DNA of 64,000 bases from Halostella limicola (lineage in GTDB: Archaea > Halobacteriota > Halobacteria > Halobacteriales > Natronoarchaeaceae): positions 744,001 through 808,000 of the forward strand of contig NZ_RCDI01000001.1 of assembly GCF_003675875.1 (NCBI RefSeq). The letters are read 5' to 3'. Shown piece after piece: positions 1 through 64,000 of this stretch (the stretch's first letter is position 1; every line of letters starts with the position of its first letter). The notes beneath the pieces were generated by a model. That model made no database searches and was not told where the DNA came from. It saw nothing but the letters and a program-made list of their open reading frames with translations. The position numbers were made by a program, and so were the translations under genes.

Positions 1-533
1 AGGAACTCTACGCCCGCTACTACCTCTACTTCCCCAGCGACTTCGCAGCGATAGAAGGGGGCGGCAAACTCCCCGGTCCCGCGGGCGCGTACGGCGACGA
101 CGCCCAAGCAGGCAACCCCTCCGACGGGACTAACGGGTGGAGCGCTCGCGGCGCGTTCCGGCCCGCCAACACCTCCGATAGCTCGACCTCCGTTCCGATC
201 CTTCCCGAGTACTACGTCTACCACGCCGATATGAGCGGCAGCTACGGCGATCGGTGGGCCTGGGACACGACCTTCGAGCGCGGTCGATGGTACCAGATCG
301 ACCAGCACATAAAGATGAACACGCCCGGACAGAACGACGGCGTCCTCGAGGCCTGGGTCGACGGTCAGCAGGTGTTCGACAAGCGCGACCTCAGTTTCCG
401 GAACGAGGGTTACAACGACATCAAGATCGAGATGTACTGGTTCACCTACACGTACGGTGGGAGCTGGACCTCCCCGAAGGACAACGCCGCTTACTTCTCC
501 GACTTCACGCTGGCTCAGGATCCGCTTCTGTAG
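1..533 (+). CDS. Secreted polysaccharide lyase family 14-like protein, C-terminal part (5'-truncated by window edge)
   Basis: The open frame runs in from the left edge; the first full codon is at position 3. The visible 176 residues look like the concanavalin-type jelly-roll of polysaccharide lyase family 14 proteins: an early LYARYYLYFPSDF strand, then GGGKLPGPAG, GWSARGAFRP, a W-Y-Q-I-D-Q strand, NTPGQNDGVLEAWVDG and a closing AAYFSDFTL strand. Such proteins are exported and cleave or bind uronic-acid polysaccharides. Catalysis cannot be judged because the N-terminal part is missing. It is followed by membrane and flippase genes typical of surface polysaccharide loci, which fits a role in making, trimming or degrading exopolysaccharide. 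It could also be a non-catalytic carbohydrate-binding relative. Confidence 0.6.
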   Translation, partial: ELYARYYLYFPSDFAAIEGGGKLPGPAGAYGDDAQAGNPSDGTNGWSARGAFRPANTSDSSTSVPILPEYYVYHADMSGSYGDRWAWDTTFERGRWYQIDQHIKMNTPGQNDGVLEAWVDGQQVFDKRDLSFRNEGYNDIKIEMYWFTYTYGGSWTSPKDNAAYFSDFTLAQDPLL

Positions 534-535
534 AT

Positions 536-550
536 CCCTCCTTTTTTGCG
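536..550 (+). terminator. T-run terminator after the PL14-like gene
   Basis: A six-T run at 542-547 in a pyrimidine-rich context follows the stop codon at once, as at many haloarchaeal transcript ends. Confidence 0.45.
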
Positions 551-730
551 ACAGCGTCGGCAGGCCCGGGTATCGTCTCCGGTGGTAGTCGCGGACTAGG
601 AAACTCCTCCGCCTGAAACGCTGCAACGCCGAAAAAACGGTCCAGCCGATTTATACGCCAGTCTCTCGTGGTACGCTCCAGACCCGTCGCAGGCGAAGCC
701 GTACCGACCCGCTGCGACGCAGAGACGAAG

Positions 731-2788
731 ATGGAACTCATCCGCCTTCCAGACCTACGTGAACGGAATGCCGACTTCCGGACGGTAGCAAGGGCTCTCG
801 CCGTTCTGCTCCCGCTGATAGGACTTGCAGGCGTTGCCGGTCCGTACGCCCTCGGATTCACGAGCCTCGCGATCCTCGCAAGCTACGTCGCTTTTCCGAG
901 TATTCTCGCGCCCCTTCTCTACCTGTACGCTTCCGACGTCGAGACAGACACCTCGGCGGGGAACCAGTACACCAAGAGGCTACTGCTGACGGGATACTTC
1001 CTCCTCCAGACCGTCTCGATCGCGTTGTTGGTCTCCAACGACGTCCGTCCGTACAGTTACTACGCCGTCGTCGCTGGGATCGCGTTCGTTCTGCTCGCGC
1101 AGATCCTCCGTTTCTCGCCACAGCGGGACCGTTCGTGGCCTCTTCTGGTACAGATATCGCTCTTGCACCTCAACCTGGTCTGGGGCGTGACGCTGAAGTA
1201 CAACTATTTCATCGGCCGAACGGACATCTTCGGCCACGTCCAGTACGTTCGCCTGATCCTCGAGAATGGCACGTTCACGTCCGGCTTTTCGGGGTTCTAT
1301 CAGGCGTTCCCACTGTGGCACGTGTTGGGCGCGATGGAACATCTCCTGTTCGGCGGGCAATGGGCGCCGAGAACGACGCTGTTCGTGATAAGCGGCGTAC
1401 TGTACGTGTTCGTTCCTATCGGCGTGTTTCTGGTGGCGACGCGGCTCTTCGAATCCCACCGGGTCGCGCTGCTGGCGGGGCTCCTCACGTGTCTGGACGC
1501 GACGGTGATCCACAACGGCATGTACGCTATCCCGAGAAGCGTCGCTGCGTTTCTCTTCGTCCTCGTGCTCCTCAACTGGGTTCGGGACGACGGTCGGTCG
1601 GTCGCTCTCTTCGCCCTGTTCTCTCTCGCCATCGCGGCGTATCACACCGTCTCGTTGCCTTTCGTGTTCTTTATTCTCGCCGTCGAGTACTTCTTCAGGC
1701 GAGTCGTCGCTCCGTTTGCCGGCGACGGTGTCGCGACTCGGACGATCGGAACGTCGCACCTCCTCCTCGCGCTGATCGTGCTGGTGCAGGCAGCCTACTG
1801 GCTCTTCTTCGCCGACTACCTCCTCGAGCACGTGGTTTCGATCGCGTTCCAGGAGAGTTCGCCCGGTCAGATCAACTCGGGGGTCGTCGAGAACCCCTTC
1901 CGGGAGCTCGCCAACTACCTCCACTACAGCACGCTTCTGGTGTTCGTCTTCGTCGGAACCCTGACCGGGCTGTCGAGCGACCGCGTCTCCGGGCTCACGA
2001 AGGCGACCCTCTGTTCGACGCTGGTCCTGGTGGGCGTCTCGTTCCCGGGGCCGCACCTCCTCGTCGGAAAACTCGCCGAGTCGTTCAACGTGCTCCGGTT
2101 CGCGCAGTACTCTTTCCCGTTTATCGCGATGACGGCCGCGTACGGGATCGTCTCGTTGTTTCGCCGTGCGAACTCCCCCCGTATCACGGGCGAAACCGCG
2201 AAAGTCGTGGCGCTCGTCGTGTTCGTCCTGTTCTCGTTCACCACCGTTTCCAACGACTTCGTCGCGTCGGACAACCCCGTAGTCGAACGGCAGTTCTACA
2301 CGAACTACGTCTCGGAAGCCGAGGAGCAGAGCATGCGAACGGTAGCGGACGTCAGCGCCGGGAACGTGTCGTCAGACTACGTCGGGACGCGGTACTACAA
2401 CGCTTCGAGATACGCGGCCAAGGCTCAAATACTGGGCGTGAACGAAGACAGGGACAGACTGTACTTCGGTTCCGATCGCGATCTCGTTCTCGTCCGCGAT
2501 GCGGAGCTGCAGCGGCGGCCGCTGCAGGTGTGGATAACGGACAGTTACCGGTACGACGCCGGTTATCTCGCGGAACTGGGGTACGTCGAGGGTGATGCCC
2601 GCGTCTGGTCGGACCTCGCCTTGACGAACCGAGTGTACGACTCGGGCACCGCGTCGGCTTACCACAGTTCGACCGTGCGGTCAGCGAACCGGACGTCGGA
2701 AAGCGGTCCGGAGGGGGCGACTGATGGCGCCAGTCGGCTTCCGGTACGCTCCGATTCGTCGACCACAGGCACTACCGGAGTGACGTGA
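731..2788 (+). CDS. Multi-pass membrane protein of the surface polysaccharide locus, GT-C-like
   Basis: A 685-residue protein with about 12-14 hydrophobic segments in its first 500 residues and a soluble C-terminal part of about 170 residues. I chose the ATG at 731; the in-frame GTG at 668 would add 21 polar residues that look like non-coding sequence. The layout (many helices, a charged loop GRTDIFGHVQY between helices near residue 185, C-terminal soluble domain) is that of GT-C type integral-membrane glycosyltransferases or polysaccharide polymerases, but I cannot see a certain catalytic motif. It overlaps the convergent flippase gene by 17 bp. Context supports a role in assembling a surface glycan; the precise function is unknown. 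Confidence 0.6.
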   Translation: MELIRLPDLRERNADFRTVARALAVLLPLIGLAGVAGPYALGFTSLAILASYVAFPSILAPLLYLYASDVETDTSAGNQYTKRLLLTGYFLLQTVSIALLVSNDVRPYSYYAVVAGIAFVLLAQILRFSPQRDRSWPLLVQISLLHLNLVWGVTLKYNYFIGRTDIFGHVQYVRLILENGTFTSGFSGFYQAFPLWHVLGAMEHLLFGGQWAPRTTLFVISGVLYVFVPIGVFLVATRLFESHRVALLAGLLTCLDATVIHNGMYAIPRSVAAFLFVLVLLNWVRDDGRSVALFALFSLAIAAYHTVSLPFVFFILAVEYFFRRVVAPFAGDGVATRTIGTSHLLLALIVLVQAAYWLFFADYLLEHVVSIAFQESSPGQINSGVVENPFRELANYLHYSTLLVFVFVGTLTGLSSDRVSGLTKATLCSTLVLVGVSFPGPHLLVGKLAESFNVLRFAQYSFPFIAMTAAYGIVSLFRRANSPRITGETAKVVALVVFVLFSFTTVSNDFVASDNPVVERQFYTNYVSEAEEQSMRTVADVSAGNVSSDYVGTRYYNASRYAAKAQILGVNEDRDRLYFGSDRDLVLVRDAELQRRPLQVWITDSYRYDAGYLAELGYVEGDARVWSDLALTNRVYDSGTASAYHSSTVRSANRTSESGPEGATDGASRLPVRSDSSTTGTTGVT

Positions 2789-4235
2789 TCGTCTCCCCGT
2801 CCAGCAGTCCCAGGGACACGGACAGGGCGACCCAGACCGCCCCTCCGAGAGCGATGACGGCAGCTAGCGTCAACACGCCGGAAATGAATCTACTCGCGAA
2901 GCGAACGACGGCGCTCATCACCCCCGTCACGGCCAGGATCAGGCCGACTTTCCGCCCGACTTCGCGAACGCTGAAGTTCACCTCCTCGTACATGAGGTAC
3001 AACAGCGTGAGAACGTAGACGGCGTGCGTCGCGACCTTCGCGACCGCGGCGCCGACGACCCCGACGATCGGAACGAGAACGACGATGACTCCGAGATTGA
3101 CGAACGCCGTGGCGCCTTTCCCGATCGAACGCTCCCGCGCCCGACCGAGGTAGTCGAGAGCGTTTTCGGAAACCTCTTCGACGGCCTGTAAGATCGCCAA
3201 CGCGGAGAATATCTGGAGGAGCGCGGTCGCAGGGACGTAGGCTTCACCGAAGACGATCTGGAGTGCATGTCGAGCGAGGAGAGCCAGACCGGCCGTGATC
3301 GGGATGTACAGCAGCAACATATACGCGAGCGACGAAGTGTATATCTCGCCGATCCGGTCGACGTTGCCCGCCGCCTTCTGGTCGCCGAACCAGGGACCGG
3401 CCGAGAAGCCGAGCGCCGACGCCGGTGCCTGCAGGAGGTGCACAGCCTGCTTGCTCAGGGTGTAAAAGCCGACCGCCGTCGGGGTGAGGAAAAACCCCAC
3501 GAGCGCAGTGTCGACGCGATTGTCCGCCACCTTCGCACTGCGCGTACCTAACAACGGTATCGCGTACTTCAGGACGCGGGCGCGAATTTCGGGGTCTCCG
3601 CCCAGTCGTATCGTCACGTCCGGGTAGATGTGACGATAGAACGCGACCGCTCCGACGGCCGCGGCACTCACGTATCCCAGCGTGTATCCGCCGATCGCGC
3701 CGACGGCGCCGAACCCGAGGAGAACGAACGCCACGACGAACGCGAGCCGGGCGACACCTTCGATACCGTAAACAGAAGCGCTGGATCCGAGACGTTTGAA
3801 CCCCTGAAGGATTTTCCGGAAGTACTTGTACAGCGTCCTACAGAGGATCATCGCGCTTCCCGTGAGAAGGACGGCGCCGAGCGCCGGTTCGTCGAAGAGC
3901 CCCGCGATCTGCTCGTGAAACGCGACCAGGACGGCTCCGACCAGTATCGACGTACCGACGACGGCCGTAAACGAGAGGGCGACGATGTAGCCGACGCGCT
4001 CCCGGTCGAGTTGGTCGTATTCCGCGATGTACTTGGCCGCGGACGCCGGTATCGCCAGGTCTCCGAACAGTTGTCCGACCGATAACAAGGAGAACCCGAG
4101 GAAGACGACGCCGTACGTCCGAGGAGAGAGAAAGCGCGCGAGGAATATCAGAACCGCTCCAGTGGCGGCGAAATAGAGTATCCGCCCCCCGATCTCGGCT
4201 TTGAAGCCGCGAATGATGTCTCGTACGACGTCCAT
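2772..4235 (-). CDS. Polysaccharide flippase / oligosaccharide translocase (Wzx/RfbX, MOP superfamily)
   Basis: A 487-residue, almost wholly hydrophobic protein with about 12-14 membrane helices. The N-terminus, with GGRILYFAATGAVLIFLARFL then LFGDLAIPASAAKYIAEY, is the usual opening of Wzx/RfbX O-antigen and teichoic-acid flippases, which move lipid-linked glycan units across the membrane. Length matches the family (about 430-500). It converges on the upstream membrane gene with a 17-bp overlap, so the two messages share a 3' end. Its ATG at 4235 is followed directly by a polar residue stretch and then helix 1. The lipid carrier and glycan are not visible from sequence; in archaea it would act on dolichol-linked oligosaccharides. 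Confidence 0.85.
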   Translation of the reverse strand: MDVVRDIIRGFKAEIGGRILYFAATGAVLIFLARFLSPRTYGVVFLGFSLLSVGQLFGDLAIPASAAKYIAEYDQLDRERVGYIVALSFTAVVGTSILVGAVLVAFHEQIAGLFDEPALGAVLLTGSAMILCRTLYKYFRKILQGFKRLGSSASVYGIEGVARLAFVVAFVLLGFGAVGAIGGYTLGYVSAAAVGAVAFYRHIYPDVTIRLGGDPEIRARVLKYAIPLLGTRSAKVADNRVDTALVGFFLTPTAVGFYTLSKQAVHLLQAPASALGFSAGPWFGDQKAAGNVDRIGEIYTSSLAYMLLLYIPITAGLALLARHALQIVFGEAYVPATALLQIFSALAILQAVEEVSENALDYLGRARERSIGKGATAFVNLGVIVVLVPIVGVVGAAVAKVATHAVYVLTLLYLMYEEVNFSVREVGRKVGLILAVTGVMSAVVRFASRFISGVLTLAAVIALGGAVWVALSVSLGLLDGETITSLR

Positions 4236-4706
4236 TGTCTCCTCTGAGTGTCCCGGCGACAGCTCGAAAACGCCCTACCGCCGGATCGGTGTTCGGCGGT
4301 AACGGCATTTGTTATTGTTCTCTTAGAACGAATATTCCAGCGCCGCTGGACGGATTCCGATGCTACGCGGGGTATTTTTCCCGAACGGTGACTGGTTAAT
4401 CAGTTCGAATTCCGGTACAGCATTTGGTACGTCGACGTGGCTCCGACTCGAAAGCGGCCCGACGATCCGATCTCCCGCCACAGAAAGCGGACACGACCTA
4501 TAAGATAGGATATACTTATTTCTTCTTCATGGGGAACGCCGTCGAAATGCCCCTGAATCATGCTAGACGAGGTTCCTTCTTCCTCGTGAGACGAAAATAC
4601 ATATGCATATGGTAAGTATAGAATAGTATATAATACGTATGTAATTAGAACACTTAACACGTTAATAGCTTCTTACCAAAGAATAGTGACATCACCAGAA
4701 AAAGAC
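4236..4706. other. Long AT-rich non-coding stretch between divergent genes
   Basis: No convincing gene. From about 4490 the sequence becomes far richer in A/T than the rest of the window and holds several TATA-like words, a perfect 12-bp palindrome CATATGCATATG (4600-4611) and an inverted repeat ACGAGG/CCTCGT around 4568-4588. It probably holds the promoters of the flippase gene (leftward) and the Tat-exported protein (rightward). Short frames here (for example 4400-4660 minus) use codons unlike any neighbour. Confidence 0.6.
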
Positions 4707-5210
4707 ATGAATTGTAACGGAAACGAACAGCGATGCAAAGACTCCGCTCTCAACCGACGGACGTATCTGAAACTTGCGGGAGGCGCGGCGGTTCCCGCGG
4801 CGGTGGCTGGCGCGGCCAGTGGGACGGCCGCGGCCGCCGAGTCCGGATTCGGAACCGAGGGTTACGGCCTCGGCGGGTACGGTAGTAGCGGCGGGAACGA
4901 GACGACCAATGCGGCTCCCTCCGTCGACGGCGTCTCGGTCAGCGAGTCGAGTCCCCCGAATCCTCACGCGGAGGTGACGGCGTTCTGGTCCGTCTCGGAC
5001 GAGGACGGAAACCTCGACGCGGTCGTCGTCTCCGTCTACGACGGGTCCCGACGGGTGGACTCGGAGACCATCTCCGTCAGCGGGGCCAGTGCGAGCGGAT
5101 CGAACGACTTCAGTATCAAGAAAGGTGCCGGAGGGACCTACGACGTAGTCGTTTCCGTCGTCGACTCTCGCGGAGAGGAACGCTCGAAAACCGGCACTGT
5201 GTCGGCCTGA
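4707..5210 (+). CDS. Tat-exported small protein with Gly/Tyr linker and Ig-like domain
   Basis: A 167-residue protein. Residues 1-45 are a twin-arginine signal: polar N-region, NRRTYLKLAGG motif, then an Ala-rich hydrophobic stretch. Next comes a Gly/Tyr-rich linker (FGTEGYGLGGYG) and one domain of about 90 residues, rich in Val/Ser/Thr with alternating strands, that reads as an immunoglobulin/PKD-like beta sandwich ending in a KIKK..G..YDV.V.V.D pattern. From memory this linker plus domain is found at the C-terminus of larger haloarchaeal secreted lyases and hydrolases; here it stands alone. I chose the ATG at 4707; a GTG at 4686 would add seven residues. It acts outside the cell; function unknown, possibly glycan or surface binding. 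Confidence 0.7.
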   Translation: MNCNGNEQRCKDSALNRRTYLKLAGGAAVPAAVAGAASGTAAAAESGFGTEGYGLGGYGSSGGNETTNAAPSVDGVSVSESSPPNPHAEVTAFWSVSDEDGNLDAVVVSVYDGSRRVDSETISVSGASASGSNDFSIKKGAGGTYDVVVSVVDSRGEERSKTGTVSA

Positions 5211-5527
5211 CACCGGCTTCGAGACGGTCGAATCCGCGGCGACCGCCGCTCGGCTCGTAGGGCCCCGTTTTCCGCCTCCCTCGTTGCTATCTATCGCCGA
5301 TACTCGCCGCGGGCGGTATCCGATCCTCAGTTCGGCGAACGCGCATCACTTCTGGAGGGCTTTCAGAGAAAAGGAATGATGCAAGAGACAGTAATCAGCG
5401 GTATCTGACGAACGGAGACCGATACTCGGTATCTAACAAAGTGATTCGTGGCCTCTAGCTGAGACAGGCCTGCGCGGCACGAAATACCGCTGTTTCGGCC
5501 CAACGCGGAGAACGAACTTTACGTAGT
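5211..5527. other. Intergenic region with no recognised feature
   Basis: About 317 bp of mixed-composition sequence between the Tat protein and the FemAB-like gene. I see only weak short inverted repeats and no credible gene. The promoter of the following gene should lie near its 3' end, where CTTTACGTAG at about 5517-5526 is AT-richer. Confidence 0.5.
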
Positions 5528-6604
5528 ATGGTTGAGACAGCTCGCTCCGAACCCCGGTACGTCGTCGAGGAGTGCACGGACCGCGACGAGTGGGACTCCT
5601 TCCTCGAGCGAAACGACGGTCCCGCGTACGCTCTCTGGGGATGGAGCGACGCGGTAGCGTCGTACGGTCACGACCGCTGGAACCTCGTCGTTCGCGACCG
5701 GGACTCGGGCAGCATCGCTGGAGCGCTCCCGCTGTACCACGTGGACAGCAGGCTGTTCGGATCGCAGCTTCTGTCGCCCGCGTTCGCGGAGCGGGGGTCG
5801 ATCACGCTCGGCGACGGCGATCGAGAGGCGGCGAGACGCCTCTTGCTAGAGCGAACGAGAGACGTGGCGGATACTCTCGGCGTCGACCACGCGACCCTGC
5901 GTGGGTCGGACGTCGCGGGGACGGACGGCTTCTCGAAGGAGAACAGTTACGTCACCTTTCAGGTCTCGACGGACCGAGGGCCGGACGCGGTCTGGAAAGA
6001 CGTGAAAGACAGCCGGCTGCGCCAGATAGAGCAAGCCGACGGCGACTCGTCGCTGCAGTTTCGGACCGGCGACTCCATCGCGGACCTCGAGGAGTATTAT
6101 CGGCTCTATCTGGAATCGATGCGGGGGCACGGAAGTCCGCCTCACTCGTTCGACTTCTTCCGGATCCTGTGGGATCGGTTGTACGACGAGGGGAACCTCC
6201 GACTCAGCATGATAACGCGCGACGGGTCGCTGATCAACGGCATGATAGACCTCGCTCTCGGGTCGACGGTGTACCAGTGGGGCGTCATCACGGACTACGA
6301 ACACCGCGATCTGAACGGCGGAAGCTTGCTCCTGTGGAAGTCGCTGGAGTGGGCCGCCGAGAACGGCTACGACACGTACGAGTTCGGTCGCACTCGAGAG
6401 GGGTCGGGCGTCTACATGTTCAAGAAGAGCTTCGGCGGGTCGAAGGAGTGGTACGACGACCTCCACTACTTCCCGGGCGATGTAGCCGAGCTTCCTGACC
6501 CCGAAGACGACAAGTACGAGTTCGCCCAGGACGTCTGGCGACGGCTTCCGATCTCGGTCACGCGCCTCATCGGACCGCAAATTCGGAAGCGTATCGGATT
6601 GTGA
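5528..6604 (+). CDS. FemAB-like / GNAT-fold acyl- or aminoacyl-transferase
   Basis: A 358-residue soluble protein with the two-lobed GNAT layout of the FemAB family (COG2348-like). The N-terminal lobe has the pattern WDSFLERN...AYALWGWSDA..SYGHDRWNLVVRD; the C-terminal lobe has MRGHGSPPHSFDFFR, then YQWGVIT, a helix ending SLLLWKSLEWAAENGY and YEFGRTREGSG. In bacteria these proteins add amino acids to peptidoglycan or act in exopolysaccharide/exosortase clusters. Archaea lack peptidoglycan, so here it most likely modifies a sugar or surface-glycan precursor, in line with the flippase and PL14-like neighbours. It stands alone with about 300 bp on each side. Substrate unknown. Confidence 0.65.
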   Translation: MVETARSEPRYVVEECTDRDEWDSFLERNDGPAYALWGWSDAVASYGHDRWNLVVRDRDSGSIAGALPLYHVDSRLFGSQLLSPAFAERGSITLGDGDREAARRLLLERTRDVADTLGVDHATLRGSDVAGTDGFSKENSYVTFQVSTDRGPDAVWKDVKDSRLRQIEQADGDSSLQFRTGDSIADLEEYYRLYLESMRGHGSPPHSFDFFRILWDRLYDEGNLRLSMITRDGSLINGMIDLALGSTVYQWGVITDYEHRDLNGGSLLLWKSLEWAAENGYDTYEFGRTREGSGVYMFKKSFGGSKEWYDDLHYFPGDVAELPDPEDDKYEFAQDVWRRLPISVTRLIGPQIRKRIGL

Positions 6605-6908
6605 TCCGCGATAGGTGATCGCCGAAGGCTCGACCTCGAAGAATTGGCTGTCCTTTTCTCGGCGACGACTTTCTGTCGACGCTGGTCGAACTCCGGGAGG
6701 CTGGCAGCTGCGATACCTTGCGCTCGACCCCGCGATGACGTTCCAATCCGTACACGACGCGCCCGCGAGCCTCCGCTGCTGGGAGTGACGGTCGGCGTCG
6801 GACCGGCGGTTCGACAGTCCGGACAGCGCTCCCGAACGGGGTGCCGTCATAAAACCCCTGCCGTATGGCGCGCCACAACCTGTGGGAACGAGGCGCACAC
6901 GAAAGGAC
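6605..6908. other. Intergenic region at the edge of the polysaccharide locus
   Basis: About 300 bp without a credible gene. Upstream genes use more A/T-ending codons than downstream ones, so this looks like the compositional boundary of the surface-glycan island. A TATA-like CATAAAACCC lies near 6848-6857 and should drive the permease gene. Confidence 0.5.
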
Positions 6909-8372
6909 ATGTTCGACGAAGGCATCTGGGACCGCGAGGAACAGCGCACGTACCGGCCGTCGGCCCCCGAAGCGGCGCGGACGATAGACGAGGTCGACCT
7001 CGTCGACCTCCGACCGAAACCGATCGCGAAGTTCGTCGTCGCCTTCCTGATCGGCTTCGTGTTCTTCCTCGTTCCGGTGCCCTGGGACGGGTCGGTGACG
7101 GTCCCGTTCGACATCGTCGTCTCGGCGATCACGGAGACGTTCCCGACGGCCGCGGGCCTGTTCGCGCTCGCGCTCATCGTCACCGGCGGGCTACTGACGA
7201 CGATGAGCGAACTGGTCGACCGGGGCGTCCTCGACGCGAGTGACGCCGTCGCGGACCGCTTCGACCTCCCCTACTGGGAGACGACGACCGCCTTCTGGGC
7301 GCTGCGCGTCGCCGGCGCGGTGCTGGCGCCGGTCATGTTCTTCGAGGTCGGCCCCGCGTGGCTCCACGCGCCCGCGGTCGGCGGCCTGGTGTGGGGAACG
7401 CTCATCCTCAGCGTCGCTGTGATCGTCCCCGTCGGCGCGATATTCATCAACCTCTTCGTCGAACTCGGCGGCCTGGAGTTCGTCGGGACGATGGCCCGCC
7501 CGGTCATGCGTCCGCTGTTTCACGTGCCCGGCCGCGCCGCGCTCGACAGCGTCGCCTCGTGGGTCGGCTCCTACAGCGTCGGCCTCTACGTCACGCGGAA
7601 CGTCTTCGATCGCGGCGAGTACAGCATGCGGGACGTCTACGTCATCTGCACGTGCTTCGCGACGGTCAGCATCGGGTTCGTCGGCGTCGTCGCCGCGACA
7701 GTCGGCCTGCTCCGGCTGTTCCCGGTCATCTTCCTCGCGTACCTCGTCTGCATCGCGGTCTGTGCGGCGATCCTCGTCCGGGTACCGCCGCTCTCGCGGG
7801 TGCCCGAGGCGTACGTCGCCGAGCCCAATCCCGAGACACCGTTCACCGGCTCGCCCGGCGACTACGGTCGGTTCGCCCTGAGCGAGGCCGTGCGGAAGGC
7901 CGACGAGGCCGGGTCGATCGCGGACGCCTGCGTCCGGGGGTTCGTCGACGGGCTGAAGCTCGCGGTGCTCATCCTCGGCACCATCTTGACGGTCGGCCTC
8001 GCCGCGGTGCTCGTCGCCGAGTACACCCCGACGTTCGATTATCTCGCGCGACCACTAGTGCCGGTCGTCGCGGCGCTCGGCCTCCCGAACCCGGAGCTCG
8101 TCGCGCCCGCCATGATCATCGGCATCACCGAGATGTTCATCCCCGCGCTGCTGGTCGTCGAGGCGGAGCCCGCGGCGCGCTTTTTCGTCGCCGTCCTCTC
8201 CATCTCCCAGCTCATCTTCTTCTCCGCGGTGGGGCCGATGATGATGGACATGTTCAGCGACGTCCCGATCCGGTTTCGGGACCTCGTCCTGCTGTTCGCC
8301 ATGCGGACCGCGATCCTGGTGCCGCTGATCGCGGCGATGACGCACCTCGTCGCGGCGCTCGGACTGCTCTGA
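6909..8372 (+). CDS. YjiH-type nucleoside-recognition (Gate) domain membrane transporter next to hut genes
   Basis: A 487-residue membrane protein with about 10-11 helices. After a polar N-terminus (IDEVDLVDLRPKPIAKF) come helices of the YjiH/Gate type: FIGTVPFDIVVSAITET-like segment, GGLLTTMSELVDRG, DSVASWVGSYSVGLYVTRNVFDRGEYS and, near the C-terminus, PAMIIGITEMFIPALLV. Proteins of this group are poorly characterised secondary transporters. The gene lies just upstream of the hut regulator and operon, on the hutU strand, so uptake of histidine or urocanate is a reasonable guess. I chose the ATG at 6909; a GTG at 6882 in the same frame sits about 25-30 nt after a TATA-like CATAAAACC and could be a leaderless start. 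Confidence 0.7.
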   Translation: MFDEGIWDREEQRTYRPSAPEAARTIDEVDLVDLRPKPIAKFVVAFLIGFVFFLVPVPWDGSVTVPFDIVVSAITETFPTAAGLFALALIVTGGLLTTMSELVDRGVLDASDAVADRFDLPYWETTTAFWALRVAGAVLAPVMFFEVGPAWLHAPAVGGLVWGTLILSVAVIVPVGAIFINLFVELGGLEFVGTMARPVMRPLFHVPGRAALDSVASWVGSYSVGLYVTRNVFDRGEYSMRDVYVICTCFATVSIGFVGVVAATVGLLRLFPVIFLAYLVCIAVCAAILVRVPPLSRVPEAYVAEPNPETPFTGSPGDYGRFALSEAVRKADEAGSIADACVRGFVDGLKLAVLILGTILTVGLAAVLVAEYTPTFDYLARPLVPVVAALGLPNPELVAPAMIIGITEMFIPALLVVEAEPAARFFVAVLSISQLIFFSAVGPMMMDMFSDVPIRFRDLVLLFAMRTAILVPLIAAMTHLVAALGLL

Positions 8373-8396
8373 GGGCGTCGCGACCGCCCGCTCGGT

Positions 8397-9041
8397 TCAG
8401 AGGTACGACCGCAACGCCGTCACGAGCTTCTGCTCGGCCCGCCGGAGGTGGTTCTCGGCGGTCCGCCGGCCGATGCCGACCTCCTCGGCGATCGCCTCGG
8501 TCGAGACCTCCCGCGGGATCTCGTAGTAGCCGTTCTCGATCGCCGTCAGGACGACCTCGCGCTGCCGGCCGGTCAGGTCCGGGACGAGGCCGCCGGGGTC
8601 GAGCAGCGGCCGGTCCCCCGTCACGGTCGTCACGTCCCGCTTCGACACTACCGTCACGTCGTGGTCGTCCGCGATCAGGTCGCGGTACACGTCGCGCAGC
8701 GCGGTCGAATCGAGCGCCAGCACGCGACAGACGCGGTCGTCGTCGACGTACTGCAGCGGCGGCAGCAGCAGGCAGCCGTGCTCGGCGACGTAGCGCTCCA
8801 CGTTGTCCGTCCGCTCGGCCGCGAGGCAGTCCTCGGTGATCGCGACCCGCTCGTCCCCCTGGTCGATCCGGTCCGCGATCCCGACGCCGTCCGCGATCTC
8901 TTCGAGGACGACGTCGGCGTCGCTCCCGACCGCGCGGACCAGGTCGCAGTGGTCGTTGCACCACAGGTCGACCCGGACGTCGCGGCCGGCCGTCGGGACG
9001 GGCTGATCGGAGTCCCCGACGCGCATCGTCGCCTCGTACAT
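8397..9041 (-). CDS. Bat-type (HTH_10) transcriptional regulator, likely regulator of the hut operon
   Basis: A 214-residue protein. Residues 1-150 form a variable sensor domain of the type found in bacterio-opsin-activator-like haloarchaeal proteins. The last 55 residues are the HTH_10 domain: [25 protein letters not shown], then [25 protein letters not shown], a clear helix-turn-helix. It is transcribed divergently from hutU, with only 86 bp between start codons, an arrangement typical of a pathway regulator. Its ATG at 9041 lies about 24 nt from the TATA-like CTTATAAAT at 9065-9073, so the message is probably leaderless. No phosphoacceptor domain is present; the signal may be a hut intermediate. 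Confidence 0.8.
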
Positions 9042-9064
9042 GGTCGGCGACTACCCCGCGCACC

Positions 9065-9073
9065 CTTATAAAT
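9065..9073. promoter_or_regulatory. TATA element between the regulator gene and hutU
   Basis: CTTATAAAT lies 24 nt upstream of the regulator ATG (minus strand). It also reads as a TATA box towards hutU, whose ATG at 9128 would then have a leader of about 30 nt. A single shared element in an 86-bp divergent region suggests coupled control. Confidence 0.55.
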
Positions 9074-9127
9074 CCAGCTCCATGCGGCGATCCTGTGCTT
9101 TCGCCGTGGGAGGTCCTATCACGAGGT

Positions 9128-10918
9128 ATGGCCGAGCAACGAGAGCGTTCGGACCGACTGGGTGAACCGAGCGAACAGTGGCGGGAGTACCAGGGTGCGC
9201 CGACGGGGAGCGACGTCGAGTGCGAGGGCTGGCGGCAGGAGGCCGCGCTCCGCGTCCTCAACAACAACCTCGACCCCGAGGTGGCGGAGAAGCCGGAGGA
9301 GCTCGTCGTCTACGGCGGGACCGGCCGCGCGGCCCGGAGCTGGGACGCGTACGACGCCATCCTCGACGAACTCCGGAACCTCGGCGACGAGGAGACGCTG
9401 CTCGTCCAGAGCGGCAAGCCCGTCGGCAAGTTCCGGACCCACGAGATGGCCCCGCGCGTGCTCATCGCCAACTCGAACCTCGTCGGGAAGTGGGACAACT
9501 GGGAGCACTTCCACGAACTGGAGGCGAAGGGGCTGATCATGTACGGCCAGATGACCGCGGGGTCGTGGGCGTACATCGGCACGCAGGGGATCATTCAGGG
9601 CACGTACGAGACGCTCGCCGAACTCGCGCGCCGGGAGTACGACGGCGACCTCGCGGGGCGTATCGTCGCCACCGGCGGCCTCGGCGGGATGGGCGGCGCG
9701 CAGCCGCTCGCGGTGACGATGAACGGGGGCGTCTGCGTCGCGGCCGAGGTCGACGAGGCCCGCATCGACCGCCGCATCGAGACGGGCTACTGCATGGAGA
9801 AGGCCGACGACCTCGACGACGCGCTCGACCGCGCCCGCGAGGCCGCCGAGGCCGGCGAACCCTACAGCGTCGGCGTCCACGTCAACGCGGCCGACATGCT
9901 GGAGGCGATGCTGGAGCGCGACTTCGTCCCGGATGTCGTCACCGACCAGACCAGCGCCCACGACGAACTGGAGGGGTACTACCCGAGCGGCTACTCCGTC
10001 GCGGAGGCGGACGAACTCCGCGAGGACGACCCCGAGACGTACGTCGCGGAGTCGGTGGACACGATGGAGCGCCACGTCGACGCCGTCCTCGAACTGCAGG
10101 AACGCGGCGCGACGGCGTTCGAGTACGGCAACAACATCCGCGGGCAGGTGAAAGAGCACCGGGGACGCGACGACGCGTTCGACTACCCCGGCTTCGTCCC
10201 GGCGTACATCCGCCCGCAGTTCTGCCGCGGGCGCGGCCCGTTCCGCTGGATGGCGCTGTCGGGCGACCCCGAGGACATCCACCGCACCGACGAGGCCGTC
10301 AAGGACCTGTTCCCGGAGAAGGAGTCGCTCCACCGCTGGATCGACCTCGCGCAGGAGCAGGTGGAGTTCCAGGGCCTCCCGGCGAGGGTGTGCTGGCTGG
10401 GGTATCAGGCCGAAGACGCCGACGAGCGCGACGGCGACCGCCTCACCGAGCGCGCCCGCTTCGCGCTGCGCATCAACGACCTCGTCCGGGAGGGCGAGAT
10501 CTCCGCGCCGGTCGTCGTCACGCGCGACCACCTTGACGCGGGGAGCGTCGCCAGCCCCAACCGCGAGACGGAGGCGATGAAGGACGGGAGCGACGCCGTC
10601 GCCGACTGGCCGATCCTCAACGCCCTGCTGAACTGCGCGGCGGGCGCGGACATCGTCTCGGTCCACGACGGCGGCGGCGTCGGCATCGGCAACGCGCTCC
10701 ACGCCAACAACCACGTCGTGCTGGACGGCACGGACCTCGCCGCCGAGAAGGCCCGCCGCGTGTTCACGACGGACCCCGGGATGGGCGTGATCCGCCACGC
10801 CGACGCGGGGTACGAGGAGGCGACCGCGGAGGCCCGCGAGTCCGGCGTCGACGTGCCGATGGCCGACCGCGGCGACGGCGCCGCCGACGCCGGCGGCCGG
10901 GAGCGGGACCGGCGATGA
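9128..10918 (+). CDS. hutU: Urocanate hydratase
   Basis: A 596-residue urocanase, second step of histidine degradation: urocanate plus water gives imidazolone propionate, with a tightly bound NAD+ acting as electrophile. Family motifs are intact: [13 protein letters not shown] near the N-terminus, [21 protein letters not shown], the NAD-binding [39 protein letters not shown] and a late [11 protein letters not shown]. It is longer than the usual bacterial enzyme (about 555) mainly through polar ends. The ATG at 9128 gives the expected start [11 protein letters not shown]; upstream in-frame codons do not look coding. First gene of hutUGIH; its stop overlaps the hutG start by 4 bp. Confidence 0.97.
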
Positions 10919-11871
10919 CCGACCTCGCCGCCCCCGACGACTGGGTCGGCCCCTCCGACGACCCGAACGACGCGCAGTTCGGCGACGCGGTCGACGCCGT
11001 GCGGGTGGACGACCCCACCGACGCGGACGAGATAGCGACTGCCCTCGACGGCTACGACGCCGTCCTGCTCGGCGAACCGTACGACGGCGCGGTCATCGGA
11101 CGGAAGGGCGCGCGCGAGGGGCCGGCCGCCCTCCGGGACGAACTCGCCGGCGTGAAGACCCACCACTTCGACGCCGGCCCCGTCGGGAGCGTCGCCGACC
11201 TCGGCGACGTCGTCGTCCCGGACGACGTCGACGTGAACGGCGCGCAGTACACAGTCCGAGGCGTGACGCGGGCGGTCCACGCCGCCGACGCGCTCCCCGT
11301 CTTCCTCGGTGGGGACAACTCGCTCTCGTACCCGAACGCTCTCCCGCTCGTGGAGGACGGATCGGTCGGGGCCGTCAACTTCGACGCCCACCTCGACTGC
11401 CGGAGCGACGAGGACGGCGCGTCGAGCGGGACGCCCTACCGCCAGCTGTTCCGGGCCGGCCTCGACGGCTACGCCTGCGTCGGCGCGCGCCACTTCGAGA
11501 CCTCGACGGCGTACGCAGACTACGTCCGCGAGCAGGGGGGCGAGGTCGTCACCGCCGAGGAGGTCGGCGACGATGTCGTGCAGGCGGTCGACCGCGCGCT
11601 GGACGCGCTCCGCGGGGTCGAAACCCTGTACGTCAGCGTCGACCTGGACGTGCTCGACGCGACGGCCGCCCCGGGGGTCAGCGCGCCGACGCCGGGCGGG
11701 CTGACCACCCGCGAACTGTTCCGCGCGCTCCGGCTCGTCGCCGCGGACGACCGCGTCGCCGGCTTCGAGGTGGTCGAGTGCGCGCCGCCGCTCGACATAG
11801 AATCGCGGACGGCGGCCGCCGGCAGCCGCGCCGTCGCCCACTTCCTCGCCGCCGCGGGGGTGGACGCATGA
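10915..11871 (+). CDS. hutG: Formimidoylglutamase (ureohydrolase family)
   Basis: A 318-residue arginase/agmatinase-fold enzyme that should split formimidoylglutamate into glutamate and formamide, the last hut step. The dinuclear manganese motifs are NFDAHLD (residues 155-161) and [13 protein letters not shown] near residue 240. The first family motif, usually GGDHS, reads GGDNS here (residues 132-136), so one usual metal-ligand His is Asn. It starts with ATG inside the hutU stop (4-bp overlap) and its own TGA overlaps the hutI ATG by 4 bp, which means translational coupling. Operon position makes the assignment firm despite the altered motif. Confidence 0.92.
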
Positions 11872-13157
11872 CTGCGAGCGAGATCGACGCGGTGGTGTAC
11901 GACGCCCGCGAGGTGGTGGTCGGGCCGAGCGAGAGCGGGACCGACGGCACGCTGGAGACCCGCGAGGTCGCCGAGCCGACGGCGTCGGCTCGTGCTCTCA
12001 CTCTCGACGTTCGTGAGAACGCCGCCGTCGCCATCGCCGACGGGCACGTCGTCCGCGTCGGCGACACCGAGGAGGTGACGCGGGAGTACCCGCCCGAGAA
12101 CGCCGAACGTGCGATCGACGCCGCGGGGCAGGCCGTCGTCCCGGGGTTCGTCGACCCGCACACCCACGCCGTCTTCGCGGGCGACCGCTCCGACGAGTTC
12201 GCCGCGAAGCTCCGCGGGAGGACGTATCAGGAGATCCTCGCGGAGGGCGGCGGCATCCTCCGCACCGTCCGCGCGACGCGCGAGGCGAGCGACGAGACGC
12301 TGCTGGCGAACCTCGTCGGCCACCTCGACGCCATGCTCGACCACGGTACGACGACGGTCGAGGTGAAGTCGGGGTACGGCCTCGACCGCGAGACGGAACT
12401 GCGCCTGCTGGAGGCGATCGAGCGGGCCGACGAGCGACACCCCGTCGACGTCGTTCCGACGTTCATGGGCGCCCACGCCGTCCCCGAGGACCGCGACGCG
12501 GACGACTACGTCGACGCGGTCGTCGACGAGCAGATCCCCGCCGTCGCGGAGCAGGGGGTCGCCGAGTTCTGCGACGTCTTCTGCGAGGAGGACGTCTTCT
12601 CGGTCGAGCAGTCCCGCCGAGTGCTCGACGCGGGCGCGGACACCGGCCTGACGCCGAAGGTCCACGCCGAGGAGTTCGTCCGCCTCGGCGGCGCGCAACT
12701 GGCGGCGGACGTGGACGCGGCGAGCGCGGACCACCTGCTCCACGCGACCGAGGAGGACGCCCGCGCCCTCGCGGAAAGCGGCGTCGTGCCGGTCCTCCTC
12801 CCGGGGACCGCGTTCGGCCTCGGCGCGGACTACGCCGACCCCGCGCCCTTCCGCGAGGCCGGGTCGCCCGTCGCGCTCGCCACCGACTTCAACCCGAACT
12901 GCTTCTCGCGGAGCCAGGCGTTCGCGGCGACGCTCGGCTGCGTCGAGATGGGGATGACGCCGGCCGAGGCGCTGGTCGGGGTCACGCACGCCGCCGCGCT
13001 GGCGCTCTCCCGGAACGACGGCACGGGCACCCTGCGCGAGGGCGCGCCGGGCGACCTGGTCGTCCTCGACGCCCCGTCGCACGTCCACGTCCCCTACCGG
13101 TTCGACGGGTCGCCCGTCGGCGCCGTCCTGAAGGAGGGGGTGGTCGTCCGTGAGTGA
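11868..13157 (+). CDS. hutI: Imidazolonepropionase
   Basis: A 429-residue amidohydrolase-superfamily enzyme, third step: it opens imidazolone propionate to formimidoylglutamate. Metal-binding and family motifs are present: [19 protein letters not shown] (HxH), [39 protein letters not shown] and LATDFNPN. The ATG at 11868 overlaps the hutG stop by 4 bp and fits the known start region better than upstream codons. The N-terminal 55 residues are longer than usual and contain a segment (about residues 32-50) encoded by a perfect 9-bp palindrome with a 3-nt loop; this looks like an insertion. The 3' end overlaps hutH by 8 bp. Confidence 0.96.
11972..12018. repeat. Palindromic segment inside hutI
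   Basis: CGAGCCGAC, a 3-nt loop GGC, then its exact complement GTCGGCTCG (11972-11992), followed by an inverted repeat TCTCAC/GTGAGA (11996-12018). It codes in frame for residues near 35-50 of HutI, a part with no obvious counterpart in the family. Confidence 0.6.
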
Positions 13158-14826
13158 GGTCGTCCTCGACGGCGAGTCGCTGACGCCCGAGGACGTGGCG
13201 GCGGTCGCCCGCGACGGCGCGACCGTCGCGATCGCGGACGAGGCCCGCGAGGCGGTCCGGCAGTCCCGCGAGCGCGTCGAGGACGTGCTCGACAGCGGCG
13301 AGACCGTCTACGGTATCAACACCGGCTTCGGCGAGCTAGTCGACCAGCGCATCCCCCCGGAGGATGTCGAGCAGCTACAGACGAACCTCGTCCGCAGCCA
13401 CGCCGCGGGCGCGGGCCGCGAACTCGACCGCGAGGAGGTGCGCGCGATGATGCTCACCCGGATCAACGCCCTCGTCAAGGGGTACTCCGGCATCCGCGAG
13501 GTCGTCGTCGACCACCTCCTGACGATGCTGAACGAGGGGATCCACCCGGTCGTCAAGTCGCGGGGCAGCCTCGGCGCGAGCGGCGACCTCGCCCCGCTCG
13601 CGCACATGGCGCTGGTGCTGATCGGGGAGGGGGAAGCGCGCGTCGAGTCCCGCTCGACGGACGGATCGAGCGGGCAGCGCCCGCGAGACGACGGCGGCTC
13701 GACCGACCGCCTCGCCGGCGACGCCGCGCTCGCGACGGCGGACCTCGACCCGCTGACCCTGCGGGCCAAGGAGGGGCTGGCGCTCATCAACGGGACGCAA
13801 CTCACCGTGGGCCTCGCCGCCCTCGCCGTCGTCGACGCCGAGCGGGCGGTCCGCGCGGCCGACGCCGCCGGCGCGCTCACGACGGAGGTGACGCTGGCGA
13901 CAACCGCCGCCTGCGACGACGCCATCCAGGCCGTGCGGCCCCACCGCGGCCAGCGGGTCAGCGCGCGCAACGTCAAGCGCCTCACCGAGGGCTCGGAGAT
14001 CGTCGAGTCCCACCGCAACTGCGACCGGGTGCAGGACGCCTACTCGATCCGCTGTCTCCCGCAGGTCCACGGCGCGGTCCGCGACGCGGCGACTCACCTC
14101 CGCGAGGCCGTCGAGACGGAACTGAACAGCGCGACGGACAACCCCCTGGTCTTCCCGCCGCACGCGGTCGACGACCGGGCCAGCGGCACCGACCGCGCCG
14201 CGGTGCTGTCGGGCGGCAACTTCCACGGCGAACCGCTCGCGCTCCGGCTGGACTACCTAACGAGCGCCGTCACGGAACTGGCGGCCATCTCCGAGCGCCG
14301 CGTCGACCGGATGCTCAACCCGAACCTGCAGGAGCCGCACCTCCCGCCGTTTCTCGCGCCCGACAGTGGCCTCCAGTCGGGCTACATGATCGCCCAGTAC
14401 ACCGCGGCGGCGCTGCTGAACGAGAACCGCGCCATCGGCCGCCCGTCGACGGACAACACGCCCGTCAGCGGCGGGCAGGAGGACCACGTCAGCATGAGCG
14501 GCCAGTCGGCGCTCGACGCGCGCCGGGCCGTCGAGAACGCGACCCGGGTCGTCGCGACGGAACTGCTCTGCGGCGCGCAGGCCGCCGAGTTCGTCACGCC
14601 AGAAGCGGTCCGGGCGGCGACGCCCGGCGTCGATCCCGACGAGGTCGACGCCGACGGGGACGGCGACCTCTCGCACGGCGACGGCACCGCCCGCGTCTAC
14701 GAGGCGGTCCGCGAGGTCGTGACGCCGCTGTCCGGGGACCGGCCGGTCCACGAGGACGTGGAACTCGTCGACGCCGTTGTCGCGTCGGGGACGCTCGACG
14801 TCGCGCTCGGCGACCTCGTGGAGTGA
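13150..14826 (+). CDS. hutH: Histidine ammonia-lyase
   Basis: A 558-residue histidase, first step: histidine to urocanate plus ammonia. The self-made MIO cofactor comes from Ala143-Ser144-Gly145 in GSLGASGDLAPL. Other signatures are YGINTGFGEL (53-62), LVRSHAAGAG, HRNCDRVQDAYSIRCLPQVHG, NSATDNPLVF and QEPHLPPFL. The protein is about 40 residues longer than common bacterial histidases. An Arg/Asp/Ser/Gly-rich stretch near residues 164-195 accounts for most of this and lies in a palindromic DNA segment. It starts with GTG, overlapping hutI by 8 bp, and is the last gene of the operon, although its product acts first. Confidence 0.96.
   Translation: MSEVVLDGESLTPEDVAAVARDGATVAIADEAREAVRQSRERVEDVLDSGETVYGINTGFGELVDQRIPPEDVEQLQTNLVRSHAAGAGRELDREEVRAMMLTRINALVKGYSGIREVVVDHLLTMLNEGIHPVVKSRGSLGASGDLAPLAHMALVLIGEGEARVESRSTDGSSGQRPRDDGGSTDRLAGDAALATADLDPLTLRAKEGLALINGTQLTVGLAALAVVDAERAVRAADAAGALTTEVTLATTAACDDAIQAVRPHRGQRVSARNVKRLTEGSEIVESHRNCDRVQDAYSIRCLPQVHGAVRDAATHLREAVETELNSATDNPLVFPPHAVDDRASGTDRAAVLSGGNFHGEPLALRLDYLTSAVTELAAISERRVDRMLNPNLQEPHLPPFLAPDSGLQSGYMIAQYTAAALLNENRAIGRPSTDNTPVSGGQEDHVSMSGQSALDARRAVENATRVVATELLCGAQAAEFVTPEAVRAATPGVDPDEVDADGDGDLSHGDGTARVYEAVREVVTPLSGDRPVHEDVELVDAVVASGTLDVALGDLVE
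13641..13689. repeat. Palindromic segment inside hutH, related to one in argS
   Basis: CGTCGAG/CTCGACG (13641-13659, 5-nt loop) is followed by GCGGGC-AGC-GCCCGC (13670-13684, 3-nt loop). The 24-bp core at 13666-13689 matches 55271-55294 in argS in opposite orientation with one mismatch. It encodes a polar SSGQRPRDD-type stretch in an apparent insertion. Confidence 0.65.
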
Positions 14827-14845
14827 GCCGCCGGCACGGCGGCTC
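14825..14845 (+). terminator. Hairpin directly after hutH
   Basis: An 8-bp inverted repeat GAGCCGCC/GGCGGCTC with a 5-nt loop begins inside the hutH stop codon. It may end or stabilise the hut message. Confidence 0.4.
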
Positions 14846-14892
14846 CTCGGGCCGTCGCGAGCCGGAAAAACAGTCGCGCCCCCGCCGCACGC

Positions 14893-15087
14893 TCAGTACC
14901 CGCCCTGACCGTCGAAGCAGCGCCCGCACCGTGACGCCTCGGCGACCGCGTCGCCCCGATCGCCGTCGACGCGCCGGACGTGCTCCTCGGCGACGTGCCT
15001 GAGCGCGCCGCACTCCGTCCGGTTCCGGTGGTCGTCCCCGCGGTACTTGTGGACCGTCTCCGTGTGGCTGTTCAGTATCCTCGCCAT
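14893..15087 (-). CDS. Small conserved haloarchaeal protein with Cys/His pairs
   Basis: A 64-residue basic/acidic mixed protein starting MARILNSHTETVHKY at the ATG at 15087. It has Cys30, a CGRC motif near the C-terminus and several His residues, so it may bind zinc. The longer frame (to 15261) reads through Arg-rich sequence that does not look coding. It lies between hutH and a winged-helix gene, divergent from the latter. Such small Cys-containing proteins are common in haloarchaea; I do not recognise a function. Confidence 0.5.
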   Translation of the reverse strand: MARILNSHTETVHKYRGDDHRNRTECGALRHVAEEHVRRVDGDRGDAVAEASRCGRCFDGQGGY

Positions 15088-15275
15088 ACCGCTACGACCG
15101 CGGCGAGGCGCATAAACGGCTGTCGTCGTCAGGCTACAGGTTTCGCGGGCGACCTGACGGCCGGCCGCGGCGACGCCGGGGGTTTCGTCTCGACGGGTCG
15201 GTCCCCGTCGGTAGTTCAGATCGCAACGCTGAAATCCGACTTGTCGATAGTAGCGAAGCAATGGAGTCGCGATAG

Positions 15276-15605
15276 ATGGCGGAGTCGGACCCTCCCTCTC
15301 CCGACCGCATGATCCCTCTGATAGCCGACGAGCGCCGCCGGCACGCTCTCAGATGCCTGCTCGAACACGACGCCCTCCCGCTCGCCGACCTCGCGGACGA
15401 GGTCGCGGTGCGCGAGCGGGGCGCGCCGATCGGCGAGATCCCGGCCGAGGACGTGAAGAACGTGTACATGTCGCTGTACCACTCCCACGTGCCGAAACTC
15501 GACGAGGCGAACGTCGTCACCTACGACCAGGAGACGGACGCGGTCGCGCTCGACGAGCACGCCGACCTCGTCGCGCGGTATCTCGACGCGTTTCTCGACG
15601 CGTGA
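15276..15605 (+). CDS. Small winged-helix protein, DUF7344-like
   Basis: A 109-residue protein. After a short N-terminus it reads LIADERRRHALRCLLEHDALPLADLADEVAVRE, the usual opening of haloarchaeal DUF7344-type winged-helix domains, then VKNVYMSLYHSHVPKLDEANVVTYD (recognition helix and wing) and LDEHADLVARYLDAF. It should bind DNA as a stand-alone regulator. It is divergent from the small Cys/His gene and followed by an LLM oxidoreductase gene 127 bp downstream. The intervening sequence holds a CGCCGCC-CGC-GGCGGCG palindrome (15636-15652). Targets unknown. Confidence 0.7.
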   Translation: MAESDPPSPDRMIPLIADERRRHALRCLLEHDALPLADLADEVAVRERGAPIGEIPAEDVKNVYMSLYHSHVPKLDEANVVTYDQETDAVALDEHADLVARYLDAFLDA

Positions 15606-15732
15606 GGCCGCCGGTCACGGCGCGCGTTCTCCGTTCGCCGCCCGCGGCGGCGCCCGCTCCCCGCCCGCGGAACGACGCTCCGCCCTTCCGCCGACGCCAC
15701 CGTAATACGCGTCGGGTCCCTTCTCCGAGGCG

Positions 15733-16650
15733 ATGACGGGCCACGAGAACGCCGGGTACCGGCGACTGTTCGGCGCTGACGACCTCTCGTTCGGGGCCGG
15801 ATTCCCGCTCACCGGCGCGAACCGCTCGACGCCGCCGGTCGACGAAGAGATGCGCCTCGCCGAGCGCGCGGAGTCGCTCGGCTTCGACGCCCTCTGGGCG
15901 CGGGACGTCCCGACGTACTGGCCGAAGTTCGGCGACGCGGGCCAGACGTTCGACCCGTGGCCGTGGCTCACGCTCGCCGCCGAGCGCACCGACGACATCG
16001 CGCTCGGCACCGCGAGCGTCGTGCTCACGCTCCGGCACCCGCTCCACGTCGCCAAGGCCGCGGCGTCGGTCGACCGCCTCTCCGACGGCCGCCTCGTCCT
16101 GGGGGTCGCCTCGGGCGACCGCGACCCCGAGTTCGCCGCGTTCGACGTCGAGAAAGACGAACGCGGCGCGCTGTTTCGCGACAGCGTCGAGGTCCTCCGG
16201 ACCGTCTGGCGCGAGGAGTTCCCCGAGACCGAGACGCGCTGGGGGACGCTCGACGGCGACCTCTCCGTCGTCCCGGACCCCACCACTGAGACGCTCCCGC
16301 TGCTTCCCACCGGGCACGCCCGGCAGTCGATCGAGTGGATCGGCGACCGCGGCGACGGCTGGCTGTTCTACCACCTCCCCGAGGACACGCTGGAGAGCTA
16401 CCTCGACGACTGGCGCGGCGTCGCCGGCGACAAGCCGTACGCGATGGCGGTCCGCGTCGCGTTCGCGGACGACCCGGACGCCGACCCCGAACCCCTCCAC
16501 CTCGGCTACCGCGCCGGCGCCGAGTGGCTCCGCGAGTACTTCCGCCGCCTCGACGACCTCGGGGTCGACCACGTGATCGTCTCCGTCGAGAACGACGACC
16601 GCGAGCGCGCCCTGGAGCGGTTCGCCGACGAGGTGATCGACCGGATGTGA
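15733..16650 (+). CDS. LLM-class flavin-dependent oxidoreductase, TIGR03571-like
   Basis: A 305-residue luciferase-like monooxygenase. The (beta/alpha)8 signatures are clear: GFDALWARDVPTYWPKFGD, IALGTASVVLTLRHPLHVAKAAASVDRLSDGRL with LGVASGDRDPEF, a central GHARQSIEWIGDRGDGWLFY and a C-terminal LDDLGVDHVIVS. These enzymes use FMN or F420 to oxidise small organic substrates; haloarchaea make F420. The combination of a short N-terminus and a GFPLTGANRS segment matches the TIGR03571 subgroup, whose substrate is not known. It stands alone on the plus strand, 70 bp before an alcohol dehydrogenase gene, and the pair may be co-transcribed. Confidence 0.85.
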   Translation: MTGHENAGYRRLFGADDLSFGAGFPLTGANRSTPPVDEEMRLAERAESLGFDALWARDVPTYWPKFGDAGQTFDPWPWLTLAAERTDDIALGTASVVLTLRHPLHVAKAAASVDRLSDGRLVLGVASGDRDPEFAAFDVEKDERGALFRDSVEVLRTVWREEFPETETRWGTLDGDLSVVPDPTTETLPLLPTGHARQSIEWIGDRGDGWLFYHLPEDTLESYLDDWRGVAGDKPYAMAVRVAFADDPDADPEPLHLGYRAGAEWLREYFRRLDDLGVDHVIVSVENDDRERALERFADEVIDRM

Positions 16651-16720
16651 GAGCGCGTCGGCGCGCGGCGACGGTTCGCCGTCCCCCGCGCCTTTACCGC
16701 CGGCGACCGTTCGTCTCCCC

Positions 16721-17740
16721 ATGCGCACCGCCGCGTTCACCGATCTGACAGGCCCCGACGGCGTGTCGATCGTCGAGGAACCGACGCCAGAACCGGGCGA
16801 GGGCCAGGCGCTCGTCGACGTCGAGGCCTGCTCGATCAACCGCCACGACCTCTGGATACTGGAGGGCGACTCGGCGATGGTCGACGCCGAGGACCTCCCC
16901 TTCGTCAGCGGCCTCGACGTGGCAGGAACGGTCGAGGCCGTCGGTCGGGGGACGGGACCGTCCGGCGTCGACCCGGGCGACAGGGTCGTCCTCTGTCCGA
17001 ACGAGACGTGCGGCGTCTGCCGGTTCTGCCGAGAGGGCCCCGAGAACCTCTGCGAGGAGTTCTCGCTGTACCACGGCGGCCTCGCGGAGTCGGCGCTCGT
17101 CGACGCCGACCGCCTGATCCAGCTGCCCGAGGGCGTGGACGCGACGGCCGCCGCCGCGCTGCCGACGGCGTACCTGACCGCCTACCACATGCTCCAGCGG
17201 GCGGCGGTCGAACCGGGCGACCTCGTGTTCGTCCCCGGCGCGACGGGCGGCGTCGGCGTCGCGACCGTCCAGCTCGCCGACGTGCTCGGCGCCCGCACGG
17301 TCGGCACGTCGTCGTCGTCGGAGAAACTCGACCGCATCGCCGACCTCGGCGCCGACCACGTAGTGCAGGGAACGGACCCGGACGAACTCCGCGAGGCGGT
17401 CGCGGACGTCGGAACGCCCGACGCCGCTATCAACCACCTCGGCGGCCCCTACACGGAACTCGGACTTGACCTGCTCCGCCGTGGCGGCCGCATGGTCGTC
17501 TGCGGCCGCACCGCCGGCGGCCGCTCGGAGATCGACATCCCCGACCTCTTTCTCGGCCACAAGCGCGTCATCGGATCTACGATGGGGACCCAGGCGGACC
17601 TGGAGCGGCTCGTGGACCTCGTCGCTGAGGGCGACCTCGACCCCACGATCGACGAGACGTACCCGCTCGACGCGACCGGCGAGGCGTTCGCCGCGATGCA
17701 AGACCGCGAGTCGGTCGGAAAACTCGTCGTGACGAACTGA
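16721..17740 (+). CDS. Zinc-dependent alcohol dehydrogenase family oxidoreductase (MDR)
   Basis: A 339-residue medium-chain dehydrogenase. The GroES-like N-terminal domain has CSINRHDLW (residues 33-41), GLDVAGTVEAVG and the four-Cys structural zinc lobe CGVC..C.....C near residues 92-107. The Rossmann domain has PGATGGVGVATVQLA with NADP-type pocket STSSSSEKLDRI. The usual catalytic-zinc pattern is weak: the first loop has Cys33 and His37, but the GHE motif is replaced by GLDVAG, so it may resemble quinone oxidoreductases more than true alcohol dehydrogenases. Substrate unknown. A MITE-like palindrome begins 11 bp after its stop. Confidence 0.8.
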   Translation: MRTAAFTDLTGPDGVSIVEEPTPEPGEGQALVDVEACSINRHDLWILEGDSAMVDAEDLPFVSGLDVAGTVEAVGRGTGPSGVDPGDRVVLCPNETCGVCRFCREGPENLCEEFSLYHGGLAESALVDADRLIQLPEGVDATAAAALPTAYLTAYHMLQRAAVEPGDLVFVPGATGGVGVATVQLADVLGARTVGTSSSSEKLDRIADLGADHVVQGTDPDELREAVADVGTPDAAINHLGGPYTELGLDLLRRGGRMVVCGRTAGGRSEIDIPDLFLGHKRVIGSTMGTQADLERLVDLVAEGDLDPTIDETYPLDATGEAFAAMQDRESVGKLVVTN

Positions 17741-17751
17741 CGTCGCGCTCG

Positions 17752-17829
17752 TAGGGACTGTGTACCTCAGTTCTGTATTTCGCCGACGCGGGGTCGGCGA
17801 ATATCGGTAAACAGTTACGACAGTCCCTA
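17752..17829. mobile_element. MITE-like 78-bp imperfect palindrome, copy 1
   Basis: Terminal inverted repeats TAGGGACTGT/ACAGTCCCTA flank a central perfect 9-bp stem TTCGCCGAC (17779-17787 with 17793-17801). Read from the right end inwards, it shares the pattern GGACTG..GTAAC..TTTACCG with the element at 59285-59366. It abuts the stop of the 38-aa gene. No coding capacity and no clear target duplication. Confidence 0.55.
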
Positions 17830-17946
17830 TCAGTCGTCCGTCAACTGCTGCCACTCTGACCGGCACTCGTCGCAGAGGTATCCCGCGAAGCCGTCGACCT
17901 CGTAGCGCTTCACCGACGTGTCCGTGCCGCAGCGCTCGCACTTCAT
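17830..17946 (-). CDS. 38-residue zinc-finger protein
   Basis: A complete tiny frame: ATG at 17946, stop at 17830. It has two CxxC pairs (CERC near the N-terminus and CDEC near residue 27), separated by a short aromatic strand-rich loop, a minimal zinc ribbon. It lies 16 bp downstream of a second tiny zinc-finger gene on the same strand and probably shares its message. Haloarchaea encode many such one-domain zinc-finger micro-proteins; roles are mostly unknown, with regulation or protein contact most likely. Confidence 0.7.
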   Translation of the reverse strand: MKCERCGTDTSVKRYEVDGFAGYLCDECRSEWQQLTDD

Positions 17947-17962
17947 CGCGAGCCTCTCCGGG

Positions 17963-18085
17963 TCACTGCTCGATCACTTCGGTCGAGTCCGTCAGCGACG
18001 TCCGGCACTCCGGACAGCGGCGGTTCACGTCGCGGTTTACCAGCCGGCCGCAGCGAGGACACTCGCAGAGTTTCGATTCGGCCAT
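17963..18085 (-). CDS. 40-residue zinc-ribbon protein
   Basis: ATG at 18085, stop at 17963. CECPRCGRL and RRCPECRTS give two CxxC knuckles about 14 residues apart, a classic zinc ribbon. It is the first of two adjacent micro-protein genes; an AT-rich TATA-like element lies 30-40 nt upstream. No catalytic domain. It may bind nucleic acid or a partner protein. Confidence 0.7.
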   Translation of the reverse strand: MAESKLCECPRCGRLVNRDVNRRCPECRTSLTDSTEVIEQ

Positions 18086-18114
18086 CTGCTGTGCGTTTCA
18101 CAATCACGTTAGAT

Positions 18115-18125
18115 AGTTTAAATTA
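18115..18125 (-). promoter_or_regulatory. TATA-like element for the two zinc-finger micro-genes
   Basis: AGTTTAAATTA lies 30-40 nt upstream of the ATG at 18085 and is the most AT-rich point in the surrounding kilobase. Confidence 0.5.
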
Positions 18126-18218
18126 TTCGGTGTCCAACCATTGGATGTAGCGTCCGATCGCGGACATCCGTCTCGGCGCTCGAAGCGCGATGCGACCGCG
18201 AAAAACGGCGGGCGGCGT

Positions 18219-18848
18219 CTACTCCGCTTCGACGGACGCGTCGTCGCTGCCCTCGGTCTCCTCGTCGAGGCTCTCGAGAGCGGTGACGACGTCGCGGCGG
18301 TAGTTCTCCACGGGCAGGTCGTACTGCTCGCGCGCCATGCCGACGTACTCGTAGACGCTTCCGGCGTCCTCGCCCTCGTCGCCGCCCTGGAACCGCTCGA
18401 TGCGGTCGAGCGTGCGCTCGGCCGTCTCGACGACCCAGCGGTCGCGCGTGGCGGCGTCGACGATCGAGATCGACTCGGGGCGGACGGAGACGTTGATCGA
18501 CCCGTCGTCCGTCTCGTACGTCCGGGGCTTACCGACGACGGCGACGTATTCGGGGGGTTCCAGATCCCGCAGTACGCTCGCGGCGTCGGGCTGGTACTGG
18601 CCGGCGTACATGAAGAACGTCCCCGTGGGGTCGACCACGCGGCCGCGCCAGTACTCGCTGTCCTCGCCGACGTCCTCCTTCTCGGTGACGGTCCCGACCA
18701 CGAACACGCGGTTGGCGCGCTCGCCCGTCGGGAGCAGCGCGTAGTTGGGCGCGCGCTCGTCGTCGGACTCCTTGAACGTGTAGCCTGCGTCGTTGAACTC
18801 GCTCGCGAAGGCGCGTCGGGCGACCTCGCGGGTGGGTGCGTCGCTCAT
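18219..18848 (-). CDS. rpap3: RPA-associated protein (COG3390)
   Basis: A 209-residue protein with one OB-fold domain: FVVGTVTEKEDVGEDSEYWRGRVVDPTGTFFMYAGQY, then PEYVAVVGKPRTYETDDGSINVSVRPESI, followed by an acidic helical C-terminus. This is the partner protein encoded next to replication protein A in haloarchaea; it binds single-stranded DNA together with RPA during replication and repair. The ATG lies one base after the rpa3 stop, so the pair is one operon. The C-terminal 30 residues are Asp/Glu-rich. The alternative is the rpap1 paralogue, but the size and the neighbour fit rpap3. Confidence 0.88.
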   Translation of the reverse strand: MSDAPTREVARRAFASEFNDAGYTFKESDDERAPNYALLPTGERANRVFVVGTVTEKEDVGEDSEYWRGRVVDPTGTFFMYAGQYQPDAASVLRDLEPPEYVAVVGKPRTYETDDGSINVSVRPESISIVDAATRDRWVVETAERTLDRIERFQGGDEGEDAGSVYEYVGMAREQYDLPVENYRRDVVTALESLDEETEGSDDASVEAE

Positions 18849-18849
18849 G

Positions 18850-19779
18850 TCAGATCGACCTCGCTTTGATCAGCACGTCCTCGTAATCGACCGGCCCGTC
18901 CAGCTCTTCCATCTCGTCGACCAGGACGTAGCGGCCGAACACCGGCCCCTCGACGCGGTAGTAGCGGCCGAGCGTGTCCTCGGCCATCTCGTCCGCGACG
19001 ACGGTGGTGTCCAGCGCGTCCATCGCCATGTCCTTGGCCTCTTCGAGGCTCATGCCGGTGAGGTCCTCGGTGGCGTCCTTGTCGAAGATGACCTCGTGGG
19101 CGTCGTTCCCGTCGTCGAGGACGCCCTTGATGCGGAGGTCGAACTCGCCCTCGCCCTCGCCGTGCTCCTGGCACCGGCCGTTCTGGAGGACGCGCGTGCA
19201 GTCCTCCTCGGGGCAGCGCTTGATGAGGCCGCTGCCGCTCTGGATGTCGACCAGCGCGCCCTCGACCTCGCTCGTGTCGTCGCCGACCTCGATGTCCTCG
19301 TCGAGCTCCTCGACGGTCGTCGTCCGGTTGAGCTTCACCGAGTACTGGCCCTCGTACTCGTCGGTGACGACGTTGCCCAGGCGGTACACCTGGCCTTCTT
19401 CCAGTTCCGGGAGGTCTGACTTGGCCCACTTGGTGAACTTGATCGTGCCCGTCGGGTCGCCGAGGAGCCCGACCTGCCCGACCGCGTCGCTCCGGGGGTC
19501 CCAGAGGTCGACGACCTTGGCCGTGACATCGAGCCACTGCTCGTCCGTCTCGATCTCGCCGAGGCCGACCTCCGCGTTCTCGCCGCCGCTGCCGAGGGCG
19601 TCGCGGTCCATGTCGGCCTCGTCGAGGTAGTGGTTCGTGACGCTCCGGCGCGCCTCCTCGACGGGGACTTTGTACTCGTCGACCAGCGTCGAGAGGCGGT
19701 CCTCGACGTCGTCGACGTCGATATCTAAATGGTCCGAGAACTGTTCGTGCACGTCTTCCGCGTGTTCGCGTAGCGTCAT
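18850..19779 (-). CDS. rpa3: Replication protein A, single-stranded DNA-binding subunit (RPA3-type)
   Basis: A 309-residue protein. N-terminal helices (LREHAEDVHEQFSDHLDIDVDDVEDRL) precede an OB fold (WLDVTAKVVDLWDP...VGLLGDPTGTIKFTKWAKS) and a second region with a zinc-finger motif C-x4-C-x7-C-x2-H (CPEEDC...CQEH, about residues 196-211), then an OB-like C-terminal domain (GRYYRVEGPVFGRYVLVDE). It coats single-stranded DNA in replication and repair. The ATG at 19779 was chosen because codons further upstream are Arg-rich and non-coding in style. In Haloferax the RPA3 operon has the same order, rpa3-rpap3. Confidence 0.9.
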   Translation of the reverse strand: MTLREHAEDVHEQFSDHLDIDVDDVEDRLSTLVDEYKVPVEEARRSVTNHYLDEADMDRDALGSGGENAEVGLGEIETDEQWLDVTAKVVDLWDPRSDAVGQVGLLGDPTGTIKFTKWAKSDLPELEEGQVYRLGNVVTDEYEGQYSVKLNRTTTVEELDEDIEVGDDTSEVEGALVDIQSGSGLIKRCPEEDCTRVLQNGRCQEHGEGEGEFDLRIKGVLDDGNDAHEVIFDKDATEDLTGMSLEEAKDMAMDALDTTVVADEMAEDTLGRYYRVEGPVFGRYVLVDEMEELDGPVDYEDVLIKARSI

Positions 19780-19991
19780 TGGTTGCCTCGTGTCTCCACC
19801 TTGTTTTCGTCGGGAGACAGTCTCGGCTTGGTCGGCTTGGCATAAAAACCCTCGCAGAGCGCGGCGGAAGTGGAGAGCGGCCCTGTGCTGGCGGTCTGCC
19901 GGGGACTGATAGCGTCGGCCGACCGCCGGTCCGGCGGGAGACATATGGTCCTCGCGGGCGACTATCGGGGTATGCTTCGAGGTGGTCCGGC

Positions 19992-20267
19992 GTGAGCGGC
20001 GACCGCATCTCGCGACTCATCAGGTCGACCGCTCGCAAGGCCGGCAAGCAGTTCGGTGAGGCGAAGCGCGCGTACCGCTCGGCCCGCATCCAGTACGGCT
20101 TGCCGACGGACGACGCCGGGCGCGCGAAGATCGTCTGTCGGCGCTACGCCGAGAAGCGGACGGCCACCATCGACGACCGGGGTCGGCCCGCCTGTTACGA
20201 GGGGGGCCACCCCGACTGCGAGGGCTGCGCCGAGGACGTGCGCGAGGGCCGGATCGAGACCTGGTAG
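19992..20267 (+). CDS. Conserved haloarchaeal protein, DUF7091-like
   Basis: A 91-residue protein starting with GTG at 19992. The N-terminal half is a basic amphipathic helix (RLIRSTARKAGKQFGEAKRAYRSARI); the C-terminal half has four Cys, including CEGC near residue 77, and an RYAEKR segment. The mix suggests a small nucleic-acid-binding or zinc-holding protein. It is followed by a hairpin plus T-run and converges on an SDR gene. The longer frame to 19779 overlaps the divergent rpa3 start and is not needed. Function unknown. Confidence 0.65.
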   Translation: MSGDRISRLIRSTARKAGKQFGEAKRAYRSARIQYGLPTDDAGRAKIVCRRYAEKRTATIDDRGRPACYEGGHPDCEGCAEDVREGRIETW

Positions 20268-20290
20268 CCGCGTTCTGTCGCCGTCGAGAA

Positions 20291-20310
20291 CCCGCGGGCG
20301 GGCTTTTCAG
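20291..20310 (+). terminator. Hairpin and T-run after the DUF7091-like gene
   Basis: CCCGC/GCGGG with a 2-nt loop is followed by TTTT at 20304-20307, overlapping the 3' end of the convergent SDR gene. Confidence 0.5.
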
Positions 20311-21092
20311 GAGCGCAGGCGTCCGCCGTCGACCGGCATCGCCACGCCGTTGACGAAGCTCGCGCGATCGCTCGAGAGGAACGCGACGGCGTCGCCCAGC
20401 TCCATCGGGTCGCCGATGCGGTCGAGCGGGATGTCCGACGCCCAGTCGTCCAGCCCCTCGTCGTAGCTGTCGTACTCGCCGCGGTCGAGCGCCTGCTCGA
20501 TGAGGCTCTCGATGCGGGGCGTCTCGTGTGCCCCCGGCAGGACGGCGTTGGCTCGCACGTCCGGGGCGAACTCCCGCGAGACGGTCTTGACGGTGCCGAT
20601 GACCGCCCGCCGGACCGAGTTCGAGAGGATCAGGCCGTCGATCGCCTCGCGGACGCTCGTCGACGTGATCGAGACGATAGTGCCAGCGTCGCTCTCCCGG
20701 AGGTGCGGGTACGCCTCCCGCAGCGTCCACGTGTGGCTCATCACCAGCATGTCGTAGGCGGCGTACCAGTCCTGCTCGGTCATGTCCTCGAACGCCCCGC
20801 TCGGGACGCCGCCCGCGGACGTGACGACGTGGTCGAGGCCGCCGAACGCGTCGACGGTCTCCTCGACCAGCGACTCGACGTCCGACCGGTCGGTGATGTC
20901 CGCCTGCTGGGCGCGTACGTCGCCGTCCGCGATTTCCTCGACCTCCTCGCGGGCCGCTTCGAGGCGGTCCTCGCTCCGCCCGCAGATAGTCACGTTCGCT
21001 CCCTCGCGGGCGAGCGCTTTCGCGCTCGCGAGGCCCAGTCCGCTCGAACTCGCCGTTACCAGCGCCGCGTTGCCGTCGATTCCGAGGTCCAT
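20307..21092 (-). CDS. Short-chain dehydrogenase/reductase-like protein with replaced catalytic Tyr and Lys
   Basis: A 261-residue SDR. The cofactor motif is TASSSGLGLASAKAL (residues 13-27), then CGRSEDRL, DITD, the strand motif SAGG (92-95) and a C-terminal FLSSDRASFVNGVAMPVDGG. At the active site, where classical SDRs have YxxxK, the sequence reads LSNSVRR (156-162): Leu for Tyr and Val for Lys. A related LSN..R pattern occurs in some archaeal and bacterial SDRs annotated as 3-oxoacyl-ACP reductases. It may use another proton relay or be non-catalytic. It stands alone, convergent with the DUF7091-like gene. Confidence 0.8.
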   Translation of the reverse strand: MDLGIDGNAALVTASSSGLGLASAKALAREGANVTICGRSEDRLEAAREEVEEIADGDVRAQQADITDRSDVESLVEETVDAFGGLDHVVTSAGGVPSGAFEDMTEQDWYAAYDMLVMSHTWTLREAYPHLRESDAGTIVSITSTSVREAIDGLILSNSVRRAVIGTVKTVSREFAPDVRANAVLPGAHETPRIESLIEQALDRGEYDSYDEGLDDWASDIPLDRIGDPMELGDAVAFLSSDRASFVNGVAMPVDGGRLRS

Positions 21093-21188
21093 GCGCGTGT
21101 CAACGCGGGCCGCTCACTAATCGTTCAGGGCACCGGCAGTCCGGCGCGGCGGCCGAACGAGACGCTCCCCCGGTGACGCCGACGCTCG

Positions 21189-21671
21189 CTACGGCCGCCG
21201 AACGCGGACGCTCCCCTCGGCGGTGACGCCGACGAGCAGGGCCTCGCCAACGTCGCGCCCGCTGATCGCGTCGCCCGCCTCGTCGCTTATCACCTTCATC
21301 AGGTCCGGCGCGGTGTGGTCCACCTTCACGCCGGCCTCGTCGCAGGCGTCGTACACCATCTGGGGGACGTCGTACAGGTCCGTGCCGGGGTCGACCTCGA
21401 CCTGAACCGGGGCCTTCAGCGCCTCCGCGAACGCCACCGTCTCGCGGGCCTTCTCGACGTTCGTCCGGGCGCTGGCCTCGACGCTCGAGACGTTCGCCCG
21501 CGAGGTGCCGAGCATCTCCGCGATGGTGGACTGAGGGACACCCCGCTGACGCAGGGCGAGCACCTCCGCCTGCCGCCGCGTCAGCACTCCCTCCTCCGGG
21601 TCGAAGCCGACCCGGTCGAGTAGCTCCTCGACGTCCTCCTCGGTCACCGGCGCGTCGTCGCGGTCGCTCAT
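21189..21671 (-). CDS. Tfx-family DNA-binding protein
   Basis: A 160-residue protein. The N-terminal helix-turn-helix reads LTRRQAEVLALRQRGVPQSTIAEMLGTSRANVSSVEASARTNVEKARETV, the signature of the Tfx family, named from a Methanothermobacter regulator that binds DNA downstream of a molybdenum formyl-dehydrogenase promoter. The C-terminal domain (VEVDPGTDLYDVPQMVYDACDEAGVKV) is the small alpha/beta domain typical of the family. Start chosen at the ATG at 21671. It is 73 bp downstream of a TRAM-protein gene on the same strand. Target genes here are unknown. Confidence 0.87.
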   Translation of the reverse strand: MSDRDDAPVTEEDVEELLDRVGFDPEEGVLTRRQAEVLALRQRGVPQSTIAEMLGTSRANVSSVEASARTNVEKARETVAFAEALKAPVQVEVDPGTDLYDVPQMVYDACDEAGVKVDHTAPDLMKVISDEAGDAISGRDVGEALLVGVTAEGSVRVRRP

Positions 21672-21744
21672 CGCTCGCCGATACGAACCCGAACGCGAAA
21701 AACTGTCGGGACTGTCCATCCCCGAGCGCGGCCCGAACGGCCGG

Positions 21745-22221
21745 TCAGGATCCCCAGAAGTTGTCGCGGCTGCCGAGGCGCTCGCGGTCGGGCCCGCGTC
21801 GCCCGCCGTCGTCCTCCTCGTCAGCATCGGCGTCGGCCGTCGCGGCGTCGTCGCCGGTCTCCTCCTCGGTCTCCTCCTCGTCCGCGTCCATCGGGAGACG
21901 CTCGACCTCCTCGGCGCGGGCGTGGTTGGAGTGGACGTTGGTGATCTTCACCTTCGCGCGGGACTCCGGGAGCACGCCGTCGACGAGGACGATGAAGCCG
22001 TCCTCGGTGCGGCCGACGCCCGCGCCGCTCTCGTGGATGTCCGTGACGTCCACGACGAGTTCCTCCTGGGGCTTCACCGGCTGGGTCTTCAGGTCGTCTA
22101 TCGGCTGGCTGTAGTGGTTGCACCACTCCTTGCCGCCGCGGTCGCCGTAGTGCTGACACCCCATTCCCTCGATCCGCTCGGAGAAACTGGGGCAGTCGTC
22201 GGCGAGTGGACAGTCCGCCAT
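21745..22221 (-). CDS. TRAM-domain RNA-binding protein with N-terminal Cys cluster
   Basis: A 158-residue protein. Residues 1-40 hold a Cys-rich region (C4, C10, C22 and a WCNHY motif) that may bind zinc or an iron-sulfur cluster. Residues 52-108 form a TRAM domain: EELVVDVTDIHESGAGVGRTEDGFIVLVDG then SRAKVKITNVHSNHARAEEV. The last 45 residues are acidic and disordered. TRAM domains bind RNA, and in archaea single-TRAM proteins act as RNA chaperones. The fused Cys cluster suggests a more specific job. It lies upstream of the Tfx-family gene on the same strand. Confidence 0.82.
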   Translation of the reverse strand: MADCPLADDCPSFSERIEGMGCQHYGDRGGKEWCNHYSQPIDDLKTQPVKPQEELVVDVTDIHESGAGVGRTEDGFIVLVDGVLPESRAKVKITNVHSNHARAEEVERLPMDADEEETEEETGDDAATADADADEEDDGGRRGPDRERLGSRDNFWGS

Positions 22222-22312
22222 GCCACACGCTATTCTGCCGGGCGATTAAACGCTTGCGCTTGTCGGAGCGCCCGTCGCAACGCTTTTTCCCGCCCGCGCC
22301 AACCCGCAGACG

Positions 22313-22909
22313 ATGACCCGTCGCGTCCCCGAACTCGGGCTGCTGGTCGGCCTCGTCCTCGCCGGGAGCTTCGTCGCGGCCGTCGTCGCGCTCGAACCGG
22401 GCTTTCTCGCCGAGGCCGAGAGCCTGCTGATGACGGTCGCGATCGCGCTCGTCATCCTGTACCCCTTCGCCGCGTTCGCCGTCCTCCGGATGGACGACCC
22501 GACGTGGCTCCTGCCCCCAGATCCCCTGCTCGGGACCGCGCTCGTCGCCGCCGCGGCGGTCGGCCTCCTCGGCGCGCCCGCCGGCCCCGCGCTGGCGCTC
22601 GCCGTCGCCGTCTTCCTCGCCCTGCCGCCGGCAATCTACAACGCGGGTCACGGCGGCCGCCTGCGATCGCTGCCGGCGCTGCCGGCGCTCGCCGGCTCCG
22701 CCCTCGCCGCGGTCGGCGTCTTCGGCCTCGGCGCGGCCGCCGGCGCGAACGTCTTTCTCTACGGCCTCGTCGCCTCCGCGGTGCTGCTGCTCGGCGGCGC
22801 GTACTACACCTCGCGCGTGCCGGGCCGCCGGGCCGAGCGCCGCGCCGGGGCGGTCGTGTCGGCGGCCATCGTGGCGTGTCTCGCCGAGTACGTCCTGCTC
22901 TCCGGCTGA
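22313..22909 (+). CDS. Haloarchaeal multi-pass membrane protein of unknown function
   Basis: A 198-residue hydrophobic protein with about six membrane helices, rich in Ala, Leu and Val, with short polar loops (LRMDDPTWLLPPDP; YNAGHGGRLRS; RVPGRRAERR). No family motif seen. The ATG at 22313 lies at the end of a divergent 90-bp spacer with the TRAM gene. It nearly touches the convergent membrane gene that follows (3-bp gap between stops). Confidence 0.6.
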   Translation: MTRRVPELGLLVGLVLAGSFVAAVVALEPGFLAEAESLLMTVAIALVILYPFAAFAVLRMDDPTWLLPPDPLLGTALVAAAAVGLLGAPAGPALALAVAVFLALPPAIYNAGHGGRLRSLPALPALAGSALAAVGVFGLGAAAGANVFLYGLVASAVLLLGGAYYTSRVPGRRAERRAGAVVSAAIVACLAEYVLLSG

Positions 22910-22912
22910 CTC

Positions 22913-23710
22913 TCACTCGTCCTCGACCACGACGACGATCCGGGGCTCGTCGGTCGATTCCGGACACGACTCGGCCCGCTCGACGGGTATCGTGCCGTTG
23001 TCGACCGCCGCCCGCTCCTCGGTCTCCAGCCAGATCCACGCCTCGGCGGTCACCGTCTCCCCGGCCCCGACGCTGTCGGGCACCGACCACTCCTCGGCGC
23101 TCCGTCGGTAGTCGACCGGCCGGTCCCGCCGGTCGGGCGCGTAGACGCAGGCCGTTGCCCGCGGGAAGTCCGCCGACTCCCGGAAGACGAACTCGTTCTC
23201 GGCCGTGACCGTCCCGACCCTGACTTCGTAGTCGCCGGCGTTCGCGCTCTCGGCCGCCGTGAACCCGTACGCCACGCCCCCGACCAGCAGGTCGGCGGTG
23301 ACGAAGACGGCCGCCACCACGAGCAGGACGAGGGCGACCCGCTTCGCGGTGCCCGCCTCGACCCGGAGGCCGCGCTCCCGGTGGAGGTAGCCGAGGCCGA
23401 CGAACAGGACCGACGACGCCGCCAGCGCGAGGAAGATCCCGGTGTCGCCGACGTCGAACCGGGAGACGACGTAGCCGACGAACGCGACGTACGTCGCGGC
23501 TGACAGCACGTACAGCACCGCGTCCAGACCGGCCCGCCGAACCGCGCTCGCGGCGACGAACAGCCCGACGAACAGGACGGGGAGCAACGCGGCCTTCACC
23601 GTCAGCGAGAGGTCGAAGACCAGATCGCGGGCGAAGTAGATGAGCGCGCCGATGCCGAACAGCACCCCGACCGCGTACAGCACTTTCGAGCTGTCGAACT
23701 CGAACTTCAT
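22913..23710 (-). CDS. Membrane protein with C-terminal extracytoplasmic domain, unknown function
   Basis: A 265-residue protein with about five hydrophobic helices in residues 13-165, then a beta-rich soluble domain of about 90 residues (YEVRVGTVTAENEFVFRESADFPRA..., WIWLETEERAAVDNGTIPV) with two Cys that could pair outside the cell. No recognised motif. It faces the preceding membrane gene tail to tail. Upstream, an AT-richer stretch around 23740-23780 probably holds its promoter. Confidence 0.6.
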   Translation of the reverse strand: MKFEFDSSKVLYAVGVLFGIGALIYFARDLVFDLSLTVKAALLPVLFVGLFVAASAVRRAGLDAVLYVLSAATYVAFVGYVVSRFDVGDTGIFLALAASSVLFVGLGYLHRERGLRVEAGTAKRVALVLLVVAAVFVTADLLVGGVAYGFTAAESANAGDYEVRVGTVTAENEFVFRESADFPRATACVYAPDRRDRPVDYRRSAEEWSVPDSVGAGETVTAEAWIWLETEERAAVDNGTIPVERAESCPESTDEPRIVVVVEDE

Positions 23711-23828
23711 CGCCGCCTCCGCCGGGAGATGTGACGTATCGCCATATAGCGTAACCGACTGTCCGGTGTGAAATAAAACGATAGGGAGCGTCCGGTCGCG
23801 GCATCGCGGCCGCCGGGCGTCTCCCCGT

Positions 23829-24179
23829 TCAGGCGTCCACGTCCAGACCGACCTGGTTCTCGTCGGCGTCCTCGGCCTCCGCGAACACGTACGTCAGGAA
23901 CAGGTCGTCGCCGTCGTCGTCCGTGCCGCTGAACCGGACCGTCTCCCGGTCGTCGGTCTCGAACTCGTACGAGTCCGCCTGGATCAGCACCTGGTCGAGC
24001 TCCGCGTCGCCGGGCACGTAGACGGCCTCGTCCTCCTCCGGCGCGACGGCGCTTTCGAGGGTGTACGTCAGCGTGACCTCGTCGCCGTCGAGCGCGCCCG
24101 TGAACGTCGCCTCGTACTGGTCGACGCTCTCCAGTTCGTCGAACGTGACGTCGCCTATCGTGGGGTCGTCGGTGGCCAT
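23829..24179 (-). CDS. Acidic conserved hypothetical protein
   Basis: A 116-residue very acidic protein with alternating hydrophobic residues that read as a small beta sandwich or barrel (TFTGALDGDEVTLTYTLESAV, VLIQADSYEFETDDRETVRFSGTDDDGDDLFLTYVFAEA). The ATG at 24179 is preferred because the upstream part of the frame is Arg-rich and not haloarchaeal in style. Downstream of, and probably independent from, the radical SAM gene on the same strand. Function unknown. Confidence 0.6.
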   Translation of the reverse strand: MATDDPTIGDVTFDELESVDQYEATFTGALDGDEVTLTYTLESAVAPEEDEAVYVPGDAELDQVLIQADSYEFETDDRETVRFSGTDDDGDDLFLTYVFAEAEDADENQVGLDVDA

Positions 24180-24234
24180 GTGCGCGCTACGACGGCCAGT
24201 CACTTCAAGACGAGTCGCTCGTTTCGCCCGCGGT

Positions 24235-25227
24235 CTACGCCAGCGGCGTCCGCTCGACCACGGTCCCGTCGACGGTCGGGTACTGCTCGACGATCTCGCC
24301 CTCCTCCACGTCGCCCTCCTCAACCATCTCCTCGAGGAGCCACCAGGCGAGTTCCACGTGGTCGGACTTGACGGAGTAGAACTCCTCGGGGACGCCCAGC
24401 TTCTCCAGGCGTTCCTCGGTCTCCCAGGTCTTGCCGTAGACGATGGTGCCGTCGTCGGTCACCTCGTCGAACTCCCGGCGGATGTTGCGGGCCATCCGCT
24501 TCATGCGGTTGCGGTGCTGGGCGGCGTCCTTGAAGACGCTGGTGCAGAAGTAGACGCGCTCATGGTCGCCCATCGCGTCTAAGATCTCCTTCGAGCCGTC
24601 GACGGCGCTCATGTGGCCGTCCTGCAGTTCGTACCCCTTCTCCTGCATCCGCCGGTAGTTCCCGTCGGACATCTCGAACTCGTTGACGTTGCAGAAGTCG
24701 GCCGCGCCCTCGTCGAGGAACTCCAGGAACTCCTCCTCGGCGCGGATGCCCGGGATCTCGAACGCGGGCGTCAGGCCTTCCTCGCGGGCGATGTAGAGGA
24801 TCTCCTCCCACTCGGTGCCGTGCATGTCGCCCCAGAGCTCCAGCGGCGGGTGGAACCGGATCTCGTCGAGCCCGGCCTCCGAGAGGCGGCGCATGTTCTC
24901 GCGGCCGCCGGTGATGCCCGTGTAGAGGTGGGTGTGGTGGTCCTCGCCGAACTCCTCTTTCAGCAGCGAGAGGTAGTGGCAGGTGCGGTCCATCGCCTCC
25001 TGCGGTTCGCCGCCGGTGATGGAGGTGCCCAGCGCGTCCATGCGCTTTGCCTCCTGGATGACGTCCTCGTCGGACTCGACCTTCCGCTCGTTGGCGTACA
25101 CGTCCGTGACGTTCTTGCGGTTCTCGCCGAGCGGGCAGTAAAAGCAGTCGCGCTGGTCGCAGTACCCGTAGACGAACATGACCATCTTGCCGCCTTTGGC
25201 GCACTGCTCGCAGCCCTTCGAGATCAT
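24235..25227 (-). CDS. Radical SAM protein, COG2108-like, with CX4CX2C cluster motif
   Basis: A 330-residue enzyme. The iron-sulfur motif is C23-x4-C28-x2-C31 followed by P (GYCDQRDCFYCP), one residue longer in the first spacer than the usual CX3CX2C. An extra CEQC pair sits at residues 6-9. Later motifs are typical of the radical SAM barrel: SITGGEP near residue 69, HLYTGITGG, ELWGDMHG and FEIPGI. The C-terminal third (about 230-330) is an added domain. COG2108 proteins are widespread in archaea and not characterised. The gene is divergent from the DUF373 gene. Confidence 0.8.
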   Translation of the reverse strand: MISKGCEQCAKGGKMVMFVYGYCDQRDCFYCPLGENRKNVTDVYANERKVESDEDVIQEAKRMDALGTSITGGEPQEAMDRTCHYLSLLKEEFGEDHHTHLYTGITGGRENMRRLSEAGLDEIRFHPPLELWGDMHGTEWEEILYIAREEGLTPAFEIPGIRAEEEFLEFLDEGAADFCNVNEFEMSDGNYRRMQEKGYELQDGHMSAVDGSKEILDAMGDHERVYFCTSVFKDAAQHRNRMKRMARNIRREFDEVTDDGTIVYGKTWETEERLEKLGVPEEFYSVKSDHVELAWWLLEEMVEEGDVEEGEIVEQYPTVDGTVVERTPLA

Positions 25228-25379
25228 TCGTTACCTCCCCTACCCGCTCAGGCGGCAAAAAGCGTGCGAATCGCGGCCGCCGGTCCGTGCGACGTCGTAC
25301 CAGTGGAGGGCGGAACCGGGACGGCGGGGACGACGCCGCGGGCGAGCGCCGGCGGTCGCGCCCGACTCTCCAGAAAAGT

Positions 25380-25387
25380 GTTATACC
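25380..25387 (+). promoter_or_regulatory. TATA element of the DUF373 gene
   Basis: GTTATACC lies 22-29 nt before the ATG at 25409, the spacing of a leaderless haloarchaeal transcript. Confidence 0.55.
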
Positions 25388-25408
25388 GCCCACTCCTACC
25401 CTCACTCG

Positions 25409-26512
25409 ATGCTGCTGGTGCTCTGTGTCGACCTCGACGACGACCTCGGGCGCAAGACGGCCGTCGACACGCCGGTCGTCGGCCGGGACGCCGTCGAGGA
25501 GGCGGCCGTCGCGCTCGCGACCGTGGACCCCGAGGACAGCGACGTCAACGTGCTGTTCCAGGGGTTGCACATCGCCAAGGAGATCGACGACGAGCAGGTG
25601 ACCGTCGCCGCGGTGACCGGCAACGACGGCGGCGACGTGAGCGCGAACCGCGAGGTCGGCGAAGAGGTCGACGAGGTGCTCGCCAGCCTCAGCACCGGCG
25701 AGGGCGTCACCGCTCTCGTCGTCACCGACGGCGCGCAGGACGAGAGCGTCGTCCCCGTCATCCGATCGCGGGTCACCATCGACGGCGTCCGGCGGGTCGT
25801 CGTCCGGCAGGCCCAGGACCTGGAGTCGGTGTACTACACGATGAAGCAGGTGCTGAACGACCCGGAGACGCGCGGGACGGTGCTCGTGCCGCTGGGTATC
25901 CTCCTGCTCATCTACCCGCTCGCGGTCATCGCCAGCTTCCTCGAACTCCCCGGCGGCGCGGTGTTCGGCATCATCTCGGCGATGCTCGGCCTCTATCTCC
26001 TCTCGCGCGGCCTGGGGCTGATGGAGACCGTCGACTCGGTCGTCGGTCGGGCGCGAAACAGCCTCTACGCGGGTCGGGTGACGATCATCACCTACCTCGT
26101 CGCCGCCGCGCTGCTCGTCATCGGCGGGGTCAGCGGCCTGAACCAGCTGGAGGCGATGCAGGCGGACGCGGCGGGGGCGCTCGGCGCGCTGGAGATCGTC
26201 GCGGCGCTCGTCCACGGCGCCGTCCAGTGGTTCGCCGCGGCCGGCGTCACCACGAGCCTCGGCCAGATCACCGACGAGTACCTCGCGGACCGCCTGCAGT
26301 GGCGGTACCTGAACGCCCCCTTCTACGTCCTCTCGATCGCGGTCGTGCTCCACGGCGTCAGCGCCTACTTCCTCGATCTCGCCGACCTGTCCTACCTCGC
26401 GATGGCGCTGACCGGCGGGACGCTGCTGGGGCTTGTCAGCACGCTGGCGTTCGCCGTCGCGGAATCGCGGTACCCCCGCGACGCGGACCGCGACGGGAGC
26501 GAGGCGGTCTAA
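25409..26512 (+). CDS. DUF373 family membrane protein
   Basis: A 367-residue archaeal membrane protein. The soluble N-terminal domain (residues 1-150) has the family opening LLVLCVDLDDDLGRKT, then a VAAVTGN segment and ALVVTDGAQDESVVPVIRSR. The C-terminal half carries about six helices (LVPLGILLLIYPLAVI, FGIISAMLGLYLLSRGLGL, ITYLVAAALLVIGGV and so on). Length and order match DUF373, found in almost all Euryarchaeota with no known role. I chose the ATG at 25409, close behind a TATA box; the longer frame is non-coding in style. Its stop overlaps the convergent prenyl synthase by 4 bp. Confidence 0.88.
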   Translation: MLLVLCVDLDDDLGRKTAVDTPVVGRDAVEEAAVALATVDPEDSDVNVLFQGLHIAKEIDDEQVTVAAVTGNDGGDVSANREVGEEVDEVLASLSTGEGVTALVVTDGAQDESVVPVIRSRVTIDGVRRVVVRQAQDLESVYYTMKQVLNDPETRGTVLVPLGILLLIYPLAVIASFLELPGGAVFGIISAMLGLYLLSRGLGLMETVDSVVGRARNSLYAGRVTIITYLVAAALLVIGGVSGLNQLEAMQADAAGALGALEIVAALVHGAVQWFAAAGVTTSLGQITDEYLADRLQWRYLNAPFYVLSIAVVLHGVSAYFLDLADLSYLAMALTGGTLLGLVSTLAFAVAESRYPRDADRDGSEAV

Positions 26513-27351
26513 CGCTCCCGCACGACGACGAACTTCGCCAGGTCCCGGAGGTACTCCTTCGCCTGCGTGTCCTCGGTGTCGACCCGGTCGAGCGCGGCGA
26601 GCGCGCGGTCGGCCTCGTCGCGCGCCCGCTCGTTGGCCTGCTCCGGCGTGAGGTCGGTCACCTGCACGACGGAGGGGCGGTCCATCTCGGCGTCGTGGCC
26701 GGTCGGCTTGCCCAGGTCCTCGGGGTCGGCCGTCGCGTCCAGCACGTCGTCGCGGATCTGGAAGGCGACGCCGACGCGCTCGGCGTACTCGCCGAACGCC
26801 TCGACGGTGAACGCGTCGGCCCCGGCGGCGACCGCGCCGAGTTCCGCGGCCGCCCGGAACAGCGCGCCCGTCTTCCGGCGGGCGAGCTCCATGTACGCCT
26901 CCTCCGAGTCGGGCTTGGCGACGAGCTCCGTCGCCTCCCCCTCGCCGAGTTCGACCATCGCCTCGGCGACCACCTGCATCGCCTGCGGGCTGGGCGAGAA
27001 GAGGGCGAACGCCTCCCCGAGCAGCCCGTCGCTGGAGACGATCGCGGGCCCGTAGCCGTACTTCGCCCAGGCGCTGTCGACGTTCCGGCGCACCTCGGAG
27101 CGGTCGATGATGTCGTCGACGACCAGCGACGCGTTGTGGACGAGCTCGACGCCGACGCCGAAGTCGACGGCGTCCTCGGCCTCGCCGCCGGCGGCCTCGC
27201 AGGAGAGCAGGGTGACCATCGGCCGGACGCGCTTGCCCCCCGACAGCGCGACGTGGCGCACCTCGTCCTCCAGCTCCGCCGGCTCGACGCCGTCGACGAC
27301 GGCGGTGAGGCGGTCTTCGACGAGCGACTGTCGGCGCTCCAGAAACTCCAT
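26509..27351 (-). CDS. Geranylgeranyl diphosphate synthase (trans-isoprenyl diphosphate synthase)
   Basis: A 280-residue prenyltransferase that condenses isopentenyl diphosphate with allylic diphosphates, giving the C20 (or C25) chains of archaeal membrane lipids. Motifs: GGKRVRP (38-44), first Asp-rich motif D79-D80-I-I-D83 in VVDDIIDRS, RRKTGALF (158-165) and second Asp-rich motif D201-D202-V-L-D205 in FQIRDDVLD. The protein is shorter than many family members (about 300-350), mainly at the C-terminus. Start at the ATG at 27351, in a GC-rich context. CarS, which uses the product lipids, is encoded at 62883-63428 in the same window but is not linked. Confidence 0.9.
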   Translation of the reverse strand: MEFLERRQSLVEDRLTAVVDGVEPAELEDEVRHVALSGGKRVRPMVTLLSCEAAGGEAEDAVDFGVGVELVHNASLVVDDIIDRSEVRRNVDSAWAKYGYGPAIVSSDGLLGEAFALFSPSPQAMQVVAEAMVELGEGEATELVAKPDSEEAYMELARRKTGALFRAAAELGAVAAGADAFTVEAFGEYAERVGVAFQIRDDVLDATADPEDLGKPTGHDAEMDRPSVVQVTDLTPEQANERARDEADRALAALDRVDTEDTQAKEYLRDLAKFVVVRER

Positions 27352-27505
27352 TAGTGCCGGCTTAGGACCGGTCCCGCAAGTACGTGACGGAATCGCGTGT
27401 TGCCGACGCATCCGCGTCTCGCGGGCGGTCCCGAGCGGCTCTGCGCGGAGCGGACCGAGTTTCTAAGTCCGCTCGCCGGTTTGGAACCGTCACCGGCAGA
27501 CTACG

Positions 27506-27691
27506 ATGAAGCGCTATCAACGGACGTTCCTGCTGCTCGGAGCCCCGATCCTGATTCTGGTCAGCGGACTCGCGACCGCGCGGGTCCTCTCCCCGGACGA
27601 CGCCGTCGTCGACGCCGGATTCCTCCTCGCGTACGTCCTCGGTCTCGGATCGTTCTGGGGCGTGTTCCGCCTGCTGGACCGGGCGTCGTAG
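27506..27691 (+). CDS. Small two-helix membrane protein
   Basis: A 61-residue protein with two hydrophobic segments (FLLLGAPILILVSGLATA and AGFLLAYVLGLGSFWGVF) joined by a short acidic loop. Basic residues precede the first helix (KRYQR), so the N-terminus is probably inside. It lies 42 bp before the GlpA-like gene on the same strand. No family recognised. Confidence 0.55.
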   Translation: MKRYQRTFLLLGAPILILVSGLATARVLSPDDAVVDAGFLLAYVLGLGSFWGVFRLLDRAS

Positions 27692-27733
27692 CGCCGTGGC
27701 CACTCCTTTGCCGCTGGCGTCCTTAGGGCGGCT

Positions 27734-28954
27734 ATGGACAGTCCACACGTGCTCGTGATCGGCGGCGGGGGCACCGGCGTCGGGACCGCGCGCGACCTCG
27801 CGATGCGCGGCGTCGACGTGACGCTGGTCGACCGCGGCGGCCTCGGGAGCGGGACCACCGGCCGGTCCCACGGCCTCCTCCACAGCGGCGCGCGCTACGC
27901 GGAGAACGACCCGAGCGGGGCCAGCGAGTGCATCCAGGAGAACCGCATCCTCCGCGACGTCGCCGGGCACTGCATCGGCGGCGACTGCGGTTACTTCGTG
28001 CAACTGGCGGACGACGACCCCGAGTACTTCGACGAGAAGCTCGCCGCCTGCCGCGACCTGAACGTCCCCGCCGAGGTGCTCACGCCCGAGGAGGCCCGGG
28101 AATCAGTCCCGGACCTGGCCGACGACGCGGAGCGTGTCATGGAGGTCCCGGACGGCGTGATCTACCCATCCCGACTCGTCGCGGCCACGGCGGCGAGCGC
28201 CCGCGAGCACGGCGCGACGATCCGGCCGAACGCGCCGGTACGGGGGCTGCTGGTCGAGGACGACGCCGTCGTCGGCGCGCGCGTCGAGACGGGCGACGGC
28301 GTCGAGGCGGTCCGCGCGGATCACGTCGTCAACGCCGCCGGCGCGTGGGCCGGGGAGATCGCGGACACGGCCGCGATCGACGTGGAGATGCGCCCGGCGA
28401 AGGGCGCGATGGTCGCCGTCGACTATCCGGGCCTCCCGGCGGTGCTGAACCGCTGTCGCCCGCCGGCGGACGGCGACATCGTGGTCCCGCACGAGGGCGA
28501 GGCCGTCCTCGGCACGACGAGCGTCGACGTGGACGACCCCGACGAGTTCGACGAGGAGCGCTGGGAGGTGGAGCGCTGTATCGAGGAGTGCGCCCGGATG
28601 CTCCCGCCGGTCGCCGACGCCGCGGTGACCCGGACGTACTGGAGCGTCCGCCCGCTGTACGGTCCGGACGAGGACGAACGCCCCGGCGGACGCGGCATCT
28701 CGCGGGGCTTTTTCGTCCTCGACCACGCCGAGCGCGACGGCGTTACGGGCTTCACGACCGTCGTCGGCGGGAAGCTCACCACCCATCGGCTCATGGCCGA
28801 GGCGACCGCCGACCGCGTCTGCGACCGCCTCGGCGTCGACGGGGCGTGTCGCACCGCGGACGAACCGCTGTTCGGCGCTCGACCCGACGAGAACCTGGAC
28901 GCGGCCATCCGCGAGTTCGACGCCGCGTCGCCGGCGGACGCCGACGCGCTCTAG
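27734..28954 (+). CDS. FAD-dependent oxidoreductase, glycerol-3-phosphate dehydrogenase (GlpA)-like, lacking the C-terminal [2Fe-2S] domain
   Basis: A 406-residue DAO-superfamily flavoprotein. The FAD fold shows VLVIGGGGTGVGTARDLAMRGVDVTLVDRG at the N-terminus, then GTTGRSHGLLHSGARYA, a typical GlpA stretch, NAAGAWAGEIAD and a C-terminal GFTTVVGGKLTTHRLMAE. GlpA oxidises glycerol-3-phosphate and usually carries a C-terminal BFD-like [2Fe-2S] domain; this protein ends just after the FAD domain. No glpB, glpC or glpK is nearby. It may act on glycerol-3-phosphate or another hydroxy acid with a different electron acceptor. It overlaps the convergent regulator gene by 4 bp. Confidence 0.75.
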   Translation: MDSPHVLVIGGGGTGVGTARDLAMRGVDVTLVDRGGLGSGTTGRSHGLLHSGARYAENDPSGASECIQENRILRDVAGHCIGGDCGYFVQLADDDPEYFDEKLAACRDLNVPAEVLTPEEARESVPDLADDAERVMEVPDGVIYPSRLVAATAASAREHGATIRPNAPVRGLLVEDDAVVGARVETGDGVEAVRADHVVNAAGAWAGEIADTAAIDVEMRPAKGAMVAVDYPGLPAVLNRCRPPADGDIVVPHEGEAVLGTTSVDVDDPDEFDEERWEVERCIEECARMLPPVADAAVTRTYWSVRPLYGPDEDERPGGRGISRGFFVLDHAERDGVTGFTTVVGGKLTTHRLMAEATADRVCDRLGVDGACRTADEPLFGARPDENLDAAIREFDAASPADADAL

Positions 28955-30603
28955 TCCTCGAACAGCGCCTCGAACACCTTCCGCTCGGCCGTCCGGAGGT
29001 GTTGACCGAACGTCGCGGGGGCGATCCCCAGGCGCTCCGATATCTCCTCGCCGGTGCTCGTGCGGGGCCACTCGAAGTAGCCCGCCCGGAACGCCGTCTC
29101 GAGCGCGGTCTGCTGTTTCTCCGTCAGCCGGCTCTCGATTGGCGACTGCTGTCCGAGGAACTGCCCCTCCTCGTGCTCCGCCGTCCGCTGGGCGACGAAC
29201 TCGGCGCTCGGACACGACTCCTGGACCTCGGTCACGAGCTTGCGCGTGTCCCGTCCCCGCGGCAACTCGACCACGAGGCGGAACTCGCCGTCGTCTATGG
29301 TCGCCGACTGCACGCGGCCGCTGTGGGTCACGACCGTCTCTATCAGGGGGACCGGTTCCGCCGTGACCGCCTCGAACGCCCGCTCCTCCGGTCCCTCCTC
29401 GACGACGCGGCCGCGGTCTATCACGTCGACCTCCGCGACGACGTCCTCGAACTCCTCGGCGGCCAGCCCCCGAACGCTCCCGTACAGGAGGTGGGCCTCG
29501 TCGTCGGTCCGGATGAACCGGTCGATGCGCACCGCACAGCTCTCGTCCGCCGTCCGTTCGACGATCGGGCGAGCCACGCCGTTGAGGCGGAACTCCAGTT
29601 CGAGGACGGCATCGCTCACCAGCGCGTTCTTGCGTTCGATGGCGCTGATGGCGTGGCCGACGATGTCGCCGAGGCGGGCGAACGTCTCCCGCTGCGGCTC
29701 GGAGAACGCCTCTGGCGTCGACGCGTACACGTTCAGGACGCCGTACCGGAGGTCGTCGTGGACGATCGGGACCGCGAGCGAGGAACGGTAGCCCCGCTCC
29801 AGCGCAGCCTCGCGCCACGGTTCGAACTCCGGATCGGCGGCGATGTCCTGCACCGCCTGCAGTCGGTCGGACTCGATCGCGGTCGCGGTCGGGCCCTGTC
29901 CCGTCTCGCTGTCGTCGACGGATATCTCGACCGCGTCGAGGTACCCCTCGTTGACGCCGGCCTCGGTCTCGGCCACGACGCGGTTGCTCCCCTGCGCGAC
30001 GCGGCCGATCCAGGCGAACACGTAGTCCTCGGAGTCGACGAGCCGCTCGCAGACGCGCCGTTCGAGGCTCTCCCTGGACGAGGCGTTGATGACGATGTGG
30101 GTGACGTCCTGGCTGATCCGGTTCAGCCGGTGGAGCGCCTCCAGTTCCTCGCGGTGGCGCTTGCGCTCTATCTCCTTCGACTTGCGCTCGATCGCGTAGT
30201 GCAGCGACCGGACGAGCGACGAACTCGTCACCTCGTCTTTCACCAGGTAGTCCTGTGCGCCCTCCTCGATCGCCTGCACCCCGGCCTGTCGGTCGTCGAA
30301 GCCGGTGAGGACGACGATCGGCGTCTCCGGGGCCGCCTCCACCGTCGCCGACACCGTCTCCAGCCCCGAGCTGTCGGGCAGGTTGAGGTCCAGCAGCACC
30401 ACGTCGACGCGGTGTTCCTCGAAGTACGAGAGCCCGTCAGACAGCCGCTTCTCGTGGTGGAGCCTGGGGATCTGGTCGGCCGTGGAGTCGGGGTCGACGC
30501 GGCGGGGGAGTTCCTCCGCGTCGCGGAGCATCTCCCGGATCAGCCTCGCGTCGCCGGGGTTGTCCTCGATCAGTAACGCCGTGAAGTCGCTTTCGTCGGT
30601 CAT
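28951..30603 (-). CDS. Response regulator with GAF and bat-type HTH output domain
   Basis: A 550-residue three-part protein. Residues 8-125 are a receiver domain: acidic pair E13-D14, phosphoacceptor D72 in VVLLDLNLP, T100 and K122. Residues about 155-320 are a GAF sensor domain. Then follows the bacterio-opsin-activator GAF-HTH module, ending in the HTH_10 domain (LTEKQQTALETAFRAGYFEWPR, ISERLGIAPATFGQHLRTAERKVFEALF). It should turn a phosphorelay and a small-molecule or redox signal into transcription. Its ATG overlaps the upstream single-domain receiver gene by 4 bp, so both are made together. No histidine kinase is in the window. Confidence 0.88.
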   Translation of the reverse strand: MTDESDFTALLIEDNPGDARLIREMLRDAEELPRRVDPDSTADQIPRLHHEKRLSDGLSYFEEHRVDVVLLDLNLPDSSGLETVSATVEAAPETPIVVLTGFDDRQAGVQAIEEGAQDYLVKDEVTSSSLVRSLHYAIERKSKEIERKRHREELEALHRLNRISQDVTHIVINASSRESLERRVCERLVDSEDYVFAWIGRVAQGSNRVVAETEAGVNEGYLDAVEISVDDSETGQGPTATAIESDRLQAVQDIAADPEFEPWREAALERGYRSSLAVPIVHDDLRYGVLNVYASTPEAFSEPQRETFARLGDIVGHAISAIERKNALVSDAVLELEFRLNGVARPIVERTADESCAVRIDRFIRTDDEAHLLYGSVRGLAAEEFEDVVAEVDVIDRGRVVEEGPEERAFEAVTAEPVPLIETVVTHSGRVQSATIDDGEFRLVVELPRGRDTRKLVTEVQESCPSAEFVAQRTAEHEEGQFLGQQSPIESRLTEKQQTALETAFRAGYFEWPRTSTGEEISERLGIAPATFGQHLRTAERKVFEALFED

Positions 30604-31061
30604 TCGTTATCGCCTCCGGGGAGGTGAACGACGGAGAGCCAGAACCGCTCGAACGAGCGGATCTTCTCGATGAACTCGTCGGGGTCGATCGGCTTGCGGA
30701 GGTAGGCGTTCGCGTGGAGCCGGTACGACCTGACGATGTCCTCTTCGGCCTTCGAACTGGTCAGCACGATTATGGGGATATCCCTGAGATCGGGGTCGCC
30801 TTTCACCGTTTCGAGCACCTCGTCGCCGTTCTTGCGCGGGAGGTTGAGGTCCAGCAGCACGATGTCCGGTCGCGGGGCATCCTCGTACTGCCCGCGCTGG
30901 TAGAGGAAATCGAGCGCTTCGGTGCCGTCGTTCACCACGTGGACCGCGTTTTTGATCTGCTCTTCCTCGAACGCTTCCTTCGTGAGACGGACGTCGCCGG
31001 GGTTGTCCTCGACTAACAGGATGTCCACCGGTTCGACCTCGGTCCCCCCAACGTTACTCAT
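30600..31061 (-). CDS. Single-domain response regulator
   Basis: A 153-residue CheY/Rcp1-like receiver: acidic pair E18-D19 in ILLVEDNPGDVRL, phosphoacceptor D71 in IVLLDLNLPRKNG, then VLTSSKAEEDI and YLRKPIDPDEF. It has no output domain. The length and the RKNGDEVL motif resemble Rcp1-type regulators paired with hybrid or phytochrome-like kinases. Start at the ATG at 31061 (an in-frame start at 31070 is possible). It is the first gene of a two-gene operon with the bat-type regulator and may act as a shuttle or competitor for the same kinase. Confidence 0.88.
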   Translation of the reverse strand: MSNVGGTEVEPVDILLVEDNPGDVRLTKEAFEEEQIKNAVHVVNDGTEALDFLYQRGQYEDAPRPDIVLLDLNLPRKNGDEVLETVKGDPDLRDIPIIVLTSSKAEEDIVRSYRLHANAYLRKPIDPDEFIEKIRSFERFWLSVVHLPGGDNE

Positions 31062-31555
31062 TCGTCTCACCTACGTCGCGGAGGGTGGAATAGCACGTCG
31101 ATCCGCACTCGGGGTCATCGTCGCGGACGTCGCTCGTGTTCCCGTGTCTCTCATCCCGGACCGACCGGCGTTTCCGCCGGCTCAACAGACCGCTTCCTCG
31201 CCCGGACCGTGACCGTTCGATGCACCGTTTCACTCGTTCGGCGACTCTCACCGTCCCTTCGGTCGTTGCCCGGGCCGCGGCGGCGTCCGCCGAAACCGCG
31301 TCGGAAGCCGCTGTTGCCGAGGCTCGCCCATCGGGTTCGTCCGTGATTCTCCGACGCCCCGCCCGACCCCGTAACGCCGCTTCCGCGTCTACCGCGGTAG
31401 CCATGATATAATTGATACAGGAGACGAGCTATATCGGGGTAAAACTATCGAAGAAATACTGAAAAGTAACGGATCGGTACGTGTATCGGGCGACGCGGGC
31501 CGGTCGCCGCCGCGCCGCCGGACGCGATTCCGGCCGGCCGGTGCGCTGCCCCGCG
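31062..31555. other. Gene-poor stretch between the response-regulator operon and the low-complexity gene
   Basis: About 490 bp. A minus-strand frame (31054-31404, 116 codons) starts beside an AT-rich, TATA-bearing patch (31400-31445) but is Arg/Ala-rich, with weaker third-position bias than neighbours, so I do not call it a gene. The AT-rich patch may be the promoter of the response-regulator operon, leaving a leader of about 340 nt. Confidence 0.4.
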
Positions 31556-32626
31556 TTAGTAGCCCTGGTGCTGGCCGCCGCTTCCGCCTCGTCGCCGCTC
31601 GCTCCTGTGACCGCCCTGTTGGCTACCTCCGTGATCCCGACTCCGCTGGTTGCCGCCGCTCTGCTGACCCTGTTGCCCCTCTCCTTCCCAGCCTTCATTG
31701 TGGTGCGGCTGCTGGCCCTGCCGACCGCCCTGCTGGTAGTGCTGGCTGCTTCGCTGGTGGCTCTGTTGTTCGCCGCGCTGCTGACTACCTCCTTGACGCC
31801 TACCGCCGCCGTGCTGCTGGCGGCCCTGCTGTCCCTGCGACTGCCGACCGCCGGACTGGTGTCCGCCTCGCTGCTGGTGCTGTCCACCGCCCTGTTGGCC
31901 GCCTCGCTGGCGACCGGCGCGCCGCGGTGACTGCTGGCTGCCGAACTGCTGGCCGCCGCCGCGTTGGCTCTGTCCGCGCTGGCGGTCTCCTCGCTGGCCC
32001 TGCTGGCTCTGACCGCCCTGTCGGCCGCCTTGCCGTCCCTGCTGGCTATGGTCGCCGTGGTGGCCCCCGTGACCGCCGATGCCGCGGTGCTGACCCTGTT
32101 GGCCTCGTTGTCCCTGCTGACCTTGCTGTCCTCGCTGGCTTTGCTGTCCGCCGCGTCGCCGGTTGCCACCCTGCTGTTGTTGGCCGCCGCCCTGCTGGTG
32201 GCTGCGCTGTTGGCCGCCGCCTTGCTGACGCCCCTGTCGGCCGCCTTGTTGATGCCCCTGTCGGCCGCCGCCGTGCTGCTGGCGGCCCTGCTGCCCCTGC
32301 GACTGCCGGCCGCCGGACTGGCGACCGCCGCGCTGCTGGTGCTGTCCGCCGGAGTGGCCGCCGGTCTGCTGCGTTCGGCCCCCTTGCTGCTGGCCGCCCT
32401 GCCGGTGGCCTCCGTGTTGCTGTCCCTCGTGCTGCTGGAACCCGCCGTGATGCTCGCCCCGGATCTGGTCCTGTTGTTGTCCTTGCTGTCCTCGCTGTCG
32501 TCGGCCGCCCCGCTGTCCCTGCTCGCGACCACCTTGCTGTCCCTGATGTCCCTGATCCGCGTGGAACTCCCCCTGTCCGCCGCGCCGGTGCTGACGCTCG
32601 TGCTGGTCGTCGGTGTGTCGTGCCAT
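31556..32626 (-). CDS. Gln/Gly/Arg/His-rich low-complexity protein
   Basis: A 356-residue protein made almost only of Gln, Gly, Arg, His and Ser, with units like GGRQ, QQGQ, RGGQQ and GGHQ. Asp, Glu and large hydrophobics are nearly absent, so it is basic and disordered, opposite to the usual haloarchaeal proteome. No signal peptide. Two blocks (about residues 94-120 and 248-273) are near-identical copies. The other frames in this region are long only because the DNA repeats; I prefer this one because its ATG follows a TATA-like GTTAATC by about 30 nt. It resembles RGG/Q-rich RNA-binding or phase-separating segments. Function unknown. Confidence 0.55.
   Translation of the reverse strand: MARHTDDQHERQHRRGGQGEFHADQGHQGQQGGREQGQRGGRRQRGQQGQQQDQIRGEHHGGFQQHEGQQHGGHRQGGQQQGGRTQQTGGHSGGQHQQRGGRQSGGRQSQGQQGRQQHGGGRQGHQQGGRQGRQQGGGQQRSHQQGGGQQQQGGNRRRGGQQSQRGQQGQQGQRGQQGQHRGIGGHGGHHGDHSQQGRQGGRQGGQSQQGQRGDRQRGQSQRGGGQQFGSQQSPRRAGRQRGGQQGGGQHQQRGGHQSGGRQSQGQQGRQQHGGGRRQGGSQQRGEQQSHQRSSQHYQQGGRQGQQPHHNEGWEGEGQQGQQSGGNQRSRDHGGSQQGGHRSERRRGGSGGQHQGY
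31806..32347. repeat. 80-bp near-identical duplication within the low-complexity gene
   Basis: 31806-31885 and 32268-32347 align with few differences and are 462 bp apart, a multiple of three, so the frame is kept. This points to growth of the gene by internal duplication. Confidence 0.6.
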
Positions 32627-32823
32627 GACGGATCATCCCGACCACGGGAAGCGGGATTAACCGGGTCGGTCGTTTCCGCTGTTCCAGCGAAACGTATCGA
32701 CCTTGTAACACGGTAACGTCGCTGGTCCGCGGTTAACCCGACGCAAACGTCGCGGAGAACGGGAAATTCGTCGGCAAGCGCCGCGATCGCCCGCAGTGGA
32801 CGCCGGCGTACCGGCGGGAACGC

Positions 32824-33885
32824 TCAACCGTTCTGTTCTCCGAGGAGTTCGCGGACGAACGCCCGCCATCGCCGAGCCACGGCGTCGCGGTCGTCCTCCC
32901 GCGCGAACTCGGCCCAGTACTCGAACAGCCCCAGCCGCCAGGCGCGGGCGTAGAGGCGGTACCGTCGGTACCGGTCGCCGAACGCGACCCCGGAGTCGAG
33001 GCCGCGCGCCCCGACGTACGCGGACCGGAGGGCGTCACGGAGCGGCGCCGCGGCGGCGGTCCCGCCGAGCGGCATGTCCACCAGCGCGTCCTCGGCGTGG
33101 GCCAGATCGAGGAGTCCGTCCCCGGTCGAGCAGCCGCCGAAGTCGAGCACCGCCCGCACCAGCGGCGGGTCGTCGCCCTCGGGAGCGAGCACCAGGTTCG
33201 CCGGCCGGTAGTCGTTGTGCAGGACCGCGGGGTCGACCGCTCGATCGACGTCGCCGCTCATTAGCGCCTCGCGGACCGCGGGCGCGAGGTCGGCGAACCG
33301 CGGGTCCGGGTCCGCGATGCGCGCATCGCCGCGGAGGCCGTCGGCGGCCTCGGCCGCCATGTCGTCGAACCGTACCGCCCACGAGTCGCACCCGGGGTCG
33401 GTCGTCAAGCCGCCGTCGACGGCGCGCAGGTCGCCGAATCGGTCGGCGACGCGGACCCGGTGGATCGCGGCGAGGTGTCGCCCGGCCCTGTGGACGAGAC
33501 GCGTTCGCTCCGCGGCCGACAGCGCCAGCACCCCCTCGGCGGCGCGCCCCTCTCGATACCGTGTCAGGAAGTACGGCCCCGCCAGCGCCCCCGCGTTGCT
33601 CTCGACGGTCGCGAGCACCGTCGGGACGGGGACCGTCGTCTCGCGGCCGACACGCGCAAGCAACTCCGGTTCGGCGAGAAAGATGTCGTCGGACGGAAGC
33701 AGCGGCGTCTTCAGGGCCGCGCGACTTCCGTCCGCGCAGTCGACCCGGTAGACGGCGTTGACCCCCTCGTGGACGTGTGTCGCGCTCGTCACCGTCCGGT
33801 CGAGCGCCGTCGCCGCGGCCGCCGCTACCGCGTCCGGCGCGGGCGGTTCGAGGCGCTCGTCGCGAGCCACGCTAGTCGTTCGCAC
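32824..33885 (-). CDS. Phosphotransferase (APH / choline-kinase fold)
   Basis: A 353-residue kinase-like protein. It has an ATP-site Lys59 in RAALKTPL, the catalytic loop H223-N224-D225-Y-R-P-A-N230 (LHNDYRPANLV) and the metal-binding D248-F-G. The family usually has HGD in the loop; here Asn replaces Gly. Members phosphorylate small molecules such as aminoglycosides, choline, homoserine or sugars, and haloarchaea have several uncharacterised copies. The start codon lies where codon bias begins; a 5' repeat-rich spacer separates it from etfA. The C-terminal YRRYRLYARAWRLGLFEYW helix is usual for the fold. Substrate unknown. Confidence 0.8.
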   Translation of the reverse strand: MRTTSVARDERLEPPAPDAVAAAAATALDRTVTSATHVHEGVNAVYRVDCADGSRAALKTPLLPSDDIFLAEPELLARVGRETTVPVPTVLATVESNAGALAGPYFLTRYREGRAAEGVLALSAAERTRLVHRAGRHLAAIHRVRVADRFGDLRAVDGGLTTDPGCDSWAVRFDDMAAEAADGLRGDARIADPDPRFADLAPAVREALMSGDVDRAVDPAVLHNDYRPANLVLAPEGDDPPLVRAVLDFGGCSTGDGLLDLAHAEDALVDMPLGGTAAAAPLRDALRSAYVGARGLDSGVAFGDRYRRYRLYARAWRLGLFEYWAEFAREDDRDAVARRWRAFVRELLGEQNG

Positions 33886-33914
33886 GGCGTCGACAAAACG
33901 CTCGGGGAGAAATG

Positions 33915-33976
33915 GGGCGAAAAGGCCGCTCGCTGCGGGAACCCTCCTCGAAAAACGTGGGCGAAAAGGCCGCTCG
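33915..33976 (-). terminator. Duplicated T-run element after etfA
   Basis: An 18-bp unit GGGCGAAAAGGCCGCTCG occurs at 33915-33932 and 33959-33976. On the minus strand each copy gives CGAGCGGCCTTTTCGCCC, with a further T-run between them. This sits just after the etfA stop and looks like a double terminator. Confidence 0.45.
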
Positions 33977-33999
33977 GTCGCTACCGCTCCCTCGCGGGT

Positions 34000-34956
34000 C
34001 TATTCGAACTCCTCGATCAGCGCCGGCACCACGTCGAACAGGTCGTCGACGATGCCGTAGTCCGCAAGGTCGAAGATCGGCGCGTTCGGGTCAGTGTTGA
34101 TGGCGACGATGGTGTCGCTGCCCTTCATCCCGGCGACGTGCTGGACCGCGCCGGAGATGCCGATCGCGATGTACACGTCGGGCGTGACGACCTTCCCGGA
34201 CTGGCCGACCTGCCGGTTCTTCGGGAGCCAGTCGTTGTCGACGATGGGGCGGGACGCAGACAGCGTCGCGTCGAGCGCGTCGGCAAGGTCGCGGACCAGA
34301 TCGAGGTTCTCCTCCTCCTCGATGCCGCGGCCGACGCTGACGAGGACGTCCGCATCGCTGATGTCGACGTCGCCGCCGCCGGCCTCCTCGAAGCCGGTGA
34401 CCGTCGAGCGCACGGCGGACTCGTCGATGTCGGCGTCGAACGCCGAGACCTCGGCGTCGCCGCTCTCCTCGGCGGGGGGCCACTCTGCCCCGCGGATGGT
34501 GACGACGGCGCGGTCGGCGTCGAGTTCGTTCGTCGTCTCAACCTTCGAGCCGTACATCTCGCGGGTGGCGACGAGGCCGTCGCCGGACGCGTCCAGTTCG
34601 ACGACGTCGGTGACGATCGGGAGGTCGAGGCCGTTGGCCACCGCGGGCGCGTAGTCGAGGCCGTTGACGCTGTTAGGCGTCAGGAGATAGCCGGCGTCGA
34701 CCTCGTCGTACAGTTGGGTCAGCGCCTGTGCGTACACGTCGTGGTTAAACTCCTCGCCCTCGTCGACCGTGTGGATGACGTCGACGCCCTCGCGGTTCAG
34801 CCGCTCGGCGAAGCCGTCGACGTCGCCGCCGATCACGGCGAGGTGAAGGTCGCCGCCGGCACCGTCGGCCAGTTCCCGACCGGCGGTGATGACCTCGAAG
34901 CTCACGTCGCGCAGGTCGCCGCGGCGGTGTTCCGCGACGGCGAGCACGTCCGTCAT
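34000..34956 (-). CDS. etfA: Electron transfer flavoprotein subunit alpha
   Basis: A 318-residue EtfA. The N-terminal domain has the family pattern DVLAVAEHRRGDLRDVSFEVITAGRELA; the C-terminal FAD domain has DADVLVSVGRGI, SRPIVDNDWLPKNRQVGQSGKVVTPDVYIAIGISGAVQH and VAINTDPNAPIFDLADYGIV. With EtfB it carries electrons from acyl-CoA and related dehydrogenases to the quinone pool. It overlaps etfB by 4 bp. No fixC/fixX partner is adjacent, so the quinone reductase must be encoded elsewhere. Confidence 0.95.
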   Translation of the reverse strand: MTDVLAVAEHRRGDLRDVSFEVITAGRELADGAGGDLHLAVIGGDVDGFAERLNREGVDVIHTVDEGEEFNHDVYAQALTQLYDEVDAGYLLTPNSVNGLDYAPAVANGLDLPIVTDVVELDASGDGLVATREMYGSKVETTNELDADRAVVTIRGAEWPPAEESGDAEVSAFDADIDESAVRSTVTGFEEAGGGDVDISDADVLVSVGRGIEEEENLDLVRDLADALDATLSASRPIVDNDWLPKNRQVGQSGKVVTPDVYIAIGISGAVQHVAGMKGSDTIVAINTDPNAPIFDLADYGIVDDLFDVVPALIEEFE

Positions 34957-35744
34957 TCTGCCACCCCCTTCTCGCGGAGCATGTCAGCCAGCTGTCCGGC
35001 CTCTTCCTCGGGGCTGCCCTCGAAGTACGTGGCGTCGCTCTCGGTCTCCGGTTCGTACATGTCCGTCAGGCGTAGTTCGCTCTCGACGTCCTCGGCGGAG
35101 AGGCCGAGGTCGGAGAGGTCCTTCGGGGCGATCTCCTTGCTCTGGGCCTGCCGGATGCCGCGCAGGCTCGCGTAGCGGGGCTCGTTGATACCGGTCTGGA
35201 TGGTCAGCACCGCGGGGGTCTCCACGTCGGTCACCTCGTCGACGCCGCCCTCCAGTTCGCGGTGGACGTGGGCGACGCCCTCGTCGACGTCGAGGTCGAG
35301 GTGGTTGACGACGGCCGCCCACTCGAAGCCGATGGCGTCGGCGAGCGCCACGCCGGTCGCGCCGAACGCGTCGTCGCCGGCCTGGACGCCCGACAGCACG
35401 AGGTCCGGGTCCTCCTCCTCGACAACCGCTTCGAGCAGACGTACCTTCGCGCCGACGTCGAGCAGGTCGATGTCCTCGAGCGCCTCGTCCCACACGCGGA
35501 CGGCGCGGTCGGCGCCTTTCGCCAGCGCCATCCGGATGGTCTCCTCGCTGCGCTCCGGACCGATGGTGACCGCCACCACCTCGACGTCGTCCACGTTCTC
35601 GCTGATCTGTACGCCCTCCTCGACGGCGTAGTCGTCCCACTCGTTGAGGTCGTAGTTGAGGTACTGCGATCCGATCTCCGTTCCCTCTATTTCGAAGTCG
35701 TCCTCGACTTCGGCGACCTCCTTGACCGTTACGAGAACTTTCAT
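34953..35744 (-). CDS. etfB: Electron transfer flavoprotein subunit beta
   Basis: A 263-residue EtfB, slightly longer than the bacterial norm (about 250). It has KVLVTVKEVAEVEDDFE, NEWDDYAVEEGVQI, VAVTIGPERSEETIRMALAKGADRAVRVWD (AMP/flavin domain) and the recognition-loop region TIQTGINEPRYASLRGIRQAQSKEI. It is the first gene of etfBA. A TATA-like box (minus strand) about 30 nt upstream of the ATG supports this start and a leaderless or near-leaderless message. Confidence 0.95.
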   Translation of the reverse strand: MKVLVTVKEVAEVEDDFEIEGTEIGSQYLNYDLNEWDDYAVEEGVQISENVDDVEVVAVTIGPERSEETIRMALAKGADRAVRVWDEALEDIDLLDVGAKVRLLEAVVEEEDPDLVLSGVQAGDDAFGATGVALADAIGFEWAAVVNHLDLDVDEGVAHVHRELEGGVDEVTDVETPAVLTIQTGINEPRYASLRGIRQAQSKEIAPKDLSDLGLSAEDVESELRLTDMYEPETESDATYFEGSPEEEAGQLADMLREKGVAE

Positions 35745-35770
35745 CGTTGTTCAGGTTCCACCGGATCTGA

Positions 35771-35778
35771 GATAAACG
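35771..35778 (-). promoter_or_regulatory. TATA element of etfBA
   Basis: GATAAACG on the plus strand (CGTTTATC on minus) lies 27-34 nt upstream of the etfB ATG. Confidence 0.5.
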
Positions 35779-35835
35779 TTTTTGAAACGTGGTGGCACGC
35801 AAGAAGGATTTCCGCGCCCTCGGGCGGCGAGTCGG

Positions 35836-37035
35836 TCACTCGTCGTCGCCGATGTCGGTGTCGGGCAGCGTGATGAGGTTCTCGCGACCGATCCGAAGCT
35901 TGTCGATCTGGTCGTCCTCGTCCATCGAGGACAGCAGCTGCGACACCTTCGCGTTCGACCACCCCGTCTCCTTGACGATGTTGGCCTGCTTCATCCGCCC
36001 GCCGTTTGCCTCGAGCAGGCGGGTGACCCGCTCCTCGTCGGAGAGGAGCGTCTCGTCGATCTCGTCGTCCTCGTCCGGTGACTCGGCCGCATCGTCTTCC
36101 TCGTCGTTCTCGTCCACCGTCTCTGTTGCCGCCGCGGCCGTCGGCTCCTCGATGTGGTCGGTGGTCGTCGTCTCCGGGTGCGACCTGACCGGCGCGTCCC
36201 CTCCGACCTCCGTCTGGCGCCGCGCGAGCAGGTAGCCGCCGGTGCCGACGGCGACGACGAGCGCGGCGATACCGACGCCGAGCAGCGCCATCGGAAGCGG
36301 ATCGTCGGGGTCGATCGACGGGCCGGTCCCGCCGTTCTGGGCGCTGTAGCCGATGGTGATCTCGTTGTCGGCGAAGTCGTACGGCCCGTCCCACCGGATG
36401 GTGCCGTTCTCGTGGCCCCGCGGCGCGGTGTACGGGAGGTAACCGTCGGGGGCGTTGATGACCAGCCGCTGGCCGGCGTCGAGGGAGGGGAGCCACGTCC
36501 CGCCGGTCCCGTTGAACGCGTCGCCGACGACGATCCTGTCGCCGCCGTCCTCGACTTTGGCGAAGTTCGTCCAGGTGAAGCTGACGGTGATGACGCCCGT
36601 GTCGTTCTCTATCCGACCGCCGTACTCGACGTCCTCGAGCGCCATCTCCCGGTCCGTCATCGCGTCGGAGTCGTTGACGTACCGGCTGAACTCCCTCGCG
36701 GTGATCGGGGGACGGTCCTCCCCGTTCACGATGGCGTCCCGGTACTCCCGGAACGCCCGCGTCTCGTTCTCGCTGTCGAGGTGCTCGCGGAACTCGATCG
36801 TCCAGCGGGCGTCGCCATCGGCGGTGACGTTGACCCGCATCACCACGCCGGGATCCGCGTTCTGAACTGCGTCGGTGAGAACCGGGTCGGCGGTCGGATT
36901 CAGAGGGCTACTATCACCGACAGCGGCCGCTGCGGGGGGCGTCCCGCCGACAGTCGCCGCGGCGGAGGCCGCGCCGACGGGGGCGAGAACAAGGAAGACG
37001 AGGAGGGCGAGCGAGACGGCGGCGCGTGACCGCAT
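35836..37035 (-). CDS. Membrane-anchored winged-helix regulator with extracellular sensor domain
   Basis: A 399-residue type I membrane protein. Residues 1-27 are a signal peptide. Residues about 40-255 are an exported beta-rich domain (WTIEFREHLDSENETRAFREYRDAI, VTVSFTWTNFAKVEDGGDRI, ITIGYSAQ). One helix at about 263-285 (ALLGVGIAALVVAVGTGGYLLA) crosses the membrane, and after an acidic linker, residues about 330-390 form a winged helix (RVTRLLEANGGRMKQANIVKETGWSNAKVSQLLSSM). It should sense an outer signal and bind DNA directly. This layout is common in haloarchaea (DUF7345/DUF7343-type names). A perfect 12-bp palindrome lies just upstream of its start. Confidence 0.78.
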   Translation of the reverse strand: MRSRAAVSLALLVFLVLAPVGAASAAATVGGTPPAAAAVGDSSPLNPTADPVLTDAVQNADPGVVMRVNVTADGDARWTIEFREHLDSENETRAFREYRDAIVNGEDRPPITAREFSRYVNDSDAMTDREMALEDVEYGGRIENDTGVITVSFTWTNFAKVEDGGDRIVVGDAFNGTGGTWLPSLDAGQRLVINAPDGYLPYTAPRGHENGTIRWDGPYDFADNEITIGYSAQNGGTGPSIDPDDPLPMALLGVGIAALVVAVGTGGYLLARRQTEVGGDAPVRSHPETTTTDHIEEPTAAAATETVDENDEEDDAAESPDEDDEIDETLLSDEERVTRLLEANGGRMKQANIVKETGWSNAKVSQLLSSMDEDDQIDKLRIGRENLITLPDTDIGDDE

Positions 37036-37072
37036 ACGTCTTCCCTCGACACTCAGTGGGCAAAATGTTTTC

Positions 37073-37084
37073 TATCGGCCGATA
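37073..37084. promoter_or_regulatory. Perfect palindrome TATCGGCCGATA upstream of the winged-helix gene
   Basis: A 12-bp perfect palindrome 38-49 nt upstream of the regulator's ATG, overlapping TATA-like sequence (TTTTATCGG on the minus strand). A plausible operator for autoregulation or for control of the divergent secreted-protein gene. Confidence 0.4.
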
Positions 37085-37221
37085 AAACGTCAGACGCGGC
37101 TTTGAACGGTTTTCGGGCCGCTCATGCGTTCGTTTTCGCGTTTGGCCTCGCCTTACGCGCTCCCCCGGTCGGCCCCGCCGCGCCGACCGGTTTTTGTATC
37201 AGTAACCTGTACGCACTCCCG

Positions 37222-38451
37222 ATGAAGCGACTCACGGTTATTGCCCTGGTGGTTCTCCTCGCGGCCCCCGTTCAGGGGCTCGCGGTTCCCGCCAACGCGG
37301 CCGACCCCGCAGGGGCCGACGCGGCTGACCCCGCCGGTACTGACGTGGCGCCTGCGGCGGCCGCGTCCCCCCAGGCGGACGAATCGAACACGACGTCGCG
37401 ACTGACCGTCTCCGGCGACGTCGTCACGAGTCGGGCGGCGCCCTCCCACAACCTCGCCGAGACGCTGTCGACGGCGGACGAGCGCATGCGAACGAACTTC
37501 CGGATCCGGACGTTCGAGACGCGACTGTCCGCGGTCAGTTCGACGCAGGCGCGCGCCGCGGTTGCCGACGACGCCCTCGACGACATCGCGGCGCGCACCG
37601 CCGCGCTCAAGCGGACCGAACGGGAGGCCGTCCGGTCGTTTGCCGACGGGAACATCACCGAGACGCGGCTGCTGCGCACGCTCGCGAGCATCGACGCCCG
37701 CTCCGAGCTGCTCGATAACGCGGTCAGCGAACACCGGCGCGTGTCGTCCTCGATCGCCGGCTACTCGGCGTCGGACCGGCGGCAGGCGATATCGGTCGAA
37801 CTGGAGATGCTCCAGACGCCCGTTCGGAGCGAGCTCCGGGAGTCGTTCAGCGGCGGCGACGGGGCCGCCGTCGCGTACGTCGACGCTTCGCGGGACGGCG
37901 TCGTCGTCGAGACGCTCGGCGACGAGAACTACTACCGCGAGGCCGTGCGCTACGACAACCGAAACGACAACGCGACGGACTCGTTCGACGGCGACGCGGC
38001 CTCCGTCCTCGGCTACGTCGAGGACCTCTACGGCTGGGCGTCCGACAACAAGCGGGGCGAGGTGCGACTCGCCGGCATCTACGACGGCCGCTGGCGAGTG
38101 ACCGTCCCGCACGACCAGGGCGAGCTCACGACGTACATCGACGGCAACACTCGCTCGGTCTTCCGGGAGGTCCAAACCCTCCAGTTGAACCGGCTGCCCC
38201 ACTCGAACACGATCAGGACGACCGGCGACGAGATCAACGTGACGATCAACCAGACGCCCCACAACGGCCCGGTCAAGATCCAGATCACCGACGGCGCGGG
38301 CCAGCCGGTCGCCGCGAGCGTGTCGATCAACGACGACGCGATCGGTCGCACCGGGGACGACGGAACGGTGTGGACGCTGGAGCCGCGGTCGCACTACCTC
38401 GTCTCCGTCTCCACCGGCGGCGAGACGGTGAACACGACCGTCCGTCCGTAG
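37222..38451 (+). CDS. Secreted haloarchaeal protein, DUF7096-like
   Basis: A 409-residue exported protein. The ATG at 37222 gives a clear signal peptide (MKRLTVIALVVLLAAPVQG). Residues 30-60 are Ala/Pro/Asp-rich linker; the middle is helical (ERMRTNFRIRTFETRLSAV, ARTAALKRTEREAVRSFADGNITETRLLRTLASIDARSELL) and the C-terminus is an Ig-like domain (GPVKIQITDGAGQPVAASVSIND). Several NxT/NxS sequons could be N-glycosylated. It is followed 44 bp later by a pilin-like gene, so the two may form an envelope operon, divergent from the membrane winged-helix regulator. Function unknown. Confidence 0.68.
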   Translation: MKRLTVIALVVLLAAPVQGLAVPANAADPAGADAADPAGTDVAPAAAASPQADESNTTSRLTVSGDVVTSRAAPSHNLAETLSTADERMRTNFRIRTFETRLSAVSSTQARAAVADDALDDIAARTAALKRTEREAVRSFADGNITETRLLRTLASIDARSELLDNAVSEHRRVSSSIAGYSASDRRQAISVELEMLQTPVRSELRESFSGGDGAAVAYVDASRDGVVVETLGDENYYREAVRYDNRNDNATDSFDGDAASVLGYVEDLYGWASDNKRGEVRLAGIYDGRWRVTVPHDQGELTTYIDGNTRSVFREVQTLQLNRLPHSNTIRTTGDEINVTINQTPHNGPVKIQITDGAGQPVAASVSINDDAIGRTGDDGTVWTLEPRSHYLVSVSTGGETVNTTVRP

Positions 38452-38495
38452 GACCGCCCCGGTGTTTTTCAGGGAAGCCGCACTGAACCGGCGGC

Positions 38496-38966
38496 GTGTT
38501 AACTCGCGTCCGCGCCCTCTCGCCGGTCGTCGGCATCGTTCTCATGCTCGTCTGCACCGTCGTCCTCGGGAGCGCCGTCGCCCTGACCGCCGCGACTGCG
38601 CCGACCGATCCGACGCCGACGGCAGCCGTGGCGGTCGACGCCGACCCCGGCGACGACCGCATCGCGCTCACCCACCGCGGCGGCGACGTCCTCGACGTCC
38701 GCGACCTCGCCCTCCGCGTCACCGTCGCGGGCGAGCCGCTCGACAGGCAGCCGCCCGTGCCCTTCTTCTCCGCTTCGGGGTTCGACCCCGGACCGACCGG
38801 GCCGTTCAACCTCGCGGCCGATCCCGAGTGGCGGGCGGGCGAAACGGCGAGCTTCCGGGTCGCGGGGACGAACGACCCCGGGATCGAACCGGGCGATCGC
38901 GTTCGCGTCGTCGTCTCGGTCGACGGCGGGCGCGTCGCCTCGGCTGAGACGACGGCGCGGAACTGA
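38496..38966 (+). CDS. Type IV pilin-like protein (archaeal PilA / DUF1628 type)
   Basis: A 156-residue protein starting with GTG. The N-terminus RALSPVVGIVLMLVCTVVLGSAVA is a class III prepilin signal: short basic leader, then the hydrophobic helix that packs in the filament core. The rest is a beta-rich domain (RIALTHRGGDVLDVRDLALRVTVAGEPL, FRVAGTNDPGIEPGDRVRVVVSVDG), typical of haloarchaeal PilA proteins that form adhesion pili. Cleavage by PibD is expected just before or within the LSP motif. Its partner ATPase and membrane platform are not in this window, as is usual for scattered haloarchaeal pilins. Confidence 0.78.
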   Translation: MLTRVRALSPVVGIVLMLVCTVVLGSAVALTAATAPTDPTPTAAVAVDADPGDDRIALTHRGGDVLDVRDLALRVTVAGEPLDRQPPVPFFSASGFDPGPTGPFNLAADPEWRAGETASFRVAGTNDPGIEPGDRVRVVVSVDGGRVASAETTARN

Positions 38967-39085
38967 AGGTGGACGACGCTGCCGGCCAGCCGCCGGCGGT
39001 CGGCGATCCCGTGACGGCGGTGTGGATCGCGGTGCGAGAAGTGATCGGGGGAGAACAGCGACGCTATCGGGAGCGGACCGTGTCG

Positions 39086-39709
39086 CTACTCCGGGACGCG
39101 GGCGACGGTCGTGATGGCTACCTCGGGGTTGTAGGCGGGACCCATCAGCCGGTGTTCGATCTCCTCGTAGCCCGCCTCGATGAACATTCGGTCAGCCTCC
39201 TCGGCGTCGTAAAACAGCATGATGCTGTCGGCGAGGCGCTGCATGATCCCGCTTTCGGGATAGTTCGGCCCGACGATGAGTACCTGCCCGCCGGGCTTCG
39301 TGATCCGGCGGATCTCCCGGAGCGCGCGGACGGGGTGGGGCCAGTACTCGATCGAGCCCGAGGACCAGACGACGTCGAAGCTGTCGGTTTTGAACGGCAA
39401 CCGCTCCGCGTCGCCGCGGTAGAACCGCACCGGGCCGTCGTTCTTCCCGAACTTCGCCCACGCCTTCTGCATCTGGTGGACGCTCTGGTCCAGCCCGTGG
39501 ACCTCGTCGACGTGGTCGAGCAGCCCCTCCGTGGCGAACCCGGTGCCACAGCCCACGTCGAGGACGCGGTCGTCGGCGTCGATGTCGAGCATCCCGAGCG
39601 CCTCCGTGCGCATCGCTTCGTTCCAGATGAACGGGTTGATCTGGTCGTACACCTTCGAGAGGTACTTGTAGAACAGCCGTGCGCGGGCCTTGTTCTCGAG
39701 GATACCCAT
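39086..39709 (-). CDS. Class I SAM-dependent methyltransferase (UbiE/quinone-methyltransferase-like)
   Basis: A 207-residue methyltransferase. Motif I is VLDVGCGTGFATEGLL (about residues 49-64), followed by VHGLDQS, DAERLPF and FDVVWSSGSIEYWPHPVRALREIRRITKPGGQVLIVGP. The N-terminus (RLFYKYLSKVYDQINPF) resembles quinone and tocopherol-type methyltransferases that act on membrane rings. Menaquinone methylation is a reasonable guess, but other lipid substrates are possible. It is divergent from the ATP synthase operon, a setting also seen in other haloarchaea as far as I recall. Confidence 0.78.
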   Translation of the reverse strand: MGILENKARARLFYKYLSKVYDQINPFIWNEAMRTEALGMLDIDADDRVLDVGCGTGFATEGLLDHVDEVHGLDQSVHQMQKAWAKFGKNDGPVRFYRGDAERLPFKTDSFDVVWSSGSIEYWPHPVRALREIRRITKPGGQVLIVGPNYPESGIMQRLADSIMLFYDAEEADRMFIEAGYEEIEHRLMGPAYNPEVAITTVARVPE

Positions 39710-39792
39710 CGGTCGGGAGTTCGGACGCCCCCCAAATAACCCTGCTGTTTGGCACGTAGCGCGCCAGCGCCGTCGAATCCTTTCGCAACTAC

Positions 39793-39799
39793 CTTATAG
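39793..39799 (+). promoter_or_regulatory. TATA element of the ATP synthase operon
   Basis: CTTATAG lies 31-37 nt before the atpH ATG, giving a very short leader. Confidence 0.55.
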
Positions 39800-39829
39800 A
39801 CGCTTCTGCAAACCACGCCTGCTAACAGT

Positions 39830-40162
39830 ATGCCGAGGCCAGAGGTTCTCGAACAGATCAAAGACGTCGAACAGGAGGCGGACGAAATCGTCGCGCTGGC
39901 CGAGGACGAGCGCGAGGAGCGCATCGCCGAGGCGCGCGAGGAAGCAGAGGAGATCCGCCAAGAAGCAGCGGCCGAGGCGCGCGAGCTACGCGAACAGCGA
40001 CTCGAAGAAGCCCGCGAGGAGATCGACGCCGAGCGCGAGGAGATCCTCGAGGCGAGGGCCGAAGAGCGCGAGGAGCTCGTCGAACGCGCCGAGTTCAGGG
40101 AGGAAGAGGTGATAGAGTACGTCGTCGACACGTTCAAGGAGGCGGTGCATGCTCAGACCTGA
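39830..40162 (+). CDS. atpH: A-type ATP synthase subunit H (peripheral stalk)
   Basis: A 110-residue, highly charged coiled-coil protein: long runs of Glu/Arg heptads (ERIAEAREEAEEIRQEAAAEAREL and so on) with no hydrophobic segment. With subunit E it forms the peripheral stalk that holds the catalytic head against the rotor. Its ATG lies about 35 nt behind a TATA box, so it starts the operon. The 3' end overlaps atpI by 14 bp, suggesting coupled translation. Confidence 0.9.
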   Translation: MPRPEVLEQIKDVEQEADEIVALAEDEREERIAEAREEAEEIRQEAAAEARELREQRLEEAREEIDAEREEILEARAEEREELVERAEFREEEVIEYVVDTFKEAVHAQT

Positions 40163-42362
40163 GCAGATGAGCAAAGTGTCCGTGACGGGCTCGAAGGCCG
40201 TCATGGACGACGTCATCGAGGCGGCCCACGACCTCCATCTCCTCCATCTCAGCGATTACGACGGGTCGTGGGAGGGCTTCGAGAACGGCGACCCGATCGA
40301 GGGCGCCGAGGAGGCCTCCGAGAAGCTCGTCACGGTGCGCTCGCTGGAGAGCATCCTCGACGTCGACGAGGACGACGCCGGCCCGAGCCGCATCGTCACC
40401 GACGAGGCGATCGAGTCCGAACTCGAGGAGGTCCGCCAGGAGGCGAACGAACTGGACGACCGCCTCGACGAGATCGACGACGACCTCCGCTCGGTCGAGG
40501 AGGAGATCGACTCGATCGAACCGTTCGCCGATCTGGGCATCGATCTCGACCTGCTCTCGGGCTACGACACCCTTCAGGTCGCGGTCGGCGAGGGCGACGA
40601 GGACGAGATCGCCGCCGCGCTCGCTGCGTCCGACGAGGTCGACGAGTACGAGACGTTCTCCGGCGACCGGACCGTCGCCGCCTTCGTCTATCCGACGGCC
40701 GACGCCGGCGAGGACGCCCTCGAAGACGCGCTCGTCGGGGTCGACTTCGCCCGCATCGAGGTCCCCGACGCGGAGGGCAGTCCCGAGGAGTACGTCGAGG
40801 AGCTCCGCCACGAGCGCCAGCAGCTGGAGTCCCGGCGTGACTCCGTCGAGGGCGACCTCGAGAAGCTCCGCCTCGACGCCGCCGGCTTCCTGCTGGCCGC
40901 CGAGGAGAAGCTCACCATCGACGTGCAGAAGCGCGAGGCGCCGCTCCAGTTCGCGACGACCGAGAACAGCTTCATCGCCGAGGGCTGGGTCCCGACCGAG
41001 CGGTTCCCCGACCTCGAGGCCGCGCTCGAACAGGCCGTCGGCGACCGCGTCGAGGTCGACGAGCTCGAGCGCGCCGACTACCACGAGGGCCACCCGACGC
41101 ACTCCGAGGAAGTGTCCGAGTCCGGCGGCGCGGCCCCGGGCGACGGCGCGGAGGCCGTCACCGACGGCGGGACAGCCGTCACCGTCGACGACGAACCGCC
41201 GGTCATTCAGAGCAACGAGGGGGCGGTGAAGCCGTTCGAGTTCCTCCTCACGATGATCAACCGGCCGAAGTACACGGAACTCGACCCGACGTTCGTCCTC
41301 TTTCTCACGTTCCCGGCGTTCTTCGGGTACATGATCGGGGACCTCGGCTACGGGCTCCTCTATCTCGGCGCGGGCTACCTGCTGTACAGCCGCTTCGAGG
41401 AGGACGTCTTCCGCAGCCTCGGCGCTATCGGTATGTGGATCGGCGGATTCACGGCGCTGTTCGGTATCCTCTACGGCGAGATATTCGGACTGCACGTGCT
41501 CGGTGAGGTCCTCTTCGGCGGCTCGCCGCCGATGCACAAGGGCCTCCAGCCGCACTACTCCGCGTACGGCCAGACCTGGCTGATCGTCAGCGTCCTGCTC
41601 GGCCTGCTCCACCTGACCGTGGGGTACGCGTTCGGGTTCGTCAACGACCTCGACCACGGCTTCGTCGACGCCTACCTCGAGAACGGTTCGTGGGCGACGC
41701 TGATGGTCGGCGTCTGGATCTGGATCTTCAGCCGACACGCGAGCGGTCCCAAGCCCGACTTCCTCTTCGAGGTGCTCGGCGGCGACCACGCCGCGTACGA
41801 CCTCGGGTTCACCGGGCTGCCCGCCGAGATCGGCCTCTACGTCGGGCTGCCCCTCGCCGCGATCGGCTTCCTGACGATGGTCTACGGCGAGATCCAGCAC
41901 TTCGGGGTCGCTATCGGGACGCTCGTCGGCTTCCTGGAGAGCTTCAGCGTCCTCGGCGACGTGCTCTCCTACCTCCGGATCGCCGCGGTGATCCTCGCGA
42001 AGGCAGGGATGGCGTTCGTCGTCAACCTCCTGTTCTTCGGCGTGTACGTCACCGGCGAGGAGGGCGACCAGTCCTGGCACTTCGCCACCGGCCACATGCC
42101 GGAAGAGGGCGCGATGTATCACGGCCACGAGGTCACCGAGATCATGTTCGGCGGCCTGCTCCACGGCGGCGTGGCATCGGTGCTCGCCGGCGTGCTCATC
42201 TTCGTGGTCGGCCACATCATCGTCCTGCTGCTCGGCATCACCAGCGCCGGCCTGCAGGGGGTCCGTCTCGAGTACGTCGAGTTCTTCGACAAGTTCTACG
42301 AGGGCGGCGGCCGCGTGTTCGAGCCGTTCGGCTACGACCGCGAACACACCGCCGAGGACTGA
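40149..42362 (+). CDS. atpI: A-type ATP synthase subunit I (a subunit, proton/ion channel)
   Basis: A 737-residue protein. The cytoplasmic N-terminal half (residues 1-360) has coiled-coil stretches and an acidic Gly/Ala insert near 315-345. The membrane half has about eight helices, with FLTFPAFFGYMIGDLGYGLLY, the essential Arg in GDVLSYLRIAAVILAKAGMAF and the closing LQGVRLEYVEFFDKFYEGGGRVFEPF. It forms the ion half-channels against the c-ring and links the stator to the membrane. Start at the ATG overlapping atpH; a second ATG a few codons on is also possible. Confidence 0.95.
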   Translation: MLRPEQMSKVSVTGSKAVMDDVIEAAHDLHLLHLSDYDGSWEGFENGDPIEGAEEASEKLVTVRSLESILDVDEDDAGPSRIVTDEAIESELEEVRQEANELDDRLDEIDDDLRSVEEEIDSIEPFADLGIDLDLLSGYDTLQVAVGEGDEDEIAAALAASDEVDEYETFSGDRTVAAFVYPTADAGEDALEDALVGVDFARIEVPDAEGSPEEYVEELRHERQQLESRRDSVEGDLEKLRLDAAGFLLAAEEKLTIDVQKREAPLQFATTENSFIAEGWVPTERFPDLEAALEQAVGDRVEVDELERADYHEGHPTHSEEVSESGGAAPGDGAEAVTDGGTAVTVDDEPPVIQSNEGAVKPFEFLLTMINRPKYTELDPTFVLFLTFPAFFGYMIGDLGYGLLYLGAGYLLYSRFEEDVFRSLGAIGMWIGGFTALFGILYGEIFGLHVLGEVLFGGSPPMHKGLQPHYSAYGQTWLIVSVLLGLLHLTVGYAFGFVNDLDHGFVDAYLENGSWATLMVGVWIWIFSRHASGPKPDFLFEVLGGDHAAYDLGFTGLPAEIGLYVGLPLAAIGFLTMVYGEIQHFGVAIGTLVGFLESFSVLGDVLSYLRIAAVILAKAGMAFVVNLLFFGVYVTGEEGDQSWHFATGHMPEEGAMYHGHEVTEIMFGGLLHGGVASVLAGVLIFVVGHIIVLLLGITSAGLQGVRLEYVEFFDKFYEGGGRVFEPFGYDREHTAED

Positions 42363-42663
42363 CCTCGGCCCCGGATCTCGCTTCCGTTTTCGTTTCGTCG
42401 TTTCCGCTTTTTCGCTTCGTCGTCTCCGCCGACAGCCACCGGCTCGCTGACGACGATTTCCGGCGTTCACGCGGCTTTACCCGCCGTTCGAGTGGTTCGT
42501 GCTTACGTCCCACGGGGCGATAGAAACCGAAACTATAATGCCCGTAGAACCTACCGGAGAACGGTCTAGACGGCCGAACGCGGCGGTTTCGTTTGGGAAG
42601 TTTTATGAACACTGGCGGGTGAAGTAGCGCTTGTTCGGTCGCAACTACGAGGTATACGCAAAC
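42363..42663 (+). promoter_or_regulatory. Spacer with pyrimidine tract and TATA boxes between atpI and atpK
   Basis: About 300 bp inside the operon. Right after atpI lies a T/C-rich tract (about 42381-42428, several TTTT runs) like a haloarchaeal terminator. Two TATA-like sites follow, AACTATAATG (42531-42540) and GTTTTATGAA (42600-42609), the second about 60 nt before the atpK ATG. This suggests partial termination and a fresh promoter that could raise expression of the c-ring gene. Confidence 0.5.
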
Positions 42664-42951
42664 ATGATTGAGAACTCCCTCGACGTCGCACTTGCAGCGG
42701 AACAACTCAGTAACATCGTCCTGCAGGAAGGTGGACTCCAGGGCAACGCCCAGCCCGGCATTACGTCCGACGGTGCCGCGGCGATCGGTATCGGCCTGGC
42801 CGCCATCGGTGCGGGGTACGCGGAGCGCGGTATCGGCGCCGCGGCCGTCGGCGCACTCGCCGAAGACTCCATCTCCACCGGTATCGGGATCGTCATGACG
42901 GTCCTGCCGGAGACGCTGGTGATCTTCGCGCTGGTCGCGCTCTTCGTCTAA
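42664..42951 (+). CDS. atpK: A-type ATP synthase subunit K (c-ring proteolipid)
   Basis: A 95-residue proteolipid with one c-type hairpin: helix 1 AAAIGIGLAAIGAGYAERGIGAAAVGALAED and helix 2 GIGIVMTVLPETLVIFALVALFV. The ion-binding carboxylate is Glu83 in LPETLVIF. Residues 1-35 are a longer N-terminal stretch than in many c subunits. About ten copies form the rotor ring that carries ions past subunit I. I chose the ATG at 42664; a TTG further upstream would add 11 unlikely residues. A promoter of its own lies in the spacer before it. Confidence 0.93.
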   Translation: MIENSLDVALAAEQLSNIVLQEGGLQGNAQPGITSDGAAAIGIGLAAIGAGYAERGIGAAAVGALAEDSISTGIGIVMTVLPETLVIFALVALFV

Positions 42952-42973
42952 ACCGCAGCCCCATTTTCTCACA

Positions 42974-43558
42974 ATGAGTTTGGAAACAGTCGTTGAGGAC
43001 ATCCGAGACGAAGCCCGCGCGCGTGCGGACGAAATTCGCGCCCAGGGTGAAGAGCGCGCTGCGGAGATCGTCTCCGAGGCGGAGGAAGACGCCGAGGAGA
43101 CGCTCGCCGAGGCCGAGGAGCAGGTCGAGGCCGAGATCGAGCAGGAGCGCGAGCAGAAGCTCTCCAGCGCGAAACTCGAGGCCAAGCAGCAGCGCCTCGA
43201 GGCTCGTCGGGGCCTCCTGCAGGAGGTCCGCGAGTCGGTCGAGGCCGAGCTCGCCGACCTCGGCGGCGACCAGCGCGAGGAACTCACGCGGGCCCTGCTC
43301 GACGCCGCGTCCGTCGAGTTCGACGAGGGCGACGACGTACTGGTGTACGCCCGCGAGGACGACGAGGCGCTGGTGACCGGGATCATCGAAGACTACGACG
43401 GCTACGAGTACGCCGGCGAGGTCGACTGCCTCGGCGGCGTCGTCGTCGAGAGCGACCAGAGCAGGGTCCGGGTCAACAACACGTTCGACTCCGTGCTGGC
43501 GGACGTGTGGGAGGACAACCTGAAGGAAATCAGCGCCCGCCTCTTCGAGGAGCAATGA
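42974..43558 (+). CDS. atpE: A-type ATP synthase subunit E (peripheral stalk)
   Basis: A 194-residue protein with an N-terminal coiled coil of Glu/Arg/Ala heptads (about residues 1-85) that pairs with subunit H, and a globular C-terminal domain (VLVYAREDDEALVTGIIEDYDGYEYAGEVDCLGGVVVESDQSRVRVNNTFDSVLADVWEDNLKEISARLFEE), typical of the family. It binds the head and anchors the stator. The ATG lies 22 bp after atpK. Confidence 0.93.
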   Translation: MSLETVVEDIRDEARARADEIRAQGEERAAEIVSEAEEDAEETLAEAEEQVEAEIEQEREQKLSSAKLEAKQQRLEARRGLLQEVRESVEAELADLGGDQREELTRALLDAASVEFDEGDDVLVYAREDDEALVTGIIEDYDGYEYAGEVDCLGGVVVESDQSRVRVNNTFDSVLADVWEDNLKEISARLFEEQ

Positions 43559-43613
43559 CCCACGCCACCGTCACTCGCATCGCCCGACGCCCGTCCTCCG
43601 CGGGGTGGTCAGC

Positions 43614-44660
43614 GTGAGCGCGACCGGCACGAACCCCGAGTACGTCAACGCTCGGGTCCGGGCCCGGCGCGCGAAGCTGTTCAGCGACGAGGACTACCGG
43701 AAGCTGGTCCGGATGGGGCCGAGCGAGATCGCTCGGTTCATGGAGGAGACCGAGTACGAGTCGGAGATCAACGCGCTCGGCTCCCGCCACAGCGGCGTCG
43801 ACCTCATCGAGTACGCGCTGAACCGCAACATGGCGAAGCACTTCGACGACCTGCTTCGCTGGTCCGGCGGCGAGATGTACGACCGGATCGCGAGCTACCT
43901 CCGGAAGTTCGACGCCTGGAACGTGAAGACGTCGTTCCGCGGCCTCTACTCCGGAGCCAGCGCCGAGGAGATCGAGACGGACTACATCCGCGCCGGCGAG
44001 TTCGACGACCGGTTCCTCGAACGCCTGGCCAACGCCGGGACGATCGAGGACGCCGTCGAACTGCTCGACGGGACGATCTTCGGCGACGGGCTGGTCGAAG
44101 CGTTCGAGGAGTACGAGGAGTCCGGCGTGCTGGTGCCGCTGGAGAACGTGGTCGACCGGGCGTTCTACGAGAACCTGCTCGGCGACATCAGCGGCGCAGA
44201 CGAGCCGACCCGGATGTACGTCGAGTTCCTGCAGGCGGAGATCGACTTCCGGAACGTCCGGAACGGGCTCCGGCTCGCCCGCAGCGGCGCGGACATGGAT
44301 CCCTCAGAGTACTACATCGAGGGCGGCCAGCTGTTCACCGCGAACGAGCTCTCGCGGCTCGTCGGGAGCCGCGACCAGCTGGTCTCGCAGATCCGCGACA
44401 GCAAGTACGAGGAGGAGCTCTCCGACGCGCTCGACGAGATCGAGGAAGTCGACAGCCTCATCGGGTTCGAGCACGCCCTAGATCGTGCGTTGCTGGAGTA
44501 CTCCCGGGGGCTCTCGAACCGGTTCCCGAACTCCATCTGCCCGGTGCTCGCCTACGTGCTCGCCAAGGAGCGCGAGGTCGAGAACGTGCGCGCCGTCGCA
44601 CGCGGCAAGGAGGCGGGTCTCACGGAGGAGGAAGTCAACGAGGAGCTGGTGATCGTATGA
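43614..44660 (+). CDS. atpC: A-type ATP synthase subunit C (d-type, rotor coupling)
   Basis: A 348-residue all-helical protein (YVNARVRARRAKLFSDEDYRKLVRMGPSEIARFMEETEYESEI...). Subunit C sits on the c-ring and links it to the central shaft subunits D and F. The C-terminus matches the family: [39 protein letters not shown] took the GTG at 43614, giving MSATGTNPEYVN; GTG at 43605 is equally possible and adds three residues. The gene begins 55 bp after atpE and overlaps atpF by 4 bp. Confidence 0.93.
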   Translation: MSATGTNPEYVNARVRARRAKLFSDEDYRKLVRMGPSEIARFMEETEYESEINALGSRHSGVDLIEYALNRNMAKHFDDLLRWSGGEMYDRIASYLRKFDAWNVKTSFRGLYSGASAEEIETDYIRAGEFDDRFLERLANAGTIEDAVELLDGTIFGDGLVEAFEEYEESGVLVPLENVVDRAFYENLLGDISGADEPTRMYVEFLQAEIDFRNVRNGLRLARSGADMDPSEYYIEGGQLFTANELSRLVGSRDQLVSQIRDSKYEEELSDALDEIEEVDSLIGFEHALDRALLEYSRGLSNRFPNSICPVLAYVLAKEREVENVRAVARGKEAGLTEEEVNEELVIV

Positions 44661-44980
44661 GCCAGGAAATCGCCGTCGTCGGCAGTCCCGAGTTCACGAC
44701 CGGCTTCCGGCTGGCCGGCGTCCGCGAGTTCGAGAACGTGCCAAGCGATCGGAAGGAGGAGGCGCTCGACGAGGCCGTCGAGCGCGTCCTGACCGACGAG
44801 AACGTCGGCATCGTCGTCATGCACGCCGACGACCTGCAGCACCTCTCGCGGGGCGTCCGCGAGGACGTCGAGACGAGCGTCGAGCCCACCGTCGTGACGC
44901 TGGGCGGCGGGGCCGGAAGCGGCGGGCTGCGCGACAAGATCAAGCGCGCGATCGGTATCGACCTGATGGAGGAAGACTAA
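44657..44980 (+). CDS. atpF: A-type ATP synthase subunit F (rotor)
   Basis: A 107-residue protein with the Rossmann-like fold of subunit [60 protein letters not shown], and a C-terminal helix [15 protein letters not shown]. It pairs with subunit D in the central shaft. The start overlaps the atpC stop by 4 bp; atpA follows after 7 bp. Confidence 0.94.
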
Positions 44981-44987
44981 CGCAACT

Positions 44988-46751
44988 ATGAGCCAAGCAA
45001 CAGACGCAGACGTCAGCGAAGATGGCGTCATCGAAAGCGTGAGCGGTCCCGTCGTGACCGCCACGGACCTCGACGCCCGGATGAACGACGTGGTGTACGT
45101 CGGCACGGAAGGGCTGATGGGCGAGGTCATCGAGATCGAAGGGAACGTCACGACCATTCAGGTGTACGAGGAGACCTCGGGCGTCGGTCCCGGCGAGCCC
45201 GTCCAGAACACGGGCGAGCCGCTCTCCGTAGACCTCGGCCCGGGGATGCTGGACTCCATCTACGACGGCGTCCAGCGCCCCCTCGACGTCCTGGAGAACA
45301 AGATGGGCGCGTTCCTCGACCGCGGCGTCGACGCGCCCGGCATCGACATGGAGAAGACCTGGGAGTTCGAGCCCGAGGTCGAGGAGGGCGACGAGGTCGG
45401 CCCGAACGACATCGTCGGCACCGTCCCCGAGACCGTCACCATCGACCACAAGGTGATGGTGCCGCCCGACTACGAGGGCGGCGAAGTGGTCTCCGTCGAG
45501 TCCGGCAACTTCACCGTCGAGGAGACGGTCGTCGAACTGGACAACGGCGAGGAGATCCAGATGCACCAGGAGTGGCCGGTGCGCGAGGCGCGCCCGGCCG
45601 AGGACAAGAAGTCGCCGACGGAGCCGCTCGTCACGGGCCAGCGCATTCAGGACGGCCTGTTCCCGCTCGCAAAGGGCGGCACCGCGGCGATCCCCGGCCC
45701 GTTCGGGTCCGGGAAGACCGTCACCCAGCAGCAACTCGCCAAGTGGTCCGACGCGGACATCGTCGTCTACATCGGCTGCGGCGAGCGCGGCAACGAGATG
45801 ACCGAGGTCATCGAAGACTTCCCGGAGCTGCCGGACCCCCAGACCGGGAACCCGCTGATGGCCCGAACCTGCCTCATCGCCAACACGTCGAACATGCCCG
45901 TCGCGGCCCGCGAGTCCTGCATCTACACCGGGATCACCATCGCGGAGTTCTATCGCGACATGGGCTACGACGTCGCGCTGATGGCCGACTCCACCTCGCG
46001 GTGGGCCGAGGCCATGCGCGAGATCTCCTCGCGGCTGGAGGAGATGCCCGGCGAGGAGGGGTACCCCGCGTACCTCGCCGCGCGCCTCAGCGAGTTCTAC
46101 GAGCGCGCCGGCTACTTCGAGAACATCAACGGGAGCGAGGGCTCCGTCTCCGTCGTCGGGGCCGTCTCGCCGCCGGGCGGCGACTTCTCCGAGCCGGTCA
46201 CCCAGAACACGCTGCGCATCGTGAAGACGTTCTGGGCGCTCGACGCCGACCTGGCCGAGCGCCGGCACTTCCCGGCGATCAACTGGAACGAGTCGTACTC
46301 GCTGTACAAGGACCAGCTCGACCCCTGGTGGAAGGAGAACGTCGAGGAGGACTGGCCGGACGTGCGCCAGTGGGCCGTCGACGTGCTCGACGAGGAGGCC
46401 GAGCTCCAGGAGATCGTCCAGCTCGTCGGTAAGGACGCCCTGCCCGACGACCAGCAGCTGACCCTGGAGGTCGCGCGCTACCTGCGCGAGGCGTTCCTCC
46501 AGCAGAACGCCCTGCACGACGTCGACACGTTCTGCCCGCCGGAGAAGACCTACCAGATCGTGCAGGCGATCAAGACGTTCAACGACGAGGCGTTCGAGGC
46601 GCTGGAGGCCGGCGTCCCGGTCGACGAGATCCAGGACATCGACGCGGCACCGCGCCTGAACCGCATCGGCACGACGCCGGACGACGAGGCCGAGGAGTTC
46701 ATCGCCGAACTCGAGGCCGACATGAAAGAGCAGCTCCGGGAGAAGTACTAA
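44988..46751 (+). CDS. atpA: A-type ATP synthase catalytic subunit A
   Basis: A 587-residue catalytic subunit. The P-loop is GPFGSGKT at residues 237-244; the family insert (about residues 110-200, with [18 protein letters not shown] and [13 protein letters not shown]) is present. Further motifs are [20 protein letters not shown], [19 protein letters not shown] ([19 protein letters not shown]), [15 protein letters not shown] and [27 protein letters not shown]. It hydrolyses or makes ATP at the A/B interface. No intein is present, in contrast to some archaeal AtpA proteins. atpB follows 2 bp later. Confidence 0.97.
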
Positions 46752-46753
46752 CA

Positions 46754-48172
46754 ATGAAAGAGTATCAGACGATCACGGAGATCAGCGGTCCGCTGGTGTT
46801 CGCCGAGGTCGACGAACCGATCGGTTACGACGAAATCGTCGAGATAGAGACGCCGCAGGGCGAGACCAAGCGCGGACAGGTACTGGAGTCGAGCGACGGC
46901 CTCGTCTCGATCCAGGTGTTCGAGGGCACCTCGGGCATCGACCGCAACGCCTCGGTGCGCTTCCTTGGCGAGACGATGAAGATGCCCGTCACGGAGGACC
47001 TGCTCGGGCGCGTGCTCGACGGGTCCGGCAACCCGATCGACGGCGGGCCGGAGATCGTCCCTGACGAGCGCCGCGACATCGTCGGCGCGGCGATCAACCC
47101 GTACGCCCGCGAGTACCCCGAGGAGTTCATCCAGACGGGCGTCTCGGCCATCGACGGCATGAACACGCTCGTGCGCGGCCAGAAGCTGCCGATCTTCTCG
47201 GCGTCCGGCCTGCCGCACAACGAGCTCGCCCTCCAGATCGCCCGTCAGGCGACCGTTCCCGAGGACGCCGGCGAGGACGACGAGGACTCCGAGTTCGCGG
47301 TGATCTTCGGCGCGATGGGTATCACCGCCGAGGAGGCAAACGAGTTCATGGACGACTTCGAGCGGACGGGCGCGCTGGAGCGCTCGGTCGTCTTCATGAA
47401 TCTCGCGGACGACCCCGCCGTCGAGCGGACGGTCACGCCGCGGCTTGCCCTGACCACCGCCGAGTACCTCGCGTTCGACAAGGGGTACCACGTGCTGGTC
47501 ATCCTCACGGACATGACCAACTACTGCGAGGCGCTGCGCGAGATCGGCGCGGCGCGCGAGGAGGTCCCGGGCCGCCGTGGCTACCCCGGGTACATGTACA
47601 CGGACCTCGCCCAGCTGTACGAGCGCGCCGGCCGCATCAAGGGTCGCGACGGGTCGGTCACGCAGATCCCCATCCTGACGATGCCCGGCGACGACGACAC
47701 GCACCCGATCCCGGACCTGACGGGGTACATCACCGAGGGGCAGATCATGATGGACCGCGACCTCAACAGCCAGGGCATCAAGCCCCCGGTCAACGTCCTG
47801 CCGAGCCTCTCGCGCCTGATGGACGACGGTATCGGCGAGGGCCTGACCCGCGGCGACCACGGCGACGTCTCCGACCAGATGTACGCCGCCTACGCCGAGG
47901 GTGAGGACCTGCGCGACCTCGTGAACATCGTCGGTCGCGAGGCGCTCTCCGAGCGCGACAACAAGTACCTCGACTTCGCAGACCGCTTCGAGGAGGAGTT
48001 CGTCCAGCAGGGGTACGACACCAACCGCGACATCGACGAGACGCTGGAGCTCGGTTGGGACCTGCTGTCGACGCTCCCGAAGACGGAGCTCAACCGCGTC
48101 GACGAGGAGCTCATCGAGGAGCACTATCGCGAGGACGAGACCGCCGAGACCGCGCAGGTCGAGGCCGAGTAA
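46754..48172 (+). CDS. atpB: A-type ATP synthase regulatory subunit B
   Basis: A 472-residue non-catalytic nucleotide-binding subunit. In place of a P-loop it has the B-type segment [20 protein letters not shown]; other signatures are [41 protein letters not shown] and the C-terminal [43 protein letters not shown]. It alternates with AtpA in the head ring. Start ATG 2 bp after atpA. The acidic C-terminal tail ([13 protein letters not shown]) is a halophilic feature. The next stator gene atpD is displaced by about 750 bp. Confidence 0.97.
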
Positions 48173-48307
48173 CCGCTTTCGACGGCTCGCCTTCTTTCGG
48201 ACGCCGATTCGAGAGCGGTACGGCCACTTACAGATGTGACACTCGCTACCGCACCCCGCGTTTAGGTGAATCGAATCCTAAGCCGCCGATATGTCCGATC
48301 GAGAGGG

Positions 48308-48838
48308 GTGAGAGTCCTCTACGTCGACCCGGACGGGGAGGCGCGGCGTCGCGCGCGGTCGAAGTTGGGGGTCGCTGGGGTGGAAGTGCGTTCGGCGGCG
48401 ACGGCGGCGGACGGACTCGGCGGGATCCGGGCCGCCGGCGTCGACTGCGTGGTCAGCGAGTGCCGACTGCCCGACCACGACTGCGTGGACCTGTACCGGG
48501 GCGTCCGCCGGATCGCTCCGGGCGTCCCGTTCGTCCTGTTCACGGACGACGAGTGCGCCTCGGGCGCGGCGTCCGAGATCGACGACCGCGCCGCCGGGGC
48601 GCTCCGGGCCGGGCGTCCGAGCGACGCGCTCCGGCGGTTCGCCCGCGAGCCCGCGCCGCTCACCGCCCTCTCGATCGCGTTGCTCGGGGGGTTCGCCGTC
48701 GCCGTTCCGGCCTCGCCGGAGTCGCCGCTCGAACTGACGGCGCTCTACCTCGCGTTCGTCTCGGTGCTGACCCTTCCCCACGTCGTCGTCGTGGCGCTGA
48801 TGGACCGCGCGGAGGGGGTGTGGCGGCCGGCCGGGTGA
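48308..48838 (+). CDS. Membrane-tethered pseudo-receiver protein inserted between atpB and atpD
   Basis: A 176-residue protein. Residues 1-110 have a receiver fold: VRVLYVDPDGEARRRARSKL with acidic D7/D9, then VDCVVSECRLPDHDCVDLY and VPFVLFTDDE with T79. The phosphoacceptor Asp is replaced by Glu51, and the conserved Lys is Arg100 or absent. Residues about 118-165 form two hydrophobic helices. Glu at this site often mimics the active state, so the protein may be locked on. I chose the GTG at 48308, where the receiver strand begins; an earlier start at 48266 adds 14 Arg-rich residues. Its place inside the ATP synthase gene cluster is unusual; function unknown. Confidence 0.65.
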   Translation: MRVLYVDPDGEARRRARSKLGVAGVEVRSAATAADGLGGIRAAGVDCVVSECRLPDHDCVDLYRGVRRIAPGVPFVLFTDDECASGAASEIDDRAAGALRAGRPSDALRRFAREPAPLTALSIALLGGFAVAVPASPESPLELTALYLAFVSVLTLPHVVVVALMDRAEGVWRPAG

Positions 48839-48921
48839 CCGCCCGTGTCGCCGGTCGAACGCGCCCCGAATCGCCGAGACTGTAAACAGTTATCCGTCAG
48901 GGGCCGCAACGGCTAACCAAG

Positions 48922-49614
48922 ATGGCCAAGGACGTCAAACCCACTCGGAAGGAGCTGATGCGCATCGAGGAACGCATCGAGCTCTCCGAGCGGGGGCACG
49001 ACACGCTGGAGAAGAAGCGGGACGGCCTCATCATGGAGTTCATGGACATCCTCGACCAGGCGCAGGACGTCCGCGGAAACGTCGAGGCCAACTACGAGGA
49101 CGCCCAGAAGAAGATCAACATGGCCCGCGCCATGGAGGGCGACGTCGCGGTCCGCGGGGCCGCCGCCGCGCTGAAAGAGCACCCCGAGATCACGACGGAG
49201 TCGCACAACATCATGGGCGTCGTCGTCCCGCAGATCGAGTCGAGCAAGGTGAAAAAGAGCCTCGACGAGCGCGGCTACGGCGTCGTCGGCACCAGCGCCC
49301 GCATCGACGAGGCGGCCGAGGCCTACGAGGAACTTCTCGACTCCATCATCCTCGCGGCCGAGGTCGAGACGGCGATGAAGAAGATGCTCGACGAGATCGA
49401 GAAGACCAAGCGCCGCGTCAACGCCCTGGAGTTCACGCTCCTGCCCGAACTCCGCACGAACCAGGAGTACATCGAGCAGAAACTGGAGGAGCAGGAGCGC
49501 GAGGAGATCTTCCGCATGAAGAAGATCAAGGCCAAGAAGGAGGAAGAGGAGGACGAGGAGCGCGCGGCCGAGGCCGCCGAGCGCGAGGACGAGCGCCTCC
49601 CGGCCGACGACTGA
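48922..49614 (+). CDS. atpD: A-type ATP synthase subunit D (central shaft)
   Basis: A 230-residue helical protein. The N-terminal helix [41 protein letters not shown] and the C-terminal helix [46 protein letters not shown] form the long antiparallel coiled coil of the rotor shaft; the middle turns as [13 protein letters not shown]. The last 30 residues are an acidic halophilic tail. A TATA-like AGTTATCC lies about 30 nt upstream, so it may have its own promoter, as expected after the inserted pseudo-receiver gene. Confidence 0.95.
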
Positions 49615-49653
49615 CCGCCGCACCCTTTTTACCGTTCGTCGCGACTACCCCGT

Positions 49654-50040
49654 ATGGACTGTCCGGACTGCGGAGCGCCGACCGTCGCGTTCTCCGTATC
49701 GCCCGACCTCCGCGAGTGCGCGCCGGGGGACGGGCCGGCCGCCGCGATCTGCACCGACTGCCTCGCCGTCCTCCCCGCCGCTGAACCGGCCGACGACCCG
49801 GCGTTCGACGACGTGAGCGGCGCCTTCCCGTCCGGCCCCGCCGCGGTGCCGACCGCACTGCTCGTCGGCCTGCTCTCGTCGCTGGCCGTCAACCGCGACG
49901 CGATCGAGCGCCTCGTCGGGCGCGTCGAGGCGGCCGGCGCGGACCCGCTACTGGTCGTCGATCGGCTCGCCGCCGACCCGGACCTCTCGCCGGCCGTCGA
50001 CCTCGACCGCCGGCGACACCAGCTAGAACAGTTACTCTGA
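49654..50040 (+). CDS. Haloarchaeal protein with N-terminal zinc ribbon, DUF6276-like
   Basis: A 128-residue protein. The N-terminus has MDCPDCGAPTV and CTDC (residues 34-37), two CxxC knuckles of a zinc ribbon. The rest is helical (TALLVGLLSSLAVNRDAIERLVGRVEAAGADPLLVVDRLAADP) and ends in HQLEQLL. The family is conserved beside ATP synthase genes in haloarchaea, as far as I recall. The TTTTTACC tract about 28 nt before the ATG is probably its promoter. Its 3' end overlaps the convergent regulator by 9 bp. Confidence 0.7.
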   Translation: MDCPDCGAPTVAFSVSPDLRECAPGDGPAAAICTDCLAVLPAAEPADDPAFDDVSGAFPSGPAAVPTALLVGLLSSLAVNRDAIERLVGRVEAAGADPLLVVDRLAADPDLSPAVDLDRRRHQLEQLL

Positions 50041-50850
50041 GGCGACCGGCCGCCCCTGTCGCTCGCTCCGGACCGCGTCGCTCACGTCCGCGGCGTCGGC
50101 GCGGTACCGCTGGTACGTCTCCCACGCCCACGCGGCCGCCGCCGGCGTGTCGTTGCTGACGACGCCCTGAAGCTCGCCGTCGTCGCCGTACGTTACGACG
50201 TGGGTTTCCCATCCGTCGTCGGTCTCCCCGAGGACGAGCCCGAAGGGGACGCCCGTCGTCACCAGCGGCGTGAACCCCTCGTCGACCATGGTCGCGATCC
50301 GGTCGGCGTTCGGGGGAAACAGCTGCTCGGCGAGCGACGCTTCGAGGACCATCTCCACGTCCGTGCCGGCCTTGAGGACCGCCTCGCACAGGCGGTCGAA
50401 GCTCCGCGGCTGGCTGATGACCGGAGCGAGGACGTAGACGCGCGAGGCCGCATCGAACAGGTCCCGTACCTCCGACAGCGGGCGGCTCCGGACGCGCTCG
50501 GACGCCTCGGCGGCCGTCGCTCCCCCGACGAGCCGGAGGTCGAGCGGCGCGTCCGACGACACCGCGCGGAGCGGCTCCGCGACCGCGCGGAGGTCGCCCG
50601 CCGCCGCCAGCATCGCGTCGGTGAGCGACGCGGCGAGCCGGCCGGTCGACGTCAACCGGTAGCCCCGATCGGTCCGCGCCACCAGCCCCTCGTCCGCCAG
50701 CTCCCGGAGCGCCCGGTCGACGGTGGAGCGGGAGACGCCGAGCGTCTCGACGAGGGCCCGCTTCTCCCGGGGGGCGACGCGGAGCGCCACGAGAAACTCG
50801 TGACGGTTGCACAGCGTCCGAACGAGGTCGGAGACGGCGTCACGGCCCAT
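50032..50850 (-). CDS. Winged-helix transcriptional regulator, first of two paralogues
   Basis: A 272-residue regulator. Residues 15-75 form a winged helix (LVALRVAPREKRALVETLGVSRSTVDRALRELADEGLVARTDRGYRLTSTGRLAAS). Residues 90-255 form an effector domain similar to FilR/COG4742-type archaeal regulators (VYVLAPVISQPRSFDRLCEAVLKAGTDVEMVLEASLAEQLFPPNADRIATMVDEGF, then VVTYGDDGELQGVVSNDTPAAAAWAWETYQRYR). It is about 45% similar by eye to the next gene, with the same domain order. Target unknown; these proteins respond to unknown signals. Confidence 0.8.
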   Translation of the reverse strand: MGRDAVSDLVRTLCNRHEFLVALRVAPREKRALVETLGVSRSTVDRALRELADEGLVARTDRGYRLTSTGRLAASLTDAMLAAAGDLRAVAEPLRAVSSDAPLDLRLVGGATAAEASERVRSRPLSEVRDLFDAASRVYVLAPVISQPRSFDRLCEAVLKAGTDVEMVLEASLAEQLFPPNADRIATMVDEGFTPLVTTGVPFGLVLGETDDGWETHVVTYGDDGELQGVVSNDTPAAAAWAWETYQRYRADAADVSDAVRSERQGRPVASE

Positions 50851-50899
50851 GTGTCGCCCTGTACATCCGGGAGGGTGTTAGAACTGGTGGCCGCCGCGG

Positions 50900-51691
50900 T
50901 CAGTCCGCGGGGGGCGGTAACTCGGTCGCAGTCGCGCGGTAGCGCCGGTAGACGCCCTCGGCCCACTCGACGGCCTCGGGCGAGTCGTTCACAACGGCGC
51001 CGCGGAGGTCGCCGTCCTCGCCGTACGTGACGACGAACGCGTGCGCGTCGCCGTCGCCGTACGCGATCCCGAGGCCGTACGGGAGGTCGTCGGCGACGTA
51101 CACCGACAGCGTCTCCCGGCGGTTCGCCGCTTCGATCGCGTCCGCGCGGTTCGCCCGGAGGTGCTGCGCGACCCGGTCCGCGACGACGAACTCGGCCCGG
51201 AGGTCCCCCCGTAGCACCGCGTCGGCGATGTCGTCGATCGACTCCGGGACGGCGACCGACGCGGAGAGCCCCAGAAACTCATCGGCGTCGGTCGCCAGTT
51301 CCGTGATCCGCTGGATGGGGCGAAACGGGGTCGGCGGCTCCGCCAGGTAGACGGTCGCGCCCCGCACCATCGCCGGGCTCATCTCGGCGGACGGGTCGAC
51401 GCCCGCCAGGACGGCCTGAGCGTCGCAGCTGTCCTCCAGTCCGGCGACGAACTCGCGGTACTGCCGAGCGACGAGCCGGCCGGTCGTCGACGCCGTGTAC
51501 TCCCCGTCGACGCGCGTGAGGAAACCCAGTCCCTCGAGTTCGCGGAGCGCCCGGTTCACGGTCGACCGCGAGACGGAGAGGTCCGCCACCAGCCGCTCTT
51601 TCCCTGCGGCCGAGTCGGCGAGGTAGTCGAGCACCTCGATCCGGCGCGCCAGCACGTCGACGACGTCCTTCTCTGGGTCCGTCGCTGTCAT
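50900..51691 (-). CDS. Winged-helix transcriptional regulator, second paralogue
   Basis: A 263-residue paralogue of the regulator just downstream. Winged helix: IEVLDYLADSAAGKERLVADLSVSRSTVNRALRELEGLGFLTRVDGEYTASTTGRLVAR. Effector domain: ELATDADEFLGLSASVAVPESIDDIADAVLRGDLRAEFVVADRVAQHLRANRADAIEAAN and AFVVTYGEDGDLRGAVVNDSPEAVEWAEGVYRRYRATA. Start at the ATG at 51691, preceded by a TATA-like TTTTATGG (minus strand) near 51724-51731. The same tandem order suggests a local gene duplication; the two may regulate each other. Confidence 0.8.
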   Translation of the reverse strand: MTATDPEKDVVDVLARRIEVLDYLADSAAGKERLVADLSVSRSTVNRALRELEGLGFLTRVDGEYTASTTGRLVARQYREFVAGLEDSCDAQAVLAGVDPSAEMSPAMVRGATVYLAEPPTPFRPIQRITELATDADEFLGLSASVAVPESIDDIADAVLRGDLRAEFVVADRVAQHLRANRADAIEAANRRETLSVYVADDLPYGLGIAYGDGDAHAFVVTYGEDGDLRGAVVNDSPEAVEWAEGVYRRYRATATELPPPAD

Positions 51692-51924
51692 TCCGTGGCT
51701 TCGCCATCTATCACGTGCGACCATAAAACCACGAGGCCGTCGAGTGAGATTCGCCACGGGACGCCGCGTAAGTATCCGCGGCGCTCCCGGACGCGACCGG
51801 ACGGTAGTCGTCGACAACCGGTGTCCGTCGTCGCATCGTCGGACCGCCCGCAATGACTGACGAGGCGACTGAGCGGACGGCGAGACGGACGCTTCTCAAG
51901 GTCGCGCGCGCAGGAGAGTAGCGT

Positions 51925-51966
51925 CTTAGACGCCGGTGGAGTAACCTTAGACGCCGGTGGAGTAAC
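51925..51966. repeat. Tandem 21-bp duplication at the 3' end of prf1
   Basis: CTTAGACGCCGGTGGAGTAAC occurs twice in direct tandem at 51925-51945 and 51946-51966. It contains the last codons and stop of prf1, so the reading frame holds STGV-stop twice in phase (STGV stop, then GYSTGV stop). Confidence 0.85.
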
Positions 51967-53200
51967 GAAGCAGGCCGGCGACGCCGCCGAAGGCGTCGTA
52001 CAGCTGCTCGCCCTTCTCGAAGTCGGTGGAGATGAACTTGGTCTCCGTGCCGCGCTGTTCGGCGATGGCGATGAGGTGGTCGATGGCGTCCTCGCGATCG
52101 CCCTCGTCGGCGCCGACGGTCTCCCCGCACTCGCTGCAGGTGTGGTCGGGCGTGTTCTTGCGGCGGTCGAGCACCTCCCGCTCCTCGTGGCCGTTGGGGC
52201 ACTCGTAGGTGACCACGTCCTTCCGGAGGTCCTCGCTGATGAGGAGCGTCTCGACGGAGCCCATGATGAGGTTGCGCCGGGTCTGATCGAAGCCGTAGGT
52301 GGCCTCGTCGCCGGCGTGGAGCTCCTTGAAGAAGTCCTGCATCAGGTTCTTGTCCTTCATCACCTCGGCGTCGGCCAGCGCGTCCTCCGCGGCGTCGACG
52401 AGGTCGTAGAGGCCGGACTCGTCGGTGTAGGAGACGTCGAACTTGCCGAGCACGGAGTCCTGCAGCTCGTGGTGGAGGTAGTCGCCGTCGAGGAACTCGT
52501 CTTTGGTCGGCGAGGGGCCGCCGACGAGGATACCGTCTAACTCGTGGCGCTTCTCGACGAACAGGTCGTTGGCCATGCCGGCGACCTCCTGGTAGAAGTT
52601 GTCGATCGCCTCGAGGCGCAGGCGGGCGAACCGCTGTGCGGACTGGCCACCTTTGCGCTGCTTGCCGGGGACGAGCGACGAGGCGGACTTGACGGGTTCG
52701 ACGCGCTTGCCGCGGAGCCACCCGACGTTGGCCTCGCGCCGGTCGAGGACGATCAGGCCGTACAGCCCCTTGTCCGCGAGCATCTCCTCCAGGGGCTCGG
52801 TGAGGAACTCCGAGTCGCAGTGGTAGCGGAACGACTCGATCTCCATCGGCGGGCTCTCTAACACCTTCGTGATCATGTCGGTCTGGCCGCCGCCGGCGTC
52901 GACCGCGCCGGAGAAGATGACGACGCCGTTCTCGGGCGGGTAGGTGTCGAAGTAGCGGAGCCGCGACTTGATCGAGGAGAGGGCGTCCTGGACGTTCGTC
53001 CGGGTCTGCTTGGACTTGATGTTGCTCGCCTCGCTGTGTTCCTGCGTGACGTGCTGGACGACGGAGCTGATCTGCTTGTCGTCCGGGATGTAGATCGTGA
53101 CGAGCTGCGTCCCCGACCCCTCGTACTCCTTCAGGTCCTCGATGACCTTCCGGAACTCGTATTTCTTCCGGTCGGACTGCTCGCTCTCCTGCTGGCTCAT
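51947..53200 (-). CDS. prf1: Peptide chain release factor aRF1
   Basis: A 417-residue aRF1. The stop-codon recognition motifs are NIKS (60-63) and YHCDSEF (126-132, YxCxxxF pattern); the peptidyl-hydrolysis motif is GGQ (184-186) in GKQRKGGQSAQRF. The C-terminal domain carries a four-Cys zinc element (CPNGHEE and CSEC), then a STDFEKGEQLYDAFGGVAGLLRYSTGV tail. It ends translation at all three stops. A TATA-like element 25-32 nt upstream (about 53225-53232, minus) supports the ATG at 53200. The 3' end carries a tandem 21-bp duplication that repeats the last codons and stop. Confidence 0.96.
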   Translation of the reverse strand: MSQQESEQSDRKKYEFRKVIEDLKEYEGSGTQLVTIYIPDDKQISSVVQHVTQEHSEASNIKSKQTRTNVQDALSSIKSRLRYFDTYPPENGVVIFSGAVDAGGGQTDMITKVLESPPMEIESFRYHCDSEFLTEPLEEMLADKGLYGLIVLDRREANVGWLRGKRVEPVKSASSLVPGKQRKGGQSAQRFARLRLEAIDNFYQEVAGMANDLFVEKRHELDGILVGGPSPTKDEFLDGDYLHHELQDSVLGKFDVSYTDESGLYDLVDAAEDALADAEVMKDKNLMQDFFKELHAGDEATYGFDQTRRNLIMGSVETLLISEDLRKDVVTYECPNGHEEREVLDRRKNTPDHTCSECGETVGADEGDREDAIDHLIAIAEQRGTETKFISTDFEKGEQLYDAFGGVAGLLRYSTGV

Positions 53201-53363
53201 TGTCCGTTTTACGGCCCGGAGTGGCTAAGTATCCTTTGTCTTCCCGGGGGCGATAGGTCGAGCGTCCGGCGGAACGGCCGTCGCGGGCTCTCGTCAGTGT
53301 TCTCCTTCAAAACACCTCGTAGAAAGTTGATATTTCCGCCGGTCGCGGCCCCGGAGCTTACGA

Positions 53364-53372
53364 TTTATAAAG
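53364..53372 (+). promoter_or_regulatory. TATA element of the minD-like gene
   Basis: TTTATAAAG lies 32-40 nt before the ATG at 53404. Confidence 0.55.
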
Positions 53373-53403
53373 CTCCCGCTACACAATCGGGATATTGACC
53401 AAT

Positions 53404-54795
53404 ATGTCTCACGAGACGGTTTACGCTATCGCGAGCGGGAAGGGGGGCGTCGGCAAGACGACGACCACGGTGAACATCGGCACGGCGCTCGCGGGGGCCG
53501 GTAACACCGTCGCCGTCGTCGACGCGGACCTGGGCATGGCGAACCTCGCAGGCCTCGTCAGCCTCTCGCCCGACGCGACGACGCTCCACGAGGTGCTCGC
53601 CGGGGAGGCGTCCGTCGAGGAGGCGACGTACGAGCTCGCGGACGGCATCGCCGCGGTCCCCAGCGGCGCAGACCTGGAGAGCTACGCCGACGTCGACGCC
53701 ACCGGGCTGCGAGACGTCGTCGCGCGGCTCCGCGAGGAGTTCGACTACGTCCTGCTGGACGTGGGCGCGGGCGTCAGCCACGAGTCGGTGCTTCCGCTCG
53801 GCCTGGCGGACGAGGTCGTGCTCGTGACGACGCCCGAGCCCGCCTCCGTGCAGGACGCGTCGAAGACGGCTAACCTGACCGCGCGCGCCGAGGGGCGCGT
53901 CGCGGGCCTCGTCATCACCCGCGTCCGCGACGACCGGAACTTCGACTTCGAGGGCATCGCGGAACGGGTCGGCGTCCCCCTGCTCGGCACCGTTCCGGAG
54001 GACGACGCGGTCCGGGACTCGGTCTACTCCGGCACGCCGGTCGTCGTCGACGCCCCCGACAGCCCGGCGGCGGCCGCCTACCGACGCATCGCGGAGCGAC
54101 TCGTCGGCGCCGACGAGGACGAGGCGGCATCCGAGGCGGGAACCGACGCCGCGTCGAGCGCCGAAAGCGACGCGGCGGCCGAACCGGCGGACTCGGCCGC
54201 CGGCGACGACGGCGTCTCGACCGCCATCTCCGGCGTAGAGGGCGACGAGGGAAACGAGACGAGTGACGAGGCGACGGGGACCGCCGACGCCGCGACCGAC
54301 GCGGACGAGACAGGCCACAGTGCGGCGGATGACGAGACCGACGCCGCGTCGAGCACTGAAAGCGGCGCGACGGCCGAGACGCAGGACGACGCAACGGTCG
54401 AAGCTGATCCGACGGGAGCGACGACCGACGCCGATTCGGAGACGGTCCCGAACGCGGAGAGCGACTCGGACGCAGAGACTGACTCAGATGTGGAGACGGA
54501 CTCTGCTGCGTCCCCGACTGCTGACCCCGCCGATGCTCCGGAAAGCGCGACCGCCGACGCGTCGGCGAGCGAGGAGGGCGTCACCATCCCGGACGCGGAG
54601 GAACCGGACGACGGCGAGGACGACGCCGACGGCGTCACCATCTCCGAGGCGGAAGCGGCCGAGGAGGACGAGGACATCGACGAGGACGCGATCCCGTTCA
54701 GCGACCGGGAGTCGACGCCGACCGGCGTCGGCGACGAGGAGGAAGAGGACGACGAGGACGACGACGGCGGGTTCTTCGGTCGCCTCCTCGGCTGA
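53404..54795 (+). CDS. MinD/ParA-family ATPase with long acidic C-terminal tail (MinD4-like)
   Basis: A 463-residue protein. Residues 1-240 are a MinD-type ATPase with the deviant Walker A GKGGVGKTT (signature Lys13, Lys18), Walker A' VDADLGMANL and VLLDVGAG. It lacks a clear membrane-targeting amphipathic helix. Residues about 240-463 are a disordered Asp/Glu/Ala/Ser/Thr tail ending in a short GGFFGRLLG segment that could bind membrane or partner. In Haloferax volcanii a tailed MinD4, encoded near argS and ATP synthase genes as far as I recall, oscillates and places archaella and chemotaxis arrays; this gene has similar structure and neighbourhood. The start was taken at the second ATG. Confidence 0.85.
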   Translation: MSHETVYAIASGKGGVGKTTTTVNIGTALAGAGNTVAVVDADLGMANLAGLVSLSPDATTLHEVLAGEASVEEATYELADGIAAVPSGADLESYADVDATGLRDVVARLREEFDYVLLDVGAGVSHESVLPLGLADEVVLVTTPEPASVQDASKTANLTARAEGRVAGLVITRVRDDRNFDFEGIAERVGVPLLGTVPEDDAVRDSVYSGTPVVVDAPDSPAAAAYRRIAERLVGADEDEAASEAGTDAASSAESDAAAEPADSAAGDDGVSTAISGVEGDEGNETSDEATGTADAATDADETGHSAADDETDAASSTESGATAETQDDATVEADPTGATTDADSETVPNAESDSDAETDSDVETDSAASPTADPADAPESATADASASEEGVTIPDAEEPDDGEDDADGVTISEAEAAEEDEDIDEDAIPFSDRESTPTGVGDEEEEDDEDDDGGFFGRLLG

Positions 54796-54835
54796 AACGG
54801 GAACCTTCAACAGGGAGTTTCGCCAACCCGGTGGT

Positions 54836-54946
54836 ATGGCTGACTCCGACAACTCCGTTCCGATCGGCTGGATACTACTGTTCGTGCTGCTCGTGCTCGG
54901 CTCGATGGTCGCGGCGATAACCTTCGTCGGCGGGAGCGTCTTCTAG
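54836..54946 (+). CDS. 36-residue single-helix membrane protein
   Basis: ATG at 54836, stop TAG at 54944-54946. After an acidic/polar N-terminus (ADSDNSVP) it has one long hydrophobic helix (IGWILLFVLLVLGSMVAAITFVGG). It lies 41 bp after the minD-like stop and converges with argS with no gap. It could be a partner or anchor of the MinD-like protein. Too short for most gene callers. Confidence 0.6.
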   Translation: MADSDNSVPIGWILLFVLLVLGSMVAAITFVGGSVF

Positions 54947-56758
54947 CTACATCGACTCCGGCGCTTCGACGCCCAGCACGTCGAGCGCGTTGCCGACCGC
55001 GTGTCTCGCTGCGAGCACCAGCGCGAGCCGCGCGTCCCGCAGTTCGTCGTCGACGTCGTCGGCCAGCACCGGGCACTCGCGGTAGAAGGCGTTGAACCGC
55101 TCGGCGAGCGTCCGGGTGTAGGTGGCGACGACGTGCGGTTCGAGGTCCTCCGCCGCCTCCTCGACCACGGCGGGGAAGCGCGCGACCGTCCGGAGCAGGT
55201 CGCGCTCGTACTCCGTGTCGAGCAGGTCGGCGTTCAGGTCGTCGAGGCTCGGGCGGCCGGCAGCCTCGCTGTCTCGCGGGCCCTGCCCGCTCGACGCCTC
55301 CGAGGCGCTACGCGCCTCGTCTATGATCCCGCAGCACCGCGCGTGGACGTACTGGACGTAGGGCGCGGACTGGGCCTCGAAGTCGAGCGCGCGGTCCCAC
55401 TCGAAGGTGATCGCCTTGGTCGGCTGCTTCGAGACGATGTCGTAACGCACCGCGCCGATGCCGACCTGCCGGGCGATCCGGTCGACGTCCTCGTCGGTGA
55501 GGTCGTCGTCGCGGATGCGGTCGTCGAGGCGTTTCTCTACTTCGTCGCGTGCGCGTGCGACGGCCTCGTCGAGGAGGTCGTCGAGGTCGACGCCGGTGCC
55601 CTCGCGGGTGCTCATCTTCCCCTCGGGCAGGTTCACGTATGAGTAGAGCACCTGCCGGAGCTGGTCGGTGTCGTTCCCGAGCAGTTCGAGCGTCGTCCGG
55701 AGCTGCTCGGCCTGGAGCTTGTGGTCCTCGCCGAGGACGGTGACGGCCCGGTCGTAGTTGTCGAACTTCCACTCGTGGTGGGCCAGGTCGCGCGTAGGGT
55801 AGAGGCTGGTGCCGTCCGAGCGCAGGAACACGAGGTTCTTGTCGATGCCGTGGTCCTCTAGGTCGAGCTGCCAGGCGTCCTCCTCGTAGACGGCCTCGTC
55901 TAAGTCCTGCAGGCGGTCGACCAGGTCGTCGGTCGAGCCGTCGAACATGAACTTCGTCTCCTTGACGAACTCGTCGAACTCCGCGGGGAGGCGTTCGAGG
56001 CACTCGCGCATGCCGCCGAGCACCTGGTCGACGACCTCGCTGACGCGCTCGTAGGTCTCCTCGTCGCCCGCCTCGAGGCCCTGCATGATCGACTCGATCT
56101 CGGCCTCGGCCTCCTCGACCTCGTCGGCGTCGCCCGCTTCCAGGAACGCGTTGCCCTTGCGGTAGTAGCGCACGAGGTCGTACTCGATGCGGTCGCGCTC
56201 GGGCGCCGCATCGAGGTCTGCCTCGTCGAACGTCTCGTACGCCCACGTGAACACGGCCATCTGCCGGCCCGCGTCGTTGACGTAGTAGTGGCGAGAGACG
56301 TCGTAGCCCGCGTAGTCGAGGGAGTTGGCGACGGCGTCGCCGACGATGGGGTTGCGCGCGCGGCCGACGTGGACCGGCCCCGTCGGGTTGGCGCTCGTGT
56401 GCTCGACGACGACCGAGGTGTCTTTCGGCTCCAGGCGGCCGTAGTCGGCGTTCTGGGCCTCGTCGAGCGTGTCGGCGAAGTAGCGGTCGCTCGGGAGGAA
56501 GTTGACGTACGGCCCCTGCGGGACTGCGTCGGCGACGTACTCGTACTCGCCGGCGTCTACCTGCTCGGCGACGTCGACGGCCACCTCGGGCGGCGGCGCG
56601 CCGACCTCGCCGGCCAGCCGGAAGGCGACGCTCGAAGCGAGCACGGCGTCGACGTCTTCCGGCGGCTCCTCGATGCCGAGGTCGTCGGTCGGGAGGTCGA
56701 GCGCGGAGAGTGCCGCCTCCACCGCGTCCTCGACCTCCTCGCGGACGGCTAGGAACAT
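54947..56758 (-). CDS. argS: Arginyl-tRNA synthetase
   Basis: A 603-residue class I synthetase. The HIGH motif is HVGR in [19 protein letters not shown]; the KMSK motif is KMSTREGTG near residue 380. The N-terminal Add-1 domain and the C-terminal DALR anticodon domain ([39 protein letters not shown]) are present. Just before the DALR domain, residues about 480-505 are a polar Ser/Ala/Gly/Arg/Glu insert encoded by palindromic DNA related to that in hutH. A TATA-like box (56781-56788, minus) lies 23-30 nt before the ATG. Confidence 0.96.
55244..55319. repeat. Palindromic insertion inside argS
   Basis: Three inverted repeats in 76 bp: GAGGCT/AGCCTC (55244-55267), GCGGGC-CCT-GCCCGC (55276-55290) and a perfect 8-bp CGAGGCGC-TAC-GCGCCTCG (55301-55319). 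The part at 55271-55294 matches the hutH segment at 13666-13689 on the other strand with one mismatch. It stays in frame. Confidence 0.7.
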
Positions 56759-56865
56759 ACGCCCCCGTTTACGGGCCGGGAGTATAGGGGTGACGGGTTG
56801 GCCCGACGCGGCGTCGCCGGCCGCGTCGGGGGGTCGACCCTCGTGGTAACGTTTCTCTCAGAAGG

Positions 56866-56873
56866 GTTATACG
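56866..56873 (+). promoter_or_regulatory. TATA element of the cold-shock gene
   Basis: GTTATACG lies 26-33 nt before the ATG at 56899. Confidence 0.55.
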
Positions 56874-56898
56874 TGGAGCGCCCCTCGTGTTATTCGTA

Positions 56899-57093
56899 AT
56901 GGCGCAAGGAACTGTTGATTTCTTCAACGACACTGGCGGTTACGGCTTCATCGACACCGAGGACGCGGACGACGACGTTTTCTTCCACATGGAGGACGTT
57001 GGCGGCGAGGACCTCACCGAAGGCACTGACATCGAGTTCGACATCGAACAGGCCCCCAAGGGCCCGCGCGCGACCAACGTCGTCCGGCAGTAA
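56899..57093 (+). CDS. Cold-shock domain protein
   Basis: A 64-residue cold-shock protein: GTVDFFNDTGGYGFI (RNP1-like KGYGFI counterpart) and DVFFHMEDV (RNP2), then an acidic loop and a basic end RATNVVRQ. It binds single-stranded nucleic acid as an RNA chaperone. The key aromatics are present; the usual basic Lys/Gly positions are partly acidic, a halophilic change. Single gene with its own TATA box and a T5 run near 57121 after the stop. Confidence 0.94.
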   Translation: MAQGTVDFFNDTGGYGFIDTEDADDDVFFHMEDVGGEDLTEGTDIEFDIEQAPKGPRATNVVRQ

Positions 57094-57097
57094 TTCG

Positions 57098-57126
57098 ACG
57101 CTCGCGCTCGTAGACTACCGTTTTTC
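57098..57126 (+). terminator. T-run terminator of the cold-shock gene
   Basis: A GC-rich inverted segment (CGCTCGCGCTCG) is followed by CCGTTTTT at 57119-57125. Confidence 0.45.
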
Positions 57127-57162
57127 TGGAACTACCGACCGGCGAGCGGCCGCGATCGCTTC

Positions 57163-57447
57163 TCATAGCTGTTCGGCGCAGCGCCGGCAGAACGCGAACT
57201 CCGCTCCGTTTTCGGCCCCGCAGGACCGACAGAACACTCTCTGGAGGCCCTGCGAGTCCGCGTCGTCGTCTTCCGGCGGCGCGGGACCGTACTCCTCGTC
57301 TTCGGTGTAGCGGTCCAGCTCGCCGGCCCGTCGCTTCCGGAGGCGCTCGCGGCCGTCGCGGACGATGCCGACGAGGACGCGGACGCTGGCCGCGAGGGCG
57401 ACGAGGTACGCGACAGCCAGCGCGAGGCCGTACAGCGCGCCGAGCAT
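57163..57447 (-). CDS. Membrane-anchored zinc-ribbon protein
   Basis: A 94-residue protein. From the ATG at 57447 a hydrophobic helix (LGALYGLALAVAYLVALAASVRVLVGIV) comes first, then a basic stretch, an acidic linker and a C-terminal zinc ribbon (FCRSCGAENGAEFAFCRRCAEQL, two CxxC). A TTG at 57504 would add 19 residues and lies about 25 nt from the TATA-like GTGATAAAG, so a leaderless TTG start is not excluded. The ribbon is likely cytoplasmic. Divergent from the next gene. Function unknown. Confidence 0.65.
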   Translation of the reverse strand: MLGALYGLALAVAYLVALAASVRVLVGIVRDGRERLRKRRAGELDRYTEDEEYGPAPPEDDDADSQGLQRVFCRSCGAENGAEFAFCRRCAEQL

Positions 57448-57527
57448 CTCGCGTCGAAATCGGGCCGCGATCGCCTTACGTACTGTGCCGACGTGTATTA
57501 GCAACCTGCCGACCCGCGAGCCGCGTC

Positions 57528-57535
57528 TTTATCAC
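57528..57535. promoter_or_regulatory. Shared TATA-like element between two divergent genes
   Basis: TTTATCAC (GTGATAAA on the minus strand) lies about 26 nt before the GTG at 57558 and about 25 nt before the TTG at 57504. One AT-rich core may serve both directions. Confidence 0.4.
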
Positions 57536-57557
57536 TACGGACCGCACCGTGACGAAC

Positions 57558-57983
57558 GTGCCACCGAGAGACGCCGTCACGCGGCGGGCGATCGTCGACG
57601 CCCACCGGGAGACGCTGGCCGCGACGGTCGACGCCGCTCGAACCGTCGCGGCGGCGTGGCCCGGCGAGACGGTACGAGATCCGAGTGCAGTCGCGGCTCC
57701 GCTCGAAGGGGAACTCCGGGAGCGGGGACTCGTCGAGGACCTGCTCGCGACGCTCGACACCGCCGCCGCGGCGATCGACGAGTCGATCCGGGGCGCGCCG
57801 GTGCCGGCTCCGCCGTACCTGTCCGTGACCAGCCGCGGCCCGGTCTGTCGCGCCACGCTGTCGGGCGGGGACCGGCTCGTGGTCGAGCCGGTGATGTTCG
57901 CCGTCGACCGCCGCCCGGCGCGGTACCGCTTCGCCGACCCGGACGTCGAGGAGTGTCTGCGCGTCCGTCTCAGGCCGGCGTGA
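57558..57983 (+). CDS. Conserved haloarchaeal hypothetical protein
   Basis: A 141-residue protein. The N-terminal half is helical (AVTRRAIVDAHRETLAATVDAARTVAAAWPG, RERGLVEDLLATLDTAAAAIDESI), the second half beta-rich (YLSVTSRGPVCRATLSGGDRLVVEPVMFAVDRRPARYRFADP). No motif recognised. The GTG at 57558 fits the TATA spacing better than GTG at 57549. Downstream lies a repeat next to a tiny convergent membrane gene. Confidence 0.6.
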   Translation: MPPRDAVTRRAIVDAHRETLAATVDAARTVAAAWPGETVRDPSAVAAPLEGELRERGLVEDLLATLDTAAAAIDESIRGAPVPAPPYLSVTSRGPVCRATLSGGDRLVVEPVMFAVDRRPARYRFADPDVEECLRVRLRPA

Positions 57984-58058
57984 CCGCCGGGGAGGTGGAG
58001 GAACGGCCGTCGATCATGGGCGGCGCATCGAGGTCGGGCCCGGTGGGAGAAGGCTCGC

Positions 58059-58109
58059 CGCGGGGCGGTTCGTAGTTGCGGGGGAGGTCAGTCGCGGGGC
58101 GGTTCGTAG
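58059..58109. repeat. Direct repeat at the 3' end of a micro-gene
   Basis: A 17-bp unit, CGCGGGGCGGTTCGTAG, is found at 58059-58075 and 58093-58109. The second lies in the last codons of the 34-aa gene; the first is just past its stop, as if the gene tail had been duplicated. Confidence 0.6.
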
Positions 58110-58192
58110 CTGCGTCCGAAGTTGAGCGTCGCCAGCAGCATGAGCCCGAGATTGAGGCCCAGCAGGGCGAGGCCGACGGCGAGGTCTACCAT
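58088..58192 (-). CDS. 34-residue single-helix membrane micro-protein
   Basis: ATG at 58192, stop at 58088. It has one hydrophobic helix (LAVGLALLGLNLGLMLLATLNFG) and a short polar end (RSYEPPRD). Its last codons are repeated just past the stop by a 17-bp direct repeat. It lies 112 bp from the divergent taw1 start. Unknown function; haloarchaea have many such one-helix proteins. Confidence 0.55.
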   Translation of the reverse strand: MVDLAVGLALLGLNLGLMLLATLNFGRSYEPPRD

Positions 58193-58304
58193 CGTCGAAG
58201 CTCTCGCCCCGGCGCATTTGTACTCGTCGCTTCCGCGGCGGAGAGACACGCGTTACCGAACGCCCGTCCGCACGGCTTATGCCGCTCGCTCCGAACGGAC
58301 GAGT

Positions 58305-59285
58305 ATGAGCGACAGCGAGGACGGGCCGGCCCAGGTCGGGTCCCCGAACTACCACAGCGAGAACCACACTGCGGCCCAGACCTGCGGGTGGACGGCGAAC
58401 GCGATGCGGGGAGACGGGAAGTGCTACAAGTACATCTTCTACGGCATCGAGTCCCACCGCTGCATCCAGATGACGCCGGTCGTGAAGTGCAACGAGCGCT
58501 GCGTCTTCTGCTGGCGCGACCACGCCGGCCACGCGTACGAGCTGGGCGACGTGGAGTGGGACGACCCCGCGGCCGTCGCGGACGCCAGCGTCGAACTCCA
58601 GAAGAAGCTGCTCTCGGGGTTCGGCGGCAACGACGAGGTGCCCGACGAGGTGTTCGAGCAGGCGATGGAGCCGCGCCACGTCGCCATCAGTCTCGACGGC
58701 GAGCCGACGCTGTACCCGTACCTGCCGGAGCTCATCGAGGAGTTCCGCGAGCGCGACATCACCACCTTCCTCGTCAGCAACGGGACGAACCCGGAGATGC
58801 TGGAGCGCTGTGACCCGACGCAGCTGTACGTCAGCGTCGACGCGCCCGAGCGCCACACGTTCGACGAGGTCGTCAAGCCCGTCGACGACGGCGCCTGGGA
58901 GGACCTCGTCGACACGATGGACGTCCTCGCGGACAAGGACGACACCCGGACCGTCCTGCGGACGACGCTCGTGAAAGGCGAGAACATGCGGGACCCGGAC
59001 TGGTACGCCGGGTTCTACCAGCGGGCCGACCCGGACTTCGTCGAGCTGAAGGCGTACATGCACGTCGGGCACTCGCAGGGCCGGCTGGACCGCGACTCGA
59101 TGCCCGACCACGAGGAGGTGATGGCGTTCGCCGGGGACGTCGCAGAACACTTACCCGAACACGACGAGATCCGGGGCGTCCCCGAGTCCCGCGTCGCCCT
59201 CGTCGCCCGCGAGAAGGACACCTGGGTGCCGAAGCTCAAGAAGGGAAGCGAGTTCTGGGAGCGCGACCCGGTCGTCGGCGACTGA
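58305..59285 (+). CDS. taw1: S-adenosylmethionine-dependent tRNA 4-demethylwyosine synthase
   Basis: A 326-residue radical SAM enzyme that joins pyruvate-derived carbons to N1-methylguanosine-37 of tRNA-Phe, making the tricyclic base 4-demethylwyosine. Radical SAM cysteines are C62, C66 and C69 (VKCNERCVFCW), and the second [4Fe-4S] cluster cysteines are C27, C40 and C53, nearly the same numbers as in the known archaeal enzymes. Further motifs are ISLDGEPTLYPYLPEL and YMHVGHSQGRL. Start at the ATG at 58305; the longer frame is non-coding in style. A MITE-like palindrome starts inside its stop codon. Confidence 0.95.
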   Translation: MSDSEDGPAQVGSPNYHSENHTAAQTCGWTANAMRGDGKCYKYIFYGIESHRCIQMTPVVKCNERCVFCWRDHAGHAYELGDVEWDDPAAVADASVELQKKLLSGFGGNDEVPDEVFEQAMEPRHVAISLDGEPTLYPYLPELIEEFRERDITTFLVSNGTNPEMLERCDPTQLYVSVDAPERHTFDEVVKPVDDGAWEDLVDTMDVLADKDDTRTVLRTTLVKGENMRDPDWYAGFYQRADPDFVELKAYMHVGHSQGRLDRDSMPDHEEVMAFAGDVAEHLPEHDEIRGVPESRVALVAREKDTWVPKLKKGSEFWERDPVVGD

Positions 59286-59366
59286 TACGGACTGCTGTAA
59301 CGATTTACCGGAGCAACCGCCGAACGAGTCGCGGTTGCTCTGGAGACGACTTACAGCAATCCGTAT
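59285..59366. mobile_element. MITE-like 82-bp imperfect palindrome, copy 2
   Basis: Terminal inverted repeats ATACGGACTGCTGTAA and TTACAGCAATCCGTAT differ at one position; a perfect 10-bp core GAGCAACCGC/GCGGTTGCTC (59311-59320, 59331-59340) has a 10-nt loop. It begins with the last base of the taw1 stop. Terminal sequence is related to the element at 17752-17829. Confidence 0.6.
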
Positions 59367-59414
59367 GACAGGTCCGGACCGTTTTGCCGCCGTCCGTCGT
59401 ACTGCGGCCGAGCC

Positions 59415-59954
59415 ATGAGCGAGAAGACCACCAGCGACGAGGTCGACGAACGGCAGTTAGAGCTCGCGAAACAGGAGGGCGAGGCGTACACCCGGTCGCT
59501 GGACTACATGATCGACGAGGTGGCGGAGACCGGCGACCTGACGACCGTCGACGACTACGTCGTCGGGTTCGCGCAGGAGGAAGCAGAGGGGATGTACGCG
59601 CCCACGGGGGACGGCGACCTGGAGTGGACGGAACCGGACGAGGAGAACTGCCACCTCGAAGTCGCGGTGACGGACGCCGCCGACGGCCGGTTCGTTCCGG
59701 AACTGACGGTGCGGGCGACGCTCTCGCCGGAGGAGGGCGATGACGTCGGCCCGTTCGAGGTACCGTTCATCTGGCACCCAGGGCTTCACCACTACGGGAC
59801 GAACGTCGAGGTTCCGGGCGACGGCGAGTACGACATCTCCGTCGAGGTCGACCCGCCCGAGTTCATGCGCCACGACGAGGAGAACGGCGACCGCTACGCC
59901 GAACCCGTCGAGGTGACCTTCGAGGGCGTCGAGATAGAGACGGGACAGGACTGA
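59415..59954 (+). CDS. P19/Tp34-like iron-transport-family protein without signal peptide
   Basis: A 179-residue acidic protein. Its second half has the beta-sandwich pattern of the P19/Tp34 Fe2+ transport family: ELTVRATLSPEEGDDVGPFEVPFIWHPGLHHYGTNVEVPGDGEYDISVEVDPPEFMRHDEENGDRYAEPVEVTFEGVEI, with HPGLHHYG and a late MRHD as candidate metal ligands. Known members are periplasmic or lipoproteins; this one has no signal peptide and a charged N-terminus (KTTSDEVDERQLELAKQEGEAY), so it appears cytoplasmic. No FTR1 permease is adjacent. Confidence 0.7.
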   Translation: MSEKTTSDEVDERQLELAKQEGEAYTRSLDYMIDEVAETGDLTTVDDYVVGFAQEEAEGMYAPTGDGDLEWTEPDEENCHLEVAVTDAADGRFVPELTVRATLSPEEGDDVGPFEVPFIWHPGLHHYGTNVEVPGDGEYDISVEVDPPEFMRHDEENGDRYAEPVEVTFEGVEIETGQD

Positions 59955-60104
59955 GCGAGGCCCGCCCCCCGGTGCCGAGACGCTCCGAACGTGCTCCGCG
60001 ACGCGCCGTGATGGGCCGCGGGGCATCTCTCCCGGCCGCTTGAACCGATGCGTTTAGGGGCGCCGCGTCCCTACCGAGAGACAACTCTCGTTCCGTTTCT
60101 TTAC

Positions 60105-60128
60105 GTTCCAATTCTGGAACGCGTTCCA
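60105..60128. promoter_or_regulatory. Overlapping palindromic operator upstream of rbkR
   Basis: Three alternating half-sites: GTTCCA (60105-60110), TGGAAC (60115-60120), GTTCCA (60123-60128). The last two form the perfect 14-bp palindrome TGGAACGCGTTCCA (60115-60128). The site ends 10 bp upstream of the TATA box, where bound RbkR could block or help TFB/TBP. Confidence 0.65.
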
Positions 60129-60138
60129 TATTCGGTAC

Positions 60139-60146
60139 GCTTATGG
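60139..60146 (+). promoter_or_regulatory. TATA element of rbkR-ribB
   Basis: GCTTATGG lies 24-31 nt before the ATG at 60170, so the transcript is probably leaderless. Confidence 0.5.
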
Positions 60147-60169
60147 CGGCCGCTCGGCTAGTGTCGACT

Positions 60170-60874
60170 ATGACAGACGCAGCGTCGCTCGCGGTGGGTC
60201 ACGACGAACTCGCGGTGCTGAAGTTCCTCGCGCTCGACGGCGGCCTCGACGGCGAGGTGAAGACCACCTGTTCCGGGCTCGCGGACCGGCTCGATGCCTC
60301 GAACCAGACGGCGTCGCGGCGGCTCCAGCGACTGGAGGACGAGGGGTTCGTCGAGCGAGACACCGTCTCCGACGGGCAGTGGATCGCGATCACCGACGCG
60401 GGCGAGCGCGCCCTCCGCGGCGAGTACGAGGACTACCGACGCATCTTCGAGACCGACAGCGGCGTCGAACTCGACGGCACGGTCACCGGCGGGATGGGCG
60501 AGGGCCGGCACTACATCTCCCTGCCGGGGTACATGGAGCAGTTCGTCGAGCGCCTGGAGTACGAGCCGTTCGCGGGGACCCTGAACGTCGACCTCACCGA
60601 CGCGAGCGTCCGCCGGCGCTCGGCGATGGCGTCGCTCGACCCGGTGCCGATCGACGGCTGGGAGGACGAGGAGCGCACCTACGGCCCGGCCGTCTGCTAC
60701 CCCGCGTCGGTCGAGACCGCCGAGGACGAGACGTACGACGAGTGCCACATCGTCGCCCCCGAGCGGACCCACCACGACGAGGACCAACTCGAGATCATCG
60801 CCCCGGAGAAGCTCCGGGAGGCGCTCGGGCTGGCGGACGGCGACCACGTCACCGTTCGCGTCGAGGGGGCCTGA
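60170..60874 (+). CDS. rbkR: Bifunctional transcriptional regulator / CTP-dependent riboflavin kinase
   Basis: A 234-residue two-domain protein. Residues 1-85 are a winged helix ([52 protein letters not shown]). Residues 95-230 are the archaeal riboflavin kinase (DUF120): [41 protein letters not shown] and a late [17 protein letters not shown]. It makes FMN from riboflavin with CTP and, as RbkR, controls riboflavin genes. It is followed by ribB with a 1-bp gap. A palindromic GTTCCA site just upstream is a likely autoregulatory operator. Start ATG at 60170, about 25-30 nt after the TATA-like element. Confidence 0.92.
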
Positions 60875-60875
60875 G

Positions 60876-61544
60876 ATGACCCGACAGACCGCCGACGACG
60901 TGGCGGACGCCGTGGAGGCGTTCCGCGCCGGCCGCCCCGTGCTCGTCCACGACTTCGCCGACCGTGAGGGGGAGACTGACCTCGTCTACCCCGCGGGCGT
61001 CGTGACGCCGGAGGACGTCGCGCGCATGCGCAACGACGCCGGGGGGCTCGTCTGCGTCGCCCTCTCCCACGAGGTCGCGGAGGCGTTCGACCTCCCCTTC
61101 GCCGCCGAGACGATCGAACACCCCGCGGGGACCGACCACGACCTGGCGTACGACGAGCGCTCGTCGTTCTCGCTGACGGTCAACCACCGCGACACCTACA
61201 CCGGCATCACGGACCAGGACCGGGCGCTCACCATCTCCGAACTCGCCTCCGCCGCCGACGGCGCCGACCGACTCGACGCCGACGACTTCGCCGAGACGTT
61301 CCGCTCGCCCGGCCACGTCCACCTGCTGAAGGCCGCGCCGCGCCTCCTCGACGAACGCAAGGGCCACACCGAACTCGGCCTCGCGCTCGCCGCCGCGACG
61401 GACCGGCCGCCCGCCGTCGTCGTCTGCGAGATGCTGGACGACGAGACCGGGCAGGCGCTCTCGCCTGCCGACGCCCGCGAGTACGCCCGCCGGAACGGCT
61501 TCCCCTACGTCGAGGGGTCGGCCCTCGTCGAGCGCCTGGGGTAG
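60876..61544 (+). CDS. ribB: 3,4-dihydroxy-2-butanone 4-phosphate synthase
   Basis: A 222-residue RibB that makes the four-carbon unit of riboflavin from ribulose 5-phosphate. Motifs: VLVHDFADREGETDLVYPAGVVTPEDVARMRNDAGGLVCVAL (acidic loop and substrate site), FSLTVNHRDTYTGITDQDRALTI and the C-terminal SPGHVHLLKAAPRLLDERKGHTELGLALA with conserved His. It starts 1 bp after the regulator/kinase gene, so both are co-expressed under the same operator. Confidence 0.94.
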   Translation: MTRQTADDVADAVEAFRAGRPVLVHDFADREGETDLVYPAGVVTPEDVARMRNDAGGLVCVALSHEVAEAFDLPFAAETIEHPAGTDHDLAYDERSSFSLTVNHRDTYTGITDQDRALTISELASAADGADRLDADDFAETFRSPGHVHLLKAAPRLLDERKGHTELGLALAAATDRPPAVVVCEMLDDETGQALSPADAREYARRNGFPYVEGSALVERLG

Positions 61545-61624
61545 CTCTCGCCGCTGCGCTCGGTCGAAACGTCCAGTATCGAAAACCGTGAACACTCATT
61601 AGGGTGGGTGCCATTTCCCCCCGT

Positions 61625-62554
61625 ATGAGCTTCGAGGACATGGACGTGGACACGATCTGGATGGACGGCGAGTTCGTCGACTGGGACGACGCCCAGATCC
61701 ACGTCCTGACCCACGGCCTGCACTACGGCACCGGCATCTTCGAGGGAGTCCGCTGTTACGACACCGAGCAGGGCCCCGCCGTCTTCCGCTGGGAGGAGCA
61801 CCTCGACCGCTTCTACAACTCGGCGAAGCCGTACGACATGGACATCGACTTCTCGCGGGAGGAGCTCACCGAGGCGACGCTGGAGCTCATCCGCCGGCAG
61901 GACCTCCAGTCCTGCTACATCCGCCCGCTGGCCTTCTACGGCTACAACAGCCTCGGCGTCAGCCCGAAGGACTGCCCGACCCGCGTCGCAATCGCCTGCT
62001 GGCCGTGGGGCACCTACCTCGGCGAGGAGGCGCTGGAAGAGGGCGTCGAGGTGATGGTCTCCTCGTGGCGCAAGCACGCCTCCAGCCAGATCCCCACGAA
62101 CGCGAAGACGACGGGGCTGTACGTCAACAGCATGCTCGCCGGCGAGGAGGCCCGCCGCAACGGCTACACCGAGGCCATCGTCCTGAACAAGGAGGGACAG
62201 GTCGCCGAGGGCCCCGGCGAGAACCTCTTTCTCGTCCGCGACGGCGAGCTGTACACGCCCGGCCTCTCCCAGAGCATCCTCGACGGCATCACCCGCGAGA
62301 GCGTCATCGAGGTCGCAGAGGACCTCGGCTACACCGTCCACGACGACGCCACCATCTCCCGCGGCGAGCTCCACACCGCCGACGAGCTGTTCTTCACCGG
62401 CACCGCCGCGGAGGTCACCCCCATCCGGCAGGTCGGCAACGTCGAGATCGGCTCCGGCACCCGCGGCCCGGTGACCGAGGAGATCCAGCAGCGCTTCTTC
62501 GACATCGTCGAGGGCCCCACCGAGGGGTACGAGGACTGGTTCACGTTCGTCTAA
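61625..62554 (+). CDS. ilvE: Branched-chain amino acid aminotransferase
   Basis: A 309-residue fold-type IV aminotransferase. It interconverts leucine, isoleucine and valine with their keto acids, using PLP bound to Lys161 (NAKTTGLYVNSML). Other motifs: HGLHYGTGIFEGVRCY, IVLNKEGQVAEGPGENLFLV, GITRESVIEVAEDLGY and ELFFTGTAAEVTPI. Start at the ATG at 61625; codons before it do not fit the family. Immediately after the stop lies a remarkable cluster of palindromes. Confidence 0.95.
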   Translation: MSFEDMDVDTIWMDGEFVDWDDAQIHVLTHGLHYGTGIFEGVRCYDTEQGPAVFRWEEHLDRFYNSAKPYDMDIDFSREELTEATLELIRRQDLQSCYIRPLAFYGYNSLGVSPKDCPTRVAIACWPWGTYLGEEALEEGVEVMVSSWRKHASSQIPTNAKTTGLYVNSMLAGEEARRNGYTEAIVLNKEGQVAEGPGENLFLVRDGELYTPGLSQSILDGITRESVIEVAEDLGYTVHDDATISRGELHTADELFFTGTAAEVTPIRQVGNVEIGSGTRGPVTEEIQQRFFDIVEGPTEGYEDWFTFV

Positions 62555-62573
62555 CGACCTTTGCGCTGTCGTT

Positions 62574-62864
62574 CGGAAATCGCAAAGCGATTTCCGCGAT
62601 CTTCAAAAGAGCGCTGTGCGCTCTTTTGGACCTCGCCGAGCTTCGCTCGGCTCAGTGACGAGACGGCGAAGCCGTCTCGAACCACGCGACGCGAACGGCC
62701 GGCCGCGGGCCGGCACGTTCGCGAGGCTCGGCAAAAGCTCGACCAAAATCACTGCGTCGTCTGCCCGCGGGCCGCCGGCCCGCTTGCACGGTCCGAGGCG
62801 CCTTTGCCGCCTCGCTACTCTCGTCGCAGCGCCGAGGACGCTGCGGTGGTCGCCTTCGGCGACC
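62574..62864. repeat. Array of nine palindromes between ilvE and carS
   Basis: Nine inverted repeats follow each other in 291 bp. Stems and loops: 62574-62596 (10 bp, AAA), 62604-62628 (11 bp, TGT), 62635-62651 (7 bp, TTC), 62659-62679 (9 bp, GAA), 62691-62722 (14 bp with one bulged A, GCG), 62767-62783 (7 bp, GCC), 62794-62814 (7 bp), 62825-62845 (7 bp), 62848-62864 (7 bp, TTC within a C-TTCG-G context). Seven have 3-nt loops. Stem sequences differ from one another. There is no gene, no repeat-spacer order and no tRNA shape. Confidence 0.85.
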
Positions 62865-62882
62865 CGAGGAGGAGCAAGGTCG

Positions 62883-63428
62883 TTACCAGGGCTCGTTCTT
62901 CAGTCCCAGCCAGTACGCGCCGACGTTGGTCGACACGTGCAGCAGGGGCGTGAGGACGAAGATGACGGCGAGCACGGGGAGCGTGAACGTGTCCATCGCC
63001 CAGCCGGGCGCGCCGAGGAAGGTCAGGACGAGCGCGCCGACAGCGAAGTCCAGCTGGTCGAGGCCGGGGAACGCCGCGCCGCGCTCGCGGCCGGTGCGGC
63101 GCTTGAGGAACGACGCGCCGATGTCGCCGAGCATCGCGCCGAGCGGCAGGGTGAGGACGGCCAAGGGCGGGAACGCGGGGAGGTCGACCCCGATGGCGCT
63201 CCCGACGTCGCCGGCGACCGCCGAGAGGACGAGCGCGAGCGCGGCACCGACGAGCGTCCCGACGGCGGTCCCGCGCCAGGTCTTGCCGTCGCCGAGGACC
63301 CGCCGGCCGCCCCAGGTCCGGCCGCCGTCGATGGGGCGGCCGCCGCCGGCCAGCACGGCGGCGTTGTTCGGCACGTAAGCGGGCAACATGACCCAGAACG
63401 CGAGGACGATGGCGTCGACTATCTCCAT
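62883..63428 (-). CDS. carS: CDP-archaeol synthase
   Basis: A 181-residue membrane enzyme that joins CTP to unsaturated archaetidic acid (2,3-di-O-geranylgeranylglyceryl phosphate) giving CDP-archaeol, the branch point for polar ether lipids. About five helices; family motifs are AYVPNNAAVLAGGGRPIDGG, GRRVLGDGKTWRGTAVG and LGAMLGDIGASFLKRRTG, with DQLDF further on. The ATG at 63428 begins the first helix directly; an upstream start at 63503 would add polar residues. It faces ilvE tail to tail across the palindrome array. Confidence 0.93.
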   Translation of the reverse strand: MEIVDAIVLAFWVMLPAYVPNNAAVLAGGGRPIDGGRTWGGRRVLGDGKTWRGTAVGTLVGAALALVLSAVAGDVGSAIGVDLPAFPPLAVLTLPLGAMLGDIGASFLKRRTGRERGAAFPGLDQLDFAVGALVLTFLGAPGWAMDTFTLPVLAVIFVLTPLLHVSTNVGAYWLGLKNEPW

Positions 63429-63543
63429 ACGCGCCGACAGAACTCCCCGGGTCTTAATCGTCCGTGGTTTCGTCGGCGACGCTGGGCGGTCGCCCTCGCT
63501 CACTTCCGTCGGGCGGTCGTCCCCGACGGCGCGATTTGTAATG

Positions 63544-63552
63544 GATTAAAAG
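63544..63552 (+). promoter_or_regulatory. TATA element of the proline dehydrogenase gene
   Basis: GATTAAAAG lies 23-31 nt before the ATG at 63575. Confidence 0.5.
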
Positions 63553-63574
63553 CCCCCCCGCCGAACGCCCGGAT

Positions 63575-64000
63575 ATGATCCCGCCGATCGCGAGCAAGTT
63601 CGTCGCGGGCGAGACGCCGGCGGCGGCGCTCGACCACGCGCGGCGACTGGACGACCGGAACGTGGGCACGATCCTGAACCTGCTGGGCGAGCACTACGAC
63701 GCTCCGGGGCCGGCCGCGGCGGACCGCGACGCCTACCTGGCGCTGCTCGACGACGTCGCCGAGGCGGACGGGGACGTCTGCATCTCGGTCAAGCCCTCCC
63801 AGATCGGCCTCGACGTCGGCGAGGAGACCTTTCGCGACAACCTGCAAGCGATCGTCGAACGGGCCGGCGAGCACGACTGCTTCGTCTGGGTCGACATGGA
63901 GGACCACACGACGACGGACGCGACGCTCGACGCGTACGAGGAGTTCGCCCGCGAGCAGCCGGGCTGTGTCGGCGTCTGCCTGCAGGCGAACCTGAAGCGG
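63575..64000 (+). CDS. putA: Proline dehydrogenase, N-terminal part (cut by window edge)
   Basis: The first 142 residues of a PRODH-domain protein: MIPPIASKFVAGETPAAALDHARRLDDRNVGTILNLLGEHY, CISVKPSQIGLDVGEETFRDNL, CFVWVDMEDHTTTDATLDAYEEF and GVCLQANLKR match the monofunctional proline dehydrogenase barrel, which oxidises proline to pyrroline-5-carboxylate with FAD. A TATA box about 25 nt upstream supports the ATG and a leaderless message. The C-terminal half lies outside the window. Confidence 0.9.
   Translation, partial: MIPPIASKFVAGETPAAALDHARRLDDRNVGTILNLLGEHYDAPGPAAADRDAYLALLDDVAEADGDVCISVKPSQIGLDVGEETFRDNLQAIVERAGEHDCFVWVDMEDHTTTDATLDAYEEFAREQPGCVGVCLQANLKR

Follow-up and report, generated by a model that had tools for sequence, protein, structure and literature searches.

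Disordered, positively charged proteins of low complexity have been discussed mainly in eukaryotes, where the usual comparison is given by the RGG/RG and Q-rich low-complexity domains of the FUS/hnRNP type. Several other described classes have to be considered as well: prion-like Q/N domains, which are rich in Q/N and poor in charge; hydrophilins, which are defined by a Gly content above 6% and high hydrophilicity and are usually Lys/Glu-rich; bacterial stress proteins carrying the KGG repeat (PF10685); and the four-helix copper storage proteins of the Csp1 type (TIGR04401). Basic proteins dominated by Gln, Gly, Arg and His (Q/G/R/H) are found repeatedly in haloarchaea. Charge should be screened nearly completely in the cytoplasm of these organisms, and if the proteins assemble or protect, they would provide a natural system that separates charge-driven contacts from Gln/Gly/Arg-driven ones. 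No description of this Q/G/R/H family was found in our searches of open-licence papers; low-complexity basic proteins as such are already known, and what is new here is their unusual setting together with a testable regulon. In the statements on these residues in a survey of low-complexity domains (PMC11132505), His/Gln-rich domains are eukaryote-specific and the occupancy of Q-rich domains is uniquely high in eukaryotes.

The gene analyzed here is located in a stretch of 64,000 nucleotides of the Halostella limicola genome (contig NZ_RCDI01000001.1, positions 744,001 to 808,000), which is called the window. The window genome is denoted G000, and the other four species of the genus examined are denoted G001-G004. 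The coordinates, strand and length originally assigned to the ORF are correct, and its main elements are as follows.

31556..32626, minus strand: gene of a Q/G/R/H-rich protein of 356 aa, with ATG at 32626 and TAA at 31556; intact syntenic orthologues in G001, G003 and G004
32561..32626, minus strand: N-terminal 22 codons MARHTDDQHERQHRRGGQGEFH, kept with G002 only; MAR is common to all five species
31559..31561, minus strand: codon of the C-terminal Tyr, which is the final residue in the four intact copies of the genus

The product is composed of Q110, G108, R50, H30, S21, E10 and D7, with three residues each of A, T, F and N, two each of I, P and Y, one each of M and W, and no K, L, V or C. 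Q, G, R and H account for 298 of the 356 residues (84%; Q 31%, Gly 30%, Arg 14%); the product is thus strongly dominated by these four, and the description as consisting only of them was too strong. It has 17 acidic residues, six F/Y/W aromatics, a calculated pI of 12.0, a GRAVY of -2.3 and a net charge of +33. Since nine neighbouring genes used as a reference set have on average 19% D+E and 2% Q, the claim of a basic product in an organism with an acidic proteome is borne out. The product is predicted to be disordered: AlphaFold2 run without an alignment gave a mean pLDDT of 44.6 and no secondary structure. Pfam and NCBIfam searches with the product gave no match, including none to an RNA- or nucleic-acid-binding domain; no Rfam family was found around the gene, and no signal peptide is evident by eye.

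Like the eukaryotic RGG/RG and Q-rich domains, the window protein is of low complexity, rich in R, G and Q, predicted to be disordered and strongly positive, but it is of low complexity throughout, has almost no aromatics and no folded RNA-binding domain, and belongs to a salt-in archaeal cytoplasm. RGG occurs eight times, compared with 4.5 ± 1.9 in 500 shuffles, and one, three and five times in the orthologues. The likeness to eukaryotic RGG/Q-rich domains that had been pointed out is one of composition: RGG is not clearly enriched beyond it, and neither the aromatic content (6/356) nor an RNA-binding domain is shared. Assignment to the prion-like Q/N domains was rejected because the 31% Q is accompanied by 14% R and a net charge of +33. 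With hydrophilins and LEA-like proteins the window protein shares high Gly, extreme hydrophilicity and predicted disorder; its Gly content of 30% lies well within the hydrophilin definition, and hydrophilicity was judged here by GRAVY, in place of the definition's own index. It differs from them in being basic, lysine-free and rich in Gln, Arg and His. The resemblance to the KGG repeat concerns a short repeated GG-containing module, GGxHSAxxQxRDExGQF, found in some haloarchaeal relatives, but the window protein itself lacks this module, and membership in PF10685 was discarded after neither the whole protein (E up to 5) nor eight short peptides (E up to 10), isolated copies of the module included, gave a Pfam match.

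In the genus, the gene order is etfB, etfA, the slot of the present gene, a DAO-type oxidoreductase and a polyprenyl synthase, and an intact Q/G/R/H ORF occupies the slot downstream of etfBA in four of the five species (356 aa in G000, 268 aa in G001, 195 aa in G003 and 318 aa in G004). All four intact copies start with MAR, end with Tyr, and have a pI of 12.0 and a net charge (R+K-D-E) of +28 to +37, while they are not alignable past the first residues. The window gene falls in this orthologue group by its slot between etfA and the DAO gene, the promoter box described below, its MAR start and its Tyr end. Comparison within the genus shows that the predicted slot product is held to its Q/G/R/H composition and place while its sequence and length drift. 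In G002, which is a MAG, the start region and the 5' leader are kept, whereas the Q/G/R/H frame is lost, the reading frame running into other sequence, and no Q-rich ORF follows etfA in the four species of two sister genera examined; the gene is therefore not essential. Frame breaks in close relatives, which had been named as grounds for refutation, thus occur in G002, while the frame is intact in G001, G003 and G004. An APH-like gene (window 32824-33885) and a response-regulator/bacterio-opsin-activator pair (28951-31070) flank the slot only in G000 and G002; in G001, G003 and G004, etfA and the DAO gene are the immediate neighbours of the slot.

A homologue search with the whole protein found G002 as the sole match besides G000 in 59 genomes, and gave no match in genome contigs and plasmids. 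Such proteins probably escape searches of this type because of bias and low-complexity filters, and therefore synteny and pattern searches were needed; these did recover relatives.

A promoter box with the consensus RAACGACYGNCSCGGTTRATCC is found 28-49 nt ahead of the ATG in all five species of the genus. The upstream elements in the window are as follows.

32654..32675, minus strand: promoter box AAACGACCGACCCGGTTAATCC, including a TATA-like TTAAT, at -49 to -28 from the ATG (upstream alignment, genome-wide matches and matrix tests)
32710..32716, minus strand: second conserved upstream patch TTACCGT, which is TTACCGT, ATACCGT or TTACTGT in the five species (upstream alignment)

The haloarchaeal basal promoter elements, as given in the description of these elements in PMC4983044, are a TATA element TTWT and a BRE CGAAA. 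The box resembles this arrangement in its TATA-like TTWAT, but has CCGG instead of CGAAA directly upstream of the TATA-like part and a fixed RAACGRY block further up. The upstream conservation shows that the gene has its own conserved, putative promoter. An upstream palindrome, CGTTTC-N12-GAAACG, was dropped as a candidate element because it is present in G000 and G002 only and is missing from G001, G003 and G004.

Whether the Q/G/R/H frame is the coding one has to be judged from such comparative evidence, since three of the six frames are stop-free across the whole ORF span in G000. This is because the product composition forbids stops on both strands, and therefore the open frame by itself proves nothing. 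An antisense L/A-rich frame and an S/A-rich +1 frame are both open over the whole span in G000, and the +1 frame is preferred by a codon-usage gene caller, which was trained on nine window genes and is biased against Q-rich genes. It is nevertheless extremely improbable that one of these is the coding frame: in each of the five species the box and the start codon stand on the minus strand immediately ahead of the Q/G/R/H frame, a recurrent peptide motif in the orthologues falls in this frame, and antisense openness is automatic because antisense stops need Leu TTA/CTA or Ser TCA codons, which are hardly used in the product. Another explanation is a near-neutral, repeat-driven CAG/GGC-rich tract that expands and contracts and is open by chance, and the following internal repeats bear on it.

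32265..32351, minus strand: copy of an 87-bp duplication nearer the start codon, 93% identical to the other copy (6 mismatches)
31803..31889, minus strand: copy of the 87-bp duplication nearer the stop codon, paired with 32265..32351
32216..32269, minus strand: 24-bp tandem repeat of about 2.2 copies

The 87-bp pair scores 69, whereas the best score among 30 codon-shuffled sequences was 20, and the pair is therefore not due to chance. The internal duplications originally reported are thus present as one clear 87-bp pair and one short 24-bp tandem, while growth by repeat gain is an interpretation. Third codon positions account for five of the six mismatches in the 87-bp pair (binomial about 0.02), giving modest support for coding; between the first 24 codons of G000 and G002 the mismatches are 2, 2 and 4 at codon positions 1, 2 and 3, with no clear third-position excess. 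The 87-bp duplication, the broken copy in G002, and product lengths ranging from 195 to 356 aa with sequences not alignable between species would all be expected of a neutral tract. Against it, the slot, composition, start codon context and promoter box have all been kept in the genus, neither G001 nor G003 shows a repeat comparable to the 87-bp pair at the threshold applied, and the composition has been kept with varied synonymous codons (GGC/GGA/GGT/GGG, CGA/CGC/CGG and CAG/CAA; GC at codon position 3 is 0.73 in the ORF), so that we consider a neutral tract very unlikely. The comparative evidence from slot, composition, start context and box makes it nearly certain that the ORF is a genuine protein-coding gene, in agreement with the original prediction.

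Genes sharing the box were collected by a pattern search across nine genomes of the family, followed by reading of the downstream genes. The box is also ahead of a gene for a Q/G-tailed four-helix (Csp1-like) protein in G000, G001 and G003 and of an HtrA-PDZ protease gene in G000; in G003, the Q/G/R/H gene and the Q/G-tailed Csp-like gene are the only two genome-wide matches (≤2 mismatches). A matrix trained on eight genus sites was applied to 23 Q/G-rich genes that had not been used for training, one of them from G000 and 22 from other genera. Nine of these scored 12 bits or more, whereas a single one of 182 neighbour genes did (p = 9e-7, Mann-Whitney test). When a TATA-like sequence was required in both groups and only the block upstream of it was scored, p was 2e-6 (14 vs 35 genes); these p values are somewhat inflated by within-genus relatives. 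An order-wide scan of 117 genomes gave 51 matches (≤1 mismatch) in 26 genomes, against two for the reversed pattern, and 15 of the 51 lie ahead of intact genes that are Q-rich (Q at least 0.18), in addition to the broken G002 copy. Among neighbour genes, none of 219 called had Q of at least 0.15, the caller being biased against Q-rich genes. The downstream reading took in 45 of the 51 matches, leaving out the five Q/G/R/H genes of the genus and G096 C1:1751875; four rows with identical boxes were read from a wrong locus (G000 C6:10118, G000 C6:150519, G096 C1:973745 and G082 C1:3579558), the gene downstream of G000 C6:10118 having been checked separately, and for the G033 downstream gene a wrong longer frame was taken.

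As other Q/G-rich genes of low complexity and an HtrA gene also have the box ahead of them, the present gene probably belongs to a shared regulon, and we regard its coregulation with other Q/G-rich genes as likely on the basis of these upstream sequences. The original prediction missed both this common box and the wider haloarchaeal set of Q/G-rich proteins. Further genes after the box encode secreted DUF7282 proteins, a Spondin_N protein and unknowns. Many box matches stand before genes that are not Q-rich, and the box is therefore not a Q/G-only signal; five group A genes of genus g19 have no box. The protease and surface proteins after the box suggest a stress or envelope response. The common box provides a handle on the timing and the regulator of the Q/G-rich proteins and makes a suspected stress or condensate role testable. 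The HtrA/DegP-type genes directly downstream of the box are at G000 C4:253022 (L119:2569-3681), in which a PDZ domain was found, and at G001 C4:321897 (L169:443-1624).

Searching more widely with a QQG-tract pattern uncovered basic Q/G/R/H proteins from several families of the order, some of them encoded at a position that is common to members of one genus or to closely related genera. The pattern matched 51 of 293 genomes, which is not a prevalence; the reversed control often matched too, and matches such as L045, L046 and L056 do not represent Q-rich proteins. Of the 30 QQG loci read, 14 encode a basic Q/G/R-rich protein with a pI of at least 9.4. The module GGxHSAxxQxRDExGQF is carried by a subset of the relatives: its DNA pattern (≤3 mismatches) occurs in 11 of 392 genomes and 8 of 95 genera, with no control match, and lies within a Q/G-rich protein at 11 of the 12 loci read, the regular expression having found nothing at L176. 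It is present in the syntenic copies of G001 and G004 (≤3 mismatches) and was not found in the G000 window protein with ≤3 mismatches; the latter shares the basic Q/G/R/H low-complexity body with the module-carrying proteins, and by eye GQGEFHADQ at its N terminus may be an eroded end of the module. When nine module loci outside the genus were scored for the box, one gave 9.7 bits and eight less than 1, and the lack of the box in most of these relatives argues against one universal regulon.

A final Tyr, Phe or Trp is found in 24 of 39 Q/G-rich proteins, which were hand-selected from several families with near relatives included, compared with 3 of 214 neighbour genes. Hydrophobic C termini are ligands of the PDZ domains in HtrA proteases. 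The boxed HtrA has a signal-like N terminus and the window protein none by eye, so that a direct link between the HtrA PDZ domain and this C terminus is speculative. A separate haloarchaeal family combines a four-helix domain, which bears a weak likeness to Csp1, with flanking Q/G-rich tails and is often under the box; its members include G000 C6:9326-10033 (L118:1827-2534, minus strand), L021-L024, L028-L030, L120, L121, L124, L155 and L159, and most of them end in Tyr, Phe or Trp. Box-carrying genes of this type match TIGR04401 weakly (E 2e-6 and 5e-6, far below the cut-off), and the G000 member gave no Csp1 match at E 0.01; the window protein differs in having no such domain.

As the window protein has neither a fold nor a fixed sequence, its function must rest on composition. 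We slightly favor a disordered protein that is regulated, acts through its composition and probably serves as a protectant under stress or as a scaffold for condensates; for the link of the product to stress we see an even chance, and its action as a shield or condensate is proposed tentatively. In this proposal, a fully disordered, lysine-free polycation would be made under stress (envelope, water or protein damage) and would act through its bulk composition. Through the side chains of Arg, Gln and Gly and through its backbone, the protein could contact acidic proteins and nucleic acids weakly at many points, and such contacts of Arg, Gln, Gly and His, being less salt-sensitive than plain charge pairs, might survive multi-molar KCl, by which the acidic proteome or nucleic acids would be shielded or gathered into a condensate. 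The recurrent C-terminal aromatic might be a recognition or sticker end, while the small number of aromatic stickers was counted against a condensate. The most extended form, a haloarchaeal Q/G-rich regulon with a non-canonical box in which lysine-free polycations condense or shield the acidic proteome, aromatic C termini are recognized and HtrA-PDZ acts in the same response, is unlikely to hold in full.

Protection could also be achieved in a hydrophilin-like manner, by a soluble protein that binds water and shields in desiccation or salt dilution without condensates. The Gly content, the GRAVY, the disordered model, HtrA in the same box set and the near absence of aromatic and hydrophobic residues to drive assembly are all consistent with this, but a strongly positive protein with 14% Arg and 31% Gln does not resemble the usual hydrophilins, which are rich in Lys/Glu, and we consider this mode of protection rather unlikely. 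The net charge, with 50 Arg and no Lys in G000, would fit an Arg-rich, tail-like coat on RNA or DNA, analogous to a histone tail or RGG; since RGG is not clearly above the shuffled expectation, Pfam and NCBIfam give no nucleic-acid-binding domain, and multi-molar KCl weakens charge contacts, such a coat is improbable. A granule- or surface-coating protein is more doubtful still: the box does precede secreted DUF7282 genes and genes for Q-rich helical proteins in G004 (C1:1323160, L170) and G015 (C40:80250, L146), with Q of 0.26 and 0.28, which by eye we take to be phasin-like, but at a threshold of E 0.01 neither Pfam nor NCBIfam gives a phasin match for the G004 and G015 genes, and no signal peptide is seen by eye in the window protein.

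Several minor observations were made in G000. Two identical box matches, at C6:4932-4953 and C6:150519-150540, each lie close to one end of a contig of 153 kb, and neither is followed by a clear gene; a terminal repeat is possible. A Q/G-rich N-terminal region is fused to a CBS domain pair in the C3:936490 region (L063:402-1664, minus strand), as well as at G008 C3:222447 (L057), and a weak version of the box (9.6 bits) is ahead of the G000 fusion gene. A second basic Q/G/R-rich protein, of 277 aa, is encoded from C6:12924 onward (L167:475-1305, plus strand), with the box 28 nt before its ATG; some 2.8 kb separate this box from the one ahead of the Q/G-tailed Csp-like gene.

Follow-up and report, generated by a model that had tools for sequence, protein, structure and literature searches.

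The nine hairpins that fill the spacer between the converging genes ilvE, encoding a class IV aminotransferase, and carS of Halostella limicola are best read, on sequence grounds, as two facing gene-end elements, here termed scaffolds, one behind ilvE and a degenerate one behind carS, with one of the two swollen by three inserted two-hairpin modules. The scaffold is a structured unit that recurs directly behind coding stops across Halobacteria, and with moderate confidence we consider it to be a transcript-end element, probably a terminator and possibly a bidirectional one, decorated by mobile repeats.

Composition of the ilvE-carS spacer

A preliminary description of the window (the whole 64,000-nt stretch analysed) had listed nine consecutive palindromes, mostly with 3-nt loops, at 62574-62864 between converging ilvE and carS. 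All nine were recovered at these positions, both neighbours and their orientation were confirmed, and a 3-nt loop closes seven of the nine hairpins, the other two (hairpin 7 at 62794-62814 and hairpin 8 at 62825-62845) having loops of 7 nt. The description had also judged the array too dense for chance. Although the DNA is 69% GC and short-loop palindromes also occur in coding DNA, the probability that chance clustering in GC-rich spacer DNA explains the hairpins is vanishingly small. Seven of the 28 perfect palindromes with stems of at least 7 bp and 3-nt loops in the window fall within 291 bp (binomial p ~4e-11), and the folding energy of the spacer lies 8 s.d. below that of dinucleotide shuffles on either strand (z = -8). 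Across the 864 kb of the source genome used for genome-wide palindrome statistics, the comparison with shuffled sequence that had been proposed gave 29 wholly intergenic loop-3 stems of at least 8 bp where shuffling of the intergenic DNA gave 3.4; at other loop lengths the enrichment was smaller and less even. Loop-3 stems of at least 7 bp numbered 22 in 33 kb of convergent spacers versus 5 in 38 kb of divergent ones. The compensatory changes among homologous copies, described below, likewise argue against chance. An ordinary conserved ilvE-carS spacer was rejected as well, since no such hairpins follow carS in the two nearest species compared and the element is missing from the 3' flank of ilvE in the nearest species; in Halostella pelagica the neighbour behind carS differs from that in the window.

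The single array implied by the preliminary description proved to be a composite, its hairpins belonging to five different units (Table 1). From the ilvE stop codon the order is the 5' arm of a stem P1, hairpins 1-4 (module I split by module II), hairpin 5, the 3' arm of P1, a second A-tract, module III (hairpins 6 and 7), hairpin 8 and, on the carS side, hairpin 9. The window P1 5' arm has one T fewer than most copies (T3 only). The covariance model of module I, R3, matches at 62569-62635 and 62643-62686, and at the insertion point of module II, inside the module I linker, locus L122 carries a different 54-bp hairpin pair with other stems. The degenerate carS scaffold reads TAACGACCTTGC...CTCGGGTCGCCGAAGGCGACC (hairpin 9) on the minus strand, in the layout seen in L187. 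Five-unit membership, the dispersed-repeat nature of the element and its anchoring 0-5 nt behind stop codons had escaped the preliminary description.

Table 1 Features of the ilvE-carS spacer (window positions)
Feature	Position	Strand	Comparison
ilvE ORF	61604-62554	+	Pfam Aminotran_4
ilvE stop codon TAA	62552..62554	+	
Scaffold P1 5' arm, GACC TTTGC	62556..62564	+	aligned with 34 other copies
Two-hairpin module I (TCGTT-hp-CGA//TGA-hp-AACCA), at scaffold GCTG^CG, split by module II	62569..62684	+	uninserted copies in L164, L141, L157 and others
Hairpin 1, 10 bp, module I	62574..62596	+	
Two-hairpin module II, nested in CGA^TGA linker of module I	62600..62655	+	absent from L112, L135, L139, L143, L145
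Hairpin 2, 11 bp, module II	62604..62628	+	
Hairpin 3, 7 bp, module II	62635..62651	+	
Hairpin 4, 9 bp, second hairpin of module I	62659..62679	+	
Hairpin 5 = scaffold inner hairpin P2, 14 bp, one bulged A	62690..62723	+	stem and bulge conserved in GGTCCGCC type copies
Scaffold P1 3' arm, GCAAAAGCTC	62731..62740	+	covaries with 5' arm
Conserved unpaired block, CGACCAAAATCAC; second A-tract = T-tract on minus strand	62741..62753	+	
Two-hairpin module III (TCTGCCC-hp-TTGCACGGTC-hp-CTA), inserted at CGTCG^CTC	62760..62817	+	same in L121, absent in L137; lone copies L140, L146
Hairpins 6 and 7 (7 bp each), module III	62767-62783, 62794-62814	+	
Hairpin 8, 7 bp = scaffold second-domain hairpin	62825..62845	+	same hairpin without module III in L137
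Hairpin 9 (62848-62864, 7 bp) and degenerate carS scaffold, stop-CGACCTTGC..CTCGG GTCGCC gaa GGCGACC	62848..62879	-	L187 386-460, same layout, T6

Structure and placement of the scaffold

Used as a DNA query, the spacer returned many partial copies in the source genome and in four genomes of the same genus, including H. pelagica, among them one at G000:C2:881077 with 91% identity over 162 bp and one at G000:C7:19026 that covers the first 193 bp at 79%. Query positions 1-46 adjoin 102-199 in several copies, which therefore lack the second and third hairpins. Scaffold covariance models extended the matches to many GTDB families of Halobacteria: R1, built on 10 copies, found further copies in 21 of 59 genomes, and R2, built on 35, found 7-17 per genome in several families, these counts being lower bounds because the first-look filter scored few candidates, and including some matches that are the opposite strand of one copy.

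The aligned copies share a layout of stop codon, 0-5 nt, GACCTTTTGCGCTG, a 7-14 bp hairpin, CTCGGCAAAAGCTCGACCAAAATCAC and a second domain, which in many copies ends with GCCTGCCCTTCCCCG and a last hairpin. The T-tract stem P1 (GACC-TTTTGC ... GCAAAAG-CTC) joins the T-tract to an A-tract 50-80 nt downstream; a variable, well-paired inner hairpin (P2) and the conserved CGACCAAAATCAC with the second A-tract complete the unit, and additional hairpins extend over ~150-200 nt. P1 pairing is copy-specific, for example with GACCTTTTGC opposite GCAAAAGCTC, AACCTTTTGC opposite GCAAAAGGTT, GAAATTTTGC opposite GCAAAATTTC and GACCTTTTAC opposite GTAAAAGGTC. Among 34 distinct sequences, 149 compensatory cells were counted versus 41.8 in shuffles, 93% of cells pair and 18 of 24 pairs have changed on both sides, in an alignment fitted by R1, which already pairs P1 and so favours structure; a smaller MAFFT alignment gave 9 compensatory cells versus 1.8. 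The flanking pairs of P1 and all 14 pairs of P2 vary on both sides. At the centre of P1 three U-A pairs are invariant, which means that the T-tract is conserved as sequence too. No Rfam 15 covariance model matched the element at its gathering score (best 23 bits, sbcD, gathering 40). The earlier suggestion of a structured RNA thus finds support in strong covariation, with no known Rfam family to which the element could be assigned.

Stop-codon position played no part in finding the copies. Even so, 73 of 110 non-identical copies begin 0-5 nt past a same-strand coding stop and 10 more begin 6-40 nt past one; in several further copies the called start is shifted by an inserted module. An opposite-strand stop lay within 40 nt of none of the 110. 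Four consecutive T residues occur within the first 14 nt of 89 of 98 scaffold copies, versus 27 of 284 gene ends and 7 of 508 gene starts. The next gene is convergent for 41 of 77 copies versus 72 of 284 (p = 7e-6), about half of the copies lying outside convergent spacers.

The same genes recur upstream of the scaffold in different families: TFS (families f1, f7, f17), a KaiC-like ATPase (f1, f12, f17), ilvE (f1, f6, f7, f17), and a PAPS-reductase-domain protein and AMMECR1 (f1, f17), together with genes that we take from their sequences to encode an EngB-like GTPase (f7, f12), PAN-type AAA ATPases (f1, f7, f17) and the thermosome (f12, f17). Behind carS, weak to fair matches lie 0-8 nt downstream in Haloferax, Halogeometricum, Halobacterium and Halobium, that in Haloferax being weak. 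The ilvE element itself is present in G000 (the source genome), G041, G013, G040 and G037 and absent from G001-G004; gain and loss are therefore frequent, and since the four nearest species compared lack the element, it is dispensable in them. In L239 one gene is followed by three scaffold-like units in tandem, at 1217, 1359 and 1501, which repeat every ~142 bp.

Three copies sit directly past a tRNA 3' end, in each case its second copy. At these loci (L339 1563-1700, L357 1563-1716, L297 15326-15443) a repeat of the tRNA 3' end lies ~100-120 bp further downstream, a small non-coding insert separates the two copies, and the scaffold comes after the second; the arrangement resembles site-specific integration of a very small element.

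Candidate role at transcript ends

Archaeal terminators are described as mostly bare T-stretches in which structure plays little role. The fixed place of the scaffold behind stops and tRNA ends, its sequence-conserved T-tract, the presence of a T-tract on either strand and the preference for convergent spacers point to transcript ends. In the mechanism we propose, the plus-strand T-tract would end the upstream transcript, the two A-tracts, which are T-tracts on the minus strand, would stop transcription arriving from the other side, and the hairpins may aid RNA polymerase pausing or shield the new 3' end. The bidirectional terminator named among the options of the preliminary description accordingly keeps its support in placement and strand symmetry, termination itself being the putative step. 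In Haloferax volcanii, T-stretches are the main intergenic terminators, termination reaching 95% with T5C and 59% with one hairpin (PMC7237163); taken with the placement and the T-tract, this makes two-way termination the most likely reading. Several points count against it. Transcripts ending at the T-tract would contain no P1, and the covarying arms would then have to act in DNA or in RNA that reads through. The window copy carries T3 only, the four nearest species compared do without the ilvE element, about half of the copies lie outside convergent spacers, and the count of P1 covariation comes from an alignment whose model already pairs P1.

The main rival, which we regard as possible yet rather unlikely, is that the scaffold is fully transcribed and acts post-transcriptionally, its hairpins blocking 3'-5' mRNA decay or P1 sensing or slowing terminating ribosomes in the manner of stop-proximal E. 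coli REPs. The RNA-like covariation of P1 and P2, the start of P1 only 0-5 nt past the stop and the continuation of hairpins for ~150-200 nt would all suit such a role, as would the report that REPs within 15 nt of a stop stall ribosomes (PMC12306157). However, copies also stand behind the 3' ends of tRNAs, a place without ribosomes, which weakens a purely translational role, and the T-tract is conserved as sequence beyond what pairing would ask.

Among known systems, archaeal T-stretch terminators (PMC7237163) share with the scaffold a T-tract directly behind the gene, and an active hairpin terminator is also known; they consist of a bare T-stretch or a hairpin from the coding region, whereas the scaffold unites its T-tract, the A-tract that pairs with it, the inner hairpin and the second A-tract in a single unit that is conserved and covaries. 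Bacterial hairpin-cluster intrinsic terminators, as summarised in PMC8355165, also place several hairpins past the stop and are proposed to terminate jointly, but they serve another polymerase in another domain and are defined there by hairpin content rather than as a conserved family. With a covarying T-tract stem conserved among haloarchaeal families at a set distance from gene ends, direct tests of what structure contributes to 3'-end formation in archaea would become possible, and Haloferax, with its weak match behind carS, is a possible genetic host.

Two-hairpin modules

The inserts are modules of ~58 bp, each of two hairpins, seated within the scaffold at unpaired points; three are present in the window copy, one nested in another. 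Insertion points were set by comparing copies that carry an insert with orthologues and paralogues that lack it. Module I reads TCGTT-hp-TGATGA-hp-AACCA and, besides the point occupied in the window, is found at another scaffold point in L168. At the ilvE site it fills CTT^CGTCG in G040, whereas the site is empty in the sister species G013, with no target duplication. Such filled and empty sites agree with the earlier idea of a landing site for palindromic insertions; the label palindrome-generating does not fit, the inserts bringing their own palindromes. The stems of module I are highly variable and yet almost perfectly paired (45 compensatory cells versus 17.8 in shuffles), and its linkers are constant. 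R3 matched 46 of 59 relatives, and 41 of the 43 near-complete genomes among them, its match counts including both strands of a nearly symmetrical module. A phylum-wide draw of 148 genomes gave 24 with R3 matches, all in one order, that of the relatives.

The modules are most likely passengers, putatively mobile and REP-like, that lengthen a loop while P1 stays intact; they may be tolerated because the helices they add leave P1 unbroken. That scaffold and modules alike are selfish mobile repeats favouring gene ends or T-tracts, with covariation arising from palindrome repair by template switching and with no host function, seems unlikely. The dispersed copies, the patchy presence behind ilvE and the nesting and wide spread of the modules speak for it, but the scaffold recurs at the same orthologous genes across families, which random landing would hardly produce, its orientation relative to the gene is fixed and its T-tract is conserved.

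REP/REPIN elements, including CGTC-tagged ones (PMC3733652, PMC3116915), are likewise short dispersed extragenic palindromes, often inverted dimers; the modules share their dispersed and, judged from the copies inspected, intergenic occurrence and their paired palindromes in inverted order, and the unpaired CCA tail of CGTC REPs has its counterpart at the end of module I. The modules differ in their 3-nt loops, freely varying stems, constant linkers (TGATGA, AACCA) and Halobacteria hosts. No GTAG or CGTC tag stands beside the module palindromes, whose ends are TCGTT and AACCA with TGATGA as linker, and unlike RAYT-mobilised REPINs the modules abound in several genomes without a Y1 transposase: no PF01797 (Y1/RAYT transposase) was found in module-rich G002, G013, G040, G043 and G049. 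The sole Y1_Tnp locus of the source genome (L220 1500-3060), apparently an IS200/IS605 element with an IS605-type accessory gene, has end hairpins which, compared at that locus, are unlike the modules. Mobilisation by IS200/IS605 elements was rejected on these two grounds. PATEs and other small mobile repeats of Haloquadratum walsbyi (PMC3119063) resemble the modules in being small, transposase-free and palindrome-bearing, in lacking target duplication and in inserting into other repeats; PATE palindromes resemble IS605-type ends, a possible difference from the modules, which do not resemble the IS200/IS605 ends of the source genome; the Haloquadratum elements were compared through their description. 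The kinds that scaffold and modules resemble (terminators, REP/REPIN, PATE) are already known, and the defining REPIN features looked for, tag and Y1 transposase, are absent as described above. Rfam and the literature within reach of the search, most subscription papers lying outside it, held no earlier description of either scaffold or module.

The presence of the module family in nearly every near-complete Halobacteria genome searched, several without a matching transposase, raises the question of its mover. A bolder and more tentative reading takes the scaffold for an ancient structured element common to Halobacteria, which terminates transcription on both faces, holds its T-tract within a covarying stem and has been retained behind a set of housekeeping genes and tRNAs. 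On this reading the scaffold would also house a mobile two-hairpin repeat of pan-haloarchaeal range, and the enzyme that moves this repeat would not be one of the known Y1 transposases.

In genus g7 (L338, L355, L379-L382) module I occupies another kind of dispersed repeat, AAAGCCCCAG..GGCGCACGCTCGCTG^module^CTCCTCGGTCGCTC. More twin-hairpin types with other linkers (TGGGCTG; CGTAC; GACCTC) occur in L161, L156, L177, L132 and L291, which suggests that module I is one of several families.
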